From: an uncultured Chryseobacterium sp.
GTDB lineage: Bacteria; Bacteroidota; Bacteroidia; Flavobacteriales; Weeksellaceae
DNA length: 64,000 nucleotides
Assembly: GCA_913778505.1 (NCBI GenBank)
Contig: CAJYWD010000011.1
Coordinates: 1 to 64,000 of the forward strand
Direction of reading: 5' to 3'
Part shown: positions 1-64,000 of the stretch, piece after piece
Layout of the letters: every line of letters starts with the position of its first letter
Position numbering within the stretch: the first letter of the stretch is position 1
Made by a program: the position numbers and the translations under genes
The notes under the pieces: model-generated
What the model saw: the letters and a program-made list of their open reading frames with translations, nothing else
The model's database searches: none
What the model was told of the DNA's origin: nothing

Positions 1-117
1 TAATGAAATACCCATGCTAATAATATTATTCAGATTTCACCGGATATTATCCGAAGACAACAAAAAGGTTGTAAAAATTCCGATGGTTGGAATCCTGCAT
101 CACACCAAAGTATGGCA

Positions 118-145
118 TAAAAAAAACCACAGCGAACTGTGGTTT
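118..145 (-). terminator. Intrinsic terminator of the first T9SS gene
   Basis: A 9-bp perfect inverted repeat (AAACCACAG, 4-nt loop, CTGTGGTTT) lies just past the stop codon of the 2023-aa gene. On the minus strand it is followed by a run of T, as expected for a Rho-independent terminator. Confidence 0.8.
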
Positions 146-167
146 AATAGTAATAATGCAGTCAGAA

Positions 168-3100
168 TTACTTTCTGATCTTTTTAGTTTTAAGGTCTCC
201 CGAGTTTTCTGCCTTAATAATGTAAACGCCATTTGGAATCAGCATCATATCGACTTCAAGCTTCGCAGCATCAGTTTGGTAGGCTTTTACCAGTCGTCCG
301 CCGGCGTCGTAGAGCTCTACTTTTCCAAGCTTTTTGGAAGATTCTACCACATAGTGATCATGATGTCTGTATATGCGGAAATCAGATTTCGTCAGATCAC
401 TGTTACCAAGTACTGCAGCATCCTTGTAGACAATTTCAAACCTGTTATTGACAGTGCCTTTATTCATATTAAAACTGTAATCACCCGTTGTAAGATCATG
501 GTATTGATTCAGAAGTTTATCATGCAGATAGATCTTCTGGCCATTTTGGAAAATACCGGTCTTATCCGAAAGCCTGATACGGTGATTACCTGCGCTAAAG
601 GATACAGCACCCAGTGGCACAGCATCCGAGATGTTCAGATCTCCTGTTCTTCCCTGGATGATCAGTTCGGAAGTATCGCCATCTGCAAAGGAATAGAACG
701 AATCACTGCCTAGAATGCCCAGCCCGGAATCAAACTTATCCAACGTATTGACCGCATCGGCACTGTATACAACGGCCTGGGTATTGATGACACCCGCCGG
801 CGTTAATAGTTCGAGCCAGTAGGCATCGTTTTCAGTATTGGTTTTCGAAGCGAAAAATACACCGGCATTATTGACTCTCTCGGAGTTTCTGAACACCAGT
901 GATACATTGGCCGAAGGATTAGCTTCCACGATGAATCCTTGTGCTACAGTAGCGTATCTGGTTGGCGTTTTTGCGGGACTATTGGTAGTAGAAGTCCCTT
1001 TCACGCCGGTTCCAGAGCTGGCATTCCAGGTGGCATAGCTATTACCCGTGTAAGTAGTACCCAGCTGAGTCAGCTCAGTATTGTTGGTATTATCCCAAAG
1101 CCAGAATGTACCATTGGCCAGAACCGCTGTGTTATCGTTATAGAAGGCATTGAGATCTATATTGGAAGGATATGGATTACCTACAAGGTTATAATTCTGA
1201 CCAGCCTTATTAAGCGTCACGCTCACATCACCATTGTTTGGTGTTGTTCCGGTAAAGGTGGCCGTAACCCCGGAAGAAGACGTGTTGTTGGTTGGCCCTT
1301 TGATAGAATACCCGATCCCAGGTGCGCCATAAGTAGGATTCTGCACGGTGACGAAACGGTCATTAGCGGTATTGTAAGTCATAACTCTATTGGCAGGGAT
1401 ATTAGGATAAATGGCGTACATATTCTGTCCTACAGAAGCATTTCCATAAATCGGAGAACTCCAGTAGTTAAACTGTGTACTTGGCACTTTTGCCTCTCTC
1501 AATACCGTGAATGTACCCGCTCCGGAATAGGTAGAACCGGTTTTTTGAACAAAGTTGGCGTCACTGTTTACTGTGATAGTACCGTTATTAGTAACCGCAC
1601 CATTTACTGTGACATCAAAATTAGACGTTATGGCAATAGAACCCGAACTGGTGATTTCCAGATCTTTGGTCTCAAACGATTTTGATAAATTGTAATTCCC
1701 AATAACTTTTGAGTCCAGAATTGCAGTAGGTCCATCTGTATTACTCCACGCAGTACCGTTCCAGACAACAGTATTGTTGGTAACAGCTGTAATCACGCTG
1801 GAGTTGGAAGATTTACAAGCATTGCTCACTGCTCGCACTCTGTAATAATAAGTGGTATTTGATGTAAGACCAGACACCACATGCGAAGTACCGGATACTG
1901 ATAATCCGTTATAGCCAGAGACATAGGAAGACGTTGTATTAAAATAATTTACAACAAAATGATCTATAACAGTAAAGGATGCACCACCTACGATCTTTAT
2001 CTTAACATCAGAGGAGGTTTCATTCAATGTATATGAATAAAGTGTCGGTGTCGTGGATAACGCAATAGCTGTCCCAAGCTGCGACTCTACACCGTTTACA
2101 ATTTTATAAACACTAATAGAAGCTGCATTGGTCCCTCTTGCCGCATAAAAAGACACACTTGTCATCTTATTAAAAGATGGACTAATGATAATTCCTGTGT
2201 TTGCTTTTAACTGAGCACCATAGGTAGAAGAATTATAGTTAGACGATGTACTTGTATTTCTAGCTACATCAGTAAAATTCCATTCTCCGGAAGTTAAGCT
2301 GTATGTGGGATTTGTAGTGTAACCGGAAGAGGGCAGCCCACTTTCAAATTCTTCAGTTTTAGATACTGCCGTATCTGTCCCAAAAGTAGAACTTGTACTC
2401 ACATCCAGCTCATAGCCTGTTGCACCTGTAACTGCATTCCAATGTGCAGTAAAGGTAGTTGCCGTATTATCCGTTGCAGCATTTGCCGTAGGCGCATCTA
2501 TCGCTGTAGATCCTGTAAGCGCTATTGTGGGTGTAGACGTTGCTAAAGGTGCAGAGAAGGTGATATTACCACCACTTGACACGCCACAAACATTGTCCGT
2601 ACGGAATTTCACATAAACCGTTGTTGCCGCCAACGTAGCCGAGGTGTAAGGCACATTGACAGATGTTGCCCAAGAACTTCCGTCCAGGGAAACCTGATAT
2701 TCATTACCACTGTTTGGAGCTGTTACTGTAATGCTGCTAGATGCACTTTTCAAAAAGCTGCCTGACAAACTAAAGGTTTTAACCTGAGTACTTGATGCAG
2801 GTACCGTTCCGAAAGCCAAAGAGGATGGACTTACAACAATCGTAGGCGATGTGGATACGGAAGTGGTAAAAGTACCGTCTGAGCTACCATCATTCAAAAC
2901 TCTGTAATAATACGTACCCGCTGTCAAATAGGCTGTAACAGAAGCTACACCACCTGCAGTAGCAGAACACTTTACAACTGTGCCGGTACATGCACCGCTT
3001 CTTAATTCTACAACATCAGTCAGACTGTTTGTAACATCTATTTTGTAATTCCCTTCTGATCCTGCCGGAACAGTAAACTTATACCATACATCGCGTTGTA

Positions 3101-6100
3101 CACTTACAGAGGAACAAGATGGAACTCCAGTTCCTTCTGAAGACGCACCAACGGTAGTACCGCTTATAGCTGCTGCATCTACGGTTACAGAATAGGCATT
3201 TGAGCAGGTATTATTCCCTAAAACAATAGCCTCGTTCTTACCAACCACTATTTTATTGCCGGATGTTGACAGAGCGACGTTGCTTGCCGATGCAGAGTAA
3301 GAACTGATAGTTGCAGGATATACGGTATAAGCCGAAACGTAGTTACCAAGCTGTCCGCTGGTAACGGAAGACACCCCGTTATCTACAGTAGAATACCAGC
3401 TAGGAGCCAATGTTGCGGTAGTTGCTACAGAAGATGTAACAGTCCATTGAACACCAACCCTACTGCTAGAATCTGCAACAGCATTGTCAACTGCTGCTTT
3501 CCCAACAACACCAATGTCCGAAGTGCTGCCAGTATTGGTAACAGTAATTGGAGCATAGGCCGATAGTCCAGAATTAAATCCAATGGGGAAAACAAAGGTT
3601 TGGCCATTAGCTAATCCTGCACGGATCAGCTGACCTCCGCTAGATCCCACATATGCATAACCATTACCACCATAATTACTTACTGTAGCAGTATTTGAAA
3701 GCGTGATGTTGTTTGCGCCCAAAGTAATCGTTCGATTTGTGAAATCCAAATTAGCGCTTACTGTGATACTAGAGCTAGTGCCCAGCACAACACTTCCACC
3801 AGATTTATCGACCTTTAGATAATCAAAATTGGTCGCCCCTGTTAAAGACTGGTCACTAGACCCGTTGAAGGTCACTTGTCTGCCGTTCGGCGTAAAAGTT
3901 CCCGTTCCTTTGCTCCAAGCTCCTGCAACAAATAAATCACCACCTACAGCATTACCCAAGCTGAGATTACCATTAGCTACGACATTTTTCCCCACTGTAA
4001 GACTACCCTTTCTCTTGTATTGCCCTGAGTTACCGTCAAAGTCCATATACAAGCTTGATGAGGCATCTATAGTAAGGTCGCCTGCAATGCTTAGGTTGGT
4101 AGCAAAATCTGCATTGGGTGTATTAGGATAGTTAAGAGTAGTACTGTTGGTTATCTGCACAGCTTGTGGACAGCCCGCTGATCCTGTAGTACTACTGCTC
4201 CACTCTGCACCTCTGCCAAAAGTAGCCCCTGACTTATATACTAATGTAGAAGTAGAACCATAGATCGGAGGATTTGAACTTACAGTTGCGGTAGTGGCAT
4301 TTAAATTTAGAATACCATTGACTGTGGATATGTAGCTGGATGATTTTCCAAAATCAACAGATCCATTCGCATTGACATTGATCGTAAGGTTTTGAGGAAA
4401 AGTGAGCGAACCTGTACCCGCATTATTTGCAACAGCTTTGCTCCCATTGATTTCTATAGTAGCATTGGAAGAAGCAACAAACGCTTTTGCAGCATCCACA
4501 TAAATGAAACCTCCATTGTTATTAAGGTTTAATTTGTTGGCATTAAGATTCAAGCTGCCGGCTCCAGAACCGATTATTGACAATGCATTTCCAGAAGTAC
4601 CATTGATAGTAATATTGGTAAGATTTCCGCTCACACTGCTCAAACTAACATTAGTGGTGTTAGATTTTTGGACTGTAAGATAATCAAAATCAATAGTGCC
4701 GCCTCCTGTTTTCTGGATGGTTTGTGCTGCACTTCCGTTAAAAATTACTCTTTTACCATTAGCAGTGAATGATGCTAACGCCGCCTGTGTCCAATTCCCG
4801 GATAACGTAGTATCACCTCCAAGTTGCAAAGTTCCGTTCAGCGACAAATTTCCACCTATGCTAAGGGTAGAACTTGTACCGCTAAGAGTTCCGTTCAAAA
4901 CAACATTGCCACCTACAGCAAGTGGAGAATTATTACCAGAATAATTTTGATAAAGTATAGACCCACTGTCAATGGTCAGGTTACCTGCCAAGCCATAAGA
5001 GTTATTGTTTCCATTTGGAAAATTGAGAGTCGTATTGTTACTCACCTGTACATTTGCAGGATATCCTGCTGTTGTACCCACTGTTCCGGAACTTGCTGTC
5101 CATTCATTATTTCTGCCCGGTGTACCTCCGGAATTATAAATAAGGGTTGAAGAAGCTCCATATAAAGGACTTCCTGTACCACTCCAGTTATAACCAGAGT
5201 TTAGTTTTAGAGTTCCTGATGTCCCTATGGTAATCTGACCGGGATTTTCTATGTTTGAAGAAGATTCAAAAGAGCCACTTACCGCTCTGGCAACATTCAT
5301 CTTGATAGGCGAATTGTTATACACCAAGACATTAACCGGCCCCGCTGAAGTTGGCCAGTAGGCATCATCATTTACACCATACGAGCTTCCGTTATTATGA
5401 TTAAAAATCAAAGTCCCGGCAATGCCATAAGTAAAACCTTTACCAGTGCTATATCCACCGTTCCCAATTTGGAAAGTTCCGTTGATGGTGGTAGTAGCGG
5501 TAGGAGTAGCAGTAGTACCGTTAACATACCCTATATTAGTTGCCAAAGTTGCTGTCGGGCTTACAGTTGTTGTAGTACCATTATCACGTGTTATGGATGC
5601 TCCCGATGCGCTTGTGATGGTTACTGTATGCCCAGCAGCAATAGTGACATTATCAGCAGATGTCGGTACAATGCCACCAACCCAAGTACTTGTGCTGGAC
5701 CAAGGTCCGGATTGCGCAGATGTAATACCCGGAAGTGTATAAGTGACCTTCACACCCGTTAGTCTTAATTGTGAACTCGATGATGTTGCTGCATTTCTCA
5801 TAGTCAAGGAGTTTGTAACCGACAAACCCGATTGGCTATAAGTCGTGCCTGACAAACTCATAGAAGGATCTCCAAGTACCATAGTCGCTCCTCCTATAGT
5901 ATATCTTACCGTCTGAGTATAACCAGAAACGGCATAAAGTTCTACAGCAGTAATCGTCGCTCCATTAGAAGGCGTTAACGTTATTGAACATCCTTTGTAA
6001 GGACTAGTCGCACCAGAATCATACAATCTCAAGTTTGTACTAAATGCTGGCGCTGTACCCGACGTGTTTTTTTCTGTCGAGAAAGAAATATTTGAGTCGA

Positions 6101-6239
6101 TTGTTCCGGAAGTAGCAGAAAAAGTATGAGTAATACTTGTCTGCCCCCAAACCCCAATTGTGAAGAACAAAACGATAAAAAGTAGATACCGCTTCAGAAA
6201 ATGACTCAGGAAGGAGCCATCCAATAAATTTTTTTTCAT
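168..6239 (-). CDS. T9SS-secreted giant cell-surface repeat protein
   Basis: 2023-aa secreted surface protein, probably an adhesin or surface-layer-like protein; the ligand is unknown. A signal peptide (hydrophobic LLFIVLFFTIGVWG, cleavage before QTS) opens the protein. A G8-like stretch (GPWSSTSTWVGG) near residue 180 is followed by about 800 residues of Asn/Gly/Ser/Thr-rich beta repeats. A Cys-containing PPC-like domain is near residue 1010 and an Fn3-like domain (WNAVTGATGYELDV) near 1270. From about residue 1490 (VVWNGTAWSN) starts the module shared with the next two genes. The last 80 or so residues (KLGKVELYDAGGRLV, NGVYIIKAENSG) form a T9SS sorting domain, type A-like, although some models may call it type C. 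The machinery is not encoded in this window. The Thr/Ser richness is ordinary for such proteins. Confidence 0.88.
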   Translation of the reverse strand: MKKNLLDGSFLSHFLKRYLLFIVLFFTIGVWGQTSITHTFSATSGTIDSNISFSTEKNTSGTAPAFSTNLRLYDSGATSPYKGCSITLTPSNGATITAVELYAVSGYTQTVRYTIGGATMVLGDPSMSLSGTTYSQSGLSVTNSLTMRNAATSSSSQLRLTGVKVTYTLPGITSAQSGPWSSTSTWVGGIVPTSADNVTIAAGHTVTITSASGASITRDNGTTTTVSPTATLATNIGYVNGTTATPTATTTINGTFQIGNGGYSTGKGFTYGIAGTLIFNHNNGSSYGVNDDAYWPTSAGPVNVLVYNNSPIKMNVARAVSGSFESSSNIENPGQITIGTSGTLKLNSGYNWSGTGSPLYGASSTLIYNSGGTPGRNNEWTASSGTVGTTAGYPANVQVSNNTTLNFPNGNNNSYGLAGNLTIDSGSILYQNYSGNNSPLAVGGNVVLNGTLSGTSSTLSIGGNLSLNGTLQLGGDTTLSGNWTQAALASFTANGKRVIFNGSAAQTIQKTGGGTIDFDYLTVQKSNTTNVSLSSVSGNLTNITINGTSGNALSIIGSGAGSLNLNANKLNLNNNGGFIYVDAAKAFVASSNATIEINGSKAVANNAGTGSLTFPQNLTINVNANGSVDFGKSSSYISTVNGILNLNATTATVSSNPPIYGSTSTLVYKSGATFGRGAEWSSSTTGSAGCPQAVQITNSTTLNYPNTPNADFATNLSIAGDLTIDASSSLYMDFDGNSGQYKRKGSLTVGKNVVANGNLSLGNAVGGDLFVAGAWSKGTGTFTPNGRQVTFNGSSDQSLTGATNFDYLKVDKSGGSVVLGTSSSITVSANLDFTNRTITLGANNITLSNTATVSNYGGNGYAYVGSSGGQLIRAGLANGQTFVFPIGFNSGLSAYAPITVTNTGSTSDIGVVGKAAVDNAVADSSSRVGVQWTVTSSVATTATLAPSWYSTVDNGVSSVTSGQLGNYVSAYTVYPATISSYSASASNVALSTSGNKIVVGKNEAIVLGNNTCSNAYSVTVDAAAISGTTVGASSEGTGVPSCSSVSVQRDVWYKFTVPAGSEGNYKIDVTNSLTDVVELRSGACTGTVVKCSATAGGVASVTAYLTAGTYYYRVLNDGSSDGTFTTSVSTSPTIVVSPSSLAFGTVPASSTQVKTFSLSGSFLKSASSSITVTAPNSGNEYQVSLDGSSWATSVNVPYTSATLAATTVYVKFRTDNVCGVSSGGNITFSAPLATSTPTIALTGSTAIDAPTANAATDNTATTFTAHWNAVTGATGYELDVSTSSTFGTDTAVSKTEEFESGLPSSGYTTNPTYSLTSGEWNFTDVARNTSTSSNYNSSTYGAQLKANTGIIISPSFNKMTSVSFYAARGTNAASISVYKIVNGVESQLGTAIALSTTPTLYSYTLNETSSDVKIKIVGGASFTVIDHFVVNYFNTTSSYVSGYNGLSVSGTSHVVSGLTSNTTYYYRVRAVSNACKSSNSSVITAVTNNTVVWNGTAWSNTDGPTAILDSKVIGNYNLSKSFETKDLEITSSGSIAITSNFDVTVNGAVTNNGTITVNSDANFVQKTGSTYSGAGTFTVLREAKVPSTQFNYWSSPIYGNASVGQNMYAIYPNIPANRVMTYNTANDRFVTVQNPTYGAPGIGYSIKGPTNNTSSSGVTATFTGTTPNNGDVSVTLNKAGQNYNLVGNPYPSNIDLNAFYNDNTAVLANGTFWLWDNTNNTELTQLGTTYTGNSYATWNASSGTGVKGTSTTNSPAKTPTRYATVAQGFIVEANPSANVSLVFRNSERVNNAGVFFASKTNTENDAYWLELLTPAGVINTQAVVYSADAVNTLDKFDSGLGILGSDSFYSFADGDTSELIIQGRTGDLNISDAVPLGAVSFSAGNHRIRLSDKTGIFQNGQKIYLHDKLLNQYHDLTTGDYSFNMNKGTVNNRFEIVYKDAAVLGNSDLTKSDFRIYRHHDHYVVESSKKLGKVELYDAGGRLVKAYQTDAAKLEVDMMLIPNGVYIIKAENSGDLKTKKIRK

Positions 6240-6519
6240 ATAATGTTTTTATCTAATTTCTCATCTATGCCGTTGAAAACCTAGATAAATCAGTGTTTCA
6301 ACGAAATTTAAACTCGTGGGACGTCCGAAGCATGTCTAACATCAAGTTCCGGACGACATAATTGAGGGCGCTAAATTAATTAAATTTAACTTACAATTAA
6401 AAAAAACTAAAATTATTTTTAATATACTTACACTATCCAAATAATTTTTCAGAACATCTCTTTATTCATCGGCATTTCAACTGCTGCCTTAATTTTGCAA
6501 GCTGCTATTACCGAATGAA

Positions 6520-6618
6520 ATTCGAACAAGCATCGAACGAGGATCGAACAAGCATCGAACAAGGGATATAGAACGGATATACAACATTCGAACAACGGAT
6601 AAACAAAGGATAACCAAC
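6520..6618. repeat. Purine-rich short-word repeat cluster
   Basis: Degenerate repetition of the words ATCGAACAAG, CGAACGAGG, GGATATAGAACGG and CGAACAACGG. A closely similar arrangement (GGACGAACGAAGGACG, GGATATAGATAGG) occurs at 62565-62609. Both follow a very AT-rich stretch, so this looks like one dispersed element family. Function is unknown. Confidence 0.55.
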
Positions 6619-7011
6619 CCTGTTTATTATGTTAAATAGAAAACCTTAAATCGCTTATTGTAATCCGAATTCGGGATAAGGACATTATCAGATTATTGAT
6701 TTTACAAGGCTCAAATGTTTTGATCGCAAAGAAAAACAAAGGAATATACGCTCTAAAATGATTTTCAGTCAGACAATGCCAATTGACTACGTCGAATCTT
6801 CGATTTCGTTTATCAAAGCAAAACAAAAATTTGGTCTCACTTTGATAAGTTTATAGTTTATACTGAGCTTGCCGAAGTAGCCTTGCCTATCTAGATCATT
6901 ACAATGAGATAATCAATTTTTTGTTTGGCTTTGCGATTTCTAAATCCTCAACCCAAACTCAAGTTATTTTAACGGGAGTTCGATTTAAGAATAATGCAAA
7001 ATATCAATAAT

Positions 7012-7129
7012 AATGGGCTTTAGTCCATTTTAATGATTCGGAAATAGAAATAGGCTCTAGCCAAAATACATCATCAATTTTGGCTAAAGCCCATTTTGCC
7101 CCGCAACTTTACATCGGGCTGAAGCCTGA
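7012..7129. repeat. Cluster of GGGCTTTAGCCC-type palindromic repeats
   Basis: Four related units occur in about 120 bp: AATGGGCTTTAGTCCATT, TAGGCTCTAGCC, TTGGCTAAAGCCCATT and CGGGCTGAAGCCTG. Each can fold on itself, and the first and third are inverted copies of each other. They resemble REP-like intergenic palindromes. Confidence 0.5.
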
Positions 7130-7267
7130 CGCAATTCATAAACGCTACAAATTAATTATCAATCAATTTTTAAATTGCTTATATAGACCTCACGTAATCT
7201 TAAGGTATTGATATCATTAATACGACAAATCTCGTCGCTGAGAGGCTCGCTTGGCGCAAAACACGTT

Positions 7268-7303
7268 ATAAAAAAACCGCCCTGCAAGTCTGCAGGGCGG
7301 TTT
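7268..7303 (-). terminator. Intrinsic terminator of the MBG/YDG T9SS gene
   Basis: A perfect 13-bp stem (AAACCGCCCTGCA / TGCAGGGCGGTTT, loop AGTC) is followed on the minus strand by a T run. It lies about 20 bases past the stop codon at 7324. Confidence 0.9.
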
Positions 7304-7323
7304 CTATAATTGTAAACTGAATG

Positions 7324-10300
7324 TTACTTGATGATCTTTTTGGTTTTCACATCACCTGAGTTTTCGGCTTTGATAATGTAGACACCATTCACAAAAGCTG
7401 ATGTGTCAATTCTCACGTTGGTACCATTGACATTGACCGTTTTCATCAGTCTTCCGGCTGTATCATAGATCTCTACACGACCGAGCTTCTTGGAAGATGA
7501 AACCACGTAAGCACCACCGTCCCTGTAAACCTGGAAGTCAGATTTAGTGACATGATCCGTGCCCAGAACCGCCTGTTTGTAAACCACTTCAAAGCGGGTT
7601 TCGTCGGTACCTTTGGTCACAGTGAAACTATAATCTTCCTGGCTTAGGTTGACGGTCTTGTTCAGAAGTTTATCCTTCAGGTAGATGACCTGTCCCGCGT
7701 TGAAGACGCCTTCTTTATCCCTGATCGAAATCTTATAAAAACCGTTCTTGGAATAAATATTTCCTAATGCCACCTGATCAGTATCCGTAAACGCTGCCCT
7801 ACCCTGGATGGCTAGTTTTCTGCTGCCCAATGTAGAGTAAAACGCATCTGAACCAATCACCAGATACTCCCCGTCATAGTTCATTTCAAAATCATTGGTT
7901 GCCTCCGGCGTGTAGGCCAGCAAAATGGTATTGGCAATATGATCCGGCGAAGTCATGGTAAGCCAGAAACGGTTTCTGTCTTCATTCTTCTTCTTGCTGT
8001 AGAACTCAGCGTCTGCAGAGTATCCAACTCTCATGCTGTTATTAAATTCCACCGGCTGACCTTTACCGGCCACTTTAGCCTTGACGATAAATCCTTGACC
8101 TAATTTAATTTTGCCGGTAGGAATAAGGGCTGCAGCAGATTCAGGATCCGGATCCACTGGTCCTGTACCACCACTCAGGTTATAAACGGCGTAGTTGTTA
8201 CCTTCGTAATTAGAACCTGTCTGCTGAAGCACTTCCACATCCGAATTGGTCCAGAAGTAAGCCGTTGCAAACATTCGTCCGCTGTTGGCAGCATACAATG
8301 CATCGAAGTCTAAGCTGGAAGGATATGGATTACCAATCAAATTGTAACCTTTATCACATGTATTTTCTTCAGCACAAGAATTTTTAAGTGGCTGAGAAAA
8401 GAGCTGACCGTTGTTTATCTTACCATTGAAAGCGAATTCATTGGCATAAAACGCATCTCCAAACTTTTCCATACCTCTGATGGCATAGCCGCGCCCTGTC
8501 TGGAAAGTAGAACTGCTGTTCAGGGTAATCTCACCTGGAATATTGGTTACGAAATAATCATTCGCCTCGTTGTAAACGTAGAATCTGTTCCAAGGTGTTC
8601 CCGTTCCGGTACCTCCGTTTGCCGAGTTATAACCGTCCGAGAAGCTGTAAAGATTCTGCCCGGATAACGGCGAACTCCAATAGGTGTATCCTTGTTTTGG
8701 CAAGCTGGCAATCCTTTTGGCGGTAATTTCAAAATTGGTAGGATTGGTATCCGCTCCTGCTGCCGTCTGAATGAGGTTACCATCATTTTCGATGATGATT
8801 TTGTTATCGGAAGGCAACGTAATATTACCATTGACAGTAACGTCCTGCTGAGACTGGATATTTAAAGATCCCAAACCGGTGATCGTCAGATTTTTGGTTT
8901 GGAAACCTTCCGGGCTGGTGTAAGGTTCTATGATTTCCGCATCGATAGTGGCATCCGGACCTTCATTATTATTGCTCCAGGCCGTTCCGTTCCACACTAC
9001 TGCGTTGGTGGTTTTCACTGCAATTTCATTAGAGTCGCCGGTTTCTGCTCCTCCGTTTATAGCGCGTACCACATAGTAGTATTGTGTATTGCGATCTAAA
9101 TTATCAAAAAGCCTTGTATAATTAGAAGGCTGAGGATCCTGAGCCGGAATGGTGAATGGTGAGCCGGGAATAAGAACCTTACTTGTACTTGTTCCATTGT
9201 AAGTATAGTAAACTTTGATGGCACTAAGTCGTGCCGCCGAATTACCGCCTGTACTAGTATTTCTTATCTTGAAGTTAGACACTGCTGTTATACCAGTAAT
9301 CGCTGTAGTTCCTGTGCCATTTGTAAAACTACCTGTTCCGGCAGCAGAGGTTGCACCATCTACAAAGTAGCTGTATGTTGCAGTTTGGCTACCAGTACCT
9401 CTCTCGAATTCTATCCCCGTAACGGTGACGCCTCCACTTATATTGAGTGTAAAAGTATTTCCATTACCATTTGAGGTATTACCATATAATCGAATTCCGG
9501 AACCAGTATTATAATATGCCGGATCACTTCCCGACTGATTAGTTTCTGTAGTAAAGGAAAGCTGACCAGTAGCTATCACACCCTCAGGGAATGTTTCTGC
9601 GTTCTCAAATCCATAACTGTTAAATGCACGGCTTACATCTGTGCTCACAGGTGTAGAAGTAACATTTTTAGTATAAACATCCAGCTCATAGCTTGTAGCG
9701 CCAAATATTGAGCTCCAATTAGCAATGAATCCCGTTCCTAAAATATTAGTTGCAGCAGCTGCGACCGGAACTCCAGCTGTATTAAAGTTTACAGTCAAAT
9801 CAATAGCATCGTCATAGGCATTAAAATTATTATTTCCATCCGCATGAGCAGTAATACCTGTTGTTCCAATTCCTTTGATGGTTACTGTATTAACCGATAT
9901 GGTTGCTACACCGGCATTCGGTGTATTAGTTATTGTGTAAGTTACAGTCTGACCACCTGTGCTTGTTACCGGTGAAGGGAGGTTAAATGGTACATCGCTA
10001 GACAATTTTACGATATCAGCACCGAAACCTTCCAAAGCTTGGTTCGCCTTGCCAATCGTAAACAGATAAGCCGATGAACTGGCTGCATTATAATTGGCAG
10101 TGGCTGCAACAGTTGCTACCACATTGTACGAACCAGCATTACTAGGTCTGGAAGACGAAGGCCCATATATGGCGCCTTCATTTTCGGTTCCGGTGTAAGA
10201 ATAACTCACTGTCCCAGCGTCAGACGGAGTTACAGTAGCGGTTTCCGGACCCTGTGCGAGACCACTAAATGTAAAAGTGTTACCGCCCGTTACAACCACT

Positions 10301-12474
10301 GTAGGCGTTGCTTTGCTGATATCTGCTGTCAAGCCTGTCGGCTGAGTCAGTACGTAGTACGAAGCTTTGGTGCCTGTAAGTGTACTTGTGGAAGTGACTG
10401 GCTTATCCTGTCCTGCATTGGCATCTGAAAAGTTAGCAGATAGTACGAGTGTAACATTATCACTGTTTACAAATCCACTTGCTGTACCGGTTAACACGGC
10501 TGTAGTATTGCCATCATAGACTTTGTCTGCGACCACAGGATCAGCTATTGTTACAGGTTTTTGTGCTACAGTGATCACCAGAGTCACCTCATCACCTGTT
10601 CCCCCTTCGTTAGTAGCAGACAGGATCACCTCATAATTTCCTGGTGCAACAGTCGGCGTACCAGTAATATCGTGCGTCCCGGAATTGTAAGACAGACCAG
10701 CTGGTAATCCGGTAACAGTAAATGAAGTAGGATTGTTGGATGCTGTTACGGTATAAGTCGTTGCAGCGACACCATAGGTCATAGACCATGTCAATGCGCT
10801 GGTGATCTGCGGCACTGCCACAGATGTGATCTGAAAATTAAAGTCATCCGACACTGCACTCGCATAGTTATTGTCAGCAGCTAATGTAGCAACCGCTTTA
10901 TAAGTGCCAACCGCAGTAGGCCTTGTTGCGCTCTCAGGATAACTGGTAGATCCCACTCCTGTATAACGGAACGTTACAGCACCAGAAGAACCTGTGTGAT
11001 CATAAGTCGTTGGTCCGTGCTCACTGCCGTTGTAGGCATAGGAAGCTGCTCCTGTGACTGTAATTGTAGATGCTGCTCTGTTAATTGTGAATGAGTACGG
11101 CGAAGAGCTGGCCGAACTGTAGTTTCCAGCTGCTGCTACTGTAGCAACCATTTGGTAAGCCCCTGCATTGCTTGGCCTCGTAGCATTCGGGCCAAATGTC
11201 GTATCACCATTTTCCGTACCGGAATAGCTATAGGTGTAGCTGCTTCCTGTACCGGTATTAGTTGCAGATGCCGGTCCTTGCGGAGTACCATTGTAGGTGT
11301 ATGTTGTTGTTCCTGTAGCAGTAACAGTTGGCGTCGCCGGAACAGTGGTAACACTTACAGTCGTAGTAGCATTATTGTAGTTGGATGTATCCGTAGGGGT
11401 AAAAGTCACGCCATAGCTGGCAGTACCGGCATTTGGGGCTGTAGATGGCGTTGTAAATGCAAACGTTCCAGGAACACTTGCTGTAAATCCACTGATTGTG
11501 GAGGAAGCTAATGATTGGCCGAAAGTTATGTTTGAAGCCACACCTGTTCCTGAGATTGTAGGAGTTGCTTTACTAACAACATTGCCTGAAGCAGAAGTTA
11601 CAATATTAGCATTAGAAGAAGCTCCTCCTCCGGAAAGTACAGCTGCCACATTATTATTATAAGTACCTGCTGCCTTGGTATTTGAAAAACGAAGCCAAAT
11701 ATTATTTGAACCGCTTGCTACCGATATTGCTGAAGCTGTGAAACCACTTGTAGCATTCGTGGACGAAACTTCAAAGCCAGTATTCGGCGTCACTGTTATA
11801 TTTCCTGTGAGATTACTTCCTCCTGCAGATGATACGACACCTGTTGCCGATGCATTACCATAAGTGGCCGTAATTGACGAACCAAGAGTAGATGCATTAA
11901 GCGTTGGGGATGTGGAATAAGTTATCGTTATATTATTATTAATTGCTGTACCAGAAGTTCCTCCGCTAGTAAGATAAATCTTAAAAAATTTATTTCCTCC
12001 GGTAACAGCCCAAGAAACAGACGAAACAGCTGTTGAACCTGTACCAGCAGCTACACCTCCACTTGTTCCAGTTTGCTCAGAATTTCCTGTAAGTAAAAAC
12101 ACTTTATTAGGGACCAATGTCGCACTACTATTAGTAATTGTTATATTAGTAATTCCTCCCGGAAGAGCAGATGTATTTGCAAGGTAAAATGCAGCAGACG
12201 TATTCCCTCTCATCTGTCTAGTACTCGGATTCCAGTTATTGATTATCCAGCTAATAGCAGGAGAAGTAGTATTAAAAGCTGTTTCAGTACCAACATAACC
12301 ATTGGTATTATTTCCTGTTGTAGCAGCATTTGGAACAAGGGTTATAGTTGCTTGCCCCCAAACCTTCCCACATACTAGCAGAAAGACTACAGGTACAAGA
12401 AAACTTTTCTTAAACTGTAACAGACCTCCTATTTTCTTTGCAAGAATGTAATCAGTTAGTAATTTTATTTTCAT
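7324..12474 (-). CDS. T9SS-secreted MBG/YDG-domain surface protein
   Basis: 1716-aa secreted protein, probably a surface adhesin. The signal peptide ends at VCGKVWG before QATIT. The middle carries immunoglobulin-like repeats. MBG-type modules (TYTYNGTPQGP, SYAYNGSEHGP, FTFSGLAQGPE) fall roughly at residues 385-560 and 720-810. A putative Ig-like module (GLPAGLSYNSGTHDITGTP) is near 600 and a YDG module (VVADKVYDGNTTAVL) near 645. An Fn3-like region sits near 925 and again near 1120. The shared C-terminal module starts at about 1160 (VVWNGTAWSNN) and ends in the T9SS sorting domain (KLGRVEIYDTAGRL, KTKKIIK). It is a tandem neighbour and C-terminal paralogue of the genes on both sides. A -7 promoter box lies 31 bases upstream of the start. 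Confidence 0.88.
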   Translation of the reverse strand: MKIKLLTDYILAKKIGGLLQFKKSFLVPVVFLLVCGKVWGQATITLVPNAATTGNNTNGYVGTETAFNTTSPAISWIINNWNPSTRQMRGNTSAAFYLANTSALPGGITNITITNSSATLVPNKVFLLTGNSEQTGTSGGVAAGTGSTAVSSVSWAVTGGNKFFKIYLTSGGTSGTAINNNITITYSTSPTLNASTLGSSITATYGNASATGVVSSAGGSNLTGNITVTPNTGFEVSSTNATSGFTASAISVASGSNNIWLRFSNTKAAGTYNNNVAAVLSGGGASSNANIVTSASGNVVSKATPTISGTGVASNITFGQSLASSTISGFTASVPGTFAFTTPSTAPNAGTASYGVTFTPTDTSNYNNATTTVSVTTVPATPTVTATGTTTYTYNGTPQGPASATNTGTGSSYTYSYSGTENGDTTFGPNATRPSNAGAYQMVATVAAAGNYSSASSSPYSFTINRAASTITVTGAASYAYNGSEHGPTTYDHTGSSGAVTFRYTGVGSTSYPESATRPTAVGTYKAVATLAADNNYASAVSDDFNFQITSVAVPQITSALTWSMTYGVAATTYTVTASNNPTSFTVTGLPAGLSYNSGTHDITGTPTVAPGNYEVILSATNEGGTGDEVTLVITVAQKPVTIADPVVADKVYDGNTTAVLTGTASGFVNSDNVTLVLSANFSDANAGQDKPVTSTSTLTGTKASYYVLTQPTGLTADISKATPTVVVTGGNTFTFSGLAQGPETATVTPSDAGTVSYSYTGTENEGAIYGPSSSRPSNAGSYNVVATVAATANYNAASSSAYLFTIGKANQALEGFGADIVKLSSDVPFNLPSPVTSTGGQTVTYTITNTPNAGVATISVNTVTIKGIGTTGITAHADGNNNFNAYDDAIDLTVNFNTAGVPVAAAATNILGTGFIANWSSIFGATSYELDVYTKNVTSTPVSTDVSRAFNSYGFENAETFPEGVIATGQLSFTTETNQSGSDPAYYNTGSGIRLYGNTSNGNGNTFTLNISGGVTVTGIEFERGTGSQTATYSYFVDGATSAAGTGSFTNGTGTTAITGITAVSNFKIRNTSTGGNSAARLSAIKVYYTYNGTSTSKVLIPGSPFTIPAQDPQPSNYTRLFDNLDRNTQYYYVVRAINGGAETGDSNEIAVKTTNAVVWNGTAWSNNNEGPDATIDAEIIEPYTSPEGFQTKNLTITGLGSLNIQSQQDVTVNGNITLPSDNKIIIENDGNLIQTAAGADTNPTNFEITAKRIASLPKQGYTYWSSPLSGQNLYSFSDGYNSANGGTGTGTPWNRFYVYNEANDYFVTNIPGEITLNSSSTFQTGRGYAIRGMEKFGDAFYANEFAFNGKINNGQLFSQPLKNSCAEENTCDKGYNLIGNPYPSSLDFDALYAANSGRMFATAYFWTNSDVEVLQQTGSNYEGNNYAVYNLSGGTGPVDPDPESAAALIPTGKIKLGQGFIVKAKVAGKGQPVEFNNSMRVGYSADAEFYSKKKNEDRNRFWLTMTSPDHIANTILLAYTPEATNDFEMNYDGEYLVIGSDAFYSTLGSRKLAIQGRAAFTDTDQVALGNIYSKNGFYKISIRDKEGVFNAGQVIYLKDKLLNKTVNLSQEDYSFTVTKGTDETRFEVVYKQAVLGTDHVTKSDFQVYRDGGAYVVSSSKKLGRVEIYDTAGRLMKTVNVNGTNVRIDTSAFVNGVYIIKAENSGDVKTKKIIK

Positions 12475-12504
12475 AACGATTTATTTACCATGTATAATAT
12501 CGCA

Positions 12505-12512
12505 CAAAAATA
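12505..12512 (-). promoter_or_regulatory. Candidate -7 box (TATTTTTG) of the MBG/YDG gene
   Basis: The minus strand reads TATTTTTG, matching the Bacteroidota -7 consensus TAnnTTTG, about 30 bases before the start codon. No clear -33 TTG is present at the usual distance. Confidence 0.45.
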
Positions 12513-12696
12513 ATTATTAATTAATTATCATGAAAGAATTATTTTTATTTTTATCAAATATGTAAAATATTAAACAAATGATTTAGTTTTAACAGTAATG
12601 GGGTTCAAAATCACTGTAGAGATTACAAAACATCCTGCTTCTTACTCAAAAAATTACACCTTGGAAGAAATGAAAAAATTACGTTAACATCTGATA

Positions 12697-12731
12697 AAAT
12701 AAGGGCCTTCTTTAAAAGTAAAGAAAGCCCT
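12697..12731 (-). terminator. Intrinsic terminator of the choice-of-anchor D gene
   Basis: An imperfect stem (AGGGCCTTCTTT / AAAGAAAGCCCT, 6-nt loop) is followed on the minus strand by TTATTTT. It lies just downstream of the stop codon at 12755. Confidence 0.65.
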
Positions 12732-12754
12732 GTATGAAATGTTTTAAATTAGAT

Positions 12755-15700
12755 CTAACGTATCAGTTTGACTGTTTTTACGGAATTGCCGTCACTGATT
12801 CTTATCCAATAGACACCGCTGCTCCAGGAGGAAATATCAATTCTTAGAGCGTTTTCCCCGGTATCAAAAGTCTCCATAATCCTGCCTGATGCATCGAAAA
12901 TTGCTACGTTACCCAATGGTTTTTTAGAACGCAAAATCTGGAAATCACCATCGCGGTAGGTGACCACTTCATCACTTTTGGTTTCATTGGCAGAAAGCAC
13001 TTCCTCGGGTTTATATACGATCCTGAAGCGTGTGGCATCCGTACCTTTAGCAGCATAAAATGTATAGCCGGACTGGCTGAGATCCGTACTTTTATTTAGC
13101 AAATTATCCCTCAAAATAACCGCTTGCCCATTACCGAAAACACCTCTGGGATCTGACATGCTGATGGTATGCATGCCATCCTGTGAGAAAACTGCTCCCA
13201 ATGCGACTTCATCTTCAGGATCGAATGCCGCACGTCCCTGGATCGCAAGTTTCCTGACACCCAGAACCGAATAAAAGGAATCCGAACCCACCACCATCAG
13301 TTCACTGTCGAAATCCATTTCGTAGCCGTTGGTAGCCTGCGGAAGATAGCCTAGAAGCAAAGTATTGGTTATATGAGCAGGTGATGTCAGTTTCAGCCAA
13401 TATTTATCGCCGCCAGATTGTTGCCTGTTGTTGAAGAAAATGCCGTTATTATCCGTCCGCATTTCATTGGTGAAATTCAAGGGCTGATTATGACTTCCGG
13501 GCTTGGCTTTGACAATAAAAGCCTGTCCAACTTTGACAATATGGGTTGGCGTAGCTGCGGAGGAAGCCGGCTGATCCGGATCACCATCGATTTGCGTGGC
13601 AGGATTTCCACCGGTCAGGTTATAGACCGCATAATTATTACCCTCGTAACCACTGCCCTGCTGCTGCGTGACGGTGAGATCATTATTGGTCCAGAAATAG
13701 GCTGTAGCGTAGATTCTACCGGAATTCTGCGTGTACAATGCATCAAAATCCAGATTAGAAGGATATGGATTTCCCACCAGGTTGTAGCCATGTTCCTCGT
13801 CCGTATGTTTAAGATTCACGAAGGATATATTGCCATTATTGGGAACGCCGGAAAAACTGAACTCGTGAGACAACACAGGCATCGTTGCGCCAAAATCGTC
13901 CATTCCGCGGATGGCATAACCTTTCCCTGATTCAAAAACAGACAGATCGTTCAGCAGAAAAGCGCCTGTATTTTTGAAAAGATCAGCAGACTCATCATAC
14001 ACAAAAAATCGATTTTTAGGCGTGCCGCCACTTTGCCCACCGTTGCTGAAGGCATATAAATTCTGACCTGCGACGGGAGCACTCCAGAAATTGTAACCCA
14101 TCTTTGGTAATCTTGCCATACGTTTCACCGTCATACTATTAGCCTGGAAAGCATTTTCTGCAAAAGGATCACGCTGTGTCAGATTAGAATCACTGGCAAG
14201 AATAACAGAACCATTATTCACAATTTTCCCCTGGATCACAACATTGACAGACGTGGTAGTTTGTGTGGAAGAATCTGTGACACCAATCCTTAAGCTTTTC
14301 CCCGAGTTGATCTCACATTCGCAGGCCTCCAGCTGGCTATAGGTTGTATTGCCAATGACATAAGGCAGCGTAAGATCACCGTTAATAATAGCCTTTTGCG
14401 AGGACGTAGGCGGCAGGCCATCACCAGACCACACGCTACCGTTCCAGGTCTTTTCGGAAACTCCTACCACCTGTTTAGCACTGAGTGTAACGTTGTCAAT
14501 TCCCCAGATCTCATTGTTGTCATTATTCAGCGCAGAAATTTTAATCGTGAGATTACTGACGCTTGGCAATCCCGCGAGCCTTACTGTACTAATCCCGGAA
14601 TCACCAGTTTGTGAAGGAAATTCAGTGAGGGTATTATTTAAAGTTTTTGACGCTATTCCTGTTGCACCATAACTCCAGCGCATGTTTGCTGCACTACCTT
14701 TTACCGACAGCTCATCCACGTAATTGATACCATCGGTGCTCACAGAAACCTTAACATAATCCGTCGCATCTGCCCCATTTCCGGTCGAGCCGGAGAAAGA
14801 GCCTAATCTGAATGCTAATTCTATATCCTTATAGCCTGATGTATTGATATTAAGATTTATCACTCCGCTACCGCCAGCGACTTGAAAACTCTGGGTATCA
14901 AGAAATTTATTAACCGTTTGATTCGATCCACCTACGACGGCAAAGGCAGTACCTCCGGCAATATTGCCACCAGAATTGGTAAATGTCCACACTGGCGATG
15001 CTGGCACAGGCTCGAAATCTTGTGCGGCAATCACTGAAAGTGGACCAAGCGCACCAGCTGCACACGCCACAAAATCCACTGCATTGCCCTGAACCGCAAA
15101 GGTGAAAGGATTCTCGTTATCGGTTGCGTCATTATTGGTAATACTGACGACGGCATTTTTAATGCCCGCAGACGTAGGACCAAAGGTCACAACAATATTG
15201 CCGGTAGCTCCCGAAGCGATGGTAGATGATGACGGCGAAATACTGAACTGCGATGCATCTGTGCCTGAAAGGCTGACTGAAGACAGCATGAGATCTGCAT
15301 TACCGCTGTTGCTCACCACAAAAACTTTTGAAACCGTTGAGGGATTGGCTGTATTGACGTTGGCATTGCCAATCAAGGTATTATTGGCAGCGCTGACCGA
15401 AGTACTGCCGCTGGAAATATTCACACCGTTACCACTTACTCCAATCTCAGGATTTCTGCCTACTCCAAGCAATGCAAACGTATACACCGGATCTGTGAGA
15501 TCCGAACTGGCTATGGAAAGCATGGCCGTTCTGTCGCCCGCAGACAGCGGTCTGAATGTAACAGTGAAATCCTGATAAGTACCGCTCGCAATTGTATAGG
15601 GTGCAGAGGCCGTGACCAGAAAATCATTCTGATTATCCACGCTGATGGAAGACACCGTCAAGGCTAATCCTCCAATATTCTGCAGACGAAACTGCTTGGA

Positions 15701-17506
15701 TTGTGAAGTTCCAATATTTTGAGAGGCAAATTCCGTATTATTGAGCGTACTTGGCGTACTATTGCCATTGCTGATGATATAAGACGTTGCTCCGTTCGTA
15801 AAAATGCCTCGCACCACCAACTCTGCACTGGGCTCAGTTACCTCTCCATTGAGGTCAGCAGTTTTTGTGATGGCATTCAGGGACGCTACAAGCAAGTCGT
15901 CGGTTGAAGACAAACTGTAATGACCTTGTGGCAAACCAGCTTTCAGCCTGATGTAGATCGTGGTTGCAGGAACAGCGTTCGAAGCATTATTATTTAAGCT
16001 AATCGACGAATATGTATTGGGAGACACCGGCGCATTAAATGCCGCATTGGTCGATATCTCCCAGTAATCCGACGGAACACTGACAGTAACATTCCCCGCA
16101 AGATTGTTTCCGGAGACGGAGACCGATTGGCTGGCAGACGGGCCCTGACCTTGCGGGTAAGTGAACGCGGAAAGTGTTCCGGAAATATTAACAGCAGGTT
16201 TAGCGACATTGACCACAACTTCATTGCTGACTGCTGATCCGCAAGCAAAAGTGCTTTCGCAAACTACATAATAAGTTCCCGCAGCAGGAAAATTTGGAGT
16301 ATATGTCGTTCCTGTCTGCGTTGGACTAAAATTAGAATAAGATCCTCCGGATGCGGTAGCATATTTCCAAACTCTGGCATTGGACGCAGATTGCTCTGTG
16401 ACAGTCAGAAGATTACCATTGACACCTTCCGGCAAATTTTGGGCAGCAGCAGGCGCAATTGAATTTTTGGCCAGGTTGATTACCAGATTTGCTCCATTGT
16501 CAGTACCCGTAACCGGAGGTCCATCACTGATCACTCGGATTTTGTACAAATTTCCTGTCGGAGTATCGGCAGGAATTATTGCTGAAATGCTTAAAGAGCC
16601 ATTAGCACTACTAACCAATGTACCAATGTTCACCGGATTAGCAAAACTGCCTGAGGCGTTGGATAATTGTGCTGTATATGTATTTCCCGAAAAATCTCCA
16701 CTGCTCGTAAATGGGACGGATACGTTACTACCCGAAGCAGAAGTAATACAGAAGGTATTGCTTGCTATTGTGCCGGTGGTGATGGTATTGACTGGAGGAT
16801 TAGCAATCATAGAAAAATCGTCAATAGCCATTCCGTCATCAGCTCCTGTGGCATCCATATCATCCCATCTGATAAAAATCCGTGAGCCGTTAGCAACCGA
16901 TATTCCAGTGATAAGACCTGAAATATTGGAAGACTGAAGTATAGAACCGCTATTAGTACTAGCCTGACTTACATTCTGGTAATCCAATGTATTAAAATCA
17001 GTCCAGCTGCCGCCCCACAGTGTGGATGCATTGGTACTGTATTGGAATATCAGCTTGTCTGATCTGTTAGCACTTCCCACACGCCACGTTTTTCCCGTAT
17101 AGTTTATTTTTAAAGATGTAATAGTAACACCGGTGTTATTTGTAAAATAAAATCCAAATCGTGGACTGAAGCTGCCAGAATAAATACTACCCAAAGATCT
17201 GTCAGATCCGGAGGTGACCCCAAAATTATAAACCGCACCCGAATTGGTGCTCCCATTATTAGGAGCAAGCGCTGTAGCTGCAGAAGTTCCATTAGCAATA
17301 TACCATCCATTGAGTTGCGTAGATCTATTATTGAGATTTCCGCCAGATACCGATGTATTTCCTGTACCGAGGGCATCAAAATTTTGAGAATATACTGTTC
17401 CTATGGATGTGTAAGAATACTGTCCGTAAGAAAGACTGCTGAATAAAAAGATAAGAATAAAGGTAAATAGTGATTTTTGCCAAAGTTGTTGTAATTTTTT
17501 TTCCAT
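12755..17506 (-). CDS. T9SS-secreted choice-of-anchor D surface protein
   Basis: About 1583-aa secreted surface protein. I start it at the Met beginning MEKKLQQLWQ rather than the track start 22 codons upstream. That Met gives a normal signal peptide (FILIFLFSSLSYG, cleavage before QYS), and a -7 promoter box lies between the two candidate starts. The N-terminal 250 residues resemble an exported beta-sandwich (DDMDATGADDGMAIDDFSM, a calcium-type loop). Two choice-of-anchor D repeats sit at about 585-810 (GTSQSKQFRLQNIGG, STVSKVFVVSNSGNAD). The shared module starts near 1020 (KTWNGSVWSGDG) and ends in a T9SS sorting domain (NVAIFDASGRIMETF, SSGVYWIRI). The ligand is unknown. Confidence 0.87.
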   Translation of the reverse strand: MEKKLQQLWQKSLFTFILIFLFSSLSYGQYSYTSIGTVYSQNFDALGTGNTSVSGGNLNNRSTQLNGWYIANGTSAATALAPNNGSTNSGAVYNFGVTSGSDRSLGSIYSGSFSPRFGFYFTNNTGVTITSLKINYTGKTWRVGSANRSDKLIFQYSTNASTLWGGSWTDFNTLDYQNVSQASTNSGSILQSSNISGLITGISVANGSRIFIRWDDMDATGADDGMAIDDFSMIANPPVNTITTGTIASNTFCITSASGSNVSVPFTSSGDFSGNTYTAQLSNASGSFANPVNIGTLVSSANGSLSISAIIPADTPTGNLYKIRVISDGPPVTGTDNGANLVINLAKNSIAPAAAQNLPEGVNGNLLTVTEQSASNARVWKYATASGGSYSNFSPTQTGTTYTPNFPAAGTYYVVCESTFACGSAVSNEVVVNVAKPAVNISGTLSAFTYPQGQGPSASQSVSVSGNNLAGNVTVSVPSDYWEISTNAAFNAPVSPNTYSSISLNNNASNAVPATTIYIRLKAGLPQGHYSLSSTDDLLVASLNAITKTADLNGEVTEPSAELVVRGIFTNGATSYIISNGNSTPSTLNNTEFASQNIGTSQSKQFRLQNIGGLALTVSSISVDNQNDFLVTASAPYTIASGTYQDFTVTFRPLSAGDRTAMLSIASSDLTDPVYTFALLGVGRNPEIGVSGNGVNISSGSTSVSAANNTLIGNANVNTANPSTVSKVFVVSNSGNADLMLSSVSLSGTDASQFSISPSSSTIASGATGNIVVTFGPTSAGIKNAVVSITNNDATDNENPFTFAVQGNAVDFVACAAGALGPLSVIAAQDFEPVPASPVWTFTNSGGNIAGGTAFAVVGGSNQTVNKFLDTQSFQVAGGSGVINLNINTSGYKDIELAFRLGSFSGSTGNGADATDYVKVSVSTDGINYVDELSVKGSAANMRWSYGATGIASKTLNNTLTEFPSQTGDSGISTVRLAGLPSVSNLTIKISALNNDNNEIWGIDNVTLSAKQVVGVSEKTWNGSVWSGDGLPPTSSQKAIINGDLTLPYVIGNTTYSQLEACECEINSGKSLRIGVTDSSTQTTTSVNVVIQGKIVNNGSVILASDSNLTQRDPFAENAFQANSMTVKRMARLPKMGYNFWSAPVAGQNLYAFSNGGQSGGTPKNRFFVYDESADLFKNTGAFLLNDLSVFESGKGYAIRGMDDFGATMPVLSHEFSFSGVPNNGNISFVNLKHTDEEHGYNLVGNPYPSNLDFDALYTQNSGRIYATAYFWTNNDLTVTQQQGSGYEGNNYAVYNLTGGNPATQIDGDPDQPASSAATPTHIVKVGQAFIVKAKPGSHNQPLNFTNEMRTDNNGIFFNNRQQSGGDKYWLKLTSPAHITNTLLLGYLPQATNGYEMDFDSELMVVGSDSFYSVLGVRKLAIQGRAAFDPEDEVALGAVFSQDGMHTISMSDPRGVFGNGQAVILRDNLLNKSTDLSQSGYTFYAAKGTDATRFRIVYKPEEVLSANETKSDEVVTYRDGDFQILRSKKPLGNVAIFDASGRIMETFDTGENALRIDISSWSSGVYWIRISDGNSVKTVKLIR

Positions 17507-17529
17507 AACATTTGTTTTTCGATAGCAAG

Positions 17530-17537
17530 CAAATATA
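17530..17537 (-). promoter_or_regulatory. Candidate -7 box (TATATTTG) deciding the start of the gene at 12755
   Basis: The minus strand reads TATATTTG, an exact TAnnTTTG match, 24 bases upstream of MEKKLQQ. It lies inside the longer ORF of the track, so the upstream Met would not be on the transcript. Confidence 0.55.
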
Positions 17538-17693
17538 AAATCTGCAGGCATGCAATACTGCGGACGCTGCAAGATTTAATAATCATTTAAAAATCAGTTT
17601 GGATTTCATTATTATAGCTTCCTCAGAGTGAAATCCGGTAGGGCATCAACACAGTAAAACGCATTGACTTTACAATCGGTTCATCTTAAGTTA

Positions 17694-17727
17694 AGAAAAA
17701 AAGGGGTGGCGACTGTAGAACGCCATC
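17694..17727 (-). terminator. Candidate terminator of the PD-(D/E)XK-like gene
   Basis: Inverted repeat GGTGGCG / CGCCATC (one G-T pair, 9-nt loop). The minus strand continues with CCCC and seven T. It lies about 110 bases beyond the stop codon at 17835. Confidence 0.5.
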
Positions 17728-17834
17728 GTCAGATTAAACAGCCCGTGGTACGATCAGCCCGTTTTTAAAGAATTCTGAAATTTTTCTGCACTGTTCTGTG
17801 TTTTTATTTTTGATCGCATTAAATTACAAAACAA

Positions 17835-18614
17835 TTATTTAATCACCATCATCTGACTGTACAAATTTTCGAGATGAATGATTTTAGTGAATGGACTTTC
17901 CACCTTTTCCAGTTGTTCTTTCTGATAGATATAGCTGTACCGCGAGGCCATATTGTGCATATTGGAGACCAGCACCAGCCAGCATTCCTTGGCCTTGCTG
18001 TGGTAAAGATGAAATTTGGAATTTTTCTTTTCGATAACCTGCAGGATCTTTTCCGAATGAAGCTCATCAAAAAGGGAAATCTGGTACTCCAAAAACAAAA
18101 GAACGCCTTTCTGGTGCGGCGTTCTTCTTATATTTTTAACAAATTTAGTTCTCTTATGATTGGTAATGGCAGAGGAGATTTCTTTAATCAGCTGCTCCGG
18201 CTGCTGGTAAAAATCATCCTGAAAATAGTCGATGTTCAGATGATAAATGCCATAAAGACTTTTGTATTCTGCCAGTAGATTTTCCACTGTGCGAAAGATG
18301 CGATTGACATAGCTTTCCTTTGTCTTAAGCTCAAAATGGTTGATGATTTCTGAGACTTCTATACCAATCTGTTTGCCCTGATAATTGATGATGAAATCGG
18401 GACTTTCGCAGGTCAGATTTTCAATTTCCATTTCGGGATAGTGCTGGAACAAGGTATGAAGCAGCAGCAGCTCCGTTTTTTTCTGATATTCTTCGCGCTC
18501 GTGCAGTTTGGCATTACCGATGAGGTCGTACCACTTTACCAGATTATCCGATGTGTCAGTTCCGGACGCCATGCAGAGTTCCAGATTTTTGTTGAGGTCT
18601 TCAGAAAAAATCAT
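17835..18614 (-). CDS. Orphan PD-(D/E)XK nuclease-like protein
   Basis: 259-aa protein of unknown function, cytosolic by appearance (no signal peptide or membrane segment). Around residues 68-85 it carries SPDFIINYQGKQIGIEVSE. That is the arrangement of the PD-(D/E)XK nuclease fold (PD, then a hydrophobic strand ending in E-V-x), but the usual lysine of ExK is replaced by Ser. It may be inactive, or the lysine may have moved. The rest is helix-rich and charged. It stands alone between the T9SS cluster and the phosphorylase, with no methylase or other restriction partner. A role in defence or DNA processing is possible but unproven. Confidence 0.6.
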   Translation of the reverse strand: MIFSEDLNKNLELCMASGTDTSDNLVKWYDLIGNAKLHEREEYQKKTELLLLHTLFQHYPEMEIENLTCESPDFIINYQGKQIGIEVSEIINHFELKTKESYVNRIFRTVENLLAEYKSLYGIYHLNIDYFQDDFYQQPEQLIKEISSAITNHKRTKFVKNIRRTPHQKGVLLFLEYQISLFDELHSEKILQVIEKKNSKFHLYHSKAKECWLVLVSNMHNMASRYSYIYQKEQLEKVESPFTKIIHLENLYSQMMVIK

Positions 18615-18880
18615 AACATTTTCTTTAGAATTAAACCTGATTTAAAATTAATAAATTATTGATTACAAAATAATTATGTGAAGTAAAATTAATATTGTAC
18701 GCAGAACAGGGCGGGAACAGAGAAGTTACATCGTGCCTGTTGCGGATTTGACGTGTTCATTTTATTTTCATAAGAGTCCGGACCGAATGGTTTGTGTTTT
18801 GTTTAGCATTGAAACTCCTATTTCAACACATTGTAACTCAAGGTCAGCAGCTTCTTCACCCATCACAAAAAAGTAATTAT
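18615..18880. other. Divergent intergenic region with no gene
   Basis: This stretch separates the divergent nuclease-like and phosphorylase genes. I see no ORF, hairpin or repeat of note apart from the -7 box at its right edge. Confidence 0.5.
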
Positions 18881-18888
18881 TATATTTG
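18881..18888 (+). promoter_or_regulatory. Candidate -7 box (TATATTTG) of the phosphorylase gene
   Basis: Exact match to TAnnTTTG, 34 bases before the ATG at 18923. No strong -33 element is visible. Confidence 0.5.
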
Positions 18889-18922
18889 CAAGCTTATAGA
18901 CAGACCTTAAACATAAAGAACT

Positions 18923-20575
18923 ATGGATTTTAAAAACTTCAAGATGCCTTACAGCATCAATCCAAATTACTCTAAAAGAACAGCATACTTCTCTATGGAA
19001 TTTGCCATAGACCAGGCACTGAAGATCTACAGTGGCGGACTGGGATTCCTCGCTGGCTCGCACATGAGAAGCGCTTATAACCTTAAACAGGACTTTGTAG
19101 GCATCGGGATTTTATGGAAATATGGCTATTATGACCAAAGCAGAAATGCAGACCAGACGCTCAATCCTATCTGGACAAAAAAAATGTACAGCTTTCTGGA
19201 AGATACGGGCATCAAATTCCAGATAGAAATCCATAATGCTCCGGTCTGGGTCAAGGTCTGGTATCTTGCACCAGAAACCTTCAAAACATGCCCGATGTTT
19301 TTCCTGAGCACCGACGTTCCGGAAAACGATCATATCTCCAAAACCATTTGTCATAAACTTTACGACGCTAACGAATCTACAAAACTCGCACAATACATTC
19401 TTCTGGGAAAAGGTGGTGCCAAGCTTCTGGATGAGATGAATTTTGAGAGAGACATCTATCACCTCAATGAAGCGCACGGATTGCCTGCAGCCTTTTATCT
19501 TCTAAGAAAATATGGTGGAGATCTTGCCAAAGTGAAAGAAAAACTGGTTTTTACCACACACACACCGGAAGAAGCCGGAAACGAAAAGCACAACATCCAT
19601 CTTTGTCACGATATGTCCTACTTCTGCGGACTGAATATTGACGAAGTCAAAAAAATTGAAGGTGTAGAGGACGACCGTTTTAATCACTCGCTCTGCGCCC
19701 TGAGAATGTCCAGGATTTCAAATGCCGTATCGCAGCTTCATGGCGAAGTCTCCCGCGATATGTGGAGCAAATATCCGGGCATCTGCGAAATCAAATCCAT
19801 CACCAACGCACAGGAATTTAAATACTGGGCCGATAAACCCCTTTACGACGCCAAGGATGAAAGTGACGATGCGCTCTTCGATTACCGGAAAAAACATTTG
19901 AAGAATAGAATGTTTAAGCTGGTGGCAGACCAGACAGGGAAATTGTTCGATCCTAATGTGCTCACCATAGTCTGGGCAAGGCGTTTCGCAGGTTACAAAA
20001 GAGCAGATCTACTTCTGGCCGATAAGGAACGTTTCCGCAAAATGCTTGAAAACAGCGAACATCCCGTGCAGATTATCTGGGCAGGAAAGCCTTATCCAAT
20101 GGACTACAATGCCATTTCGACTTTCAATAATCTGGTGGAGGAAAGCAAGCATCATAAAAATATGGCAGTGCTTACAGGCTATGAATTGTCTCTAAGCAAA
20201 TCCCTGAAACAAGGCTCTGACATCTGGCTGAACAATCCGCGTGTGCCGAGAGAAGCGTCCGGAACCAGCGGAATGACTGCCGCAATGAACGGCTCTGTTA
20301 ATCTTTCTACAGACGATGGATGGATTCCTGAGTTTGCCAGAACAGGCGAAAATTCATTCGTGGTGCCAAAAGCCGACTATAACAATTGGCCGCCTCTGGA
20401 ACAGGACAACTTTGATCTGAAAAACTTATACGAAATTCTGGAAAACGAAATCATTCCTACGTACTACGACCACCCGAACAAGTGGCGCAAAATCGTACAG
20501 ACGGCAATGGATGATGTAAAGATCCAGTTCGGCAGCGATAGAATGGCGGATGAATATTATAAACTGCTGTACTAA
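18923..20575 (+). CDS. glgP: Alpha-glucan family phosphorylase (short GT35 form)
   Basis: 550-aa cytosolic enzyme of the glycogen/maltodextrin phosphorylase family, which releases glucose 1-phosphate from alpha-1,4-glucans. It is the short form, well below the roughly 830 aa of classical phosphorylases. Visible family motifs are VFTTHTPEEAGNEKH (residues about 210-225), VWARRFAGYKRADLLL near 350 with the phosphate-site Arg and Lys, and EASGTSGMTAAMNG near 450. In the last motif the residue aligning with the pyridoxal-phosphate lysine of rabbit phosphorylase (EASGTGNMK) is Thr, so cofactor use is uncertain. A strong terminator follows. No other glycogen gene is adjacent. The alternative is a retaining glycosyltransferase of related fold. 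Confidence 0.8.
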   Translation: MDFKNFKMPYSINPNYSKRTAYFSMEFAIDQALKIYSGGLGFLAGSHMRSAYNLKQDFVGIGILWKYGYYDQSRNADQTLNPIWTKKMYSFLEDTGIKFQIEIHNAPVWVKVWYLAPETFKTCPMFFLSTDVPENDHISKTICHKLYDANESTKLAQYILLGKGGAKLLDEMNFERDIYHLNEAHGLPAAFYLLRKYGGDLAKVKEKLVFTTHTPEEAGNEKHNIHLCHDMSYFCGLNIDEVKKIEGVEDDRFNHSLCALRMSRISNAVSQLHGEVSRDMWSKYPGICEIKSITNAQEFKYWADKPLYDAKDESDDALFDYRKKHLKNRMFKLVADQTGKLFDPNVLTIVWARRFAGYKRADLLLADKERFRKMLENSEHPVQIIWAGKPYPMDYNAISTFNNLVEESKHHKNMAVLTGYELSLSKSLKQGSDIWLNNPRVPREASGTSGMTAAMNGSVNLSTDDGWIPEFARTGENSFVVPKADYNNWPPLEQDNFDLKNLYEILENEIIPTYYDHPNKWRKIVQTAMDDVKIQFGSDRMADEYYKLLY

Positions 20576-20600
20576 TTACCAATGACCAAAAAAACTTGAG

Positions 20601-20627
20601 CCTTCCGGATATCCGGAAGGTTTTTTT
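20601..20627 (+). terminator. Intrinsic terminator after the phosphorylase
   Basis: Perfect palindrome CCTTCCGGATATCCGGAAGG followed by seven T, 26 bases past the stop codon. Confidence 0.9.
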
Positions 20628-20665
20628 ATGCCGAAAAAATATTATCTTTAAATTCAAATACACCA

Positions 20666-21325
20666 ATGATGATTTTCGATTTTCTATTTCCCAACCGCTG
20701 TCTGAACTGCAATAAGCTTATCGACAAAGATGAAGTCATCTGCGAAATTTGTCTGGAGAAGGTCAATTTTACACACCATCATTTTGCTGCTAACAATTCT
20801 TTGATGGAGAAAGTCAGGCTGATGGCACCTTTGGGACATGCTTACTCTCTTTTCTATTATGAAAAGGGCAGCCTGGCTCAGCACATCATTCATACGCTCA
20901 AATACAATCATCGGGAAAAGATCGGAAAAATCCTAGCTAAATGGGTCTGGGAAAGAATTGATTTTAAGGACTGCAAACCAGACCTCATCATCACGGTTCC
21001 GTTGCATCCTAGAAAATTAAAGCAGCGCGGCTACAACCAGCTTCATTTGTTTGCCAATGAGTTGTCAAAGCACTTTCAAATTCCTGTTAATCACCATTTT
21101 CTCCGGCGAACAAAACACTCCCGGGCACAGGCCAGTAAAAACCAATCCGAACGCCTCAAAACAAAAAATGCCTATCAACTGACCGAAACGATCAGCGATA
21201 AGCATATTCTCTTGATTGATGATGTTTACACCACCGGAAACACCATTTCCAATATCGCCTGGGAAATCCTAAACAATTCCAAAAACGTCAGAATCAGCAT
21301 TCTGGTCATGGCAATGGATGTTTAG
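20666..21325 (+). CDS. comF: ComF family phosphoribosyltransferase-like protein
   Basis: 219-aa protein (218 if the second Met is used). The N-terminus has a Cys4 zinc-finger pattern (CLNC, then CEIC). The C-terminal half is a type I phosphoribosyltransferase domain with the PRPP loop LLIDDVYTTGNT near residue 185. ComF proteins are linked to DNA uptake in naturally competent bacteria, where they act in the cytosol; the biochemical reaction is not settled. It is convergent with upp, another PRPP enzyme, but unrelated in function. The stop codon runs directly into a 7-bp tandem array. Confidence 0.9.
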   Translation: MMIFDFLFPNRCLNCNKLIDKDEVICEICLEKVNFTHHHFAANNSLMEKVRLMAPLGHAYSLFYYEKGSLAQHIIHTLKYNHREKIGKILAKWVWERIDFKDCKPDLIITVPLHPRKLKQRGYNQLHLFANELSKHFQIPVNHHFLRRTKHSRAQASKNQSERLKTKNAYQLTETISDKHILLIDDVYTTGNTISNIAWEILNNSKNVRISILVMAMDV

Positions 21326-21387
21326 TTGATGGGGAATAGTTGATGGTTGATGGTTGATGGTTGATAGTTGATGGTTGATGGTAAATG
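21325..21387. repeat. Nine-unit heptamer array (GTTGATG)
   Basis: A strict 7-bp phase of GTTGATG with a few variant units (GGGAATA, GTTGATA, GTAAATG) begins at the last base of the comF stop codon. The same style of array occurs at 39074-39256 and 63734-63775 with a different heptamer. Confidence 0.8.
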
Positions 21388-21457
21388 AATATGATTGATA
21401 ACTGAAGTTTTTCGAACATATTATTTATCATTCATTGTTCATCAACTAGCATTTAGA

Positions 21458-22108
21458 TTACCTCTGCAGCTTCTCGCCGTAGGACAGATCTCCTGCATCG
21501 CCCAGACCTGGCGTGATGTAACCTTTTGAAGTTAATTGCTCATCCAGCGCGCCAATCCAAATTTTCGCCTGCGGATAGGCATTCTGAATGGTTTCAACGC
21601 CTTGTCTGCTGGCAATTGCTGCAACAATATGAATGGAAGTCGGTTTTCCGTTGGTCAATAAATCTTTAATCGCTTCAATCAAAGATGCACCTGTGGCCAG
21701 CATCGGATCAGCTACGATAAGCGGCCGGCCGTCCAGTTTTGGACAAGTCAAATAATCTTGTTTGATGGAAAAATAATCGTTGGCGTCGTGCTTTCTATAA
21801 GCCGCCACAAATCCGCAATCTGCCTTATCGAAATAATTCAAAATCCCTTGAAACAAAGGAACGCCGGCTCTCAGAATAGTCGTAATCACAGGCTGTGTTT
21901 CGATTTCTTTAACTTTGATTTTATCAAGCGGCGTTGTGATTTCAATATCTTTTTGGTCTAATGTTTTGCTGATTTCGAAAGCGGCAATTTCGCCAATTCG
22001 CTCCATATTTCTGCGGAATTTCATTCGGTCCTGCTGAACATCGACATTTCTTAAATCATTAATCCAGGAATTGACAAGCGAGAAGTTTTCTGAAAGTATC
22101 GTTAACAT
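21458..22108 (-). CDS. upp: Uracil phosphoribosyltransferase
   Basis: 216-aa salvage enzyme converting uracil and PRPP to UMP in the cytosol. The PRPP-binding loop VADPMLATGASLIEAI (residues about 133-148) and the uracil-site segment YITPGLGDAGDLSYG near the C-terminus are both present. Length is normal for the family. It is convergent with comF; the four-helix-bundle gene lies just upstream on the same strand. Confidence 0.96.
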   Translation of the reverse strand: MLTILSENFSLVNSWINDLRNVDVQQDRMKFRRNMERIGEIAAFEISKTLDQKDIEITTPLDKIKVKEIETQPVITTILRAGVPLFQGILNYFDKADCGFVAAYRKHDANDYFSIKQDYLTCPKLDGRPLIVADPMLATGASLIEAIKDLLTNGKPTSIHIVAAIASRQGVETIQNAYPQAKIWIGALDEQLTSKGYITPGLGDAGDLSYGEKLQR

Positions 22109-22142
22109 AAATGATGTGTTGATTTGTTAATTTGGTGATTTG

Positions 22143-22514
22143 TTAATTCTTCTTTGATGATGAAATTATCTTTGATAAAAGTTTCTGGATACTCAATAAT
22201 CTTAATTTTAGATTTTCATTAAAAGGATAGCTTTCAGATTTTTCACATAATATCAACCAATATTCTGTCTCTTTAGCTTCTTTATCTGCAATTTTTAATT
22301 TATGAATAAAATCTGCTCTGCTTTCAGAACTCTGAGCTTCAAAAATATTAGCTCCTACAGAAGTTCCGGATTTCAATAACTGATTTGCAATTACATATTT
22401 TCTCATCGATTCCAATTGTTCCGCAAAAACAATAATTTCGAGTGAAAACTGAATACTTAATTCTAAAACTTCATTTCTTTTTTCCATCATAAAATTATCG
22501 AATTGTCTAATCAA
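22143..22514 (-). CDS. Four helix bundle protein (S23/IVP type)
   Basis: 123 aa (about 114 if started at MEKRNEVLEL). It matches the small four-helix-bundle family first seen in intervening sequences of 23S rRNA. Diagnostic segments are LLKSGTSVGANIFEAQSSES and DFIHKLKIADKEAKETEYWL. The cellular role of free-standing members is unknown. It sits between upp and der and is bordered on the upp side by TTGATTTGTTAATTTG-type repeats, as if inserted between two housekeeping genes. Confidence 0.85.
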   Translation of the reverse strand: MIRQFDNFMMEKRNEVLELSIQFSLEIIVFAEQLESMRKYVIANQLLKSGTSVGANIFEAQSSESRADFIHKLKIADKEAKETEYWLILCEKSESYPFNENLKLRLLSIQKLLSKIISSSKKN

Positions 22515-22531
22515 CCCATCAACTGATTATC

Positions 22532-23839
22532 CTATTTCTGTCTGAAATAAACCTCAATCGGAACACCGGTAAAACCGAAATGTTTCCTCAACTGATTTTC
22601 TGTAAAACGTTTGTAAGGCTCTTTCACGTATTGCGGAAGATTGCAGAAGAATACGAACTGCGGACTTGGCGTCGGCAGCTGTACGCAATATTTGATTTTA
22701 ATATATTTTCCCTTGATGGCCGGTGGTGGCGTCGCTTCGAAGACCGGAAGCATTACCTCATTCAGCTTGGAGGTTTTGATTTTTTTCTTTCTGTCCTCAT
22801 AAACCTGCATCGCCATTTCTACAGCTTTCAGGATTCTCTGCTTCGTTAATGCCGAGATAAAAAGAATTGGAATATCGCTGAACTGGCCAATTTTATGTCG
22901 GATAGCAGCTTCAAAATCACGCGTGGTGTTGGTCTCTTTCTCTACCAAATCCCATTTGTTCACCAGAATCACGATTCCTTTCCGGTTTTTCTGAGCCAGA
23001 CCAAAAATGTTCATATCCTGAGATTCCCACCCAAGCGTAGCATCTACCATAATGATGACGACATCAGAATACTCAATGGAACGGATGGAACGCATCACGG
23101 AATAGAATTCCAAATCCTCGGAAACTTTTGCTTTTCTACGCATTCCGGCCGTATCGACAAGTACAAACTCGTGCCCGAATTTATTATAAAGTGTCTGGAT
23201 GCTGTCTCTGGTGGTTCCAGCAACATCGGTTACGATATTCCTCTCAACATCCAGAAGCGCATTGGTCAACGTTGATTTTCCAACATTCGGACGCCCGGCG
23301 ATGGTGATTTTTGGCAAACCTTCAAACGGGTCTTTATAGTCCGTTGTCGGGAAGTCCTTAACAATCTGGTCCAGCAGTTCACCTGTTCCGGAACCTGTCG
23401 CAGATGACAAGGTGAAATATTTTTCGATGCCTAACTGATAAAACTCTGTCGCATCAATCTCTTCTTTGGCAGAATCGACTTTATTAATGGTAATGTAAAC
23501 GGGTTTGTTAGAACGGCGCAGCATCTCGTGGATTTCGTAGTCCGTATCTGTAAGACCTTCTTCCACGTTCAGCATAAAAATAATGGAAGTAGCCTCGTCA
23601 ATGGCCAGCTGAACCTGTTTTGAAATTTCCTCCTGGAACACATCTTCCGTATTCACCTCATAACCGCCCGTATCGATCACGGTAAACTCTACACCATTCC
23701 AGTCCGATTTTCCGTAATGACGGTCACGCGTGACACCGGCAGTAGAATCTACGATGGCTTCTCTCCTTTCCAGTAAACGGTTAAATAATGTGGATTTTCC
23801 GACGTTAGGACGTCCTACGATTGCAACAATATTGCTCAT
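22532..23839 (-). CDS. der: Ribosome biogenesis GTPase Der (EngA)
   Basis: 435-aa GTPase needed for assembly of the 50S ribosomal subunit. Two tandem GTPase domains are visible. The first has GRPNVGKSTLFNRLL at residues about 8-22 and DTGG near 57. The second has GRPNVGKSTLTNALL near 182, DTAG near 230 and NKWD near 294. A C-terminal KH-like domain follows, ending in GVPIEVYFRQK. Length is normal. A promoter candidate lies about 160 bases upstream of the start. Confidence 0.97.
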   Translation of the reverse strand: MSNIVAIVGRPNVGKSTLFNRLLERREAIVDSTAGVTRDRHYGKSDWNGVEFTVIDTGGYEVNTEDVFQEEISKQVQLAIDEATSIIFMLNVEEGLTDTDYEIHEMLRRSNKPVYITINKVDSAKEEIDATEFYQLGIEKYFTLSSATGSGTGELLDQIVKDFPTTDYKDPFEGLPKITIAGRPNVGKSTLTNALLDVERNIVTDVAGTTRDSIQTLYNKFGHEFVLVDTAGMRRKAKVSEDLEFYSVMRSIRSIEYSDVVIIMVDATLGWESQDMNIFGLAQKNRKGIVILVNKWDLVEKETNTTRDFEAAIRHKIGQFSDIPILFISALTKQRILKAVEMAMQVYEDRKKKIKTSKLNEVMLPVFEATPPPAIKGKYIKIKYCVQLPTPSPQFVFFCNLPQYVKEPYKRFTENQLRKHFGFTGVPIEVYFRQK

Positions 23840-24182
23840 AAAATTTGTTTCTCTGATTTAATCATCAGGAAAAATATCGATTTAGACTAAGTGAACTTTA
23901 AATTGTTAAAATTAAAACTCCCTCAAAAAAAATCAGTTTCTCCGATTTTAAATCTTGATTAAGAATGGGTTACTCCGACTTTCGGAGCCCAAAATTTTTG
24001 CAAAGATACGAAATTTGGCACGAGTTACAAGATGGAGATTCTTGATGCTTGCCATTTATATACCGAAAGATGGCACCTTTTAATAGGAGATGACAGACCA
24101 TAGTCTCAACTTATTTGAAAAAGCGACTTCAAAACAACATCAACTTGGAAAGCTTTTTGTAATTTTATATAAAATTCGAACT
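23840..24182. other. Divergent intergenic region der / haem-binding gene
   Basis: About 340 bases without a convincing gene. It contains the der promoter candidate near 24001-24030. The track extends the plus-strand ORF to 24090, but the signal-anchor Met at 24183 is the better start, leaving this stretch noncoding. Confidence 0.5.
24001..24030 (-). promoter_or_regulatory. Candidate promoter of der (TTG-N19-TATCTTTG)
   Basis: On the minus strand TTG and TATCTTTG are separated by 19 bases. This agrees with the flavobacterial consensus TTG-N17-23-TAnnTTTG. It would give der a leader of about 155 bases. Confidence 0.55.
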
Positions 24183-24644
24183 ATGAAAAAAGTACTGATT
24201 GTTCTGTTAATGGCAATGATCATCATCCAGTTTTTTCCGATTGACAAAACCAATCCTCCGCTCAATGAGGGAATGGACTTCCTACGGATCAAGAACACGC
24301 CGGAACCCATCGCAAAAATCATCCGAAACTCTTGCTACGACTGCCATTCCAACGAATCCCGATATCCATATTACAGTAACATCCAGCCTTTTGCCTGGCT
24401 GGTTAAAAATCATATTGACGAAGGTAGAAAAGAGCTTAACTTTTCCACTTTTGCGACCTATGACAAAAAAAGACAGGCCCATAAACTGGAAGAATCGGCT
24501 GAAATGCTGGAAAATAAAGAAATGCCATTAGAAAGCTATCTAATTATGCATTCCGATGCCAAACTTACTGATGAGCAGCGTAAGCAGTTGGCACAATATT
24601 TCAAGAATATCCAGAAAGAAATTGAAAGCGCCAACACGTTATGA
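24183..24644 (+). CDS. Haem-binding domain protein (c-type, membrane anchored)
   Basis: 153 aa from MKKVLIVLLMAM; the 31 extra codons in the track lack any signal sequence. An N-terminal hydrophobic segment exports or anchors it facing the periplasm. Residues about 55-75 read NSCYDCHSNESRYPYYSNIQP, with one CxxCH haem-attachment motif, typical of the Haem_bd family. Probably a small electron-transfer or redox-sensing cytochrome; no partner oxidase is adjacent. Its stop codon overlaps the start of the DCC gene by four bases (ATGA), so the two are probably translationally coupled. Confidence 0.85.
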   Translation: MKKVLIVLLMAMIIIQFFPIDKTNPPLNEGMDFLRIKNTPEPIAKIIRNSCYDCHSNESRYPYYSNIQPFAWLVKNHIDEGRKELNFSTFATYDKKRQAHKLEESAEMLENKEMPLESYLIMHSDAKLTDEQRKQLAQYFKNIQKEIESANTL

Positions 24645-25063
24645 TCACAGAACTAGCATCCAGCTTTAAGAACAAATATATTGTTTTCTATGACGGGGAA
24701 TGTGGATTCTGCAACCATTGGGTACAATGGATTCTGGAGCGGGATGAAAAAGACAACTTTCTGTTCTCTTCTCTGCAATCTGAATTTGGTCAACAATTTC
24801 TAAATGAAAGAAATCTTCCTAATCAGGTTTTTGACACGCTGTATCTATGGAAACCGCAAAGTTTCTATCTTACTAAATATCAGGCAATTTTGAAAATCTC
24901 CAGCGAATTGGGTGGCATTTATTCTCTGGTATCTGTAGGTAAAATCATTCCGGATTTTATAGGAAATCGGTTTTATAACTTGATTTCAAGAAACAGAAAA
25001 AAACTAGCCGCAAATCAATGTTTTCTTCCTAATGAGCAGCAGAGAAAAAAATTTCTGAATTAA
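24641..25063 (+). CDS. DCC family thiol-disulfide oxidoreductase-like protein
   Basis: 140 aa. The N-terminal FYDGECGFCNHWVQWI carries the family-defining D-x-x-C-x-x-C thioredoxin-like motif, and VSVGKIIPDFIGNRFYN follows in the C-terminal half. The family is predicted to be redox-active, but its substrates are unknown. Start overlap with the haem-binding gene suggests a two-gene redox operon. Confidence 0.9.
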   Translation: MITELASSFKNKYIVFYDGECGFCNHWVQWILERDEKDNFLFSSLQSEFGQQFLNERNLPNQVFDTLYLWKPQSFYLTKYQAILKISSELGGIYSLVSVGKIIPDFIGNRFYNLISRNRKKLAANQCFLPNEQQRKKFLN

Positions 25064-25125
25064 TAATTTTATCAGAAATAAGCAGTGCCGGATTTCCGAC
25101 TTAGAACTTTGACCGTTAAATGTTT

Positions 25126-25133
25126 TATATTTG
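25126..25133 (+). promoter_or_regulatory. Candidate -7 box (TATATTTG) of the DUF4290-murA operon
   Basis: Exact TAnnTTTG match, 7 bases before the ATG at 25141. This also argues that the upstream in-frame Met at 25120 is not used. A TTTG occurs at 25108 but only 14 bases away. Confidence 0.55.
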
Positions 25134-25140
25134 CACCATT

Positions 25141-25800
25141 ATGGAATATAATACCGACAGAACACAGCTAATAATGCCCGAATACGGGCGCCACATACAG
25201 CAGCTGGTGGAGCATTGTAAAAGCCTTACAACCAAGGAAGAACGAAACGAGATGGCTCTGGCAATTGTAGAATTCATGGGTCAGCGTAACCCGCATCTTC
25301 GCGACGAGGAAAATTACAAACATAAACTGTGGGATCATCTCTTCATCCTGGCAGATTATGATCTGGATGTCGATTCGCCCTACACCATTGTTACCAGAGA
25401 AGAACTGGCAGAACGTCCGCGGAGAATGGACTACCCTTCATTTGACAACGATTATAAATTTTATGGTAAAAGTATTCTCCAGCTTATTGAAATGGCAATA
25501 AAATTGGATGAAGGTGATGAGAAGGATGCTCTTATTCAGGTAATTGCAAACAATATGAAGAAATCTTACAATGTCTACAATAAGGAGCATGTAAGTGATG
25601 ACGTCATCTTCCGCCATCTGAAAGATTTATCTGATCATCAGCTGGATCTTACAGGACTGGATTCTCTGGACAAAAGTAAAATCTACTACGCTACCAACCG
25701 AAACCAGAACAACAACAGGAATAATACTAACAGAAACCAAAATAATAACAATAACAAAAGGAAAAACAATTTCCAAAATCATAAAAACAAGAGAAGATAA
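25141..25800 (+). CDS. DUF4290 domain protein
   Basis: 219 aa from MEYNTDRTQLIMPEYG, chosen over the track start because the -7 box lies between them. The first 180 residues match DUF4290, a family seen next to murA in Bacteroidota. The function is unknown. The C-terminal 35 residues are a low-complexity Asn/Lys/Arg tail (NRNQNNNRNN, KRKNNFQNHKNKRR), strongly basic and likely disordered, possibly contacting nucleic acid. The stop codon shares one base with the murA start (TAATG), so both are expected to be cotranslated. Confidence 0.9.
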   Translation: MEYNTDRTQLIMPEYGRHIQQLVEHCKSLTTKEERNEMALAIVEFMGQRNPHLRDEENYKHKLWDHLFILADYDLDVDSPYTIVTREELAERPRRMDYPSFDNDYKFYGKSILQLIEMAIKLDEGDEKDALIQVIANNMKKSYNVYNKEHVSDDVIFRHLKDLSDHQLDLTGLDSLDKSKIYYATNRNQNNNRNNTNRNQNNNNNKRKNNFQNHKNKRR

Positions 25801-27107
25801 TGAGCGGAGCTTTCGAAATACGAGGAGGAAAAAGATTAAGCGGTGAGATTACACCACAGGGCGCAAAGAATGAAGCTTTGCAGATTCTCTGTGCAGTATT
25901 GCTGACCGGGGATGAAGTGCGCATTACCAATATTCCCGATATTAAAGATGTGAATAAACTGATTGAGATTCTCCAGGATTTCAATGTCAAGGTCACTAAA
26001 AACGGTAAGGGTGATTATACTTTCAAATCTGATGAAGTCAACTTCGATTATATCAAATCCAATGAATTTAAAAAAGACGGCGCCAAACTAAGAGGTTCTG
26101 TAATGATCCTCGGCCCGATGCTGGCGCGTTTTGGAGAAGCTTACATGCCAACGCCTGGCGGAGACAAGATCGGCAGACGACGTCTTGACACGCACTTCCA
26201 AGGTTTCGTGGAATTGGGCGCCGAGTTCAGTTTTGATGAAGAAGACCAATATTATTCTCTGAAAGCCAAAGAACTGACCGGGAAATTTATTTTGCTGGAA
26301 GAAGCTTCCGTTACAGGTACGGCAAACATCGTAATGGCTGCGGTTTTAGCCAAAGGAAAAACCAGAATTTATAACGCTGCGTGTGAACCTTACCTTCAGC
26401 AACTCTGCAAAATGCTGAACAGAATGGGTGCCAACATCACCGGAATCGGCTCCAATCTTCTAACCATCGAAGGTGTGGAAAAATTACACGGCACAGAACA
26501 TACCATGCTGCCAGATATGGTGGAGATCGGTTCCTGGATTGGCCTGGCAGCCATGACCAAATCAGAAATCACCATCAAAAATGTAAATTGGAACCAATTA
26601 GGCGTTATTCCAAATACATTCAGAAAACTCGGGATCCAGCTGGAACAGCGAGGTGACGATATTTACATACCTTCGCAGGAGAATTACAAAGTTCAAAAGT
26701 TTATAGACGGATCGATTCTTACGGTGTCTGATGCGCCTTGGCCCGGCTTTACGCCGGATCTGTTGTCCATAATATTAGTGGTTGCAACTCAGGCAAAAGG
26801 CTCTGTTCTGATTCATCAGAAAATGTTCGAAAGCCGTTTGTTCTTCGTGGATAAACTGATCGACATGGGTGCACAAATCATTCTTTGTGATCCGCATCGT
26901 GCCACAGTAATCGGCATGAATCAGGAAACACCATTACGAGGTACAACAATGGTTTCGCCAGACATCCGTGCAGGAAATGCATTATTGATCGCTGCTCTAT
27001 CCGCCGAAGGAAAATCAGTCATTCAGAACATTGAACAGATAGACCGAGGTTACGAAAATATCGACGAAAGACTTAGAGCAATCGGTGCGGATATCAGAAG
27101 AATATAA
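25800..27107 (+). CDS. murA: UDP-N-acetylglucosamine 1-carboxyvinyltransferase
   Basis: 435-aa cytosolic enzyme for the first committed step of peptidoglycan synthesis, transferring enolpyruvate from PEP to UDP-GlcNAc. Family motifs include GAKNEALQILCA near residue 20 and the active-site loop TPGGDKIGRRRLDTH near 118. In that loop the catalytic Cys of most MurA proteins (PGGCTIG in E. coli, Cys115) is Asp. Cys-to-Asp MurA enzymes are active and insensitive to fosfomycin in other bacteria, so intrinsic resistance is expected here. It follows DUF4290 directly and ends at a bidirectional terminator. Confidence 0.95.
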   Translation: MSGAFEIRGGKRLSGEITPQGAKNEALQILCAVLLTGDEVRITNIPDIKDVNKLIEILQDFNVKVTKNGKGDYTFKSDEVNFDYIKSNEFKKDGAKLRGSVMILGPMLARFGEAYMPTPGGDKIGRRRLDTHFQGFVELGAEFSFDEEDQYYSLKAKELTGKFILLEEASVTGTANIVMAAVLAKGKTRIYNAACEPYLQQLCKMLNRMGANITGIGSNLLTIEGVEKLHGTEHTMLPDMVEIGSWIGLAAMTKSEITIKNVNWNQLGVIPNTFRKLGIQLEQRGDDIYIPSQENYKVQKFIDGSILTVSDAPWPGFTPDLLSIILVVATQAKGSVLIHQKMFESRLFFVDKLIDMGAQIILCDPHRATVIGMNQETPLRGTTMVSPDIRAGNALLIAALSAEGKSVIQNIEQIDRGYENIDERLRAIGADIRRI

Positions 27108-27160
27108 TTTCGTTGATGGTTTTTGGTTGTCAGTTGATGGCTGAAAATCATTCTTAAAAT

Positions 27161-27196
27161 AAAAAAGGAAGCTCAATCAAGAAGCTTCCTTTTTTT
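27161..27196. terminator. Bidirectional terminator between murA and the NIL gene
   Basis: Stem AAAAAAGGAAGCT / AGCTTCCTTTTTT with flanking A and T runs works on both strands. The last codons and the stop codon of the minus-strand NIL gene lie inside this hairpin. Confidence 0.88.
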
Positions 27197-27485
27197 GTGT
27201 GATATCAATTTTACTGTTGACCAACTTATATTTTTTGAGGTAATGTTCCAGATCATCCATCGATATTTCATTGACCTTCAATTTCAATTGGATATTACCG
27301 AAATTATTACCATTAATGTATTCCAGATCAGCATTTAGGATTTTGTATGGAATACCAAACTGGCTGTAGATCGTATTCAGCAGGATATCAAAACGGATTT
27401 TACCATTCAGATGAATTTCCAGAATAATGTCTCTTTCCTTGCCGGTAAAGTATGTGGGCTTGCTCTTTTCGTTCGGGTAGATCAT
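27177..27485 (-). CDS. Stand-alone NIL domain protein
   Basis: 102 aa, essentially one NIL domain: an ACT-like ferredoxin fold otherwise found at the C-terminus of the methionine ABC transporter ATPase MetN, where it binds methionine. Matching segments are ILEIHLNGKIRFDILLNTIY, FGIPYKILNADLEYINGNNFGNI (quoted in part) and DDLEHYLKKYKL. It probably binds a small sulfur compound and acts as a sensor or accessory factor. It is the second gene of a two-gene operon, 3 bases after DUF4395, and its 3' end is built into the terminator. No MetN, MetI or MetQ gene is near. Confidence 0.75.
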   Translation of the reverse strand: MIYPNEKSKPTYFTGKERDIILEIHLNGKIRFDILLNTIYSQFGIPYKILNADLEYINGNNFGNIQLKLKVNEISMDDLEHYLKKYKLVNSKIDITQKKEAS

Positions 27486-27488
27486 ATT

Positions 27489-27929
27489 TTAATTTTTTGA
27501 ATGGTTAACGGTTCTGATAATTGGAATCACGAGGAAATTGTAAATATAGCATCCTATACAAATGCGGAAAACGCTTTCTAAAGACGCCAGCAGAATCAGG
27601 AAAATTCCCAGATAAATCCCCAATGCATCATCATAATTAATAGCGATAAGTAGAGATAGCAAAGCACCAAGCGATGCAGCAAAACGTTTCGGCGCTGCAA
27701 AAACCGGTCTTTCTTCAAAGTGTAAGAAAACACTTAATTTCCTGGCAATATAATAAAGTGGCGAGACGAAAAGACCTGTGGTGCGGATCAGGAAATCCAA
27801 GACTACGAGAAACAGCAACCACTGTTGCTGAAAGTGAAGTCCGAAAATCGTGACGAGTACAACCTGATATGCTACAAAAGAAATAGCGCTGTCATCCACA
27901 TAAATATTCTTTGATCCCGTTTTTTCCAT
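27489..27929 (-). CDS. DUF4395 integral membrane protein
   Basis: 146 aa with about four hydrophobic segments (VAYQVVLVTIFGL, LLFLVVLDFLIRTT, LGALLSLLIAI, IFLILLASLESVF). The RPVFAAPKRFAASLG signature of DUF4395 is present. The biochemical role is unknown; relatives are often reported near rhodanese or thioredoxin-like genes, which hints at sulfur metabolism. It is the first structural gene behind a leader peptide and terminator (see the attenuator entry). Confidence 0.85.
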   Translation of the reverse strand: MEKTGSKNIYVDDSAISFVAYQVVLVTIFGLHFQQQWLLFLVVLDFLIRTTGLFVSPLYYIARKLSVFLHFEERPVFAAPKRFAASLGALLSLLIAINYDDALGIYLGIFLILLASLESVFRICIGCYIYNFLVIPIIRTVNHSKN

Positions 27930-27940
27930 AGTTGTTGATT

Positions 27941-27976
27941 AAAATTAAAAAGCTTCACCCGGTAAGGCGAAGCTTT
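27941..27976 (-). terminator. Leader terminator upstream of DUF4395
   Basis: On the minus strand AAAGCTTC pairs with GAAGCTTT, extended by inner GCC/GGU pairs, and is followed by TTTTTAATTTT. It ends only 12 bases before the DUF4395 start codon and about 215 bases past the previous gene's stop. It therefore serves the leader rather than the previous gene. Confidence 0.75.
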
Positions 27977-28000
27977 CACACACTCTCTCCTACCAAACAA

Positions 28001-28045
28001 TTACTTGGCGTGACACATTATGATATGAGGAAATATGCTGATCAT
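28001..28045 (-). CDS. 14-aa leader peptide ending Met-Cys-His-Ala-Lys
   Basis: ATG to TAA reading MISIFPHIIMCHAK, too short for the ORF track. It starts about 13 bases after an exact TAnnTTTG box and ends 25 bases before the leader terminator. A second in-frame ATG would give MCHAK alone. The lone Cys near the end is where a stalled ribosome would expose the antiterminator. I cannot show that it is translated. Confidence 0.45.
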   Translation of the reverse strand: MISIFPHIIMCHAK

Positions 28046-28057
28046 TTAATTCTGATA

Positions 28058-28065
28058 CAAATATA
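28058..28065 (-). promoter_or_regulatory. Candidate -7 box (TATATTTG) of the DUF4395-NIL operon
   Basis: Exact TAnnTTTG on the minus strand, placing the transcription start about 7 bases before the leader ORF. No good -33 TTG is visible. Confidence 0.5.
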
Positions 28066-28190
28066 TAAATTATTTAATTCCCACCTAATAAGTATGAATT
28101 AATTTTAATTTTTTTCACTTTCAGGGTGAAGATTATAGGTTTTAGGCAATAGCCTTACTGCTATGCTGTACCTGTCATCTGACAACTATC

Positions 28191-28853
28191 TTATCGGTAT
28201 GATTGCTTGCTACTCAGGATTCCAACCTTCAGCAGTTTATTTGACGCTGCTAGTCCGTTAGGATTGCAGCCTGGTTCGCCTTCGGGGATTTTGAGATTGC
28301 GATCCTTATAGAATTTTTCCCAGAAAGCATTGGTTTTTCCGGTCTTAGGATCAATGAAAGTCATAGGTTCTAATTTGAAGATCTGATATTCCCGGAAAGC
28401 ACGTTCTACAAAATCTGAGCAGTAATAGGAATTTTCATTAAGGATATAATCAAAATTATAATGCTTTCCGACCAAAGATTCCGCCTTGCGCAATGAATTC
28501 GGAATCGCAGAACGGAATTCTGATTTCAGCCGGTAAACATCAATATTCTGTCCGGATTTGGTTTGCTCTTTCAGGAAATGACTGAGCTTTTGTTTTTGAG
28601 ATCCGCCTTTGGGCGCAGCATGAAGAACGTAAATATGATGTTTCTCTTTTTTCACAATACCGATATGATCATAAGATGTCTTTTTCTCTGTCTGAGTCAC
28701 ATTATTAATTGCTCCGGAAAGGCCGGAATCCACGGAAGGCACGAAAAGTAAATCACCGTTTTCCAAAATCGACGTGTTGTAAGTTTTGCAGCTTGTAAAA
28801 AAAAACAGCGCAAAAATAAGGTAAACTGGATTACTTTTTATAATTCTTCTCAT
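28191..28853 (-). CDS. YiiX/YebB-like NlpC/P60 family lipoprotein hydrolase
   Basis: About 220 aa from MRRIIKSNPVYLIF; the 6 earlier codons in the track precede the signal sequence. The signal ends in a lipobox (FFFTSC), so it is probably a membrane lipoprotein. Family features are NGDLLFVPS near residue 36, YDHIGIV with the catalytic-type His near 65, and a late Cys in NSYYCSDFVERAF. Members are papain-like cysteine hydrolases of the NlpC/P60 clan, thought to cleave amide or ester bonds in wall or lipid substrates. The start overlaps the end of the DUF1801 gene, so the pair is one transcript. Confidence 0.82.
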   Translation of the reverse strand: MRRIIKSNPVYLIFALFFFTSCKTYNTSILENGDLLFVPSVDSGLSGAINNVTQTEKKTSYDHIGIVKKEKHHIYVLHAAPKGGSQKQKLSHFLKEQTKSGQNIDVYRLKSEFRSAIPNSLRKAESLVGKHYNFDYILNENSYYCSDFVERAFREYQIFKLEPMTFIDPKTGKTNAFWEKFYKDRNLKIPEGEPGCNPNGLAASNKLLKVGILSSKQSYR

Positions 28854-29286
28854 ACATCGCAATCCATTCATCCACAGCTATTTTTTCACAAAGTGCGCCA
28901 ATTAAGTCAAAAGGAATATCTTCCATCTTCTTAAAGCGCATGCAGGACTTTCCCATATCCAGTTTCTTTTTGGAATGTTGAGGGAATTCGGTCACGAACC
29001 AGTCCAAAAGCTGAGGATCTGCATAAATTCCCATGTGGTATAACGCTACAAAATTCTTTTGTGACGCCACACTGATGAAAGGTAAAGGCGTATCTTTCGC
29101 ACAATGGTACCCGGCAGGATAAGTCTCCATCGGCACCACCCAGGTGACCATTCCGTACTGCATTGTCTGCTGAAAACCTTTTGGAAGATTAGCATCCACA
29201 GTTTCTAAAAGCTTTCTGAAAGCATCTCGTCTTTCCTCCGGAATCTGAGAAATATACTCTTCTACGGTATCAACAAAAATCTGCAT
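28831..29286 (-). CDS. DUF1801 domain protein
   Basis: 151 aa. The family segments TVEEYISQIPEERRDAFRKL, YGMVTWVVP and KKLDMGKSCMRFKKMEDIP are all present. The fold is YdhG/frataxin-like in relatives and the cellular role is not established. Cytosolic. It overlaps the lipoprotein gene downstream by about 20 bases. Confidence 0.88.
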   Translation of the reverse strand: MQIFVDTVEEYISQIPEERRDAFRKLLETVDANLPKGFQQTMQYGMVTWVVPMETYPAGYHCAKDTPLPFISVASQKNFVALYHMGIYADPQLLDWFVTEFPQHSKKKLDMGKSCMRFKKMEDIPFDLIGALCEKIAVDEWIAMYEKNYKK

Positions 29287-29444
29287 ACAAATATGTATTT
29301 AAAGTTTATCACAAAGTTTTCGTAATTTGAAAAATTGCCGACTTGAAAACATCACAATTTAAAAAATTAAGCGCCTTTTCGGCGATATAAAATCCAATTA
29401 TTTCAAATCAAAAATACTAATTTTTTTATTGAAAATTTAAAGCT

Positions 29445-29452
29445 TATTTTTG
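29445..29452 (+). promoter_or_regulatory. Candidate -7 box (TATTTTTG) of the aminotransferase gene
   Basis: Exact TAnnTTTG, 20 bases before the ATG. A TTG is present at 29429 but only 13 bases away. Confidence 0.45.
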
Positions 29453-29472
29453 TATCCCAAAGTCAAGAAACA

Positions 29473-30675
29473 ATGCCGAAAATATCGCAAAGAGCGCAGC
29501 ACATGCCTGCTTCTCCCGTTAGAAAATTAGTCCCTTTTGCAACCGCTGCAAAACAGAAAGGAATTAAAGTGTATCACCTCAATATTGGTCAGCCGGACAT
29601 CGAGACGCCACAAACCGCTTTGGACGCTGTGAAAAATATCGACCTGAAAGTTCTGGAATATGCACTTTCCGAGGGCAATCTGGAATACAGAATTGCGCTG
29701 AGAGATTATTACCATGCTTTAGGTTTTACGGATTTGACAACTGATAATTTCATTGTAACCAACGGCGGTTCGGAAGCTTTGAATTTTGCCATTTCTACAT
29801 TGTGTGATGATGGCGATGAAATCATTATTCCTGAACCATATTACGCCAATTATAATGGATTTGCCGGAACATTTAATATTAATATTGTAGCGGTTCCATC
29901 AACGATTGATACAGGATTTGCTCTTCCGTCGATTGAGGAATTTGAGAAAAAGATTACGGACAAAACCCGTGCGATCGTAATCTGTAACCCGGGAAATCCA
30001 ACGGGTTATCTCTATTCCAGAGAAGAACTTCAGAAGTTAGCCGAGATTGCAAAAAAACACGACATCGTCATCATTTCTGATGAAGTATACAGGGAATATG
30101 TTTACGATGGCGAAAAACAAATCTCGATGTTTGAATTTCCGGAAGTTGCAGAAAACGTTATCGTTATAGATTCCGAATCCAAAAGATACTCCATGTGTGG
30201 CGCCAGAATCGGCTGTATGATCACGCGTTCGAAAAAAATCCATGATGCTGCAATATTATTTGCGCAGGCAAGGTTAAGTCCGGTTCTTTTAGGTCAGATC
30301 GCTGCAACAGCTGCTCACAGGAATGATGCGGAGTATATCGCCAAAGTGAGAGAAGAATATACGGAAAGAAGAGATCTTTTGGTAAGCTTATTGAATGACA
30401 TTCCTGGCGTCATCTGTCCTAAACCCAAAGGTGCCTTTTATTGCGGTGTAGAACTGCCGGTGGATGACACGGAAAAGTTTGCACAGTGGCTTCTGGAAAG
30501 CTATTCCAATAACAACGAAACGGTAATGGTAGCGCCAATGGGCGGATTTTACAGCAATCCGGAATTAGGTAAAAAACAGGTAAGAATTGCATACGTCCTA
30601 AATCAAAATGACTTGAAAAGAAGCGTTGAAATCTTAAAAGACGCCATAGAAAAATACAACGCAGCATTGGCATAA
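29473..30675 (+). CDS. Class I/II pyridoxal-phosphate aminotransferase
   Basis: 400-aa cytosolic aminotransferase of the aspartate aminotransferase fold. Visible features are HLNIGQPDIETP near residue 37, VTNGGSEALNFAI near 98 for cofactor phosphate binding, NPGNPTGYLYS near 176, SDEVYREYVY near 205, and the Schiff-base lysine in DSESKRYSMCGARIG near 240. The substrate (aspartate, tyrosine or a related amino acid) cannot be read from sequence. It is followed at short distance by a small lipoprotein gene and murB, forming a likely operon to the GNAT gene. Confidence 0.92.
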   Translation: MPKISQRAQHMPASPVRKLVPFATAAKQKGIKVYHLNIGQPDIETPQTALDAVKNIDLKVLEYALSEGNLEYRIALRDYYHALGFTDLTTDNFIVTNGGSEALNFAISTLCDDGDEIIIPEPYYANYNGFAGTFNINIVAVPSTIDTGFALPSIEEFEKKITDKTRAIVICNPGNPTGYLYSREELQKLAEIAKKHDIVIISDEVYREYVYDGEKQISMFEFPEVAENVIVIDSESKRYSMCGARIGCMITRSKKIHDAAILFAQARLSPVLLGQIAATAAHRNDAEYIAKVREEYTERRDLLVSLLNDIPGVICPKPKGAFYCGVELPVDDTEKFAQWLLESYSNNNETVMVAPMGGFYSNPELGKKQVRIAYVLNQNDLKRSVEILKDAIEKYNAALA

Positions 30676-30691
30676 TTAAAAATTAAAACAG

Positions 30692-31129
30692 ATGAAAATT
30701 ATTAAAATCGGGTTCTTGATGATGGCTTTCTCGCTGTTATTATTGAACTGCAAAACCGCCGCTCAGAATACTTCGATTCAATCGGTTTCTATTACCAACA
30801 CTTTTGGAAGAGGCGGATCTACCACCATCACAGCAACAAAAGACTCCATTTTATCTACAGCCATGGGCGGTAGAATGCGGGAATTTCCTACGGTAAAAAG
30901 GAAAAATACGGCAGCAGAATGGCAAAAGCTGGTGACCGGAATAGATACTGCCATACTGGACAAAACCACCAGTGGAGAAAGGAGAGGCGTTTACGATGGT
31001 CCGGATGAGATTTTCCGCATTAAAACTGCGGCAAAGGAATATGAATTTTATAATGTTCCGGAAAAATCAGCAGGCTACAAACAACTTCAGGATCTGAAAA
31101 ACAGATTGCAAAATCTACTTCCAAAATAA
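30692..31129 (+). CDS. Small lipoprotein of unknown function
   Basis: 145 aa. A type II signal sequence ends LLLLNCKTAAQ, so it is a predicted lipoprotein. The mature part has FGRGGSTTITATKDS and ends in a basic tail; I recognise no enzyme motif. It sits 16 bases after the aminotransferase, and its TAA stop abuts the murB ATG, so it is cotranslated with a cell-wall gene, which is the only hint of role. Confidence 0.75.
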   Translation: MKIIKIGFLMMAFSLLLLNCKTAAQNTSIQSVSITNTFGRGGSTTITATKDSILSTAMGGRMREFPTVKRKNTAAEWQKLVTGIDTAILDKTTSGERRGVYDGPDEIFRIKTAAKEYEFYNVPEKSAGYKQLQDLKNRLQNLLPK

Positions 31130-32149
31130 ATGCTCATTCAAGAAAACCTTTCCCTAAAACCCTACAATACTTTCGGAGTCGATATTTCAGCGAGATATTT
31201 TGCAGAAGTCCATTCTGTAGAAGAATTGATTGAAACACTACAATCCTCAAACGCTCAAACGCTCCCACTCCTTTTCCTGGGCGGCGGAAGTAACATTTTA
31301 TTGACCAAAGATTTTGACGGATTAGCAATTCGATTGAGTCTAAAAGGAATTAAAGAGGAAATCATCAATGAAAATGAAGTTCTTGTCACTGCGAAAGCGG
31401 GTGAAAACTGGCATCAGTTTGTGATGTACTGTCTTGAGAAAAATTATGGCGGTTTGGAGAATCTCTCATTGATTCCAGGCAATGTCGGAACTTCTCCGAT
31501 GCAAAATATTGGTGCATACGGAACAGAAATCAAAGACGTTTTCGAAAGTTGTAAAGTTCTGAATCTTGATACATCGGAAATTGAAACTTTCTATCTTGAA
31601 CAATGCAGATTCGGTTACAGAGATTCGATTTTCAAACAGGAAGGGAAAGGAAAATATGTGATTCTGGAAGTGACTTTTCGACTTACAACAACAAACCACA
31701 AAATTGATGTAGAATACGGCGCCATCGAAGCTGAATTAGAAAACCTTGAAATCGTTAATCCTACAATTCAAGACGTTTCGAAAGCTGTGATCAATATCCG
31801 ACAAAGCAAATTACCTGACCCGAAAGTCATTGGAAATGCCGGAAGTTTCTTTAAAAATCCAACAATTCCAATAGCACAATTTGAAGCCTTAAAACAACAA
31901 TTCGAAAATATCCCAGGTTATCCAAATGGTGATTTCGTGAAAGTTCCCGCAGGCTGGCTCATTGAACAAGCTGGCTGGAAAGGGAAACAAATCGGAAACG
32001 TCGCTTCCAATCAATTGCAGGCTTTGGTCATCATCAATGCGACGGGAAATGCAACGGGAAAAGAGATTTTTGATTTCTCGACGATGATTATTGATTCCGT
32101 AAAAGAAAAATATGGAATTGAATTGGAGCGGGAAGTGAATATCATTTAA
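31130..32149 (+). CDS. murB: UDP-N-acetylmuramate dehydrogenase
   Basis: 339-aa FAD enzyme reducing UDP-GlcNAc-enolpyruvate to UDP-MurNAc with NADPH. The length and YRDS loop mark type I MurB. Seen are NTFGVD at the N-terminus, LGGGSNILL near residue 50 (FAD), FGYRDSIFK near 160, the proton-donor Ser in GNAGSFFKNP near 235, and AGWLIEQAGWKG near 280. It starts directly at the stop codon of the small lipoprotein gene. Confidence 0.96.
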   Translation: MLIQENLSLKPYNTFGVDISARYFAEVHSVEELIETLQSSNAQTLPLLFLGGGSNILLTKDFDGLAIRLSLKGIKEEIINENEVLVTAKAGENWHQFVMYCLEKNYGGLENLSLIPGNVGTSPMQNIGAYGTEIKDVFESCKVLNLDTSEIETFYLEQCRFGYRDSIFKQEGKGKYVILEVTFRLTTTNHKIDVEYGAIEAELENLEIVNPTIQDVSKAVINIRQSKLPDPKVIGNAGSFFKNPTIPIAQFEALKQQFENIPGYPNGDFVKVPAGWLIEQAGWKGKQIGNVASNQLQALVIINATGNATGKEIFDFSTMIIDSVKEKYGIELEREVNII

Positions 32150-32167
32150 AAAACTAAAAACACAAAA

Positions 32168-32971
32168 ATGAAAATAGCAGTTCTTGGCGCAGGCAATATG
32201 GGTTTGTCATTTTCAAGATCTTTTTTGAAATATGAATTGATAAAACCACATAACCTGCATCTCATCACAAGAAACGAAAGCAAAAAAGACAAAATACGAA
32301 GCCTGTTTCCAGAGTCAGAGATTTCCTCTTTTGATGAAGTAAGAGATTTAGAAGCAGACTTGATAATCATAGCAGTAAAACCTCAGGATTTTGCCTTTGT
32401 TTCCCAAAATCTAAGTTTCAAGATTTCTGAAAAATCTTTGGTATTATCTATTATGGCCGGAATCTCGATCGAGAAAATCCAAAAACTTTTGAACCACAAA
32501 TCTGTGGTAAGAGCAATGCCAAATTCTCCTACACTCCTCGGAATGGGAATCACGGGTTACACCGCTGCAAACGGGATTTCTTTCTCAGAATTAATGAACG
32601 TTGAACGGTTATTGAACTCAACAGGACGTTCTGTTTATCTGGAAGATGAGAAACTTTTGGATGGCGTCACAGCCCTGTCCGGAAGCGGGCCTGCTTATTT
32701 CTATTACATCATAGATGCTATGATAAAAGCCGGAACCGAAATGGGAATCGATGAAAATCTCTCAAAATTATTTGTTAAGCAGACGATGCTTGGCGCCTAT
32801 CATCTCATCAACAACTCCGATAAATCTTTGGAAGAACTGATAAAAGATGTCGCTTCCAAAGGCGGAACAACGGAAGCTGCTCTGAAAACTTTTGAAGAGA
32901 ATCAATTGAAGTCTATCTTAAAAAAAGGAATCTTGGCGGCGGAAAACAGAGCGAAGGAACTTAATTCATAA
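32168..32971 (+). CDS. proC: Pyrroline-5-carboxylate reductase
   Basis: 267-aa cytosolic enzyme for the last step of proline synthesis (P5C to proline with NAD(P)H). An N-terminal Rossmann motif (AVLGAGNMGLSF), VRAMPNSPTLLGMG near residue 115, and the C-terminal signature LSGSGPAYFYYIIDAM near 170 are seen. It is preceded by murB at 18 bases and followed by the GNAT gene at 2 bases. Confidence 0.95.
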   Translation: MKIAVLGAGNMGLSFSRSFLKYELIKPHNLHLITRNESKKDKIRSLFPESEISSFDEVRDLEADLIIIAVKPQDFAFVSQNLSFKISEKSLVLSIMAGISIEKIQKLLNHKSVVRAMPNSPTLLGMGITGYTAANGISFSELMNVERLLNSTGRSVYLEDEKLLDGVTALSGSGPAYFYYIIDAMIKAGTEMGIDENLSKLFVKQTMLGAYHLINNSDKSLEELIKDVASKGGTTEAALKTFEENQLKSILKKGILAAENRAKELNS

Positions 32972-32973
32972 CA

Positions 32974-33405
32974 ATGTACAATCAAGAAGATTTTAATATT
33001 TCTACCGACAAATCAAAAATGGACATTGATACGATCCATCAATATTTGTCAGAAGAATCGTATTGGGCAAAGGGAATTCCAAAAGAAATCGTTGAAAAAT
33101 CAGTGGCCAATTCGTTTTGTTTTGGTGTTTTTTACAGGGATACACAAGTCGGATTTGCGAAGGTGATTACAGATTTCACAACGATTGCTTATCTGGGCGA
33201 TGTTTTTATTTTGGATGAATTTCGTGGTCTTGGTTTATCAAAATTGTTAATGGAAACCATTGTGAATCATCCGGAACTGCAAGGTTTGAGAAGATGGATT
33301 CTTTTAACGGCCGACGCGCATGAACTGTATAAAAAATTCGGTTGGGATAATATCAAAGATCCTGCAAGATGGATGGAAATTCACACTAAGAATCCTTACC
33401 AATAG
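32974..33405 (+). CDS. GNAT family N-acetyltransferase
   Basis: 143 aa. The acetyl-CoA binding core is visible as LGDVFILDEFRGLGLSKLLM (R/Q-x-x-G-x-G/A-like) near residues 75-95, with the C-terminal ELYKKFGWDN typical of the fold. The acceptor substrate is unknown. It closes the aminotransferase-to-GNAT gene string. Confidence 0.9.
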   Translation: MYNQEDFNISTDKSKMDIDTIHQYLSEESYWAKGIPKEIVEKSVANSFCFGVFYRDTQVGFAKVITDFTTIAYLGDVFILDEFRGLGLSKLLMETIVNHPELQGLRRWILLTADAHELYKKFGWDNIKDPARWMEIHTKNPYQ

Positions 33406-33562
33406 TTTTTCTGTTTCTTGATCTCAAAGATTTTTTCAAGCTAAAAGTTTTTGGGAGGCAGAGAATCAACCATTGAATTAAACCTAAAACTTAAATTCAA
33501 TGCTTCATAAATATCAATTTATTGATACTTTGGGAACTTAATATTTAATAAAAAATGTGCGA

Positions 33563-34030
33563 CTAAATTCTTTCCTTTTCTACTTTGAATCTGTTATAAA
33601 TCCAAAAACCTATCGCCATACCAATAGTATTCAGGATCACATCATCAATATCAAAAACACCCAATCTGCTGAAATATTGAAGACCTTCTACCATAATAAT
33701 CACTGATAAAAAATTGATAATCAACCGTTTGAAACTTTCTAATTTCTCAAAAACAATTCCCAGAAATCCAAACGGAATAAACATTACAATATTCCCGAAA
33801 ACATTAAGTAAAATTGTTTTCCACTGAATCGTTTCCTTGATGAAATCGACCGTTGAGAACATCGGAATCAATCGTACAATATTGAAATCATACGGCGATC
33901 TTCCAAATCCAAAAAACATCAGATACAGCAAAAAAACCGTATAAAAAGGAATCAGAAATTTGTAAAACCAGCTGAAGCAACGCCAATAATTTTCCTTTTT
34001 CAAAATCAATCTGTTAGAAAAATATGGCAC
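33563..34030 (-). CDS. VanZ family membrane protein
   Basis: 155 aa with four hydrophobic segments (FLIPFYTVFLLYLMFF, LLNVFGNIVMFIPFGFLGIVF, FLSVIIMVEGLQYF, VILNTIGMAIGFWIY). The family core NVFGNIVMFIPFGF and GVFDIDDVILNTIG are present. The role is unknown in most bacteria; VanZ itself gives low-level teicoplanin resistance in enterococci. It is divergent from the (p)ppGpp gene with under 60 bases between them. Confidence 0.88.
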   Translation of the reverse strand: MPYFSNRLILKKENYWRCFSWFYKFLIPFYTVFLLYLMFFGFGRSPYDFNIVRLIPMFSTVDFIKETIQWKTILLNVFGNIVMFIPFGFLGIVFEKLESFKRLIINFLSVIIMVEGLQYFSRLGVFDIDDVILNTIGMAIGFWIYNRFKVEKERI

Positions 34031-34087
34031 AAAGATAGCTTGATAATCTGTATTATATTTCTTATATTCGTTTAGAGATAACAGTAG

Positions 34088-36292
34088 ATGATGATATACG
34101 ATTTAGAGAAGGAAAATAAAGAAATCCTTGCACGCTATAAAGACCTGATTTCCAATACTTACCGAACACTTGACGAAGAGCAGAACAAACTCATCCGGAA
34201 AGCGTTTGATATTGCTCTGGATGCTCATAAAGACCAGCGAAGAAAAACCGGCGAGCCATACATCTATCATCCCATCGAAGTCGCAAAAATCGTAGCAAAC
34301 GAAATCGGACTGGGTGCGACAAGTATTGCCTGTGCTTTGCTGCACGACGTGATTGAAGATTCTGAGTACACTTACGAAGATTTGAAAAAGATCTTTGGAA
34401 AGAATATTGCCGACATCGTGAATGGCCTCACGAAGATTTCTGTGATGAACCAGCAGAATATCTCTGTACAATCAGAGAATTACAGAAAACTTCTCCTTAC
34501 GCTTTCGGAAGATTTCCGTGTGATTCTTATCAAAATTGCAGATCGTCTCCACAACATGCGGACTCTGGAAAGCATGCATCCGGTAAAACAGAAGAAAATT
34601 GCTGCTGAAACCGCTTATATCTATGCGCCACTGGCGCACCGCTTCGGCCTTTATTCCATCAAATCTGAGCTGGAAGACCTTTCCCTTAAATACAATAATC
34701 CGGAAGTCTACAATGAAATTCTGAACAAATTGGAAGTGGCCAATGAAGGCCGGGAAAAATACGTGGAGGAATTCAAAAAAGAAGTTTCTGAACAGCTGAA
34801 GGAAGAAAATCTCAACTTCACCATTAAAGGCCGCGCAAAAGCCATCAGCTCCATCTACCGCAAAATGCTGAAGCAAAATGTAACCTTCGAAGAGGTCTAT
34901 GATAACTATGCCATCCGGATCATCTATAAATCCGACCCAAGGAACGAAAAGTTCCTCGCCTGGAAAATCTATTCTATTGTGACGGATCTCTACCAAAGTA
35001 ATCCTTCGCGGATGCGTGACTGGATCTCCCAGCCCAGATCTACGGGTTATGAAAGTCTCCACCTCACCGTGATGGGTCCGGACAAAAAGTGGATTGAGGT
35101 CCAGATCCGGTCCGAACGCATGGATGACATCGCCGAAAAAGGTGTTGCCGCACATTACAAATATAAAGAAGGCTACCGCAAAAACAGTGATGAACAGCGC
35201 TTCGAAAGCTGGGTATCGGAGATACGCGATGTATTGGAGCAGCAGCAGAATCTTTCCACTTCCGAACTTCTGGATAATATCAAACTTAATCTCTATTCCA
35301 AGGAAGTTTTCGTATTTACACCAAAAGGAGAAATCAAAATTTTGCCGACGGGAGCCACAGCACTGGATTTTGCCTTTTCCGTGCACACAGACCTTGGAAT
35401 GAAATGTCTTGGCGCAAAAATTAACGGAAAACTGGTTCCGATCAGTTACGTACTTCAAAATGGTGATCAAATCGACATTCTTTCTTCACAGAACCAGAAA
35501 CCTAAGTCGGACTGGCTGGAATTTGTGGTCACTTCTAAGGCAAAATCCAAGATCAAAAATATCCTCAACTCCGAAAAAAATCAGAACACTGCAGAAGGCA
35601 AGGAAATTCTCCAGAGAAAAATGCGCCATGCAAAACTGAATTTTAATGATGATGAAATCAACGGCTTGCAAAGATTCCTGAATCTGAAGACCTCGCAGGA
35701 TTTATTTTTGGGTTTCCAGAACGGCACTTTCGACATCGGCGATATCAAAAGATATTCGGATAAGAAAGGCATTCTCAGCAACCTTCTGAACCGCTTCCGG
35801 AAATCCTCTAACAAGGAAGAATATGTGGAGAAAGTGGATTCCAATCTGGACATGATCGTTTTTGGCAAGGATGAAGAGAAGATGAATTATTCTTTTGCCA
35901 AGTGCTGCACGGTCATTCCCGGCGATAAAATTTTTGGATTCATTACCATTTCCGACGGGATCAAAGTGCATAACGACAGCTGCCCGAATGCGATCAATCT
36001 CAGAGCCAACTATGATTACCGCGTGCTGCAGGCAAAATGGGTCAATGCCGAAAGCTTCAAGAACAGAATTAAAATCGAGATCGAAGGTCTGGATCGTATG
36101 GGCATGATTAATGACATTACCGCCGTAATCAGTAACAATATGAGTATGGACATGAAGAGCATGAGTATTGCATCCAATGACGGCATCTTTACGGGAAATA
36201 TTAATCTGGAAGTTAAAAACAGAAGTCAGCTGGAAGAGACATTCAAACAGCTGAAAGGGATTAACGGCGTTTCCAAAGTGAAACGAGTATAA
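34088..36292 (+). CDS. rsh: Bifunctional (p)ppGpp synthetase/hydrolase (RelA/SpoT family)
   Basis: 734-aa stringent-response enzyme. A HD hydrolase domain lies at about 45-190 (ALLHDVIEDSEYTYED, with the catalytic His-Asp intact). The synthetase domain lies at about 235-365 (GRAKAISSIYRKM, DNYAIRIIY, STGYESLHLTV). A TGS domain follows near 400-460 (VFVFTPKGEIKILPTGATALDFAFSVH), then a Cys-containing middle region (YSFAKCCTVIPGD), and an ACT domain closes the protein from about 655. With both active sites apparently intact it should make and degrade (p)ppGpp. The start could be the second Met; no promoter consensus is obvious. Confidence 0.95.
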   Translation: MMIYDLEKENKEILARYKDLISNTYRTLDEEQNKLIRKAFDIALDAHKDQRRKTGEPYIYHPIEVAKIVANEIGLGATSIACALLHDVIEDSEYTYEDLKKIFGKNIADIVNGLTKISVMNQQNISVQSENYRKLLLTLSEDFRVILIKIADRLHNMRTLESMHPVKQKKIAAETAYIYAPLAHRFGLYSIKSELEDLSLKYNNPEVYNEILNKLEVANEGREKYVEEFKKEVSEQLKEENLNFTIKGRAKAISSIYRKMLKQNVTFEEVYDNYAIRIIYKSDPRNEKFLAWKIYSIVTDLYQSNPSRMRDWISQPRSTGYESLHLTVMGPDKKWIEVQIRSERMDDIAEKGVAAHYKYKEGYRKNSDEQRFESWVSEIRDVLEQQQNLSTSELLDNIKLNLYSKEVFVFTPKGEIKILPTGATALDFAFSVHTDLGMKCLGAKINGKLVPISYVLQNGDQIDILSSQNQKPKSDWLEFVVTSKAKSKIKNILNSEKNQNTAEGKEILQRKMRHAKLNFNDDEINGLQRFLNLKTSQDLFLGFQNGTFDIGDIKRYSDKKGILSNLLNRFRKSSNKEEYVEKVDSNLDMIVFGKDEEKMNYSFAKCCTVIPGDKIFGFITISDGIKVHNDSCPNAINLRANYDYRVLQAKWVNAESFKNRIKIEIEGLDRMGMINDITAVISNNMSMDMKSMSIASNDGIFTGNINLEVKNRSQLEETFKQLKGINGVSKVKRV

Positions 36293-36330
36293 TTATATTT
36301 CCTTTATTAGCCGTACCTTTACGGACATAT

Positions 36331-37488
36331 ATGGTGCTAAGTCAATATTTTCAGAAATTTTTCCACAGCAGCAAGACTTCGGGGATTATTTTAATTCTTT
36401 GTGTTGTAACGTCCCTCATCATTGCTAACAGCGATGCCGGAGAAAACTTCCAGACGCTTCTGGATACCAGTATCGGGACAGAAATTTTTCATCTCAACTA
36501 TGCGCTATCTGTCTGGATCAATGATGGACTGATGGCGATATTTTTTCTGCTGGTAGGTCTCGAAATTAAACGGGAATTGGTAGAAGGTGAACTTTCCGAC
36601 ATCAAGAAAGCCTCCTTACCCATATTTGCGGCACTGGGCGGGATGTTGGTTCCGGCGCTGATATTCGTGGCTTTCAATCACAGCACGGATTATAAGAACG
36701 GCTGGGCCATTCCCATGGCAACTGACATAGCATTTTCCCTTGCCATTATTTCTCTATTGGGGAAAAGTGTTCCCGGTTCTTTAAAAATATTTTTGAGCGC
36801 TTTAGCCATTGTGGATGATCTTGGTGCCATTATAGTGATTGCGCTATTTTACACAGATTCCATAGACTGGATATCATTGGCAGTTTGTGGTGTTATTACG
36901 GCATTTCTTATCATTCTTAATAAATTGGGCGTCACCAGAATTCTGTTTTATCTTATTCCTGGAATGTTCCTGTGGTATTTTATGCACCATTCCGGCATTC
37001 ACGCCACCATTGCGGGCGTAATCCTAGCCTTTACCATTCCGACTAATGTTTCCACCACCGAGATATCTCCTTTGGAAAAACTGGAACAGCGGCTGCATAT
37101 CCCTGTCAGCTTTGTTATTATGCCGATCTTTGCGCTCGCTAATACCAATATTCTAATTCAGAGTCAGATTCTGGAGCATTTTGTAAGTCCTCTGAGCTTG
37201 GGCATTATTTTAGGTTTATGTATTGGGAAGGTTTTAGGTATCAATTTGCTGTCGTTCCTTGCCATTAAACTAAAATGGGCGGAACTGCCTGCATTTTCCG
37301 GCTGGAAAGATATGATGGGCGTAGGATTTCTGGCAGGAATCGGTTTCACGATGTCTATTTTCGTATCGCTGCTGGCATTTCCGGGAGACTTTGAAAATCA
37401 GGGTATATCCAAAATCAGCATCCTTTTTGCGTCGATATTATCCGGGGCGGTCGGGTTTATCATTTTAAAAACAAAAAAAAGCAGGTAA
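36331..37488 (+). CDS. nhaA: Na+/H+ antiporter NhaA
   Basis: 385-aa inner-membrane antiporter that exports sodium in exchange for protons. About 11-12 hydrophobic segments are present. The ion-binding pair of aspartates is in ALAIVDDLGAIIVIALF near residue 160, and the HHSGIHATIAGVILAF signature near 220. It follows the rsh gene on the same strand at 38 bases and converges on the YihY gene. Confidence 0.96.
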   Translation: MVLSQYFQKFFHSSKTSGIILILCVVTSLIIANSDAGENFQTLLDTSIGTEIFHLNYALSVWINDGLMAIFFLLVGLEIKRELVEGELSDIKKASLPIFAALGGMLVPALIFVAFNHSTDYKNGWAIPMATDIAFSLAIISLLGKSVPGSLKIFLSALAIVDDLGAIIVIALFYTDSIDWISLAVCGVITAFLIILNKLGVTRILFYLIPGMFLWYFMHHSGIHATIAGVILAFTIPTNVSTTEISPLEKLEQRLHIPVSFVIMPIFALANTNILIQSQILEHFVSPLSLGIILGLCIGKVLGINLLSFLAIKLKWAELPAFSGWKDMMGVGFLAGIGFTMSIFVSLLAFPGDFENQGISKISILFASILSGAVGFIILKTKKSR

Positions 37489-37505
37489 TTCCGGGCTGAC
37501 CAGTT

Positions 37506-38444
37506 TTAAATTTCCACCGGCGCTGCAGTCATTTCTTCACGGATCAGTTTCTCCAGCTTCACTTTCTTGATGGCCAGATTCAGCTCGTTACCCATCAGCA
37601 CCAGAAAAACATTGACGTTTACCCAAATCATCACGAGAATGATGGAGCCAATTGATCCGTAAAGCACATTATACCTGGCAATATTAGACACATAAATAGC
37701 GAAAAAATAGGTCAGAAGTACAAACAGCACCGTTGTAAGTATGGCACCCGGAAAAGCTTCCCGGATTCTGGTGATTTTGATACAGCCCACCCAGTAAAAC
37801 AGCGTAAGCAGGATAAAATAAAATAAGGGGAAGGAAATAAACCCGATGATCTTCGTCAGGTTTTTTGTAAACCAGCCAATATCATAAGCAGGCTTAAACA
37901 GTTTCAGAACCACCTCGCTGTAATAAATTCCAAAAATAGAAAGACAGACCAAGGTCAGGAAGCAGATGGTGATAAGCATTGCCAGCAGATATTCTTTTAC
38001 GAAAGTCCGCTGGAGTTCTGTATTGCGGTTGAAGCCATTGATCAAAGAAAAACATCCGTTGGTGGCAAAAATAAAAGATAGCAGAATGGTAAGATTGCTG
38101 ATGGATTTCATGTTGGGAATCAGGCTGGCCTGGATGTAGCCAATGACATCACTCTGCATATGAGATGGGAGAATATTGGGCATCAGAACCTCGAAAATAT
38201 AGAATTGAAGCTTGTCATAATGTGGCATAAACGGCAGCACAGACAAAAAGAAGAGGATCATTGGGAAAAGACTGAGAAAGAAACTCCAGGAGATGCTTGC
38301 AGCCTGCCGGCCCAGTGGATTCTTGAAAATAGCATCCGCGTAGATCGAAAACATTTTCCACAGTGAAATCCCGAGAACGGGTATGTGTATGCCATCGAAA
38401 AAGTTCTTGATATTGAGAAAAAAACGCTGTACTTTTTTTGCCAT
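37506..38444 (-). CDS. YihY/virulence factor BrkB family membrane protein
   Basis: 312-aa inner-membrane protein with six hydrophobic segments. Matching features are AASISWSFFLSLFPMILFFL near residue 45, IGWFTKNLTKIIGF near 180, and YGSIGSIILVMIWVNVNVFLVLMGNEL near 265. The family is of uncertain function; the old ribonuclease BN assignment of YihY was retracted. A -7 box on the minus strand lies about 20 bases upstream. Confidence 0.92.
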   Translation of the reverse strand: MAKKVQRFFLNIKNFFDGIHIPVLGISLWKMFSIYADAIFKNPLGRQAASISWSFFLSLFPMILFFLSVLPFMPHYDKLQFYIFEVLMPNILPSHMQSDVIGYIQASLIPNMKSISNLTILLSFIFATNGCFSLINGFNRNTELQRTFVKEYLLAMLITICFLTLVCLSIFGIYYSEVVLKLFKPAYDIGWFTKNLTKIIGFISFPLFYFILLTLFYWVGCIKITRIREAFPGAILTTVLFVLLTYFFAIYVSNIARYNVLYGSIGSIILVMIWVNVNVFLVLMGNELNLAIKKVKLEKLIREEMTAAPVEI

Positions 38445-38449
38445 TCATT

Positions 38450-38457
38450 TATCTTTG
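38450..38457 (+). promoter_or_regulatory. Candidate -7 box (TATCTTTG) of rlmH
   Basis: Exact TAnnTTTG, 18 bases before the rlmH start codon. It sits only 5 bases from a minus-strand -7 box, so the two divergent promoters overlap. Confidence 0.5.
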
Positions 38458-38462
38458 CCCCA

Positions 38463-38470
38463 CAAATATA
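38463..38470 (-). promoter_or_regulatory. Candidate -7 box (TATATTTG) of the YihY gene
   Basis: Exact TAnnTTTG on the minus strand, 19 bases upstream of the YihY start codon at 38444. Confidence 0.5.
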
Positions 38471-38474
38471 GTAA

Positions 38475-38948
38475 ATGCGTATTAATTTAGTTTGTATCGG
38501 GAAAACGGATGATAAGGAAATCGTATCGCTTATCAGATATTATCTCCCCAGAATCCCGAAACACTGGAATTTTGAACTGGTGGAAATTGCCGATGTCAAA
38601 AATGCAAAAAACATGACCCCGGATCAGCTGAAAAAAGAAGAAGCCAAATTATTTCAGAACCAGATAGACGCTTCTGACATGGTCATCCTTCTGGACGAAA
38701 AAGGAAAACAATATACGAGCAGAGAATTCTCAGAAAAAATTGATTTCTGGATGGGAAGTTCTGTTAAAAAGATCCATATTTTAATTGGTGGTGCCTACGG
38801 CTTTTCGGAGGAAATCTATCTACGGTCAAATGAAAAGATCTCGCTTTCCAAAATGACCTTCACCCATCAGATGATCCGTCTATTTTTCGTGGAACAAATT
38901 TACCGCGCTGCCACCATCCTGCAGGGCAAGCCGTATCATAATGATTAG
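38475..38948 (+). CDS. rlmH: 23S rRNA (pseudouridine-1915-N3)-methyltransferase RlmH
   Basis: 157-aa SPOUT-class enzyme that methylates pseudouridine 1915 in helix 69 of 23S rRNA with SAM. The knot region is visible in LLDEKGKQYTSREFSEKI near residue 72 and ILIGGAYGFSEEI near 102. The conserved C-terminus SKMTFTHQMIRLFFVEQIYRA and final GKPYHND are present. The stop codon runs into degenerate TTAGGTGTC-type repeats. Confidence 0.96.
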   Translation: MRINLVCIGKTDDKEIVSLIRYYLPRIPKHWNFELVEIADVKNAKNMTPDQLKKEEAKLFQNQIDASDMVILLDEKGKQYTSREFSEKIDFWMGSSVKKIHILIGGAYGFSEEIYLRSNEKISLSKMTFTHQMIRLFFVEQIYRAATILQGKPYHND

Positions 38949-39256
38949 GTGTCAGGTATTAGGTGTTGTGTTAGGTGTCGGATGCAAGGTGCCTGGTGCA
39001 AGACTAGTAAAGTTTTAAATCTTCATCTTGCTGTAAAATAAAAATTTAAGCAACAACCCAAAACTTTATCACGGAATCTTAAACCTTAAACCTTAAACCT
39101 TAGACCTCCAACCTTGAACCTTGAATCTCCAACCTTGAACCTCCAACCTTAAACCTTAAACCTTGAATCTTGAACCTTGAATCTTGAACCTTAAACCTTG
39201 AATCTACAACCTTGAACCTCCAACCTTAAACCTTGAATCTACAACCTTGAACCTGC
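38946..39256. repeat. Intergenic heptamer repeat region (AACCTTG / AAACCTT)
   Basis: The 314-base gap between rlmH and the PAP2 gene is almost all repeat. From the rlmH stop codon to about 39003 there are degenerate TTAGGTGTC/AAGGTGC words. From 39074 to 39256 about 26 units hold a strict 7-bp phase (AAACCTT, GAACCTT, GAATCTT, CAACCTC and variants), ending just before the PAP2 stop codon. The unit is the reverse complement of the TTCAAGG array at 63734. No gene is present. Confidence 0.85.
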
Positions 39257-39262
39257 TACCTC

Positions 39263-39817
39263 TCACCTTCTCGCTAAAACCTTCTTCGCAAGATTGGCCA
39301 TGAAACCACCCAGCAGAAAGCCGACAGCTGCACCAAAAAGCACGTCGCCCGGGTAATGCACCCCAATGTAGATCCGGCTGTACGAAACCAGAATAGCCCA
39401 GGCCAGTAAAATAACAGTCAGGTATTTGTAATGTTTACCTATCAGAATAGACAGGAAGCTGAAAAGAAAGAATGCACTGGAAGCGTGGGCAGAATAAAAT
39501 CCGTGTTTCCCACCACAGATTACAAACCGCATTTTCTCTATTACGGCAGGTTCCTGGCAAGGCCGCAGACGCTCTACGCCATGCTTGAAGACGCTCGCAA
39601 GTTGATCCGAAATGGTGATGCCGATTGCTATAAAAATTAACACAAAAAGAAGTTTCCGGAGCGGAACACTCTTGTAAACCAGGTACAGCAGGATCACATA
39701 GAACGGAATCCAGAACCATTTGCCGGTGACCAGCAGCCAAAACGGGTCGAATGTAGGGCTGCCCAGTCCGTTGAGGAAGAGCAGCAGTTCCTGGTCTTTT
39801 TCTATCAGTCCGTTCAT
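39263..39817 (-). CDS. PAP2 family phosphatase (membrane)
   Basis: 184-aa integral membrane phosphatase. All three catalytic motifs are visible: KHGVERLRP near residue 75, SAHASSAFF near 110, and SRIYIGVHYPGD near 145. It has about five membrane segments. Substrates in the family include phosphatidic acid, undecaprenyl diphosphate and lipid A phosphates; the specific one is not readable here. It sits one base after the TatA gene and so is probably cotranscribed. Confidence 0.92.
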   Translation of the reverse strand: MNGLIEKDQELLLFLNGLGSPTFDPFWLLVTGKWFWIPFYVILLYLVYKSVPLRKLLFVLIFIAIGITISDQLASVFKHGVERLRPCQEPAVIEKMRFVICGGKHGFYSAHASSAFFLFSFLSILIGKHYKYLTVILLAWAILVSYSRIYIGVHYPGDVLFGAAVGFLLGGFMANLAKKVLARR

Positions 39818-39818
39818 A

Positions 39819-40142
39819 CTATCTGCTCACAGGACCTTCGTGGGACTCATCCTCGGAAAGGTCTGTTTTAGGAGTCGTATCGTTTTGATAATCGATCTTC
39901 TGCTTTTCAGCCAGCGGGTTGTAATCCTGCGCAGACTGCTTCACTTTCTCGATTTCACGTTTGATTTCGGAAACTGGATTATCCGCTTCCTTCATAATTT
40001 CGGTTTTGATGTCTTCCACGGCGCCACGCATCTTGCGCACACCCTGGCCCAGGCCGCGGGCAATCTCCGGCAGTTTATCCGGACCGAACAATACGACAAT
40101 CGCCAGTGCAATCACCAGCATTTCTCCTAGACTCAATTCCAT
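39819..40142 (-). CDS. tatA: Twin-arginine translocase subunit TatA/TatB type
   Basis: 107 aa. A single N-terminal membrane helix (GEMLVIALAIVVLFG) is followed by the hinge FGPDKLPEIARGLGQGVRKM and an amphipathic, charged tail, as in TatA/TatE. It forms the channel for folded proteins with TatC, which is not encoded in this window. The longer charged tail leaves TatB as an alternative. Confidence 0.9.
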   Translation of the reverse strand: MELSLGEMLVIALAIVVLFGPDKLPEIARGLGQGVRKMRGAVEDIKTEIMKEADNPVSEIKREIEKVKQSAQDYNPLAEKQKIDYQNDTTPKTDLSEDESHEGPVSR

Positions 40143-40229
40143 GCAACAAAATTAAGAAAGATTATGTTTCTAATGCACACCTCTATATCATAATTTTATC
40201 ACAAAAGAAAGAATCTTGATTATTAATCC

Positions 40230-41447
40230 TCACGACTTCTTTGCTTTAAAACTAATGTAAACAAAATAAATACTCACCGCAAACAGTAGAAATGCCAGAA
40301 AAAACGGGGCACCCGGAAAGAGGAACGGCGCATCCTTATGGGTAAAATAGTAGAACAGCTGCGTCATCATCGGCGGCCCAATGATGGAGGTAGCGCTCAT
40401 CAGACTCGTCAGTGCGCCCTGCAGCTCGCCCTGCTCGTTAGACGGAATATTTCTGGTAATGATGGACTGCAGCGCAGGGCCACAGATCCCGCCCAAACAG
40501 TAAGGAATGGTGAAGGCCAGCATCATCCAACCTTCGGTGGCAAATGCGTACAGCAGCATCCCGATAGCATATAAAAGCAAACCGTAAAGGACACTTTTCT
40601 CATCACCTAGTTTCGGATTGATCCAGCGGATCAGCACACCCTGCACCAGACCCACCATCAGACCTACGACGCCCAGCGAGATTCCCACCATCCTCTCGTC
40701 CCAGCTGAAGCGGTACATGGTATAGAAACTCCAGTTGCTCTGCACGGCGTGTCCACCAATGTAAATCAGGATCAAGGCCGTAGTGAGGGCAGAAATTTCG
40801 GGATGTTTTTTCAGGAATTTGAAGGATCCGACAGGATTGGCGCGTTTCCAGTCCAGGTTGCGGCGGTTTTCTTTCGGCAGGCTTTCCGGCAAGATAAAAT
40901 AACCATAAATAAAGTTGATCATACACAGCGCAGCCGCGGCATAAAACGGCACCCTTGAGCCATAATGACCAAGCACACCGCCCAGTACAGGACCAATGAT
41001 AAAGCCGATCCCAAATGCCGCGCCTATCAGTCCAAAATTCTTTGCGCGGTCACTGTCCGTAGAGATATCCGCAATGTAGGCACTGGCCGTGGTCACGCTG
41101 GCTCCCGTAATACCGGCAATAATCCGCCCTGCAAAAAGCCACCAGATATTTGGCGACAATGCCAGGAAAATATAATCCACAGAAAACCCGAACAGGGACA
41201 ACAGGATAATCGGTCGTCTGCCGTACTTGTCGCTCAGGTTGCCCACCAGCGGGGAGAACACAAACTGGATGAAGGCATACGCAAAACTCAGCCAGCCCCC
41301 ATATTTAGCGGCCTCACTGATATCCGCGTGGATCAGTTCCTCTATCAGTTTCGGAACCACGGGAATAATGATGCCCCAACCCGTGATATCAATCAACAAT
41401 GTGATGAATATAAAGCCAATAGCCGCTGATTTCTGATTCTGTTTCAC
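40230..41447 (-). CDS. TetA-like MFS exporter (TCR/Tet family)
   Basis: 405-aa inner-membrane proton-driven exporter with 12 predicted helices. Family signs are [17 protein letters not shown] at the N-terminus, the motif A loop [13 protein letters not shown] near residue 68, [21 protein letters not shown] near 107 and [10 protein letters not shown] near 150. Similarity is to the tetracycline exporter class, but the actual substrate is unknown. It starts with GTG, inside a 4-base overlap (GTGA) with the stop of the upstream TPR-AraC gene, pointing to translational coupling with that regulator. Confidence 0.88.
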
Positions 41448-43174
41448 AAGTAATTTATTTCTTTTTCTGTCGTGTGCGAAGATACAGAGAATTGCGAAAC
41501 TATGCGCAAAGCTGTTTTTTCATTCGTTTTTTTTAGAAAATCTTGTGGTCTGATTCCGTTAAGCTCATAGAAAATATTTGAAAAACTCTGCCTATTGCTA
41601 AAGCCGGAAGACTCTGCAATGTCTTCTACAGAATATTTTCGCCACTTACCTTCAAGCATTTTTTGGGTAGCATATTTTATTCTTAGTTGGTTGATGTAGG
41701 CGTTGAAATTATTTCCTGTTGTTTCATTAATGAACTGTGATAGATATGACGTATTGGTTCCGAATTGCACCGCCATTTTTCCGGCAGTGATGCCTTTTGC
41801 CAAGAATCCTTTTGTTTTCTCAAATTCCAGAAATTGTTTTTGCAATTCCCTAATTAATTTCGGATCTAACTTAGAATCTCTTTTAGGTGATACTTTTTCA
41901 TTTTTTTCTTCAGCAGTGGGTTCAGAAGTCATTTTCTGTATTAGTTCGTCATAATTTTTTTGGATTTTCATTTTGCATTTAGACCTCTGATAGAGAAAGT
42001 AGCCGAGTACAAAAATAATAATGGCGCTGCTAACCAACAGAAATCTCACGTACGAATTGCTATGTTCCAAACTTGTTTTTGCTTCCAGTAAAACTTTGGT
42101 ACCATAATCTTTGTGGATCCGTGTGGATAGATATTTGAAATCATTGGCGATGTACCTATCAGCTTTTAGAAGTTGTTTTGTGTAATATAATTCTTCTTTA
42201 GGATCATTTTGTTTTTTATAGTAATTGATTAACTCCTCATAATTTTTCCTGATCTCTGGAAGGATGAATTGGTGCTTATTGAAAATAGAATCTACTTTTT
42301 TATAATTTTCCAGTGCCAAGCCAACTTTACCTAAATTTTGGTAGCATTGTCCTTTGTAAAAATAAGCTACAGATACCCAAGTAAAGTCGTTTATTTTTTT
42401 TAGACCAACAAGAGAGTTTTGAAAATTTGTGATAGCATCTTTATATCTTTTCTGGTGAAAATGCGAAACGCCTTCTGATTTTTCAAAATAAGTCTTCTCA
42501 AGGTAATAAAACTGGTCTTTTGGGGTCTTCATAAAACCTTCATTTATTAATCTGTCTGCTTCTTTGTATTTTCCAACAGCTTGATAGCAAACAATCATCT
42601 GATGTATTGTGTTGAGATATCCTTTTGTATTATTCTTAATGAGATTAGGATGTATTTTGGCTCTTGTATTTGGTTCGAAATAATTGTAACATTCTTTGAA
42701 AATAGGCAATGCTTCCTGATAATAACCCAAATAACTTTTGACCACACCAATATGGTAGAGATTTTCAAATTTAATAAAAGGGTCTTTTGCTTTCTTTGTA
42801 TAGTGATATGCTGTAAGATACTGATCTAAAGCAAGTTGAAATTTTCTACTACCATAATAAATAGTTCCTTTTCCTAGAATAGAGTATCCCAACAAATCTT
42901 CATCCTTTGACATCCGCGCGGCAGCCATAGCACTGTCTGCATACAAAAGTTTTTTATCAGAAGAAAAGTGAGTAGCATCATCATAAGCTTGGAAAAGCTC
43001 CGCATAATTCTTTTCACCCTTAGCAGTAGATATAGCTAAGTTTAGGTAGTTAAAAGCTTGTGGATCATTTCCTTCGTATTGCCAGTACTTTTTTCGCAAT
43101 TCGGAATAGACGTCTTGTGCGTGTAAAATTGAAAATAAGAAAATAGAGAAAACTCCAAAAAATTTCTTGCTCAT
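41444..43174 (-). CDS. Membrane-anchored TPR protein with C-terminal AraC-type DNA-binding domain
   Basis: 576 aa from [13 protein letters not shown]; the longer track start adds 21 residues before the signal sequence, and a promoter lies there. The signal ends at SILHAQ. Tetratricopeptide-like helices fill residues about 25-350 in the periplasm ([27 protein letters not shown]). One membrane helix follows near 380 ([18 protein letters not shown]), then a cytosolic AraC helix-turn-helix domain from about 460 ([37 protein letters not shown]). This is a one-component transmembrane regulator typical of Chryseobacterium-like bacteria. It overlaps the MFS gene downstream. Confidence 0.88.
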
Positions 43175-43202
43175 TTGTGTGTTCCGATAAAAAATAATCT
43201 GC

Positions 43203-43232
43203 CAAAAATATAGAAAAACTGGCAATAACAAA
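43203..43232 (-). promoter_or_regulatory. Promoter of the TPR-AraC / MFS operon (TTTG-N18-TATTTTTG)
   Basis: On the minus strand TTTG and TATTTTTG are 18 bases apart, a full match to the Bacteroidota consensus. The -7 box is 28 bases before MSKKFFG, which supports that start. Confidence 0.65.
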
Positions 43233-43360
43233 CTCACTTTTAAAAATAAATTCCTATTAATTATAGAGTAACAAAGCTCTAACCATAAGACACTTACAAT
43301 GAGACAGTGTAAAGATTTATAAATTTTTACGTTAAGATTTATAAATCCGCCCCACTACTT

Positions 43361-43392
43361 TTTGCGGTTACTGTAGCATCATTCTACATTTG
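43361..43392 (+). promoter_or_regulatory. Promoter of the lipoprotein/barrel cluster (TTTG-N20-TACATTTG)
   Basis: TTTG at 43361 and TACATTTG at 43385 are 20 bases apart, a full consensus match, 55 bases before the first gene start at 43447. Confidence 0.65.
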
Positions 43393-43446
43393 TCAGATCA
43401 AAATGCAACATTTCTGGCCAGAAATTACTGTAAAAACACTTATCAA

Positions 43447-43653
43447 ATGAAACCTATAACTATCACTATTTTATTAATTCTAGCCAGCTTATGTCAAATC
43501 TCTTGTAGAGAGTCAGAAGAACATTTTTCTGTAAAATCTTTCGAAAATAAACAGGGAAAATCATCAAAATTTAAGAAAGATACTAATTCAATTGAACAAA
43601 ACCCTCCAAAAGATCCTCCAATAAGAGGACACGGCTGGAGAAAAAGAAATTGA
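43447..43653 (+). CDS. Small lipoprotein (68 aa), function unknown
   Basis: Starts at MKPITITILLILASL; the track start 19 codons earlier lacks a signal sequence and lies right behind the promoter. The signal ends in a lipobox (SLCQISC). The mature part is only about 50 residues, charged, with a Pro-rich end (NPPKDPPIRGHGW). It is the first gene of a three-gene cluster with a larger lipoprotein and an outer-membrane barrel. I recognise no family. Confidence 0.6.
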   Translation: MKPITITILLILASLCQISCRESEEHFSVKSFENKQGKSSKFKKDTNSIEQNPPKDPPIRGHGWRKRN

Positions 43654-43738
43654 TTTGTCATCAGCTAGATTGTAGTTGGTAACGCAAAAAAGTAGATATA
43701 GTAATACTATAATAATTTTTAAACAAATTTTTAAAACA

Positions 43739-44902
43739 ATGAGAAAAACAATTTATTCGATTTTAGCTCTCGGGCTCGTGATTGGTTCTACGCTAACGTC
43801 TTGTAGTGCTGAAGACCGAAATAGTGATTTTGCAAACAATGCAGAGAATCAATCTGTCTTAAGTAAAAGTGATGTAATCAATGCGCCTTTGGCAAAACAA
43901 CTCCAATATAAGAAATACTATTTACAAAAAGCAGGAAAAGTAATTAGAGAATTAGGCATCTCAACGGATGATCTAGTTCAACTATCCATACAATCTGAAG
44001 CAAAAGGTCAACAAGAAAAAACATTTCTTTTAAAAGATGTTGTAACACTTGCCAAATCAAGGAAGCAAAATATCACAACTGATTTGTCAAAAACTATCAA
44101 TCAATTAAATAATGCATTTAAAGGAATTGATGGTAGAGATTATGAAATCTCAATTTATATTCCATTTGCAGAAAAGTTGGAAACATTTAGAAAAGGCACC
44201 TCTAATAAAGCTGCGAATAATGATATTTTTATTTTTGAAGGTGAAGAAAAATCAGAGCAACAATATTTTGAGGGATATATTCTGAACGAAGATGGAAATT
44301 ATGTATCATACGAACAACTAATAAATGAGCAAATGGCAGAAGAGTTAGGAACACAAGGTAAAAATGTCGCTGTCATAGGTATTCAAGATGTTCAAATAAT
44401 TACCTCACCTCAAGGTCCTGCAACAACAAATAAGAAATCTTTTAGATTAGGCAATACTGTTATTAAACAACATAAGGAATCTTGGGTAGCCGGTAAGTCT
44501 GACATAGCTATTCAAATGTACAAGTATGAGAATGGGACACTCAATAAAATTAATCTCATCAATAGTAATACTTTTGGTGAAAACGAATATATTTTCAGAC
44601 AGTTCTCTAGAAAGGAAATAAAAGATCAAACAACTGTAAATCTGGAATATTTGCCACTTGTTGCTGATATAGATGTAACAGCATCTGTTTACAACAATTC
44701 ACGATTTCCTTATGTTATATATGAAGCTGACTCTTGGCCTGTTACAAAAAGAGAAATAAAATTCACGTTACCTAATGGTCAAACACAGAAAATTACTTTT
44801 GGCTCTTCTGATATGGAATACTATCACAGCAATTATCATGACGTTAAAATCACACCTTATAATGACAATGCAGGAATTAGATTTAACACACTTTTTAAAT
44901 AA
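43739..44902 (+). CDS. Lipoprotein of unknown function (387 aa)
   Basis: Starts at MRKTIYSILALGLVI (63 bases inside the track ORF), with lipobox GSTLTSC. The mature protein is hydrophilic and mixed alpha/beta, with a short N-terminal helical region (QYKKYYLQKAGKVIRELG) and a C-terminal part rich in Asn, Tyr and Thr. No catalytic motif is recognised. It is 85 bases after the small lipoprotein and 9 bases before the barrel gene, so the three are probably one transcript serving one envelope function. DNA here is more AT-rich than in the housekeeping genes. Confidence 0.65.
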   Translation: MRKTIYSILALGLVIGSTLTSCSAEDRNSDFANNAENQSVLSKSDVINAPLAKQLQYKKYYLQKAGKVIRELGISTDDLVQLSIQSEAKGQQEKTFLLKDVVTLAKSRKQNITTDLSKTINQLNNAFKGIDGRDYEISIYIPFAEKLETFRKGTSNKAANNDIFIFEGEEKSEQQYFEGYILNEDGNYVSYEQLINEQMAEELGTQGKNVAVIGIQDVQIITSPQGPATTNKKSFRLGNTVIKQHKESWVAGKSDIAIQMYKYENGTLNKINLINSNTFGENEYIFRQFSRKEIKDQTTVNLEYLPLVADIDVTASVYNNSRFPYVIYEADSWPVTKREIKFTLPNGQTQKITFGSSDMEYYHSNYHDVKITPYNDNAGIRFNTLFK

Positions 44903-44911
44903 TAAATTTCT

Positions 44912-45583
44912 ATGAAAAAGATTATAGTGATATTATCAATCACTAGTTCAATTTTCTGTTTCGCTCAACAAGAGCGAAACAGGAAATTTCAGTTATCTGC
45001 AGGGGCAGAATACAGAATAACACCTTTTAATTTTAAGAGCACGTATGACGGTGCATTCAGTAGCTCTTCTCCTATTAATTATAACAGAGATTTACAATTG
45101 TCTGGCCTGTCTGTCAACATAGGTCTCGAATGGTTTTTCCTGAGCAAGACTAGCTTTGGTATCGTACAATCTTTCCGATATGACGAGATCTACTATCCCG
45201 CAAGATATGATGACCCCAACTTAACTATCACCAGACCTGTTTCCGGACTAATATATGATACAGAATTGCAGGTGAAGCATTACATACCTCTGAAAAATGG
45301 TGATAAACTGTTTGCAAATATTGGCTTCAATCTAATGAACAGAAATACAAGTTATACAACAAATTATAAACAAACTCTTGATGATGGAAGCACATTTGGC
45401 GTGCTCACCACAAATTGGTTTAACTTCAATGCTTATAAAATAGGTGTTGGGTATCAATATAAAAATCTACAGATTGGCGCTGGTCTATATGTGGTAGACA
45501 ATCCATCTGCATTTGTAGACTCCGGTACTTCTACAATGGGTATTCCATACTTTAAATTAAATTATGTTCTCGGCTCATTCTAA
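44912..45583 (+). CDS. Outer-membrane beta-barrel-like protein
   Basis: 223 aa. The signal peptide ends ITSSIFCFAQ. The mature part alternates polar and hydrophobic residues with aromatic belts (FQLSAGAEYRITPF, YQYKNLQIGAGLYVV) and ends with a short strand (FKLNYVLGSF), as in small outer-membrane barrels. No specific family is recognised. It is the last gene of the lipoprotein cluster. Confidence 0.6.
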   Translation: MKKIIVILSITSSIFCFAQQERNRKFQLSAGAEYRITPFNFKSTYDGAFSSSSPINYNRDLQLSGLSVNIGLEWFFLSKTSFGIVQSFRYDEIYYPARYDDPNLTITRPVSGLIYDTELQVKHYIPLKNGDKLFANIGFNLMNRNTSYTTNYKQTLDDGSTFGVLTTNWFNFNAYKIGVGYQYKNLQIGAGLYVVDNPSAFVDSGTSTMGIPYFKLNYVLGSF

Positions 45584-45660
45584 AAAAGAGAGGCCGGATT
45601 TTATTCAAATACGTTTGACGGTTTCCTTCTCAAATAAATAATTGTTTTTAAATCAAAAGT

Positions 45661-46140
45661 TTGATAGGTCGCTCCTACGGAGCTTTGCTTGGGCGCGTTG
45701 CATCTTTGCTATTAACAGTAGATCCCGATGGGATCAATGCACCGTCATCAAGCATTTTTTCATTGTAACACGAACGATTTTCTGACAAGATTAAAATATA
45801 ATGATAGCACTGAAAATTTGGCCGAATAACTACTCCGTCAGGAGTTCCTGTCAATAGGATAATCAATGTGATAGCATAAGCTCCGTAGATGCGACCTTTC
45901 AACAAGAATTAATATGATAGCATCCAAAAAGTGGCAGAATGAATGCTCCGATAGGAGTTTTCTGTTAATAGATAAACCGCTCTGGCTGCGCAAAGCTCCG
46001 TAGGAGCGACCTTTCGACAAAATTGAAATATCATACTAGAATTAAAAATGGGCAGAATGAATGCTCCGATAGGAGTTTTCTGTTAATAGATAAACCGCTC
46101 TATCTGCGCAAAGCTCCGTAGGAGCGACCTTCCGATAATT
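45661..46140. repeat. Four copies of a ~115-bp repeat (one inverted, three direct)
   Basis: Three direct copies begin near 45793, 45910 and 46024. They share AATGAATGCTCCGATAGGAG, TCTGTTAATAGATAAACCGC and AAAGCTCCGTAGGAGCGACC; the last two are almost identical. An inverted copy lies at 45661-45755 (GGTCGCTCCTACGGAGCTTT). Each copy contains small palindromes (CTCCGTAGGAG). A partial relative (AGTTCCGTAGGAGCT) occurs near 63859. ORFs across the copies repeat each other and are probably not real genes. Confidence 0.8.
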
Positions 46141-46157
46141 CATTCAAAGAGATCAGA

Positions 46158-46367
46158 ACATATTACGAAGTGCCGCTGATGCATTACAAAACATCGATGA
46201 TCCATTTCGATGAACCCTCGATTCATTACGATAACACTTTGATTCATTACGATAAGGCTTTGATTGGTTACGATGGATTAATGATTCACTACGATGAGAC
46301 GTTGATTCATTACAATGAGGCGTTGAAGCATTACGATGAGCCATTGAAGCATTACGATGAAGTAAAT
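46158..46367. repeat. 21-bp minisatellite, ten units, possible heptapeptide-repeat ORF
   Basis: Ten units of 21 bp around the consensus ATTCATTACGATGAGACGTTG. On the plus strand (GTG start at 46170) they read as heptads of the form IHYDETL. On the minus strand they read as HRNES-type heptads, also open. The frame stays open through every unit on both strands, but no promoter or other domain supports a gene. I list it as a repeat, with a coding role possible. Confidence 0.7.
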
Positions 46368-46476
46368 TCACTGAATTTCAGATAAATACAATCATTTTTT
46401 CATTTTTTAAAAAAAATGATTGGTTTGATGATAAAAAAATTATAATTTAGAATCATCAACTTCAAACACAATTGCG

Positions 46477-47169
46477 ATGAAAAAAAATCCTGTTATTCGG
46501 GAGTTCCATCTCACCGACGCCGTCTTGAAACAAAAAGCGGATGAATTTATCAACCTTCTTGACCGTGATATTGCAGAATTCGCAGACCGGGGCTACACTC
46601 CAGAAAAGAAAGCCGAATTGATTGATGCACGCAACGCCGTGGAAGCCTTTCCCTCTGATGAACAGCTGGAGGCGATCAAGGTAGAACTCACCGAGCAAAA
46701 AGACCGCGCCCGGAGTGCATTGGAAAAAAGCATGCGCACCATCCTGAACATGGCAGAGAATGCCTTCGGCTTCGGCAGTGCCAAGCACAGGGAATTCGGC
46801 GCTTCTGATGTAAGCCGTCAGCCCGATGCAGAGCTGGTCCGCAACGCAAGGATTATGTCTGCAACGGCGGAGAAATATCTGAAAAACCTTGCAAGTGAAG
46901 GTCTGACAGCCGATAAAATCGATACCCTGATAGCACAGCGCGACACGCTGGATCTGGCACTGGATGCCCAGGCCAAAGGCATATCGGACCGGGATGTGGC
47001 CACGGAAGACCGCATAGAAGTGCTGAATGCCCTGTACAGATTGATCACGAAATACGCGGGGATCGGACAGGACATCTTCTTAGAAACCGACGAAGCGAAG
47101 TACAATGATTACGTGATCTATGATACGCCAAGCGGCCTGCCGGAGGAGACGCCGCCGCCAGTGATTTAA
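46477..47169 (+). CDS. Hypothetical helical protein (230 aa)
   Basis: Cytosolic, no signal. Strongly helical and charged with two similar halves (DADE-type coiled coils: LKQKADEFINLLDRD, RRA-type SALEKSMRTILNMAEN; then VRNARIMSATAEKYLKNLA, ITKYAGIGQDIF). The C-terminus is Pro-rich (LPEETPPPVI). Family not recognised. The coding region is GC-richer than the repeat DNA upstream. It ends at its own terminator. Confidence 0.7.
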   Translation: MKKNPVIREFHLTDAVLKQKADEFINLLDRDIAEFADRGYTPEKKAELIDARNAVEAFPSDEQLEAIKVELTEQKDRARSALEKSMRTILNMAENAFGFGSAKHREFGASDVSRQPDAELVRNARIMSATAEKYLKNLASEGLTADKIDTLIAQRDTLDLALDAQAKGISDRDVATEDRIEVLNALYRLITKYAGIGQDIFLETDEAKYNDYVIYDTPSGLPEETPPPVI

Positions 47170-47229
47170 AATTTATGAATTGAGCTTTCATCATTTTGTG
47201 TTTTTTTATTTAATTATCAATTCATCCTT

Positions 47230-47260
47230 CCTGCAGACTAAGCTCTGCAGGATTTTTTTT
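47230..47260 (+). terminator. Terminator after the 230-aa helical protein
   Basis: Stem CCTGCAGA / TCTGCAGG (6-nt loop) followed by ATTTTTTTT. Confidence 0.88.
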
Positions 47261-47296
47261 GTTTACAGATCACGGCTCTGCGGCTTAATTTAACCA

Positions 47297-47328
47297 CAAA
47301 AAAAAGCCCTCAATCACTTGAGAGCTTT
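47297..47328 (-). terminator. Terminator of secDF
   Basis: Stem AAAGCCCTCAA / TTGAGAGCTTT (one mismatch, loop TCAC), T run on the minus strand, 20 bases past the stop codon. Confidence 0.82.
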
Positions 47329-47347
47329 CATTATATAATCGAAATAC

Positions 47348-50254
47348 TTACTTCACAATTTCTGCGTCGATAGAAGATTTTCCGGTAACTTTTTCCTCTT
47401 TTTTTCTTCCTCTCAGGAAGTCATAGGCCGTAGCCGATGCAATGAAGATGGATGAGTACGTACCGAATCCGATACCGATCAATAGACAGAACATGAATCC
47501 TCTCAGATTATCGCCTCCGAATATGAAGATCGCAAGAATCACCAGGATCGTAGTGAATGACGTGTTGAAGGTTCTACCAATGGTGCTGGAGATGGAATCA
47601 TCGAACAATCCGGCCAAAGTCAGGGCTTTCTTCTCACGCAGATATTCCCTGATTCTGTCGAAGATAATCACGGTATCATTGATGGAATAACCAATCACCG
47701 TCAGAATCGCTGCAATGAAATCCTGGTTGATCTCCATATTAAACGGCATCACTTTGTAGAATAATGAATAAACCCCAAGAATGACCACTGTATCGTGGAA
47801 GAGACCAGCAACTGCCCCGAGAGAGAACTGCCACTTGTCAAACCTTACCAGGATGTAGATGAAGATTCCGACCAGGGAAACAACGACAGCAAGGATACCG
47901 TGCGTGGTGATATCATCTGCCACAGTAGGTCCTACTTTGGTAGATGACACAATTCCTGCATGATCTTTCTCAGCAGATTTGAACTCTGACAAAGACATAT
48001 TAGCCGGAAGATCCTGTTTCACACCTTCGTAGATTTTCTGTTCAACGGTCTGGTCTGCTGCAAGAGATTCATCATCGATCAGATAATCTGTGGTGATTTT
48101 CAGTTGAGAAGCGTTACCAAACGTTTTCACTTCCACAGATTCGTTTTTCCCATCTGTAGTTTTCATGAGTTTGGCGATTCTTTCTTCTACGACATTGGCG
48201 TCCACAGATTTGTCGAATCTTACGACATAGTTTCGTCCACCCGTAAAGTCGATACCATATTTGAAACCGTTGATAGCGATGGATGCAATAGAAATCACCA
48301 TCAGGATGGCAGAAACAATATAAGACCATTTTCTTTTCCCGATGAAATCGATCCATGTATTTCTGAAAAGATTTTTAGTTGGTGCAGTCCAAACAGAAAG
48401 CGATTTACCTTTATTCAGTCTGTTGAAGATCATTACTCTCGAAAGCAGTACGGATGTGAACAAGGTCATAATCAAACCGATGATCAATGTCACGGCAAAA
48501 CCTTTGATCGGTCCTGTCCCGAATACATATAGTATAATTGCGGTAATCAACGTCGTTAAGTGACCATCGATGATCGCAGAAATAGCATGCTTGAAACCGT
48601 CTTTGTAAGCTTCCAGAATTCCTTTGCCACGGAAAAGCTCTTCCTTGGTCCTTTCGTAAATGATCACGTTCGCATCCACGGCCAGTGCCATTGACAGCAC
48701 GATACCGGCAATACCTGGCAATGTTAATGTAGCGTCAATAGAGTCCATGATCCCGAAGATATAGAACAAGTTGATGATCATCGCAATGACGGCATAAACC
48801 CCTGCTCCACCGTAGTAGAAAATGATATAGATAATGATAACTGCAAATGCAATAAGGAAAGACGTTACACCATCCTGGATAGACTCAGCTCCCAGTGAAG
48901 GTCCTACCACATCTGCCTGAACGATCTTGGCTCCGGCAGGCAATTTTCCTGCACCTAATACATCCACCAGATCTTTAGCTTCCTCCTGCGTAAAGTTTCC
49001 GGAGATCTGCGTTCTTCCGTTTGGAATCACTTCATTCACCATAGGCGCTGTATACACTCTGTTGTCTAGTGTTACGGCAACAACTTTACCTTTATTTTTC
49101 TCCGTCATGGCTTTCCAGTCGCGGGCACCATTGGAATCCATCTGCATATCTACCACAATTCTTCCCAACTGGTCATAGCTGATATTGGCAGATTCTACTG
49201 CACCATCTACCGGCGCTTTCTGGTTGATATTGCCACGGATGGCATACAATACAAGGCTGTTAGATGTATTAGTTTCCGGTTTGTAACCCCACATGAATTG
49301 GGTATACTTTAGATTGACCGGTCTGTTTTTGATGGCCAAGGCGCTGTTCAGAACCTTGTTTACCACTGCCGTGTCTGCCAGTTTAACATTGGCGATACCG
49401 CTTCCCGCTGCAGGACCAGACTGAAGCATGGCAATCAGATTGGTATTTTTTGCTACACCGATGGAATCCCCTTTAACTTTAATCAACTGATCCAGTTCAG
49501 AAAAATAAGGGTAAACTTCCGGAGCCATCTGCACTTCCCAGAATTGAAGTTTGGCAGATGTCGCCAACATTTTCTTCACCCTGTCGATATCTTTGATACC
49601 AGGCATCTCTACCAGGATTCTTCCTGTACCAGGAACACGCTGTACGTTGGGCTGCGTAACGCCCATCTTATCGATACGGGTTCTAAGCACTTCATAAGCC
49701 GTACCTACTGATGCTTCGATTTTTCTTCTGACAATATTTTTGACCTGATCGTCCGGTGTATTGAATTTGATCTCTGTAAGATTGGTATTCCCGAAAATTT
49801 CAGGATCTGCAAGCTTAAGGTTCGTACCTTTTTCTTTGTTTACCGCTTCAAACTGGGTAAAGAAATCCTCAATATACTGCTTGCTTGAGCTTTTCTGAGC
49901 CTGGTCTGTTCTGTTAAGCGCTTCAATCAAAACAGGGTTGGTAGAATAATTGCTCAAATCATTCACCAAATCTCTCTGATTGATTTCCAATAATACGTTG
50001 ATACCACCTTTAAGGTCCAACCCGAGCTTCATTTCTTTTTGTTTAGCAGACGTATAATCCAATTTGGTAAAACCGAGATTAAGCGTGTCTTTAGAAAGCC
50101 TGTCGAGTTCGGCTTGGTATTTCACCTGATTATTACCTGCAATAGCTCTAGCTTCCTTTTCTATCTTATTGGCATAGAAAGAAGGCAAAAGCTCATTGAG
50201 ACAAATCAGTCCAAGAACGATGGCAACTAGTGTAACGAGTCCTTTTCCTTGCAT
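47348..50254 (-). CDS. secDF: Protein translocase subunit SecDF (fused)
   Basis: 968-aa inner-membrane protein that uses the proton gradient to pull secreted proteins across from SecYEG. It is the fused form. The SecD half has an N-terminal helix, a large periplasmic domain (KLGLDLKGGINVLLEI near residue 75; RVPGTGRILVEMPGI near 205) and a six-helix block (LPGIAGIVLSMALAVDANVI near 520). The SecF half starts near 630 (GFKYGIDFTGGRNYVVRF; IGYSINDTVIIFDRIRE). Both conserved Asp-containing helices are present. A -7 box lies upstream. Confidence 0.96.
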   Translation of the reverse strand: MQGKGLVTLVAIVLGLICLNELLPSFYANKIEKEARAIAGNNQVKYQAELDRLSKDTLNLGFTKLDYTSAKQKEMKLGLDLKGGINVLLEINQRDLVNDLSNYSTNPVLIEALNRTDQAQKSSSKQYIEDFFTQFEAVNKEKGTNLKLADPEIFGNTNLTEIKFNTPDDQVKNIVRRKIEASVGTAYEVLRTRIDKMGVTQPNVQRVPGTGRILVEMPGIKDIDRVKKMLATSAKLQFWEVQMAPEVYPYFSELDQLIKVKGDSIGVAKNTNLIAMLQSGPAAGSGIANVKLADTAVVNKVLNSALAIKNRPVNLKYTQFMWGYKPETNTSNSLVLYAIRGNINQKAPVDGAVESANISYDQLGRIVVDMQMDSNGARDWKAMTEKNKGKVVAVTLDNRVYTAPMVNEVIPNGRTQISGNFTQEEAKDLVDVLGAGKLPAGAKIVQADVVGPSLGAESIQDGVTSFLIAFAVIIIYIIFYYGGAGVYAVIAMIINLFYIFGIMDSIDATLTLPGIAGIVLSMALAVDANVIIYERTKEELFRGKGILEAYKDGFKHAISAIIDGHLTTLITAIILYVFGTGPIKGFAVTLIIGLIMTLFTSVLLSRVMIFNRLNKGKSLSVWTAPTKNLFRNTWIDFIGKRKWSYIVSAILMVISIASIAINGFKYGIDFTGGRNYVVRFDKSVDANVVEERIAKLMKTTDGKNESVEVKTFGNASQLKITTDYLIDDESLAADQTVEQKIYEGVKQDLPANMSLSEFKSAEKDHAGIVSSTKVGPTVADDITTHGILAVVVSLVGIFIYILVRFDKWQFSLGAVAGLFHDTVVILGVYSLFYKVMPFNMEINQDFIAAILTVIGYSINDTVIIFDRIREYLREKKALTLAGLFDDSISSTIGRTFNTSFTTILVILAIFIFGGDNLRGFMFCLLIGIGFGTYSSIFIASATAYDFLRGRKKEEKVTGKSSIDAEIVK

Positions 50255-50283
50255 TTTCTTACGATATATATAATTTTAGTCGG

Positions 50284-50291
50284 CAAATATA
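50284..50291 (-). promoter_or_regulatory. Candidate -7 box (TATATTTG) of secDF
   Basis: Exact TAnnTTTG on the minus strand, 30 bases before the start codon. Confidence 0.5.
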
Positions 50292-50476
50292 ATGATTTCT
50301 GGCTTAAATAAGAATTTGAGAATGAGAAATATGAATATGAATCATGAAGCTCTAAATTTCTTTAAAGAATTAAAAAAATATCATTAAATAATTATCGAAA
50401 ACAGCGTCATAAATCGTCGTGATTGCAAAAGGCATATTATTTGGTTAAATTTTCTTATCACCTTAAAATCAATGTT

Positions 50477-51841
50477 ATGAAAAAAATTATACTTTGTATC
50501 AGCACTGTACTTGCCGGTCTTTCTGCCGCTCAGAACATCGGATTGGAAAGCTTTGCAACAGGACTCTCTAATCCTGTAGAAATCGTAACATCGCCTAATC
50601 AGGATAACAGACTCTTTGTAGTGCAGCAATCGGGAACCGTGAAAATCGTGAATGCGGACGGTACAGTAGCTGCAGGTAACTTCATCAATATTTCCGGAAA
50701 AATTACATTCGGTGGTGAGCGTGGACTGTTGGGAATGGCGTTTCATCCCCAGTTTACGTCTAACCGCTATTTTTTTGTCTTCTACAATAATCTCCAGGGC
50801 GCACTCACTGTGTCCAGATTTACAGCCAATGCCTCCGATCCCGATACAGCTGACGCTTCCTCAGAAAAAATCCTGATGACCATTCCTAAACCATTTACCA
50901 ATCATAACGGCGGAAGTCTTCACTTTGGTCCCGATGGTTACCTCTGGATCTCAACGGGCGATGGTGGCAACGGTGGTGACCCGAACAACAATGCTCAGAA
51001 TAGAAACTCACTTCTCGGAAAACTCCTGAGAATTGATGTCAACTCTGATAATGCGTATAATATTCCGGCAGACAATCCTTTTGTGGGCAGTGAAGGTGCC
51101 GATGAAATCTGGGCTTACGGACTGCGCAATGCCTGGAAATTTTCCTTTGACAGATTGACTAATCAGGTTTGGGTTGCAGATGTGGGGCAAGAAGTTCTTG
51201 AAGAGATTAATACTGTTTCTGCAGCTTCATCGGGCATTAATTACGGCTGGCGATGCTACGAAGGTAATAATACTTATAATACATCGGGCTGTGCCAATGC
51301 CAGCACGATGACGTTTCCGGTGGCTCAATATGACCATTCGGCCGGCAAATGTTCCATCACCGGCGGGTACGTTTACCGAGGAAGTATGTACGCAGACCTG
51401 GTTGGAAAGTATGTTTTTGCAGATTACTGTACGGGCCAGATTGGTTTGTTGAGCAATAACAATACAATAACCTGGAGCACGCCTTCTGCTGGAAATAATT
51501 TCACCACGTTTGGTGAAGATAATCAAAAACAGCTCTATGTAGCCGCTTCCAATGGCAGAATTTATAAAGTGACGACGGACAATCTTGCTGTTACTGATAT
51601 GGATCGCAGTGCTCTGCTGATTTCTCCGGTACCTGCTCATGATTTTGTCTATATCAGTAATCTCAAAGAAAAAAACGTGACTGCAGAGATTCTGGATCAG
51701 GCAGGCAGAGTCATTTTAGAAACCCAGGTTTCAGAAAATGACAAACGTGTAGATATTTCCGGACTAACTTCTGGAGATTATATACTGGTTTTGAAGAAAG
51801 ATGATGTACGATTTGTATCTCAGAAAATCATTAAAAATTAA
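50477..51841 (+). CDS. T9SS-exported PQQ-dependent sugar dehydrogenase-like protein
   Basis: 454 aa from MKKIILCISTVLAGL; the 18 extra codons in the track precede the signal peptide (cut near LSAAQ). The body is a six-bladed GSDH beta-propeller of the soluble glucose/sorbosone dehydrogenase type (GLSNPVEIVTSPNQDNRLFV, GERGLLGMAFHPQF, HFGPDGYLWISTGDGG, DEIWAYGLRNAWKFSFD). It ends with a T9SS type A sorting domain (VTAEILDQAGRVILE, LTSGDYILVL). It is expected at the cell surface or outside, oxidising sugars if PQQ is available. Standing next to a beta-glucan locus on the other strand, it might act on the sugars released, but that is inference. Confidence 0.88.
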   Translation: MKKIILCISTVLAGLSAAQNIGLESFATGLSNPVEIVTSPNQDNRLFVVQQSGTVKIVNADGTVAAGNFINISGKITFGGERGLLGMAFHPQFTSNRYFFVFYNNLQGALTVSRFTANASDPDTADASSEKILMTIPKPFTNHNGGSLHFGPDGYLWISTGDGGNGGDPNNNAQNRNSLLGKLLRIDVNSDNAYNIPADNPFVGSEGADEIWAYGLRNAWKFSFDRLTNQVWVADVGQEVLEEINTVSAASSGINYGWRCYEGNNTYNTSGCANASTMTFPVAQYDHSAGKCSITGGYVYRGSMYADLVGKYVFADYCTGQIGLLSNNNTITWSTPSAGNNFTTFGEDNQKQLYVAASNGRIYKVTTDNLAVTDMDRSALLISPVPAHDFVYISNLKEKNVTAEILDQAGRVILETQVSENDKRVDISGLTSGDYILVLKKDDVRFVSQKIIKN

Positions 51842-51936
51842 GCTAAAAATTATAACATCGAAGTCTTTTGAAATATTCAATTCTCAAAAGTTTGCTTACT
51901 TAATATTTGCAGATTAAGCACCTTGACCCCCAAAGA

Positions 51937-51971
51937 AAAAAGCCTTTCGAAGTTACTTAGAAAGGCTTTTT
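51937..51971. terminator. Bidirectional terminator between sugar dehydrogenase and GH3
   Basis: Stem AAAAAGCCTTTC / GAAAGGCTTTTT with an 11-nt loop lies between two convergent genes and can terminate both. Confidence 0.88.
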
Positions 51972-51988
51972 AAATAATTATTAGAGTG

Positions 51989-54316
51989 TTACTTAGTCCA
52001 GTTGATTCTGGTAGTTTTCACTTCACTTGAACTGGTTCCGATCATGATATCAAAATCACCCGGTTCCCAGTCGTACTTCAGCTGACCGTTGTAAAACTTC
52101 AAATCGTCCGGAGAAATCTTAAAGGTAACTTTCTTGCTTTCACCAGCTTTTAAATAGACTTTCTGGAAGCCTTTCAGCTCCTTTACGGGTCTGGTGATGC
52201 TTCCCACTAAATCCCTGATGTAGAGCTGGACCACTTCGGCACCATCATATTTACCGTTGTTGGTCAATGTTACGGTTGCTTCAATTGCTGTATTACCCGT
52301 AGGTTTCGCATTGCTCACCGAAATATCCGAGTAGCCAAAAGATGAGTAACTTAATCCGTACCCGAATGGAAAAAGCGGCGTATTGCACTCATCCAGGTAA
52401 TTGGAACGGAACTTCTCGAAATTGCATTTTTCAGTATTTTCTGCGCTCAGTGGTCGACCTGTGTTCTTAGCATTATAATAGATCGGTACCTGACCGATAC
52501 TCCTCGGAAAGGTCATCGGCAATTTAGCTGAAGGATTTACTTTGCCATACAGCACATCAGAAATAGCATATCCTGCCATACTTCCAGGGAACCATACGTT
52601 CAGCATGGCATCTGCCAATTCCGACTCTTCCGTAAGCACCAGCGGGCGACCCGTAAAAAGTACTACAACGATAGGCTTGCCGGTTTTTTTCAGTTCTCTC
52701 AAAAGTTCTTTCTGAGTTTCAGGAATTCCGACATCGGTTCTGGAGCTGGACTCACCACTCATTTCTGCACTTTCTCCGATTGCCAGAAGAATAACATCTG
52801 CTTTATTTGCAATATCGACCGCTTCTTTTCTGATCTGTTCAGCAGGACGGCTATCCCGGTCTGTATTTTTTCCGAACATTGCTGCTCTTTCCTCCATCAC
52901 CTCAGATGCATAAATGTTGCTTCCTTTGGCGAAGACAAAATTAACATCCTTACCTACGGTTTCTTTAAGGCCTCGCAATAACGAAATAGAATTGGCATGT
53001 TTTGCTGCCACACTCCACGTTCCTGTCATGTTCAGCGCATTGTCTGCCAATGGTCCAATGACCGCAACTGTTCCCGACTTTTTCAGTGGGAGGATTTGCT
53101 TATCGTTTTTCATGAGAACCATAGAGTTGGCAGAAATGGTTCTTGCCGCTTCCAAATGTTTCGGGCTGAAGACTTCTTTCTGTGCTCTTTTAGAATCGTT
53201 GTATTTATACGGATCGTCAAAAAGACCAAGATCGTACTTAGCTTCAAGAATTCTTCTCGCCGCTTCGGTTACGGTCTGTTCCTTCACCTTGCCTTCTTCA
53301 ACTGACTTTTTCAGAGTTTTCAGGAAACCCTCGCCTACCATATCCATATCGATACCAGCATTCATAGCCAATGCTGAAACCTGTTGCAAATCTCCCATAC
53401 CGTGGTCCACCATTTCATTGATTCCGGTATAATCCGTCACTACAAAACCTTTGAATTTCCATTGGTCTCTCAGGACGTCCGTCATCAGCCATTTGTTTCC
53501 TGTTGCTGGAACGCCATCAACCTCGTTGAATGAGGCCATTACAGAGCCAACACCTGCTTCTACAGCCGCTTTGTATGGCGGGAAATAATTGTTGTACATC
53601 GAAATATGGCTCATGTCCACAGTATTGTAATCACGGCCCGCTTCCGGAGCACCGTACAGTGCAAAATGTTTGAGACATGCGAGCATGGTATTATTCTTCG
53701 AAAGATCGTCGCCCTGGTAGCCGAAAACCATTGCTTTGGCAATCTCGCTACCCAGATACGGATCTTCGCCGGAACCTTCGGAAACACGTCCCCATCTAGG
53801 ATCTCTGGAGATATCCGTCATAGGTGAGAAGGTCCAGTTGATACCATCTGCGGTGGACTCCTGAGCGGCAATCTGCGCTGAGCGCTGAATAAGATTCATA
53901 TCCCAGGAAGAGGCCAATCCGAGTGGAATCGGGAAAGTGGTTTCGTAGCCGTGGATGACGTCCATCCCGAAAATCATCGGAATCTTCAGACGGCTTTTCT
54001 CTACCGCTACTTTCTGCACATCGCGGATTTTATCTACGCCCTTGATGTTGAACAATCCGCCCACAAGACCTTGCTCCACTTTTTTACCAATATCAGAACT
54101 CTGAGCCTGACCTGTGGTAAAATCGCCGGAAGACGGTAAGTTAAGCTGACCAATCTTCTCGTCCAAAGTCATTTTGGAAATCAGATTATCTATAAATGCC
54201 TTTTTCTTCGTCTGATATTTTTCCGACTGAAAAGACTGAACCGGTTTGGTAACGAGATCCTGCGCCAGGAAAAATGGTGACAGCGCCATAGCAGCCAGGA
54301 TTACAAACTTTTTCAT
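51989..54316 (-). CDS. bglX: GH3 beta-glucosidase
   Basis: 775-aa exported (signal ends PFFLAQ) glycoside hydrolase family 3 enzyme, likely periplasmic. It has the N-terminal TIM barrel (MTLDEKIGQLNLPS near residue 50; GWTFSPMTDISRDPRWGRV-like segment near 165; nucleophile Asp in FKGFVVTDYTGI near 295), an alpha/beta sandwich (SMVLMKNDKQILPLK near 405) and the C-terminal Fn3-like domain (NNGKYDGAEVVQLYIRD). It removes terminal beta-linked glucose. Last gene of the SusC-to-GH3 locus. In Bacteroides a GH3 partner processes sophoro-oligosaccharides from beta-1,2-glucan, which fits the GH144-like neighbour. Confidence 0.94.
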   Translation of the reverse strand: MKKFVILAAMALSPFFLAQDLVTKPVQSFQSEKYQTKKKAFIDNLISKMTLDEKIGQLNLPSSGDFTTGQAQSSDIGKKVEQGLVGGLFNIKGVDKIRDVQKVAVEKSRLKIPMIFGMDVIHGYETTFPIPLGLASSWDMNLIQRSAQIAAQESTADGINWTFSPMTDISRDPRWGRVSEGSGEDPYLGSEIAKAMVFGYQGDDLSKNNTMLACLKHFALYGAPEAGRDYNTVDMSHISMYNNYFPPYKAAVEAGVGSVMASFNEVDGVPATGNKWLMTDVLRDQWKFKGFVVTDYTGINEMVDHGMGDLQQVSALAMNAGIDMDMVGEGFLKTLKKSVEEGKVKEQTVTEAARRILEAKYDLGLFDDPYKYNDSKRAQKEVFSPKHLEAARTISANSMVLMKNDKQILPLKKSGTVAVIGPLADNALNMTGTWSVAAKHANSISLLRGLKETVGKDVNFVFAKGSNIYASEVMEERAAMFGKNTDRDSRPAEQIRKEAVDIANKADVILLAIGESAEMSGESSSRTDVGIPETQKELLRELKKTGKPIVVVLFTGRPLVLTEESELADAMLNVWFPGSMAGYAISDVLYGKVNPSAKLPMTFPRSIGQVPIYYNAKNTGRPLSAENTEKCNFEKFRSNYLDECNTPLFPFGYGLSYSSFGYSDISVSNAKPTGNTAIEATVTLTNNGKYDGAEVVQLYIRDLVGSITRPVKELKGFQKVYLKAGESKKVTFKISPDDLKFYNGQLKYDWEPGDFDIMIGTSSSEVKTTRINWTK

Positions 54317-54334
54317 ATATTATTTTTAATTTTT

Positions 54335-55042
54335 TTAAGGTTTTATTTTTTGAGAAAGCATCCATTCATATAACTTCGGGTCAGAATAGGTCGAGTCCCA
54401 GGAGTTGTGATTATCGTTTGGGAAAATGGTCAATTCTGCCTTAGGATTGACAGGATGTAACTTTTGGTAGAAATTGAAGGCGTTCTCCGGAAGAACCACA
54501 TCGTCCATTCCGCCGTGGAAAAGTTTGATGTTTAAGTCTTTGTAATGCTGGATATTGGCCTGCATTACCCTGTCCGTAGGCGCACAAACGGCTGCTACTG
54601 CGGCAAACATTTCCGGATGTTCTCCAGCTAATTTTAGCGTTCCCCAACCTCCCATAGATAATCCGGTGAGATATATTCTTTCTTTATCAATTTTATATTT
54701 TTCTGAAATTTCTTTAATCAGAAAATAAACAGCATCCGTATCCCACCAGGTATTGGCAGGACATTGCGGTGCTAAAATCGCAACCGGTTCTTTCATCAAA
54801 TCTTTATGCTGAAGAACGCCGTTCAGTTTTACTTTTTCCAAATCGTTGCCGCGTTCCCCGGAGCCGTGAAGAAATATGATGAGCGGTAACTTTGATTTTG
54901 CATCTTTGGGCATATCGAGAAGGTAAGCCAGCTTTTTTTGTAGTTTGACTTCTTTATTAAATTCTGCTTTGATTTCCTGAGCGCGTACAAAGGCGGAAAT
55001 TCCTAAGATGAGAAAAGGCAGCAGTTTTATTTTTAAGTTCAT
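54335..55042 (-). CDS. Secreted alpha/beta-hydrolase (esterase/prolyl-oligopeptidase-like)
   Basis: 235 aa with signal peptide (ISAFVRAQ). Alpha/beta-hydrolase features: LIIFLHGSGERGND near residue 55 (oxyanion hole), nucleophile Ser in YLTGLSMGGWGT near 145, Asp in HGGMDDVVLP near 197, His in NDNHNSWD near 215. The substrate is unknown; it could be a carbohydrate esterase removing acyl groups from the glucan. It is only 18 bases upstream of the GH3 gene. Confidence 0.85.
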   Translation of the reverse strand: MNLKIKLLPFLILGISAFVRAQEIKAEFNKEVKLQKKLAYLLDMPKDAKSKLPLIIFLHGSGERGNDLEKVKLNGVLQHKDLMKEPVAILAPQCPANTWWDTDAVYFLIKEISEKYKIDKERIYLTGLSMGGWGTLKLAGEHPEMFAAVAAVCAPTDRVMQANIQHYKDLNIKLFHGGMDDVVLPENAFNFYQKLHPVNPKAELTIFPNDNHNSWDSTYSDPKLYEWMLSQKIKP

Positions 55043-55093
55043 GTTCTGATGTTTTTGACAATTCTTTTTCTGAGCCAGTGCTATTCTGATCTG

Positions 55094-55215
55094 ACATCCC
55101 TAGCCCTGATGGGAACGGCATCCTTTTTTGCCGTGGCGCCAGTTGTTTCTATATTTTTGATCATGCCTTACGCCATGACAAAAAAGATATAGTGGACAGC
55201 AGGTTCCCGGCTCCT
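55094..55215. repeat. ~120-bp nested palindromic element inside the utilization locus
   Basis: Complementary blocks nest around one centre: AGCC/GGCT (55102, 55209), GGGAAC/GTTCCC (55111, 55203), ATC/GAT (55120, 55186), TTTTTTG/CAAAAAA (55124, 55179) and GTGGC/GCCAT (55133, 55172). The whole can fold into one long interrupted hairpin with a loop of about 34 nt. It lies between the GH144-like and esterase genes. I recall similar text from intergenic regions of related flavobacteria, unverified. Confidence 0.65.
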
Positions 55216-55277
55216 AATCCAGATTATTAAATCACTTTGAGACAATAACAATCATCCGCTAAAGATATGAATTTTTA

Positions 55278-56666
55278 TTATTTTATGCCGTGCTTCTGAG
55301 ATCGGAATCCTATTTTTTCCAGACCTGTCCGGATTTCCGGTGCGTTCATGAAAAGATTCCATAGCAAACCTGAGCGGTAGTTCTCTATCATCGGCGCAAT
55401 AGTTCCCTGGTCAATGGCCAGATATCTTGGCGTAAACCAGTCGTTATAATTGATGGAAGTGGCATCGTAAGGTCCGGCCTGACCTATAAACTGAGGCTTT
55501 TCTGTGTAAAGAAATCTGAGAAATTCCATTGATTCTTTTGGGGTGTAAGGCATAGAGCTTAGTGCAGCAGTCGGCGTAATGACTCCAAAATCTTCTTTCA
55601 TAGGCTGATGGGCTGCATAACCGACTGAGCTGTCTTTGTTTCTTGTGTATCCGGCCGTAAGTCCCCAATATTTTTCAGAATAACCTTTGAATTTCAGTGG
55701 ATTTTCTAAGCAATATTTGTAGTCAATCAGAACCTGGTTTCTGTTCAGATCCCAGTAGCTCTTGACGTACTTGTCAGAGAGTCCACGCGGATCTAGGCCG
55801 AGGTAAGAATACTGAGACCAGAACAACGGTCCGCCATATTCCTCGGCATAATTATGCTTGACGTACAATGGCAATCCATATTTGGTGCGGTCTGTGGTGT
55901 AAGTTCCGTTGCGGGTCCAACCTTTGTTGTAGGTATCATAATCGATGGAATAATCTGGGGAAGATGCTGCGAGGACATAAGTAATCAGACATTCATTATA
56001 ACCTTCCAGAGGAAAGTTCATTTCCCAAGCGTAAGATGGCGACCAATGCCAGTAAAGAACTTTTTGTCCGCCCTTTGTGTACCAGTTCCACTCCACGCCT
56101 TTCCAAAGTTGATCCATTTTTGCTGCCAATGCTTTTTCTTCTTCATTGCCATTCTTGAAGTATTCCCGGACACATATTATGCCCTGAACCAGGAAAGCGG
56201 TCTCCACCAAATCGCCGCCGTTGTCTTTTTTCCCGAAAGGCACTACCTTTCCCGTTTCGCCATTCATCCAATGCGGCCAGGCGCCGTGGAAGCGGTCTGC
56301 TTTTGCAAGAAAATCGGCAATATGTGTTAGCCGCTTTACAGCATCTTTTCGTGGTATAAATTTCCTGTCGACACCCACGAGAATAGTCATCAATCCGAAA
56401 CCGGAGCCTCCGGTGGTAACGACATGCTTATCATTATCGGGATAAATATTATCCTCGTGATAGCGTTCTCTTGCCAGCAAGGAATTGGGCTCGGCAAAAT
56501 CCCAGAAATATTTGAGGGCATCGCTCTGGACTTTGTCCATCAGTTGATTGTCAGTCATTTTCACAATGGATGACTCAGCCACTGATTTTGGAGCGGGTGC
56601 CTTGCGCAAATTGCAGGCTGCCAGTGCTACGAGTGAAACAATAGATATGGTGAGCAGGGTTTTCAT
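55278..56666 (-). CDS. GH144-like endo-beta-1,2-glucanase lipoprotein (glycoamylase-like domain)
   Basis: 462 aa, lipobox SLVALAAC, so a surface or periplasmic lipoprotein. The catalytic part is an (alpha/alpha)6 glycoamylase-like domain (PF10091 type): DALKYFWDFAEPNSLLARER near residue 50, TGGSGFGLMTILVGVDRKFI near 85, YNECLITYVLAASSP near 230, FGVITPTAALSSMPYTP near 360. Bacteroidota members with this architecture and length include GH144 enzymes that cut beta-1,2-glucan. The family call rests on resemblance, and the linkage is an inference supported by SusCD and GH3 neighbours. A terminator-like hairpin precedes the gene. Confidence 0.78.
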   Translation of the reverse strand: MKTLLTISIVSLVALAACNLRKAPAPKSVAESSIVKMTDNQLMDKVQSDALKYFWDFAEPNSLLARERYHEDNIYPDNDKHVVTTGGSGFGLMTILVGVDRKFIPRKDAVKRLTHIADFLAKADRFHGAWPHWMNGETGKVVPFGKKDNGGDLVETAFLVQGIICVREYFKNGNEEEKALAAKMDQLWKGVEWNWYTKGGQKVLYWHWSPSYAWEMNFPLEGYNECLITYVLAASSPDYSIDYDTYNKGWTRNGTYTTDRTKYGLPLYVKHNYAEEYGGPLFWSQYSYLGLDPRGLSDKYVKSYWDLNRNQVLIDYKYCLENPLKFKGYSEKYWGLTAGYTRNKDSSVGYAAHQPMKEDFGVITPTAALSSMPYTPKESMEFLRFLYTEKPQFIGQAGPYDATSINYNDWFTPRYLAIDQGTIAPMIENYRSGLLWNLFMNAPEIRTGLEKIGFRSQKHGIK

Positions 56667-56695
56667 GAAAAAATTTGATTTAACTTATAAAAGTA

Positions 56696-56729
56696 TAAAA
56701 AAAAGAGGAGAATAAAAATTCTCCTCTTT
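56696..56729 (-). terminator. Terminator between susD-like and GH144-like genes
   Basis: Perfect 12-bp stem AAAGAGGAGAAT / ATTCTCCTCTTT with a 4-nt loop and a minus-strand T run. It lies 24 bases after the SusD stop and only 30 bases before the GH144-like start, so part of transcription probably stops here inside the locus. Confidence 0.85.
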
Positions 56730-56752
56730 ATATTTCCGAGTTATAAAAACGA

Positions 56753-58177
56753 CTAGTTATAACCAGGATTTTGTGTCAAGATACCCTTACTGTCTGTAAT
56801 TGCTCTCAAAGGTATTGGAAATAATTCATTTTTCCCTTTTTGAAAACCTTTCGGACCAAGATATTTTTCAGCCTGACCAGTTCTTACGAGATCCGGAAAT
56901 CTATCATTCTCCATTGCTAATTCAACTCTTCTTTCTTGCCAAATAGCTAATCTAAGTGCAGCCTGACCCGAAGCAGTAGTATTAGATAGTTTTGCTCTAT
57001 TTCTGACTAAATTAATATTTGCAATCGCAACAGCTGTATTCCCCAGTTCATTGGCTGCTTCTGCATTGATTAAAAGAATATCTGCAAATCTCAGTATTCT
57101 TATATTTTGGATCGATCCGTAACCACAAGCATTATTATTGAGTGTTGAAGGAACATAGGCTTTATAATTCCAAGTGTTGCCTGCTTGAGGATCACCTTTT
57201 TTTATAAGATCACCTTCTGGAGTAGTTTCACCTTCTCTCAAAATAGTAAATTGTTTTCTTATATCGCCAGCTTCAAAAGCATTTTCTAACTCTTGTGTTG
57301 GAGTAAAGAACCCCCAACCAAACTGATTTCTGACACCTTGAACCTCTGCATATTGGCTACCACCGAACTCTGGAGAACATCCGCAGTTTACCTCAAAAAC
57401 TGATTCAGTTCCAAACTCTCCTGCTGGTCTGAATAAATGGTTGAAATCTGGATCAAGTTTATAACCCATATTAATAACTAAATTGGAAGTATCATAAGCT
57501 TTTTGATAATCCTTCATGTAGAGATAAACTTTTGAAAGCAATCCTAAAGCGCCACCTTTCGTCACCCGACCTTCCTGACCTGCAGGATAAGTTTGAGGCA
57601 AAACAGCTGAGGATTCTGTCAAATCCTTCACAATAAATGCATAGACCTCTGCAGCGGTATTTCTTGGTTTATTGATATAATCGGTCTGCAAACCATCAAA
57701 AATAGGAACGCCGCCATAAATTCTTACTAAATTAAAATAGAAATAGGCGCGTAACATTTTGGCTTCTGCAACCAGTCTGTTTTTAAGTGCTGTATCCATA
57801 TCAATGTTTGGCACATTCGTGATCACCTGATTAGCTCTCTGTACCGCCTGCCATTGACCAGTCCAGTAACCATTTATTCCGTCGTCACTAATTGTAAAAG
57901 TAAAATTGTCATAAGCATTGATAAAAGATGCATCACCAGGATTGGATCCCTTTTCTACATCATCACCTGTCACCCCGAATACATATTGAGCAGGAAATCC
58001 AGAATTCTCCCAACTTCTCAAGAAACTATATACAGCATTAGTCGCTTTCATAGCATCAGCTTCAGTTTTATAAAAGTCTTCAGCTACTACTACTCCCTCT
58101 GGTTTTATATCCACAAACTCATCACTACAACTTGCAATTACAGAAAATATGGAGAGTGTTAAAAATATTTTTTTCAT
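56753..58177 (-). CDS. SusD/RagB family outer-membrane glycan-binding lipoprotein
   Basis: 474 aa, lipobox FSVIASC. Surface lipoprotein that caps the SusC channel and binds the glycan. Typical parts: EDFYKTEADAMKATNAVYSF near residue 35, AEAKMLRAYFYFNLVRIYGGVPIF near 137 (SusD-like N-terminal TPR), LRFADILLINAEAANELG near 365, AIWQERRVELAMENDRFPDLVRTG near 415 and the family ending NELFPIPLRAITDSKGILTQNPGY. Twelve bases after the SusC gene. Confidence 0.95.
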   Translation of the reverse strand: MKKIFLTLSIFSVIASCSDEFVDIKPEGVVVAEDFYKTEADAMKATNAVYSFLRSWENSGFPAQYVFGVTGDDVEKGSNPGDASFINAYDNFTFTISDDGINGYWTGQWQAVQRANQVITNVPNIDMDTALKNRLVAEAKMLRAYFYFNLVRIYGGVPIFDGLQTDYINKPRNTAAEVYAFIVKDLTESSAVLPQTYPAGQEGRVTKGGALGLLSKVYLYMKDYQKAYDTSNLVINMGYKLDPDFNHLFRPAGEFGTESVFEVNCGCSPEFGGSQYAEVQGVRNQFGWGFFTPTQELENAFEAGDIRKQFTILREGETTPEGDLIKKGDPQAGNTWNYKAYVPSTLNNNACGYGSIQNIRILRFADILLINAEAANELGNTAVAIANINLVRNRAKLSNTTASGQAALRLAIWQERRVELAMENDRFPDLVRTGQAEKYLGPKGFQKGKNELFPIPLRAITDSKGILTQNPGYN

Positions 58178-58188
58178 GATTTTTCTAA

Positions 58189-61008
58189 TTAAAATGTTAA
58201 GTTCATACCCATTGTATAAATTGCTGAAATTGGATAGATATTTTGATCAATACCCATTTGTACTCTGTCCTGATTCATGATCTCTGGAGAGAATCCATTA
58301 TATTTAAAACTAGTCCAAGGATTTTGTGCGCTTAGATAAATTCTCAGTTTTTTAACAGATAGAGATTGTGCAATTATTGATGGCAAATTATATCCAACTT
58401 GAATGTTTCGGATCCTAAAATAGCTACCGTCCTCAACATAGAAACTGTTTGGCAAAATAATGGACTGGTTAGAAGTAATCATAGAGTTCGTATTAGATGT
58501 TCCTGCTCCACGCCATCTGTTGTTATACATATCTAGATCCCAACTCTCGTTACCATATCTTTGCTCACGATTATAATTGTAAATTTTATTACCAAATACA
58601 CCTTGGAAATCAATTCCAAAATCGATAGAGTGAACTGTTAAATTAAATCCAAAACCATAAGTTCCTTTTGGTATTGGGCTTCCCAAAAATGTTTTATCCC
58701 TTGTATCAATAACTCCATTACCATCTAAGTCAGCAAACTTAAACCAGCCTGCTTTAGCACCAGTTTGTCCAGAACCAGCAGCCTCGGCATCTGTTTGAAA
58801 TACACCATCCACTTGGTACCCATAGTAAGAGCCAACTGCTTGCCCAGCTTGTAATCTTACAATTGAATTTCCGAATAAGCTAGCACCGGTTTCTAAGAAT
58901 GATCCTTGGTAGACGCTTGTAATCTCATTTTCTAGAGAAGTGAAGTTACCATAGAAACCTAGCTTTACACTTTCACTAAGATCGGTATTATAATTTGCAG
59001 AGATTTCAAATCCTTTATTTTTAAAAGAATAAGCATTAGTGATAAAATCATACGGGTTACTAGCTCCGGAAATAGTAGCTTGATTAACTCCGTAAACTAT
59101 ATCTTTTGATTCTTTATTATAATATGTTCCTTCAACTTTTAGTTTGTTATTTAAAAAAGCCATCTCAACACCAAAATCCGAACCTGTCGTTGTTTCCCAG
59201 CCAATCGATGGGTCAATAACTCTGTCAACTGTTGCTGCGGCATATCCTGTATTACCATAATATGCACCACCACCAATGTTTGTTACAATCGAAGAAAAAT
59301 CTCTCTTAACTCTCGGGTTACCTAACTGTCCCCAGCTAGCTCGTAATTTTAACAAATTAAAAATGTTTTGCTCACTCATAAAACCCTCTTTAGAAACTAC
59401 CCAACCAACACTTATAGCAGGAAAAGTTTTATATCTGTCTGTTGAGATTTGCGAAGTAGCATCTCTACGTACAGAAGCATTCAAAAGGTATTTTCCAGCA
59501 TAATCATAATTAATTCTTCCGAAGAATGATTCAATTCTTTGTTGATCTTGTGTAGCCGCTGGTCTACCATCAGGAACTGCAGCTGCAGTATCTTGATAAT
59601 TAAATATATCCGTACCATTACCTATATCTAAAGACCCATTAGTCCCGTCATAATTTACATTTTTAGCAGTCCAAACATCTTCTGATCTGGAATCTCTTAT
59701 TCTTGAAAATCCAGCCAATAATTCTAAATTATGATTACCAAAGGTCTTTCTCCAATTGATTGTATTATCCCATACATAATTTCTATATCTATTAGTTCTG
59801 GTTATCAAACTAGAAATTGTTGGATTTGGTATATATGTTATTGCTGGAGTATATTCATATTGTACAGGTGTATAGTTATCTGTGGTATAACTACTTCTAA
59901 ATGTAAAATCCTTCAGAAACTTAATATCAATAAAAACATTATTAAGCATTCTGTCTTGTCTTACCTGTGATCTGTAAAGATCCAAAGTTGCTCTTGGATT
60001 GGCAATAGAATAACCGTTAAAAAACTGATAAGTTCCTGTTTCAGCGTTTATTGGACCAAATAACGGCGGAGAGTTACGTGCATCAAGCAGAGGATTATTT
60101 GCAACATCAGTTCTTGTTTTTGAAAATGAAAAATTATCTCCGATTGTAATATTATCTGTTATTTTATAACTGAGATTTAATTTTGTATTAAACCTATTGA
60201 ATCCACTCCCTGAGTTAATACCTTTTCCTGCAGCTAAATTTCCTTCATCCTGAAGATACCCTACACTACCATAATAATTCAGTTTACCTAAACTGCCCGC
60301 AGCAGAAAAATCATTAGAATTAATGATACTTGTACGGAAAATTTCTTTAAACCAATCTGTATCTGCTGTAAAATCCGCTCTACTAATGGACCCCGCAGAA
60401 GAGCCATTGTCATTTAATAATTTCTCATTGTACAATTCAACATATTGATCTGCATTTACCATTTTTGGAACGTTGGTAACGGTTTTGATTCCTAAATAAG
60501 AATTAACATTAAACACAGGCTTACCTTTTCCAGATTTTGTTTTGATAATTACCGCTCCATTAGCAGCCTTAGCGCCAAAAATGGCTAAAGATGATGGATC
60601 TTTCAAAACACTCATTGATTCAATATCCTGAGGGTTTAGGAAAGAAATGTCTTCTGTTAGCATACCATCAACGATAAAAACTGTATTACCAGTTAATGAA
60701 CCAACACCACGAATATCTACCCTTGGAGAACCACCTGGTGTACCAGACGTTATAACACTTACTCCAGCAAGTTTTCCTTGTACAGAGTTTAATGGATTAG
60801 CATTTGGTTTATCAGCTAAATCTTTAGCAGTTACAATACCAATACTTCCAGTAACATTCTCTTTCCTCTGTGTACCATATCCAATCACCACTACTTCCTC
60901 GATTTTGTTTTCCTTTGCGGTAGTGTCCTGTGTGGACTGTGCATGCAGATTACCGCCAAAGTATAAAGCAGCAATCAGCAATGGTAATTTAACATAATTT
61001 TTTCTCAT
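58189..61008 (-). CDS. SusC/RagA family TonB-dependent outer-membrane transporter
   Basis: 939 aa, signal ending GGNLHAQ. Right after it comes the SusC-type N-terminus KIEEVVVIGYGTQRKENVTG, the plug domain (residues about 45-160; VDIRGVGSLTGNTVFIVDGM) and a 22-strand barrel to the end (IYTMGMNLTF). It lacks the carboxypeptidase-regulatory-like domain found before the plug in many SusC proteins. It imports oligosaccharides with energy from TonB. First gene of the locus; I found no consensus -7 box in the 250 bases upstream and no regulator next to it. Confidence 0.95.
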   Translation of the reverse strand: MRKNYVKLPLLIAALYFGGNLHAQSTQDTTAKENKIEEVVVIGYGTQRKENVTGSIGIVTAKDLADKPNANPLNSVQGKLAGVSVITSGTPGGSPRVDIRGVGSLTGNTVFIVDGMLTEDISFLNPQDIESMSVLKDPSSLAIFGAKAANGAVIIKTKSGKGKPVFNVNSYLGIKTVTNVPKMVNADQYVELYNEKLLNDNGSSAGSISRADFTADTDWFKEIFRTSIINSNDFSAAGSLGKLNYYGSVGYLQDEGNLAAGKGINSGSGFNRFNTKLNLSYKITDNITIGDNFSFSKTRTDVANNPLLDARNSPPLFGPINAETGTYQFFNGYSIANPRATLDLYRSQVRQDRMLNNVFIDIKFLKDFTFRSSYTTDNYTPVQYEYTPAITYIPNPTISSLITRTNRYRNYVWDNTINWRKTFGNHNLELLAGFSRIRDSRSEDVWTAKNVNYDGTNGSLDIGNGTDIFNYQDTAAAVPDGRPAATQDQQRIESFFGRINYDYAGKYLLNASVRRDATSQISTDRYKTFPAISVGWVVSKEGFMSEQNIFNLLKLRASWGQLGNPRVKRDFSSIVTNIGGGAYYGNTGYAAATVDRVIDPSIGWETTTGSDFGVEMAFLNNKLKVEGTYYNKESKDIVYGVNQATISGASNPYDFITNAYSFKNKGFEISANYNTDLSESVKLGFYGNFTSLENEITSVYQGSFLETGASLFGNSIVRLQAGQAVGSYYGYQVDGVFQTDAEAAGSGQTGAKAGWFKFADLDGNGVIDTRDKTFLGSPIPKGTYGFGFNLTVHSIDFGIDFQGVFGNKIYNYNREQRYGNESWDLDMYNNRWRGAGTSNTNSMITSNQSIILPNSFYVEDGSYFRIRNIQVGYNLPSIIAQSLSVKKLRIYLSAQNPWTSFKYNGFSPEIMNQDRVQMGIDQNIYPISAIYTMGMNLTF

Positions 61009-61258
61009 AATATTCTTATGTATTATTTTCTTATGACACGAATATATATAAATTTATTAACACTATATTAACTCAATTTAACATCATTATAACTTATTGA
61101 TTTCCAAATGTTAAAATTTAAACTTTAACACAATTACCAATCCCAATTAACATTGTGAAATCCCCAAAATTTGGCTCAATATTTGTCTATTTAACATAAT
61201 GTAAGTTCTAAATACTCACTCAGAGTTATTACCTATGTTCAATATCAATTAATAAATT

Positions 61259-61813
61259 ATGAATACCAACCGACTATCGAACGACATGCAAAATGCATTG
61301 ATTAAACAAATGACAAAGGAAGCACACGCTTCACAAATATTCTTATCATACGGATGCTGGGCGGATGTAAAGGGTTATGGCGGAATCGCAAATTTTCTCT
61401 ATCGCCATTCTCAGGAGGAAAGAAATCACATGATCAAATTTATGCGCTATATCTTGGATCGTGGTGGCGAGGCGAAAGTTGAAGCGATTCCTGCACCACC
61501 GGAAAACCCACAGAATCTCACAGATTGTTTCAATAAAGTTTTCCAGCATGAAGTGGACAATACTACGGCCATTTATTCTATCGTGGACTTGGCATTTCAG
61601 GAAAAAGACTGGGCCACTTGGAATTTCATGCAATGGTTTGTAAAGGAACAAATTGAGGAGGAAAAATTAGCATTGGAATTGATTGATAAATTAAAGATTG
61701 CGGGCGGTGACAGAGCTTCGGATGAAAGTTTATTTACTTTGGACAAGGCCTTGGAAGAAGCCTCGGACGAAGTTTCTCTACCACAGGAAGCCAACACAGA
61801 AAACCCGTCATAG
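61259..61813 (+). CDS. Non-haem ferritin
   Basis: 184-aa iron-storage protein forming 24-mers in the cytosol. The ferroxidase-centre residues can be placed: Glu21 (KEAHASQIFLSYGCW), Glu-x-x-His in YRHSQEERNHMIKF near 54-57, Glu in FQHEVDNTTAI near 98, and QWFVKEQIEEEKL near 130. The C-terminus extends about 15 residues beyond E. coli FtnA (SDEVSLPQEANTENPS), acidic and probably flexible. It ends at a strong terminator. Confidence 0.94.
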   Translation: MNTNRLSNDMQNALIKQMTKEAHASQIFLSYGCWADVKGYGGIANFLYRHSQEERNHMIKFMRYILDRGGEAKVEAIPAPPENPQNLTDCFNKVFQHEVDNTTAIYSIVDLAFQEKDWATWNFMQWFVKEQIEEEKLALELIDKLKIAGGDRASDESLFTLDKALEEASDEVSLPQEANTENPS

Positions 61814-61837
61814 CAAAGTAAAATATCACTACCTTTG

Positions 61838-61865
61838 GTCTCCGCTTATTGCGGAGACTTTTTTT
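61838..61865 (+). terminator. Terminator after ferritin
   Basis: Stem GTCTCCGC / GCGGAGAC with loop TTATT followed by seven T. Confidence 0.9.
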
Positions 61866-61885
61866 AAATTTAATAATAACAAATA

Positions 61886-62191
61886 ATGGCAGACATCATA
61901 CAAAGCAACCACGCCAGCCCGGAAGACTTCTACATTTCACTGAAACAGAAATTGGAGGAACAGCACAATTTCCCGGAAGAATATCTTTTTAAATTCATCA
62001 TCACAAGCGACTCGGAAAAAGTGACAGAAATACTGCGTGTTTTTGACAACCTCAAATATACATTGTCCAACAAGGAAAGTTCGGCCGGAAAATATACTTC
62101 CGTATCCATAGACTGTTTCGTGCTGGATGCTGATCAGGTGATTACAATTTATAAGAAAGTTGCGGAAATTGAAGGGGTAATGATGCTGTAA
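61886..62191 (+). CDS. DUF493 (YbeD-like) protein
   Basis: 101 aa. An ACT-like small alpha/beta protein: NFPEEYLFKFIITSDSEKV near residue 30 and SVSIDCFVLDADQVITIYKKV near 75 match DUF493, relatives of YbeD. Role unknown; a regulatory fold is likely. It starts 20 bases after the ferritin terminator's T run, so its promoter must overlap that terminator or it depends on read-through. Confidence 0.88.
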   Translation: MADIIQSNHASPEDFYISLKQKLEEQHNFPEEYLFKFIITSDSEKVTEILRVFDNLKYTLSNKESSAGKYTSVSIDCFVLDADQVITIYKKVAEIEGVMML

Positions 62192-62268
62192 TAATGAGGA
62201 TAAATAATTAACAATCAAATATTTAAAAATTGGTGTAAGTCTTGTATTTTCAAACTAAATTTGTGATT

Positions 62269-62415
62269 ATGAAAAAAGCATTTTTTAGATTTCTCAATAA
62301 AGTCAATATAAGATTCCTGCCGAAATACAGCAAAAAAGATTTTACAGAACTTAGTAAACTTCAGAAAGCTATTTTCGGTTACCGTTATTTTGTTTTGATT
62401 AATTCTTTAGATTAG
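62269..62415 (+). CDS. Small basic protein of 48 aa (not in the ORF track)
   Basis: Reads MKKAFFRFLNKVNIRFLPKY at the start and ends FGYRYFVLINSLD. It is 48 residues, basic, with amphipathic N-terminus and an aromatic C-terminal half. Start codon, compact ORF and a perfect terminator 25 bases after the stop support a real gene. I recall similar small proteins (SKKDxxKLSKxQKAIxGYRYxV pattern) in relatives, unverified. Function unknown; might associate with membrane or ribosome. Confidence 0.65.
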   Translation: MKKAFFRFLNKVNIRFLPKYSKKDFTELSKLQKAIFGYRYFVLINSLD

Positions 62416-62439
62416 ATTATTACTATATAAGTAGAAATA

Positions 62440-62467
62440 GCGCTCAAAATTATTGAGCGCTTTTTTT
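62440..62467 (+). terminator. Terminator after the 48-aa gene
   Basis: Perfect stem GCGCTCAA / TTGAGCGC, 5-nt loop, then seven T. Confidence 0.9.
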
Positions 62468-62564
62468 AAGATTAGTTTTCAGATTAATAATAATAGTAAT
62501 TAAATTTAAGTTAAAAATTTTATTAAAAATTTAATTTATTATTAATTTAACTCCAACAATCTTT

Positions 62565-62609
62565 GGACGAACGAAGGACGAAGATAGGATATAGATAGGA
62601 CGAACAAAC
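62565..62609. repeat. Purine-rich short-word repeat (second copy type)
   Basis: GGACGAACGAAGGACGAAG, then GGATATAGATAGGACGAAC. Same words and same AT-rich left flank as the cluster at 6520-6618. Apart from this and two terminators the 62416-62723 gap holds no gene. Confidence 0.55.
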
Positions 62610-62659
62610 CCAGGTGAAAATTTTTAACTTGACTGTTTAATTGAACTTTTCTTTATAAT

Positions 62660-62691
62660 CAAGAAAAAAGCGCCCATAAAAATTGAGCGCT
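62660..62691 (-). terminator. Terminator of the deoxyhypusine-synthase-like gene
   Basis: Stem AGCGCCCAT / ATTGAGCGCT region with mismatches; minus strand continues with TTTTTTCTTG. About 33 bases past the stop codon. Confidence 0.7.
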
Positions 62692-62723
62692 GTATATTTA
62701 TAATTAAAATCTCTGAGGTTATA

Positions 62724-63698
62724 TTAAGAATTTTCTAAAATATAAGAGAACATGAGCGGCGCGCAGATAGTTGCATCACTTTCAACGATAAATTTCGGTG
62801 TCGTGATATCCAGTTTTCCCCAAGTGATTTTCTCATTCGGAACCGCTCCGGAATATGAACCGTAAGATGTTGTAGAATCAGAAATCTGGCAGAAATAGGA
62901 CCAAAAAGGAATATCGTGCATTTCCATATCCTGATATAACATTGGAACAACACAGATTGGGAAATCTCCGGCAATTCCACCACCAATCTGGAAGAATCCA
63001 ACGCCTTTTCCACCTGAGTTTTTAGTGTACCAATCAGCCAAATAAGCCATATACTCGATGCCTGATTTCATGGTAGAGAATTTCAACGATCCTTTGATAC
63101 AATATGAAGCGAAAATGTTACCCATTGTAGAATCTTCCCATCCAGGAACCACAATTGGCAAGTTCTTTTCTGCCGCAGCAATCATCCAGGAGTTTTCTCT
63201 TGGGATCTCGTAATACTGCTCCAGAACTCCGGAAAGAATCATCTTGTACATATATTCGTGAGGGAAATACCTTTCACCTTTATCGTCAGCATCTTTCCAG
63301 ATTTCGTAGATATGTTTCTGCAATCTTCTGAAAGCTTCTTCCTCAGGGATACAAGTATCGGTCACTCTATTTAGTCCTCTTTCCAAAAGTGCCCATTCTT
63401 CCTGCGGCGTAAGGTCTCTGTAATGCGGAACTCTTTCGTAGTGAGAATGCGCAACAAGATTCATAAGGTCTTCTTCAAGGTTTGCACCAGTACAAGAGAT
63501 AAAATCCACTTTATCCTGACGAATCATTTCAGCAAAGATTTTCCCAAGTTCTGCCGTTGACATTGCTCCGGCCAGGGTTACCATCATTTTGCCGCCATCT
63601 TTCAGGTGCGCCACATAACCTTTGGAAGCATCTACCAGCGCTGCTGCATTGAAGTGCAAATAATACTTTTCTATAAATTCCGAAATCGGCTTGCTCAT
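62724..63698 (-). CDS. Deoxyhypusine synthase family protein
   Basis: 324-aa NAD-dependent aminobutyl-transferase family enzyme. Seen: TLAGAMSTAELGKIFAEMI near residue 41, DFISCTGANLEEDLMNL near 65, VPGWEDSTMGNIFASY near 180, GVGFFQIGGGIAGDFPIC near 230 and the WGKL motif near 290. In human deoxyhypusine synthase that last position holds the catalytic lysine of WGK, so catalysis should be intact. Bacteria lack eIF5A to be hypusinated, so a polyamine (homospermidine- or spermidine-forming) reaction is more likely. No polyamine gene is adjacent. Confidence 0.9.
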   Translation of the reverse strand: MSKPISEFIEKYYLHFNAAALVDASKGYVAHLKDGGKMMVTLAGAMSTAELGKIFAEMIRQDKVDFISCTGANLEEDLMNLVAHSHYERVPHYRDLTPQEEWALLERGLNRVTDTCIPEEEAFRRLQKHIYEIWKDADDKGERYFPHEYMYKMILSGVLEQYYEIPRENSWMIAAAEKNLPIVVPGWEDSTMGNIFASYCIKGSLKFSTMKSGIEYMAYLADWYTKNSGGKGVGFFQIGGGIAGDFPICVVPMLYQDMEMHDIPFWSYFCQISDSTTSYGSYSGAVPNEKITWGKLDITTPKFIVESDATICAPLMFSYILENS

Positions 63699-63715
63699 TT
63701 TTTATAAAGTTTGGG

Positions 63716-63745
63716 CAAAGATAATAATTTTGATTCAAGGTTCAA
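63716..63745 (-). promoter_or_regulatory. Promoter of the deoxyhypusine-synthase-like gene (TTG-N19-TATCTTTG)
   Basis: Minus-strand -7 box TATCTTTG at 63716-63723 and a TTG 19 bases upstream. The TTG belongs to the second unit of the TTCAAGG heptamer array, so the array supplies the -33 element. Confidence 0.6.
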
Positions 63746-63775
63746 GGTTCAAGGTTCAAGGTGCGAGGTTCAATT
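63734..63775. repeat. Six-unit heptamer array (TTCAAGG)
   Basis: Four perfect TTCAAGG units and two variants (TGCGAGG, TTCAATT). It is the reverse complement of the CCTTGAA unit at 39074-39256. Lies directly upstream of a promoter. Confidence 0.85.
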
Positions 63776-64000
63776 TTTATTATTGAAAGTTTCCGGTTAG
63801 ATTTCCAGCTTCGCAGGTGCAGAATGTTTGCAGCATTTCTATAATCCCTGCGAAAAGAGTTCCGTAGGAGCTAAATATTTGTAAAGAAAAGAATTTATTC
63901 AATAGAGTTCCCGAGCAATAAAATGCCTGTAGACGTTGTTATTAATTTAATCAGAGGTCCGTTAAGGCTTAATATTTATATTATCTTTTAAATAGTGAGA
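63776..64000. other. Right-edge noncoding stretch
   Basis: No gene visible. It holds a partial relative of the 45.7-46.1 kb repeat (AGTTCCGTAGGAGCT near 63859) and is cut by the window edge. Confidence 0.5.

Follow-up and report, generated by a model that had tools for sequence, protein, structure and literature searches.

A leader ORF with a single cysteine codon upstream of DUF4395-NIL in Epilithonimonas, a probable ribosome-mediated transcription attenuator

Ribosome-mediated transcription attenuation of the trp type is textbook material for several amino acids. The trp, his, thr, ilv, leu and phe attenuators share a general plan: a short ORF follows the promoter and carries its regulatory codon near the stop, an intrinsic terminator lies downstream, an alternative antiterminator can be predicted, and the spacing is compatible with the footprint of a ribosome. 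The leader described here, found upstream of a DUF4395-NIL gene pair in a stretch of 64,000 nucleotides (the window), is like them in all of these features and differs in two. First, trp-type leaders have a run of regulatory codons, whereas this one has one Cys codon, which is unusual. Second, trp-type attenuators govern amino-acid operons, whereas the DUF4395-NIL pair is uncharacterised.

Leader peptides with Cys codons are known from other bacteria. They were reported upstream of cys operons in mycobacteria and others, where no conserved terminator hairpin was seen (Seliverstov 2005; PMC1262725), ribosome occupancy has been recorded on the mycobacterial Cys leader peptides (Shell 2015; PMC4633059), and a later paper cites them as having been described as translational attenuators (Canestrari 2020, as cited in PMC13236596). 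These actinobacterial leaders resemble the present one in being short ORFs that lie ahead of sulfur genes and carry Cys codons close to the stop. They differ in having runs of Cys codons rather than one (in 20 of 21 leaders here) combined with a strong terminator, and they are unrelated in sequence and phylum to this Bacteroidota leader. Within Bacteroidota, leader-peptide attenuators have been inferred upstream of amino-acid biosynthesis operons in Flavobacterium psychrophilum (PMC9723704). These are alike in phylum and in transcription attenuation by a short peptide; the passage on them does not name cysteine. A further relevant system is the SAM riboswitch (RF00162), which the same promoter box precedes at sulfur genes of the genus and which is absent from this leader. 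A search of mostly open-access literature turned up no description of this cassette, nor of any cysteine attenuator equipped with an intrinsic terminator.

By mechanism, the leader apparently belongs with the ribosome-mediated attenuators; its amino acid would be a new one among those with an intrinsic terminator, and sensing by a single codon is unusual. It is likely to be a trp/his-type transcription attenuator in which one Cys codon serves as the sensor and which lies under a sulfur-regulon promoter. The first-pass annotation of this DNA had proposed the attenuator mechanism, and the anatomy supports it: the Cys codon is invariant, the terminator covaries and the footprint geometry fits. 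A larger claim is more tentative, namely that this is the first complete cysteine-specific intrinsic-terminator attenuator, with a single Cys codon, stacked under a sulfur operator and controlling an uncharacterised pair for sulfur or thiol transport or handling, and that a genome of another group (G134) holds an independent second lineage. If true, a single-codon cysteine sensor in Bacteroidota would widen the range of attenuation. It would also give a functional handle on DUF4395 and the lone NIL protein, since their regulation tells when they are needed.

Layout and distribution of the leader cassette

The elements follow one another on the minus strand as a palindrome, the TATATTTG promoter element (which we take to be a Bacteroidota-type -7 element), a 14-codon ORF, GGTAGG, an intrinsic terminator, DUF4395 and NIL (Table 1). 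This order is the one given by the first-pass annotation, and it is borne out at the same coordinates with one exception: the terminator had been placed 12 bases before the first gene, and its T-tract actually ends 17 nt before the DUF4395 start codon. CCTTACC, previously assigned to the terminator loop, takes in the end of the 5' arm as well as the loop. No Rfam covariance model matched in 27850-28150 at E values up to 1, so identity as a T-box or SAM riboswitch was dropped. A reading in which the hairpin terminates the C92 peptidase gene upstream was dropped as well, because a promoter and an ORF intervene. Elsewhere in the window, a Flavo-1 RNA lies on the plus strand at 55098-55210 (57.1 bits).

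Table 1. Features of the leader and its operon, in window positions
Feature	Position	Strand	Remarks
Operator-like imperfect palindrome AATTCATACTTATTAGGTGGGAATT	28076-28100	minus	Overlaps the -33 region; near-invariant in all sampled orthologues
Core box ATACTWATTWGGT, within the palindrome		minus	Recurs at the cysH operon in the window's genome
-7 promoter element TATATTTG	28058-28065	minus	Direct sequence; TAnnTTTG-like counterpart in all orthologues
Leader ORF MISIFPHIIMCHAK*	ATG 28045, TAA ending 28001	minus	14 codons, single Cys codon
Cys codon TGT	28015-28013	minus	Inside the leader ORF
Region 1 GCATATTTCCTC	28027-28038	minus	Within the leader ORF; can pair with region 2 part 27989-27978
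Region 2, GGTAGG (27994-27989) plus GAGAGAGTGTGT	27978-27994	minus	Candidate antiterminator strand
Intrinsic terminator AAAGCTTCGCC-TTAC-CGGGTGAAGCTTTTT	27947-27976	minus	Regions 3 and 4
CCTTACC	27967-27961	minus	Loop plus end of the terminator 5' arm
DUF4395 membrane protein	27489-27929, start 27929	minus	C-x-G-C motif (CIGC); PF14340, 2.2e-21
Lone NIL-domain protein	27177-27485	minus	PF09383, 7.4e-8

The genus was taken as Epilithonimonas, whose members live in soil and water, judging by the closest named relatives in the public collection (Epilithonimonas species and strains labelled Chryseobacterium). All 21 DUF4395 loci compared within it, the window's included, carry the same cassette: palindrome, TAnnTTTG-like element, ORF of 14 or 15 codons, G-rich box and terminator. 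A covariance model built from 19 distinct leaders detected the cassette in 23 of the 24 genus genomes, with a single copy in each that always stands upstream of DUF4395, NIL or both; in the family's 176 other genomes it found none. This recurrence is not chance. The first-pass annotation had held that its reading would fall if orthologues lacked the leader ORF and the hairpin, and both are present wherever a genus genome still has the operon, whole or in part. Conservation, which it had suggested checking across Flavobacteriia, is genus-wide; beyond the genus, the 176 other family genomes show none.

Two genomes outside the model's training set were nevertheless detected by it: in G002, DUF4395 is lost and the leader directly precedes NIL, and in G018, DUF4395 is lost and NIL interrupted while the leader is intact. 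A third, G014, is without leader, DUF4395 and NIL alike. These variants show that the leader accompanies NIL at least as closely as it does DUF4395. Across the whole class, DUF4395 occurs in 20 of 198 genomes, and this cassette is absent at the DUF4395 loci inspected there. In the sister genus g34 (Chryseobacterium-like), NIL stands alone at the syntenic site with a related palindrome and neither leader nor terminator. Together with the genus variants (loss of DUF4395, a broken NIL, absence of the operon), the leaderless g34 locus makes the step from promoter only to promoter plus attenuator traceable.

Terminator, proposed antiterminator and ribosome position

The leader ORF has marks of being read by ribosomes. 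Its length before the stop is 42 nt in 18 leaders and 45 nt in three, whereas among the same 21 the stretch from stop to terminator shows each value between 27 and 31 nt. Length thus changes in frame within the ORF and freely in the spacer downstream, as it does when a reading frame is translated, and from this sequence pattern we infer that the ORF is translated. In the window, the folded region is more stable than its shuffles (z -2.87). Over the orthologues the terminator stem is paired in 100% of cells, and it covaries: two pairs have both sides changed in eight cells, and neither the covariation score nor this count was reached by any of 500 shuffles. The helix between regions 1 and 2, seen in the predicted folds and formed by leader GCATATTCTCTC with GAGAGAATATGT after the stop, is paired in 78.7% of cells over the orthologues, and a search for covariation in it across these orthologues gave nothing beyond shuffles.

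The antiterminator is the less certain part of the structure. When the sequence from the edge of a Cys-positioned ribosome to the terminator loop was folded on its own, the GGTAGG-type box paired with terminator sequence (5' arm and loop) in 21 of 21 leaders. The partners seem, by their sequences, to change together: GGTGAG goes with CTTACC in one clade, and GGATAGG with CCTATTTC or CCTTTCC and GGGTAGG with TTTACCC in others. Cognate duplexes average -10.5 kcal/mol against -9.8 kcal/mol when permuted, a difference reached by 550 of 20000 permutations (p of about 0.03, uncorrected for relatedness), and region 2 compared with shuffled sequence has a mean z of -1.1 over 18 distinct leaders. In the window, the antiterminator pairing is no better than that of shuffled sequence (p 0.61). 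The GGTAGG:CCTTACC pairing put forward in the first-pass annotation therefore stands modestly above controls over all leaders but not in the window itself. An antiterminator of this kind is plausible and common to the leaders, but its statistical backing is modest, and the window is among the weaker copies. Equilibrium folding favours the terminator in most leaders even when a ribosome occupies Cys, and any switching would therefore have to be kinetic. Kinetic control is accepted for the known attenuators.

The position of the Cys codon, earlier said to fit ribosome stalling, agrees with that idea in all 21 leaders for an assumed footprint whose edge lies 16 nt downstream of the P-site codon's first base. 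The codon is always 12 nt before the stop, and box 2 (the GGTAGG-type box) begins 8-12 nt after the first stop base. With this assumed footprint, a Cys-stalled ribosome leaves a gap of 7-11 nt between its edge and box 2, and once at the stop the ribosome overlaps box 2 by 1-5 nt; the mean duplex energy weakens from -10.5 kcal/mol with the ribosome at Cys to -6.0 at the stop.

A scheme for the switch can be drawn from these parts. When sulfur is short, the promoter would fire (as the box common to cysH suggests), RNA polymerase would transcribe the leader, and a ribosome would start on the 14-codon ORF. If Cys-tRNA is plentiful, the ribosome would move on to the stop, its leading edge covering part of GGTAGG; region 1 could then pair with GAGAGAGTGTGT, the terminator would form and DUF4395-NIL would not be transcribed. 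If Cys-tRNA is short, the ribosome would wait with its A site at the Cys codon, masking about half of region 1. GGTAGG would then be free to pair with the 5' arm and loop of the terminator before the 3' arm is made, giving read-through. Stalling, termination and a cysteine signal at the leader are in this way what we infer from its layout.

The promoter box and the DUF4395-NIL pair in a sulfur context

The box at the core of the palindrome, written as [A/C/T]TACT[A/T]ATT[T/A]GGT, has three sites in the window's genome: the one here, one upstream of cysH and one intragenic. The second (contig C18, position 25285) stands before the first gene of a cysH-cysD-cysN operon, and the box also precedes cysH in G005 and G023. 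Other boxed genes in relatives are metY (G005) and a TonB-receptor gene (G019), each with a SAM riboswitch, and, again in G019, an aminotransferase-class acyltransferase gene adjoining the DUF4395-NIL operon. Judged against controls, each genome holds about as many sites as chance would give, and most of the remainder are intragenic; it is the placement of the sites and not their number that points to sulfur. The sulfur link is stronger than the one first proposed, the box being common to cysH and to SAM-riboswitch genes in relatives. In g34, the cysH operon has a related site with an Rrf2-family gene adjoining. The leader and operon are kept in G019 although neither cysH nor cysD was detected there.

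Two loci show the box followed by the riboswitch (L180, 1500-1762, and L174, 1440-1800, before metY and the TonB-dependent receptor gene), an arrangement that is, by analogy, parallel to box followed by attenuator. At L181 1500-2794 (G019), the boxed acyltransferase gene, which is serine palmitoyltransferase-like, lies between the C92 peptidase gene and the DUF4395-NIL operon; in the window it is absent at this position. A guess is that its product possibly takes the first step of sulfonolipid synthesis. Two other patterns were tried and set aside. A strict palindrome pattern returned the window's site and chance-like sites only (it was the relaxed core box that gave the sulfur genes), and a symmetric core pattern matched a SusC/SusD-like pair in g34 (L147 and L148, palindrome kept, two genomes), which gives no sulfur evidence.

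Pfam confirms both genes, as PF14340 (DUF4395) and PF09383 (NIL). A CxxC motif is present in 27 of the 28 DUF4395 sequences inspected, and by sequence no solved structure was matched for either protein. In three loci of different genomes, tRNA-Cys lies directly upstream of DUF4395 on the same strand (L083 3911-3982, L085 and L098), and in other families the genes adjoining DUF4395 include cysteine-synthase-like, Rrf2 and peroxiredoxin genes, named by eye from their translations. In other organisms, NIL/ferredoxin proteins, which are larger than this NIL protein, act in homocysteine synthesis (PMC5764234). As a guess from this context, DUF4395-NIL is probably a pair for the acquisition or handling of sulfur or thiols.

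The leader peptide and the signal that it may sense

Across 17 distinct leader peptides, invariance is limited to Met1, Met10 and Cys11. Cys is encoded by TGT in 19 of 21 leaders and by TGC in two. The invariance of Met10, which equals that of Cys11, raises an alternative in which the attenuator is the same and responds to methionine, or to methionine and cysteine together, with the stall at Met10 or across Met-Cys. In several leaders Met-Met or Met-Met-Met precedes Cys, and NIL is the methionine-binding domain of MetN, to whose C-terminal domain the lone NIL protein shows a weak match. A stall 3 nt earlier also exposes the box, so geometry cannot choose between Met and Cys. Other observations weigh against methionine: Met codons other than Met1 and Met10 vary between leaders, the methionine-metabolism genes that carry the same box in this genus rely on SAM riboswitches, and the neighbours of DUF4395 in other families (tRNA-Cys and cysK-like genes) indicate cysteine. 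This alternative is unlikely.

The peptide might instead act through its own sequence, as TnaC and SpeFL do, with a nascent ...MCN.K stalling the ribosome on a ligand or a redox state. A conserved C-terminal sequence directly before the stop would suit such an arrest peptide, as would Ser6, which is nearly invariant (the window has Pro6 instead). The usual ending is MCN[S/P/T][K/N]; MCKSK, MCKTN and MCNTN occur among the leaders, the window itself has the exceptional MCHAK, and the stop is TAA in 11, TGA in seven and TAG in three of the 21 leaders. Since the last residues and the stop vary this freely, a codon sensor fits better than an arrest sequence, and the latter is improbable. The window's peptide ending is also poor as a search handle: MCHAK-stop occurs once in its genome, even with one mismatch tolerated, and CHAK-stop, used as an orthologue finder in 60 relatives, gave mostly unrelated loci because this ending is the exception.

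Least probable is a constitutive partial terminator behind a short translated ORF with the promoter box as sole regulator, as in the sister genus, for while the leaderless g34 locus and the weak antiterminator controls would suit it, some reason is needed for 21 leaders to keep Cys codon, frame and spacing exactly.

Beyond the genus, one further arrangement bears on a cysteine codon sensor of the kind preferred here. At L098 of G134 (reversed orientation, about 900-1480), two tandem Cys-rich ORFs, MNTNIHTYFNANQSSKMIWCCVPVAYHCIGSIG and MNTTFTHIMSTKPVHYFNNVAKVMCCCHVWMCGNYLCLN, are each followed by an intrinsic terminator, and both cassettes lie upstream of tRNA-Cys, DUF4395 and NIL. On this sequence evidence the tandem leaders are a possible second invention of such control. 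One of the small ORFs has five Cys, a number reached by 12 of 3000 shuffles.
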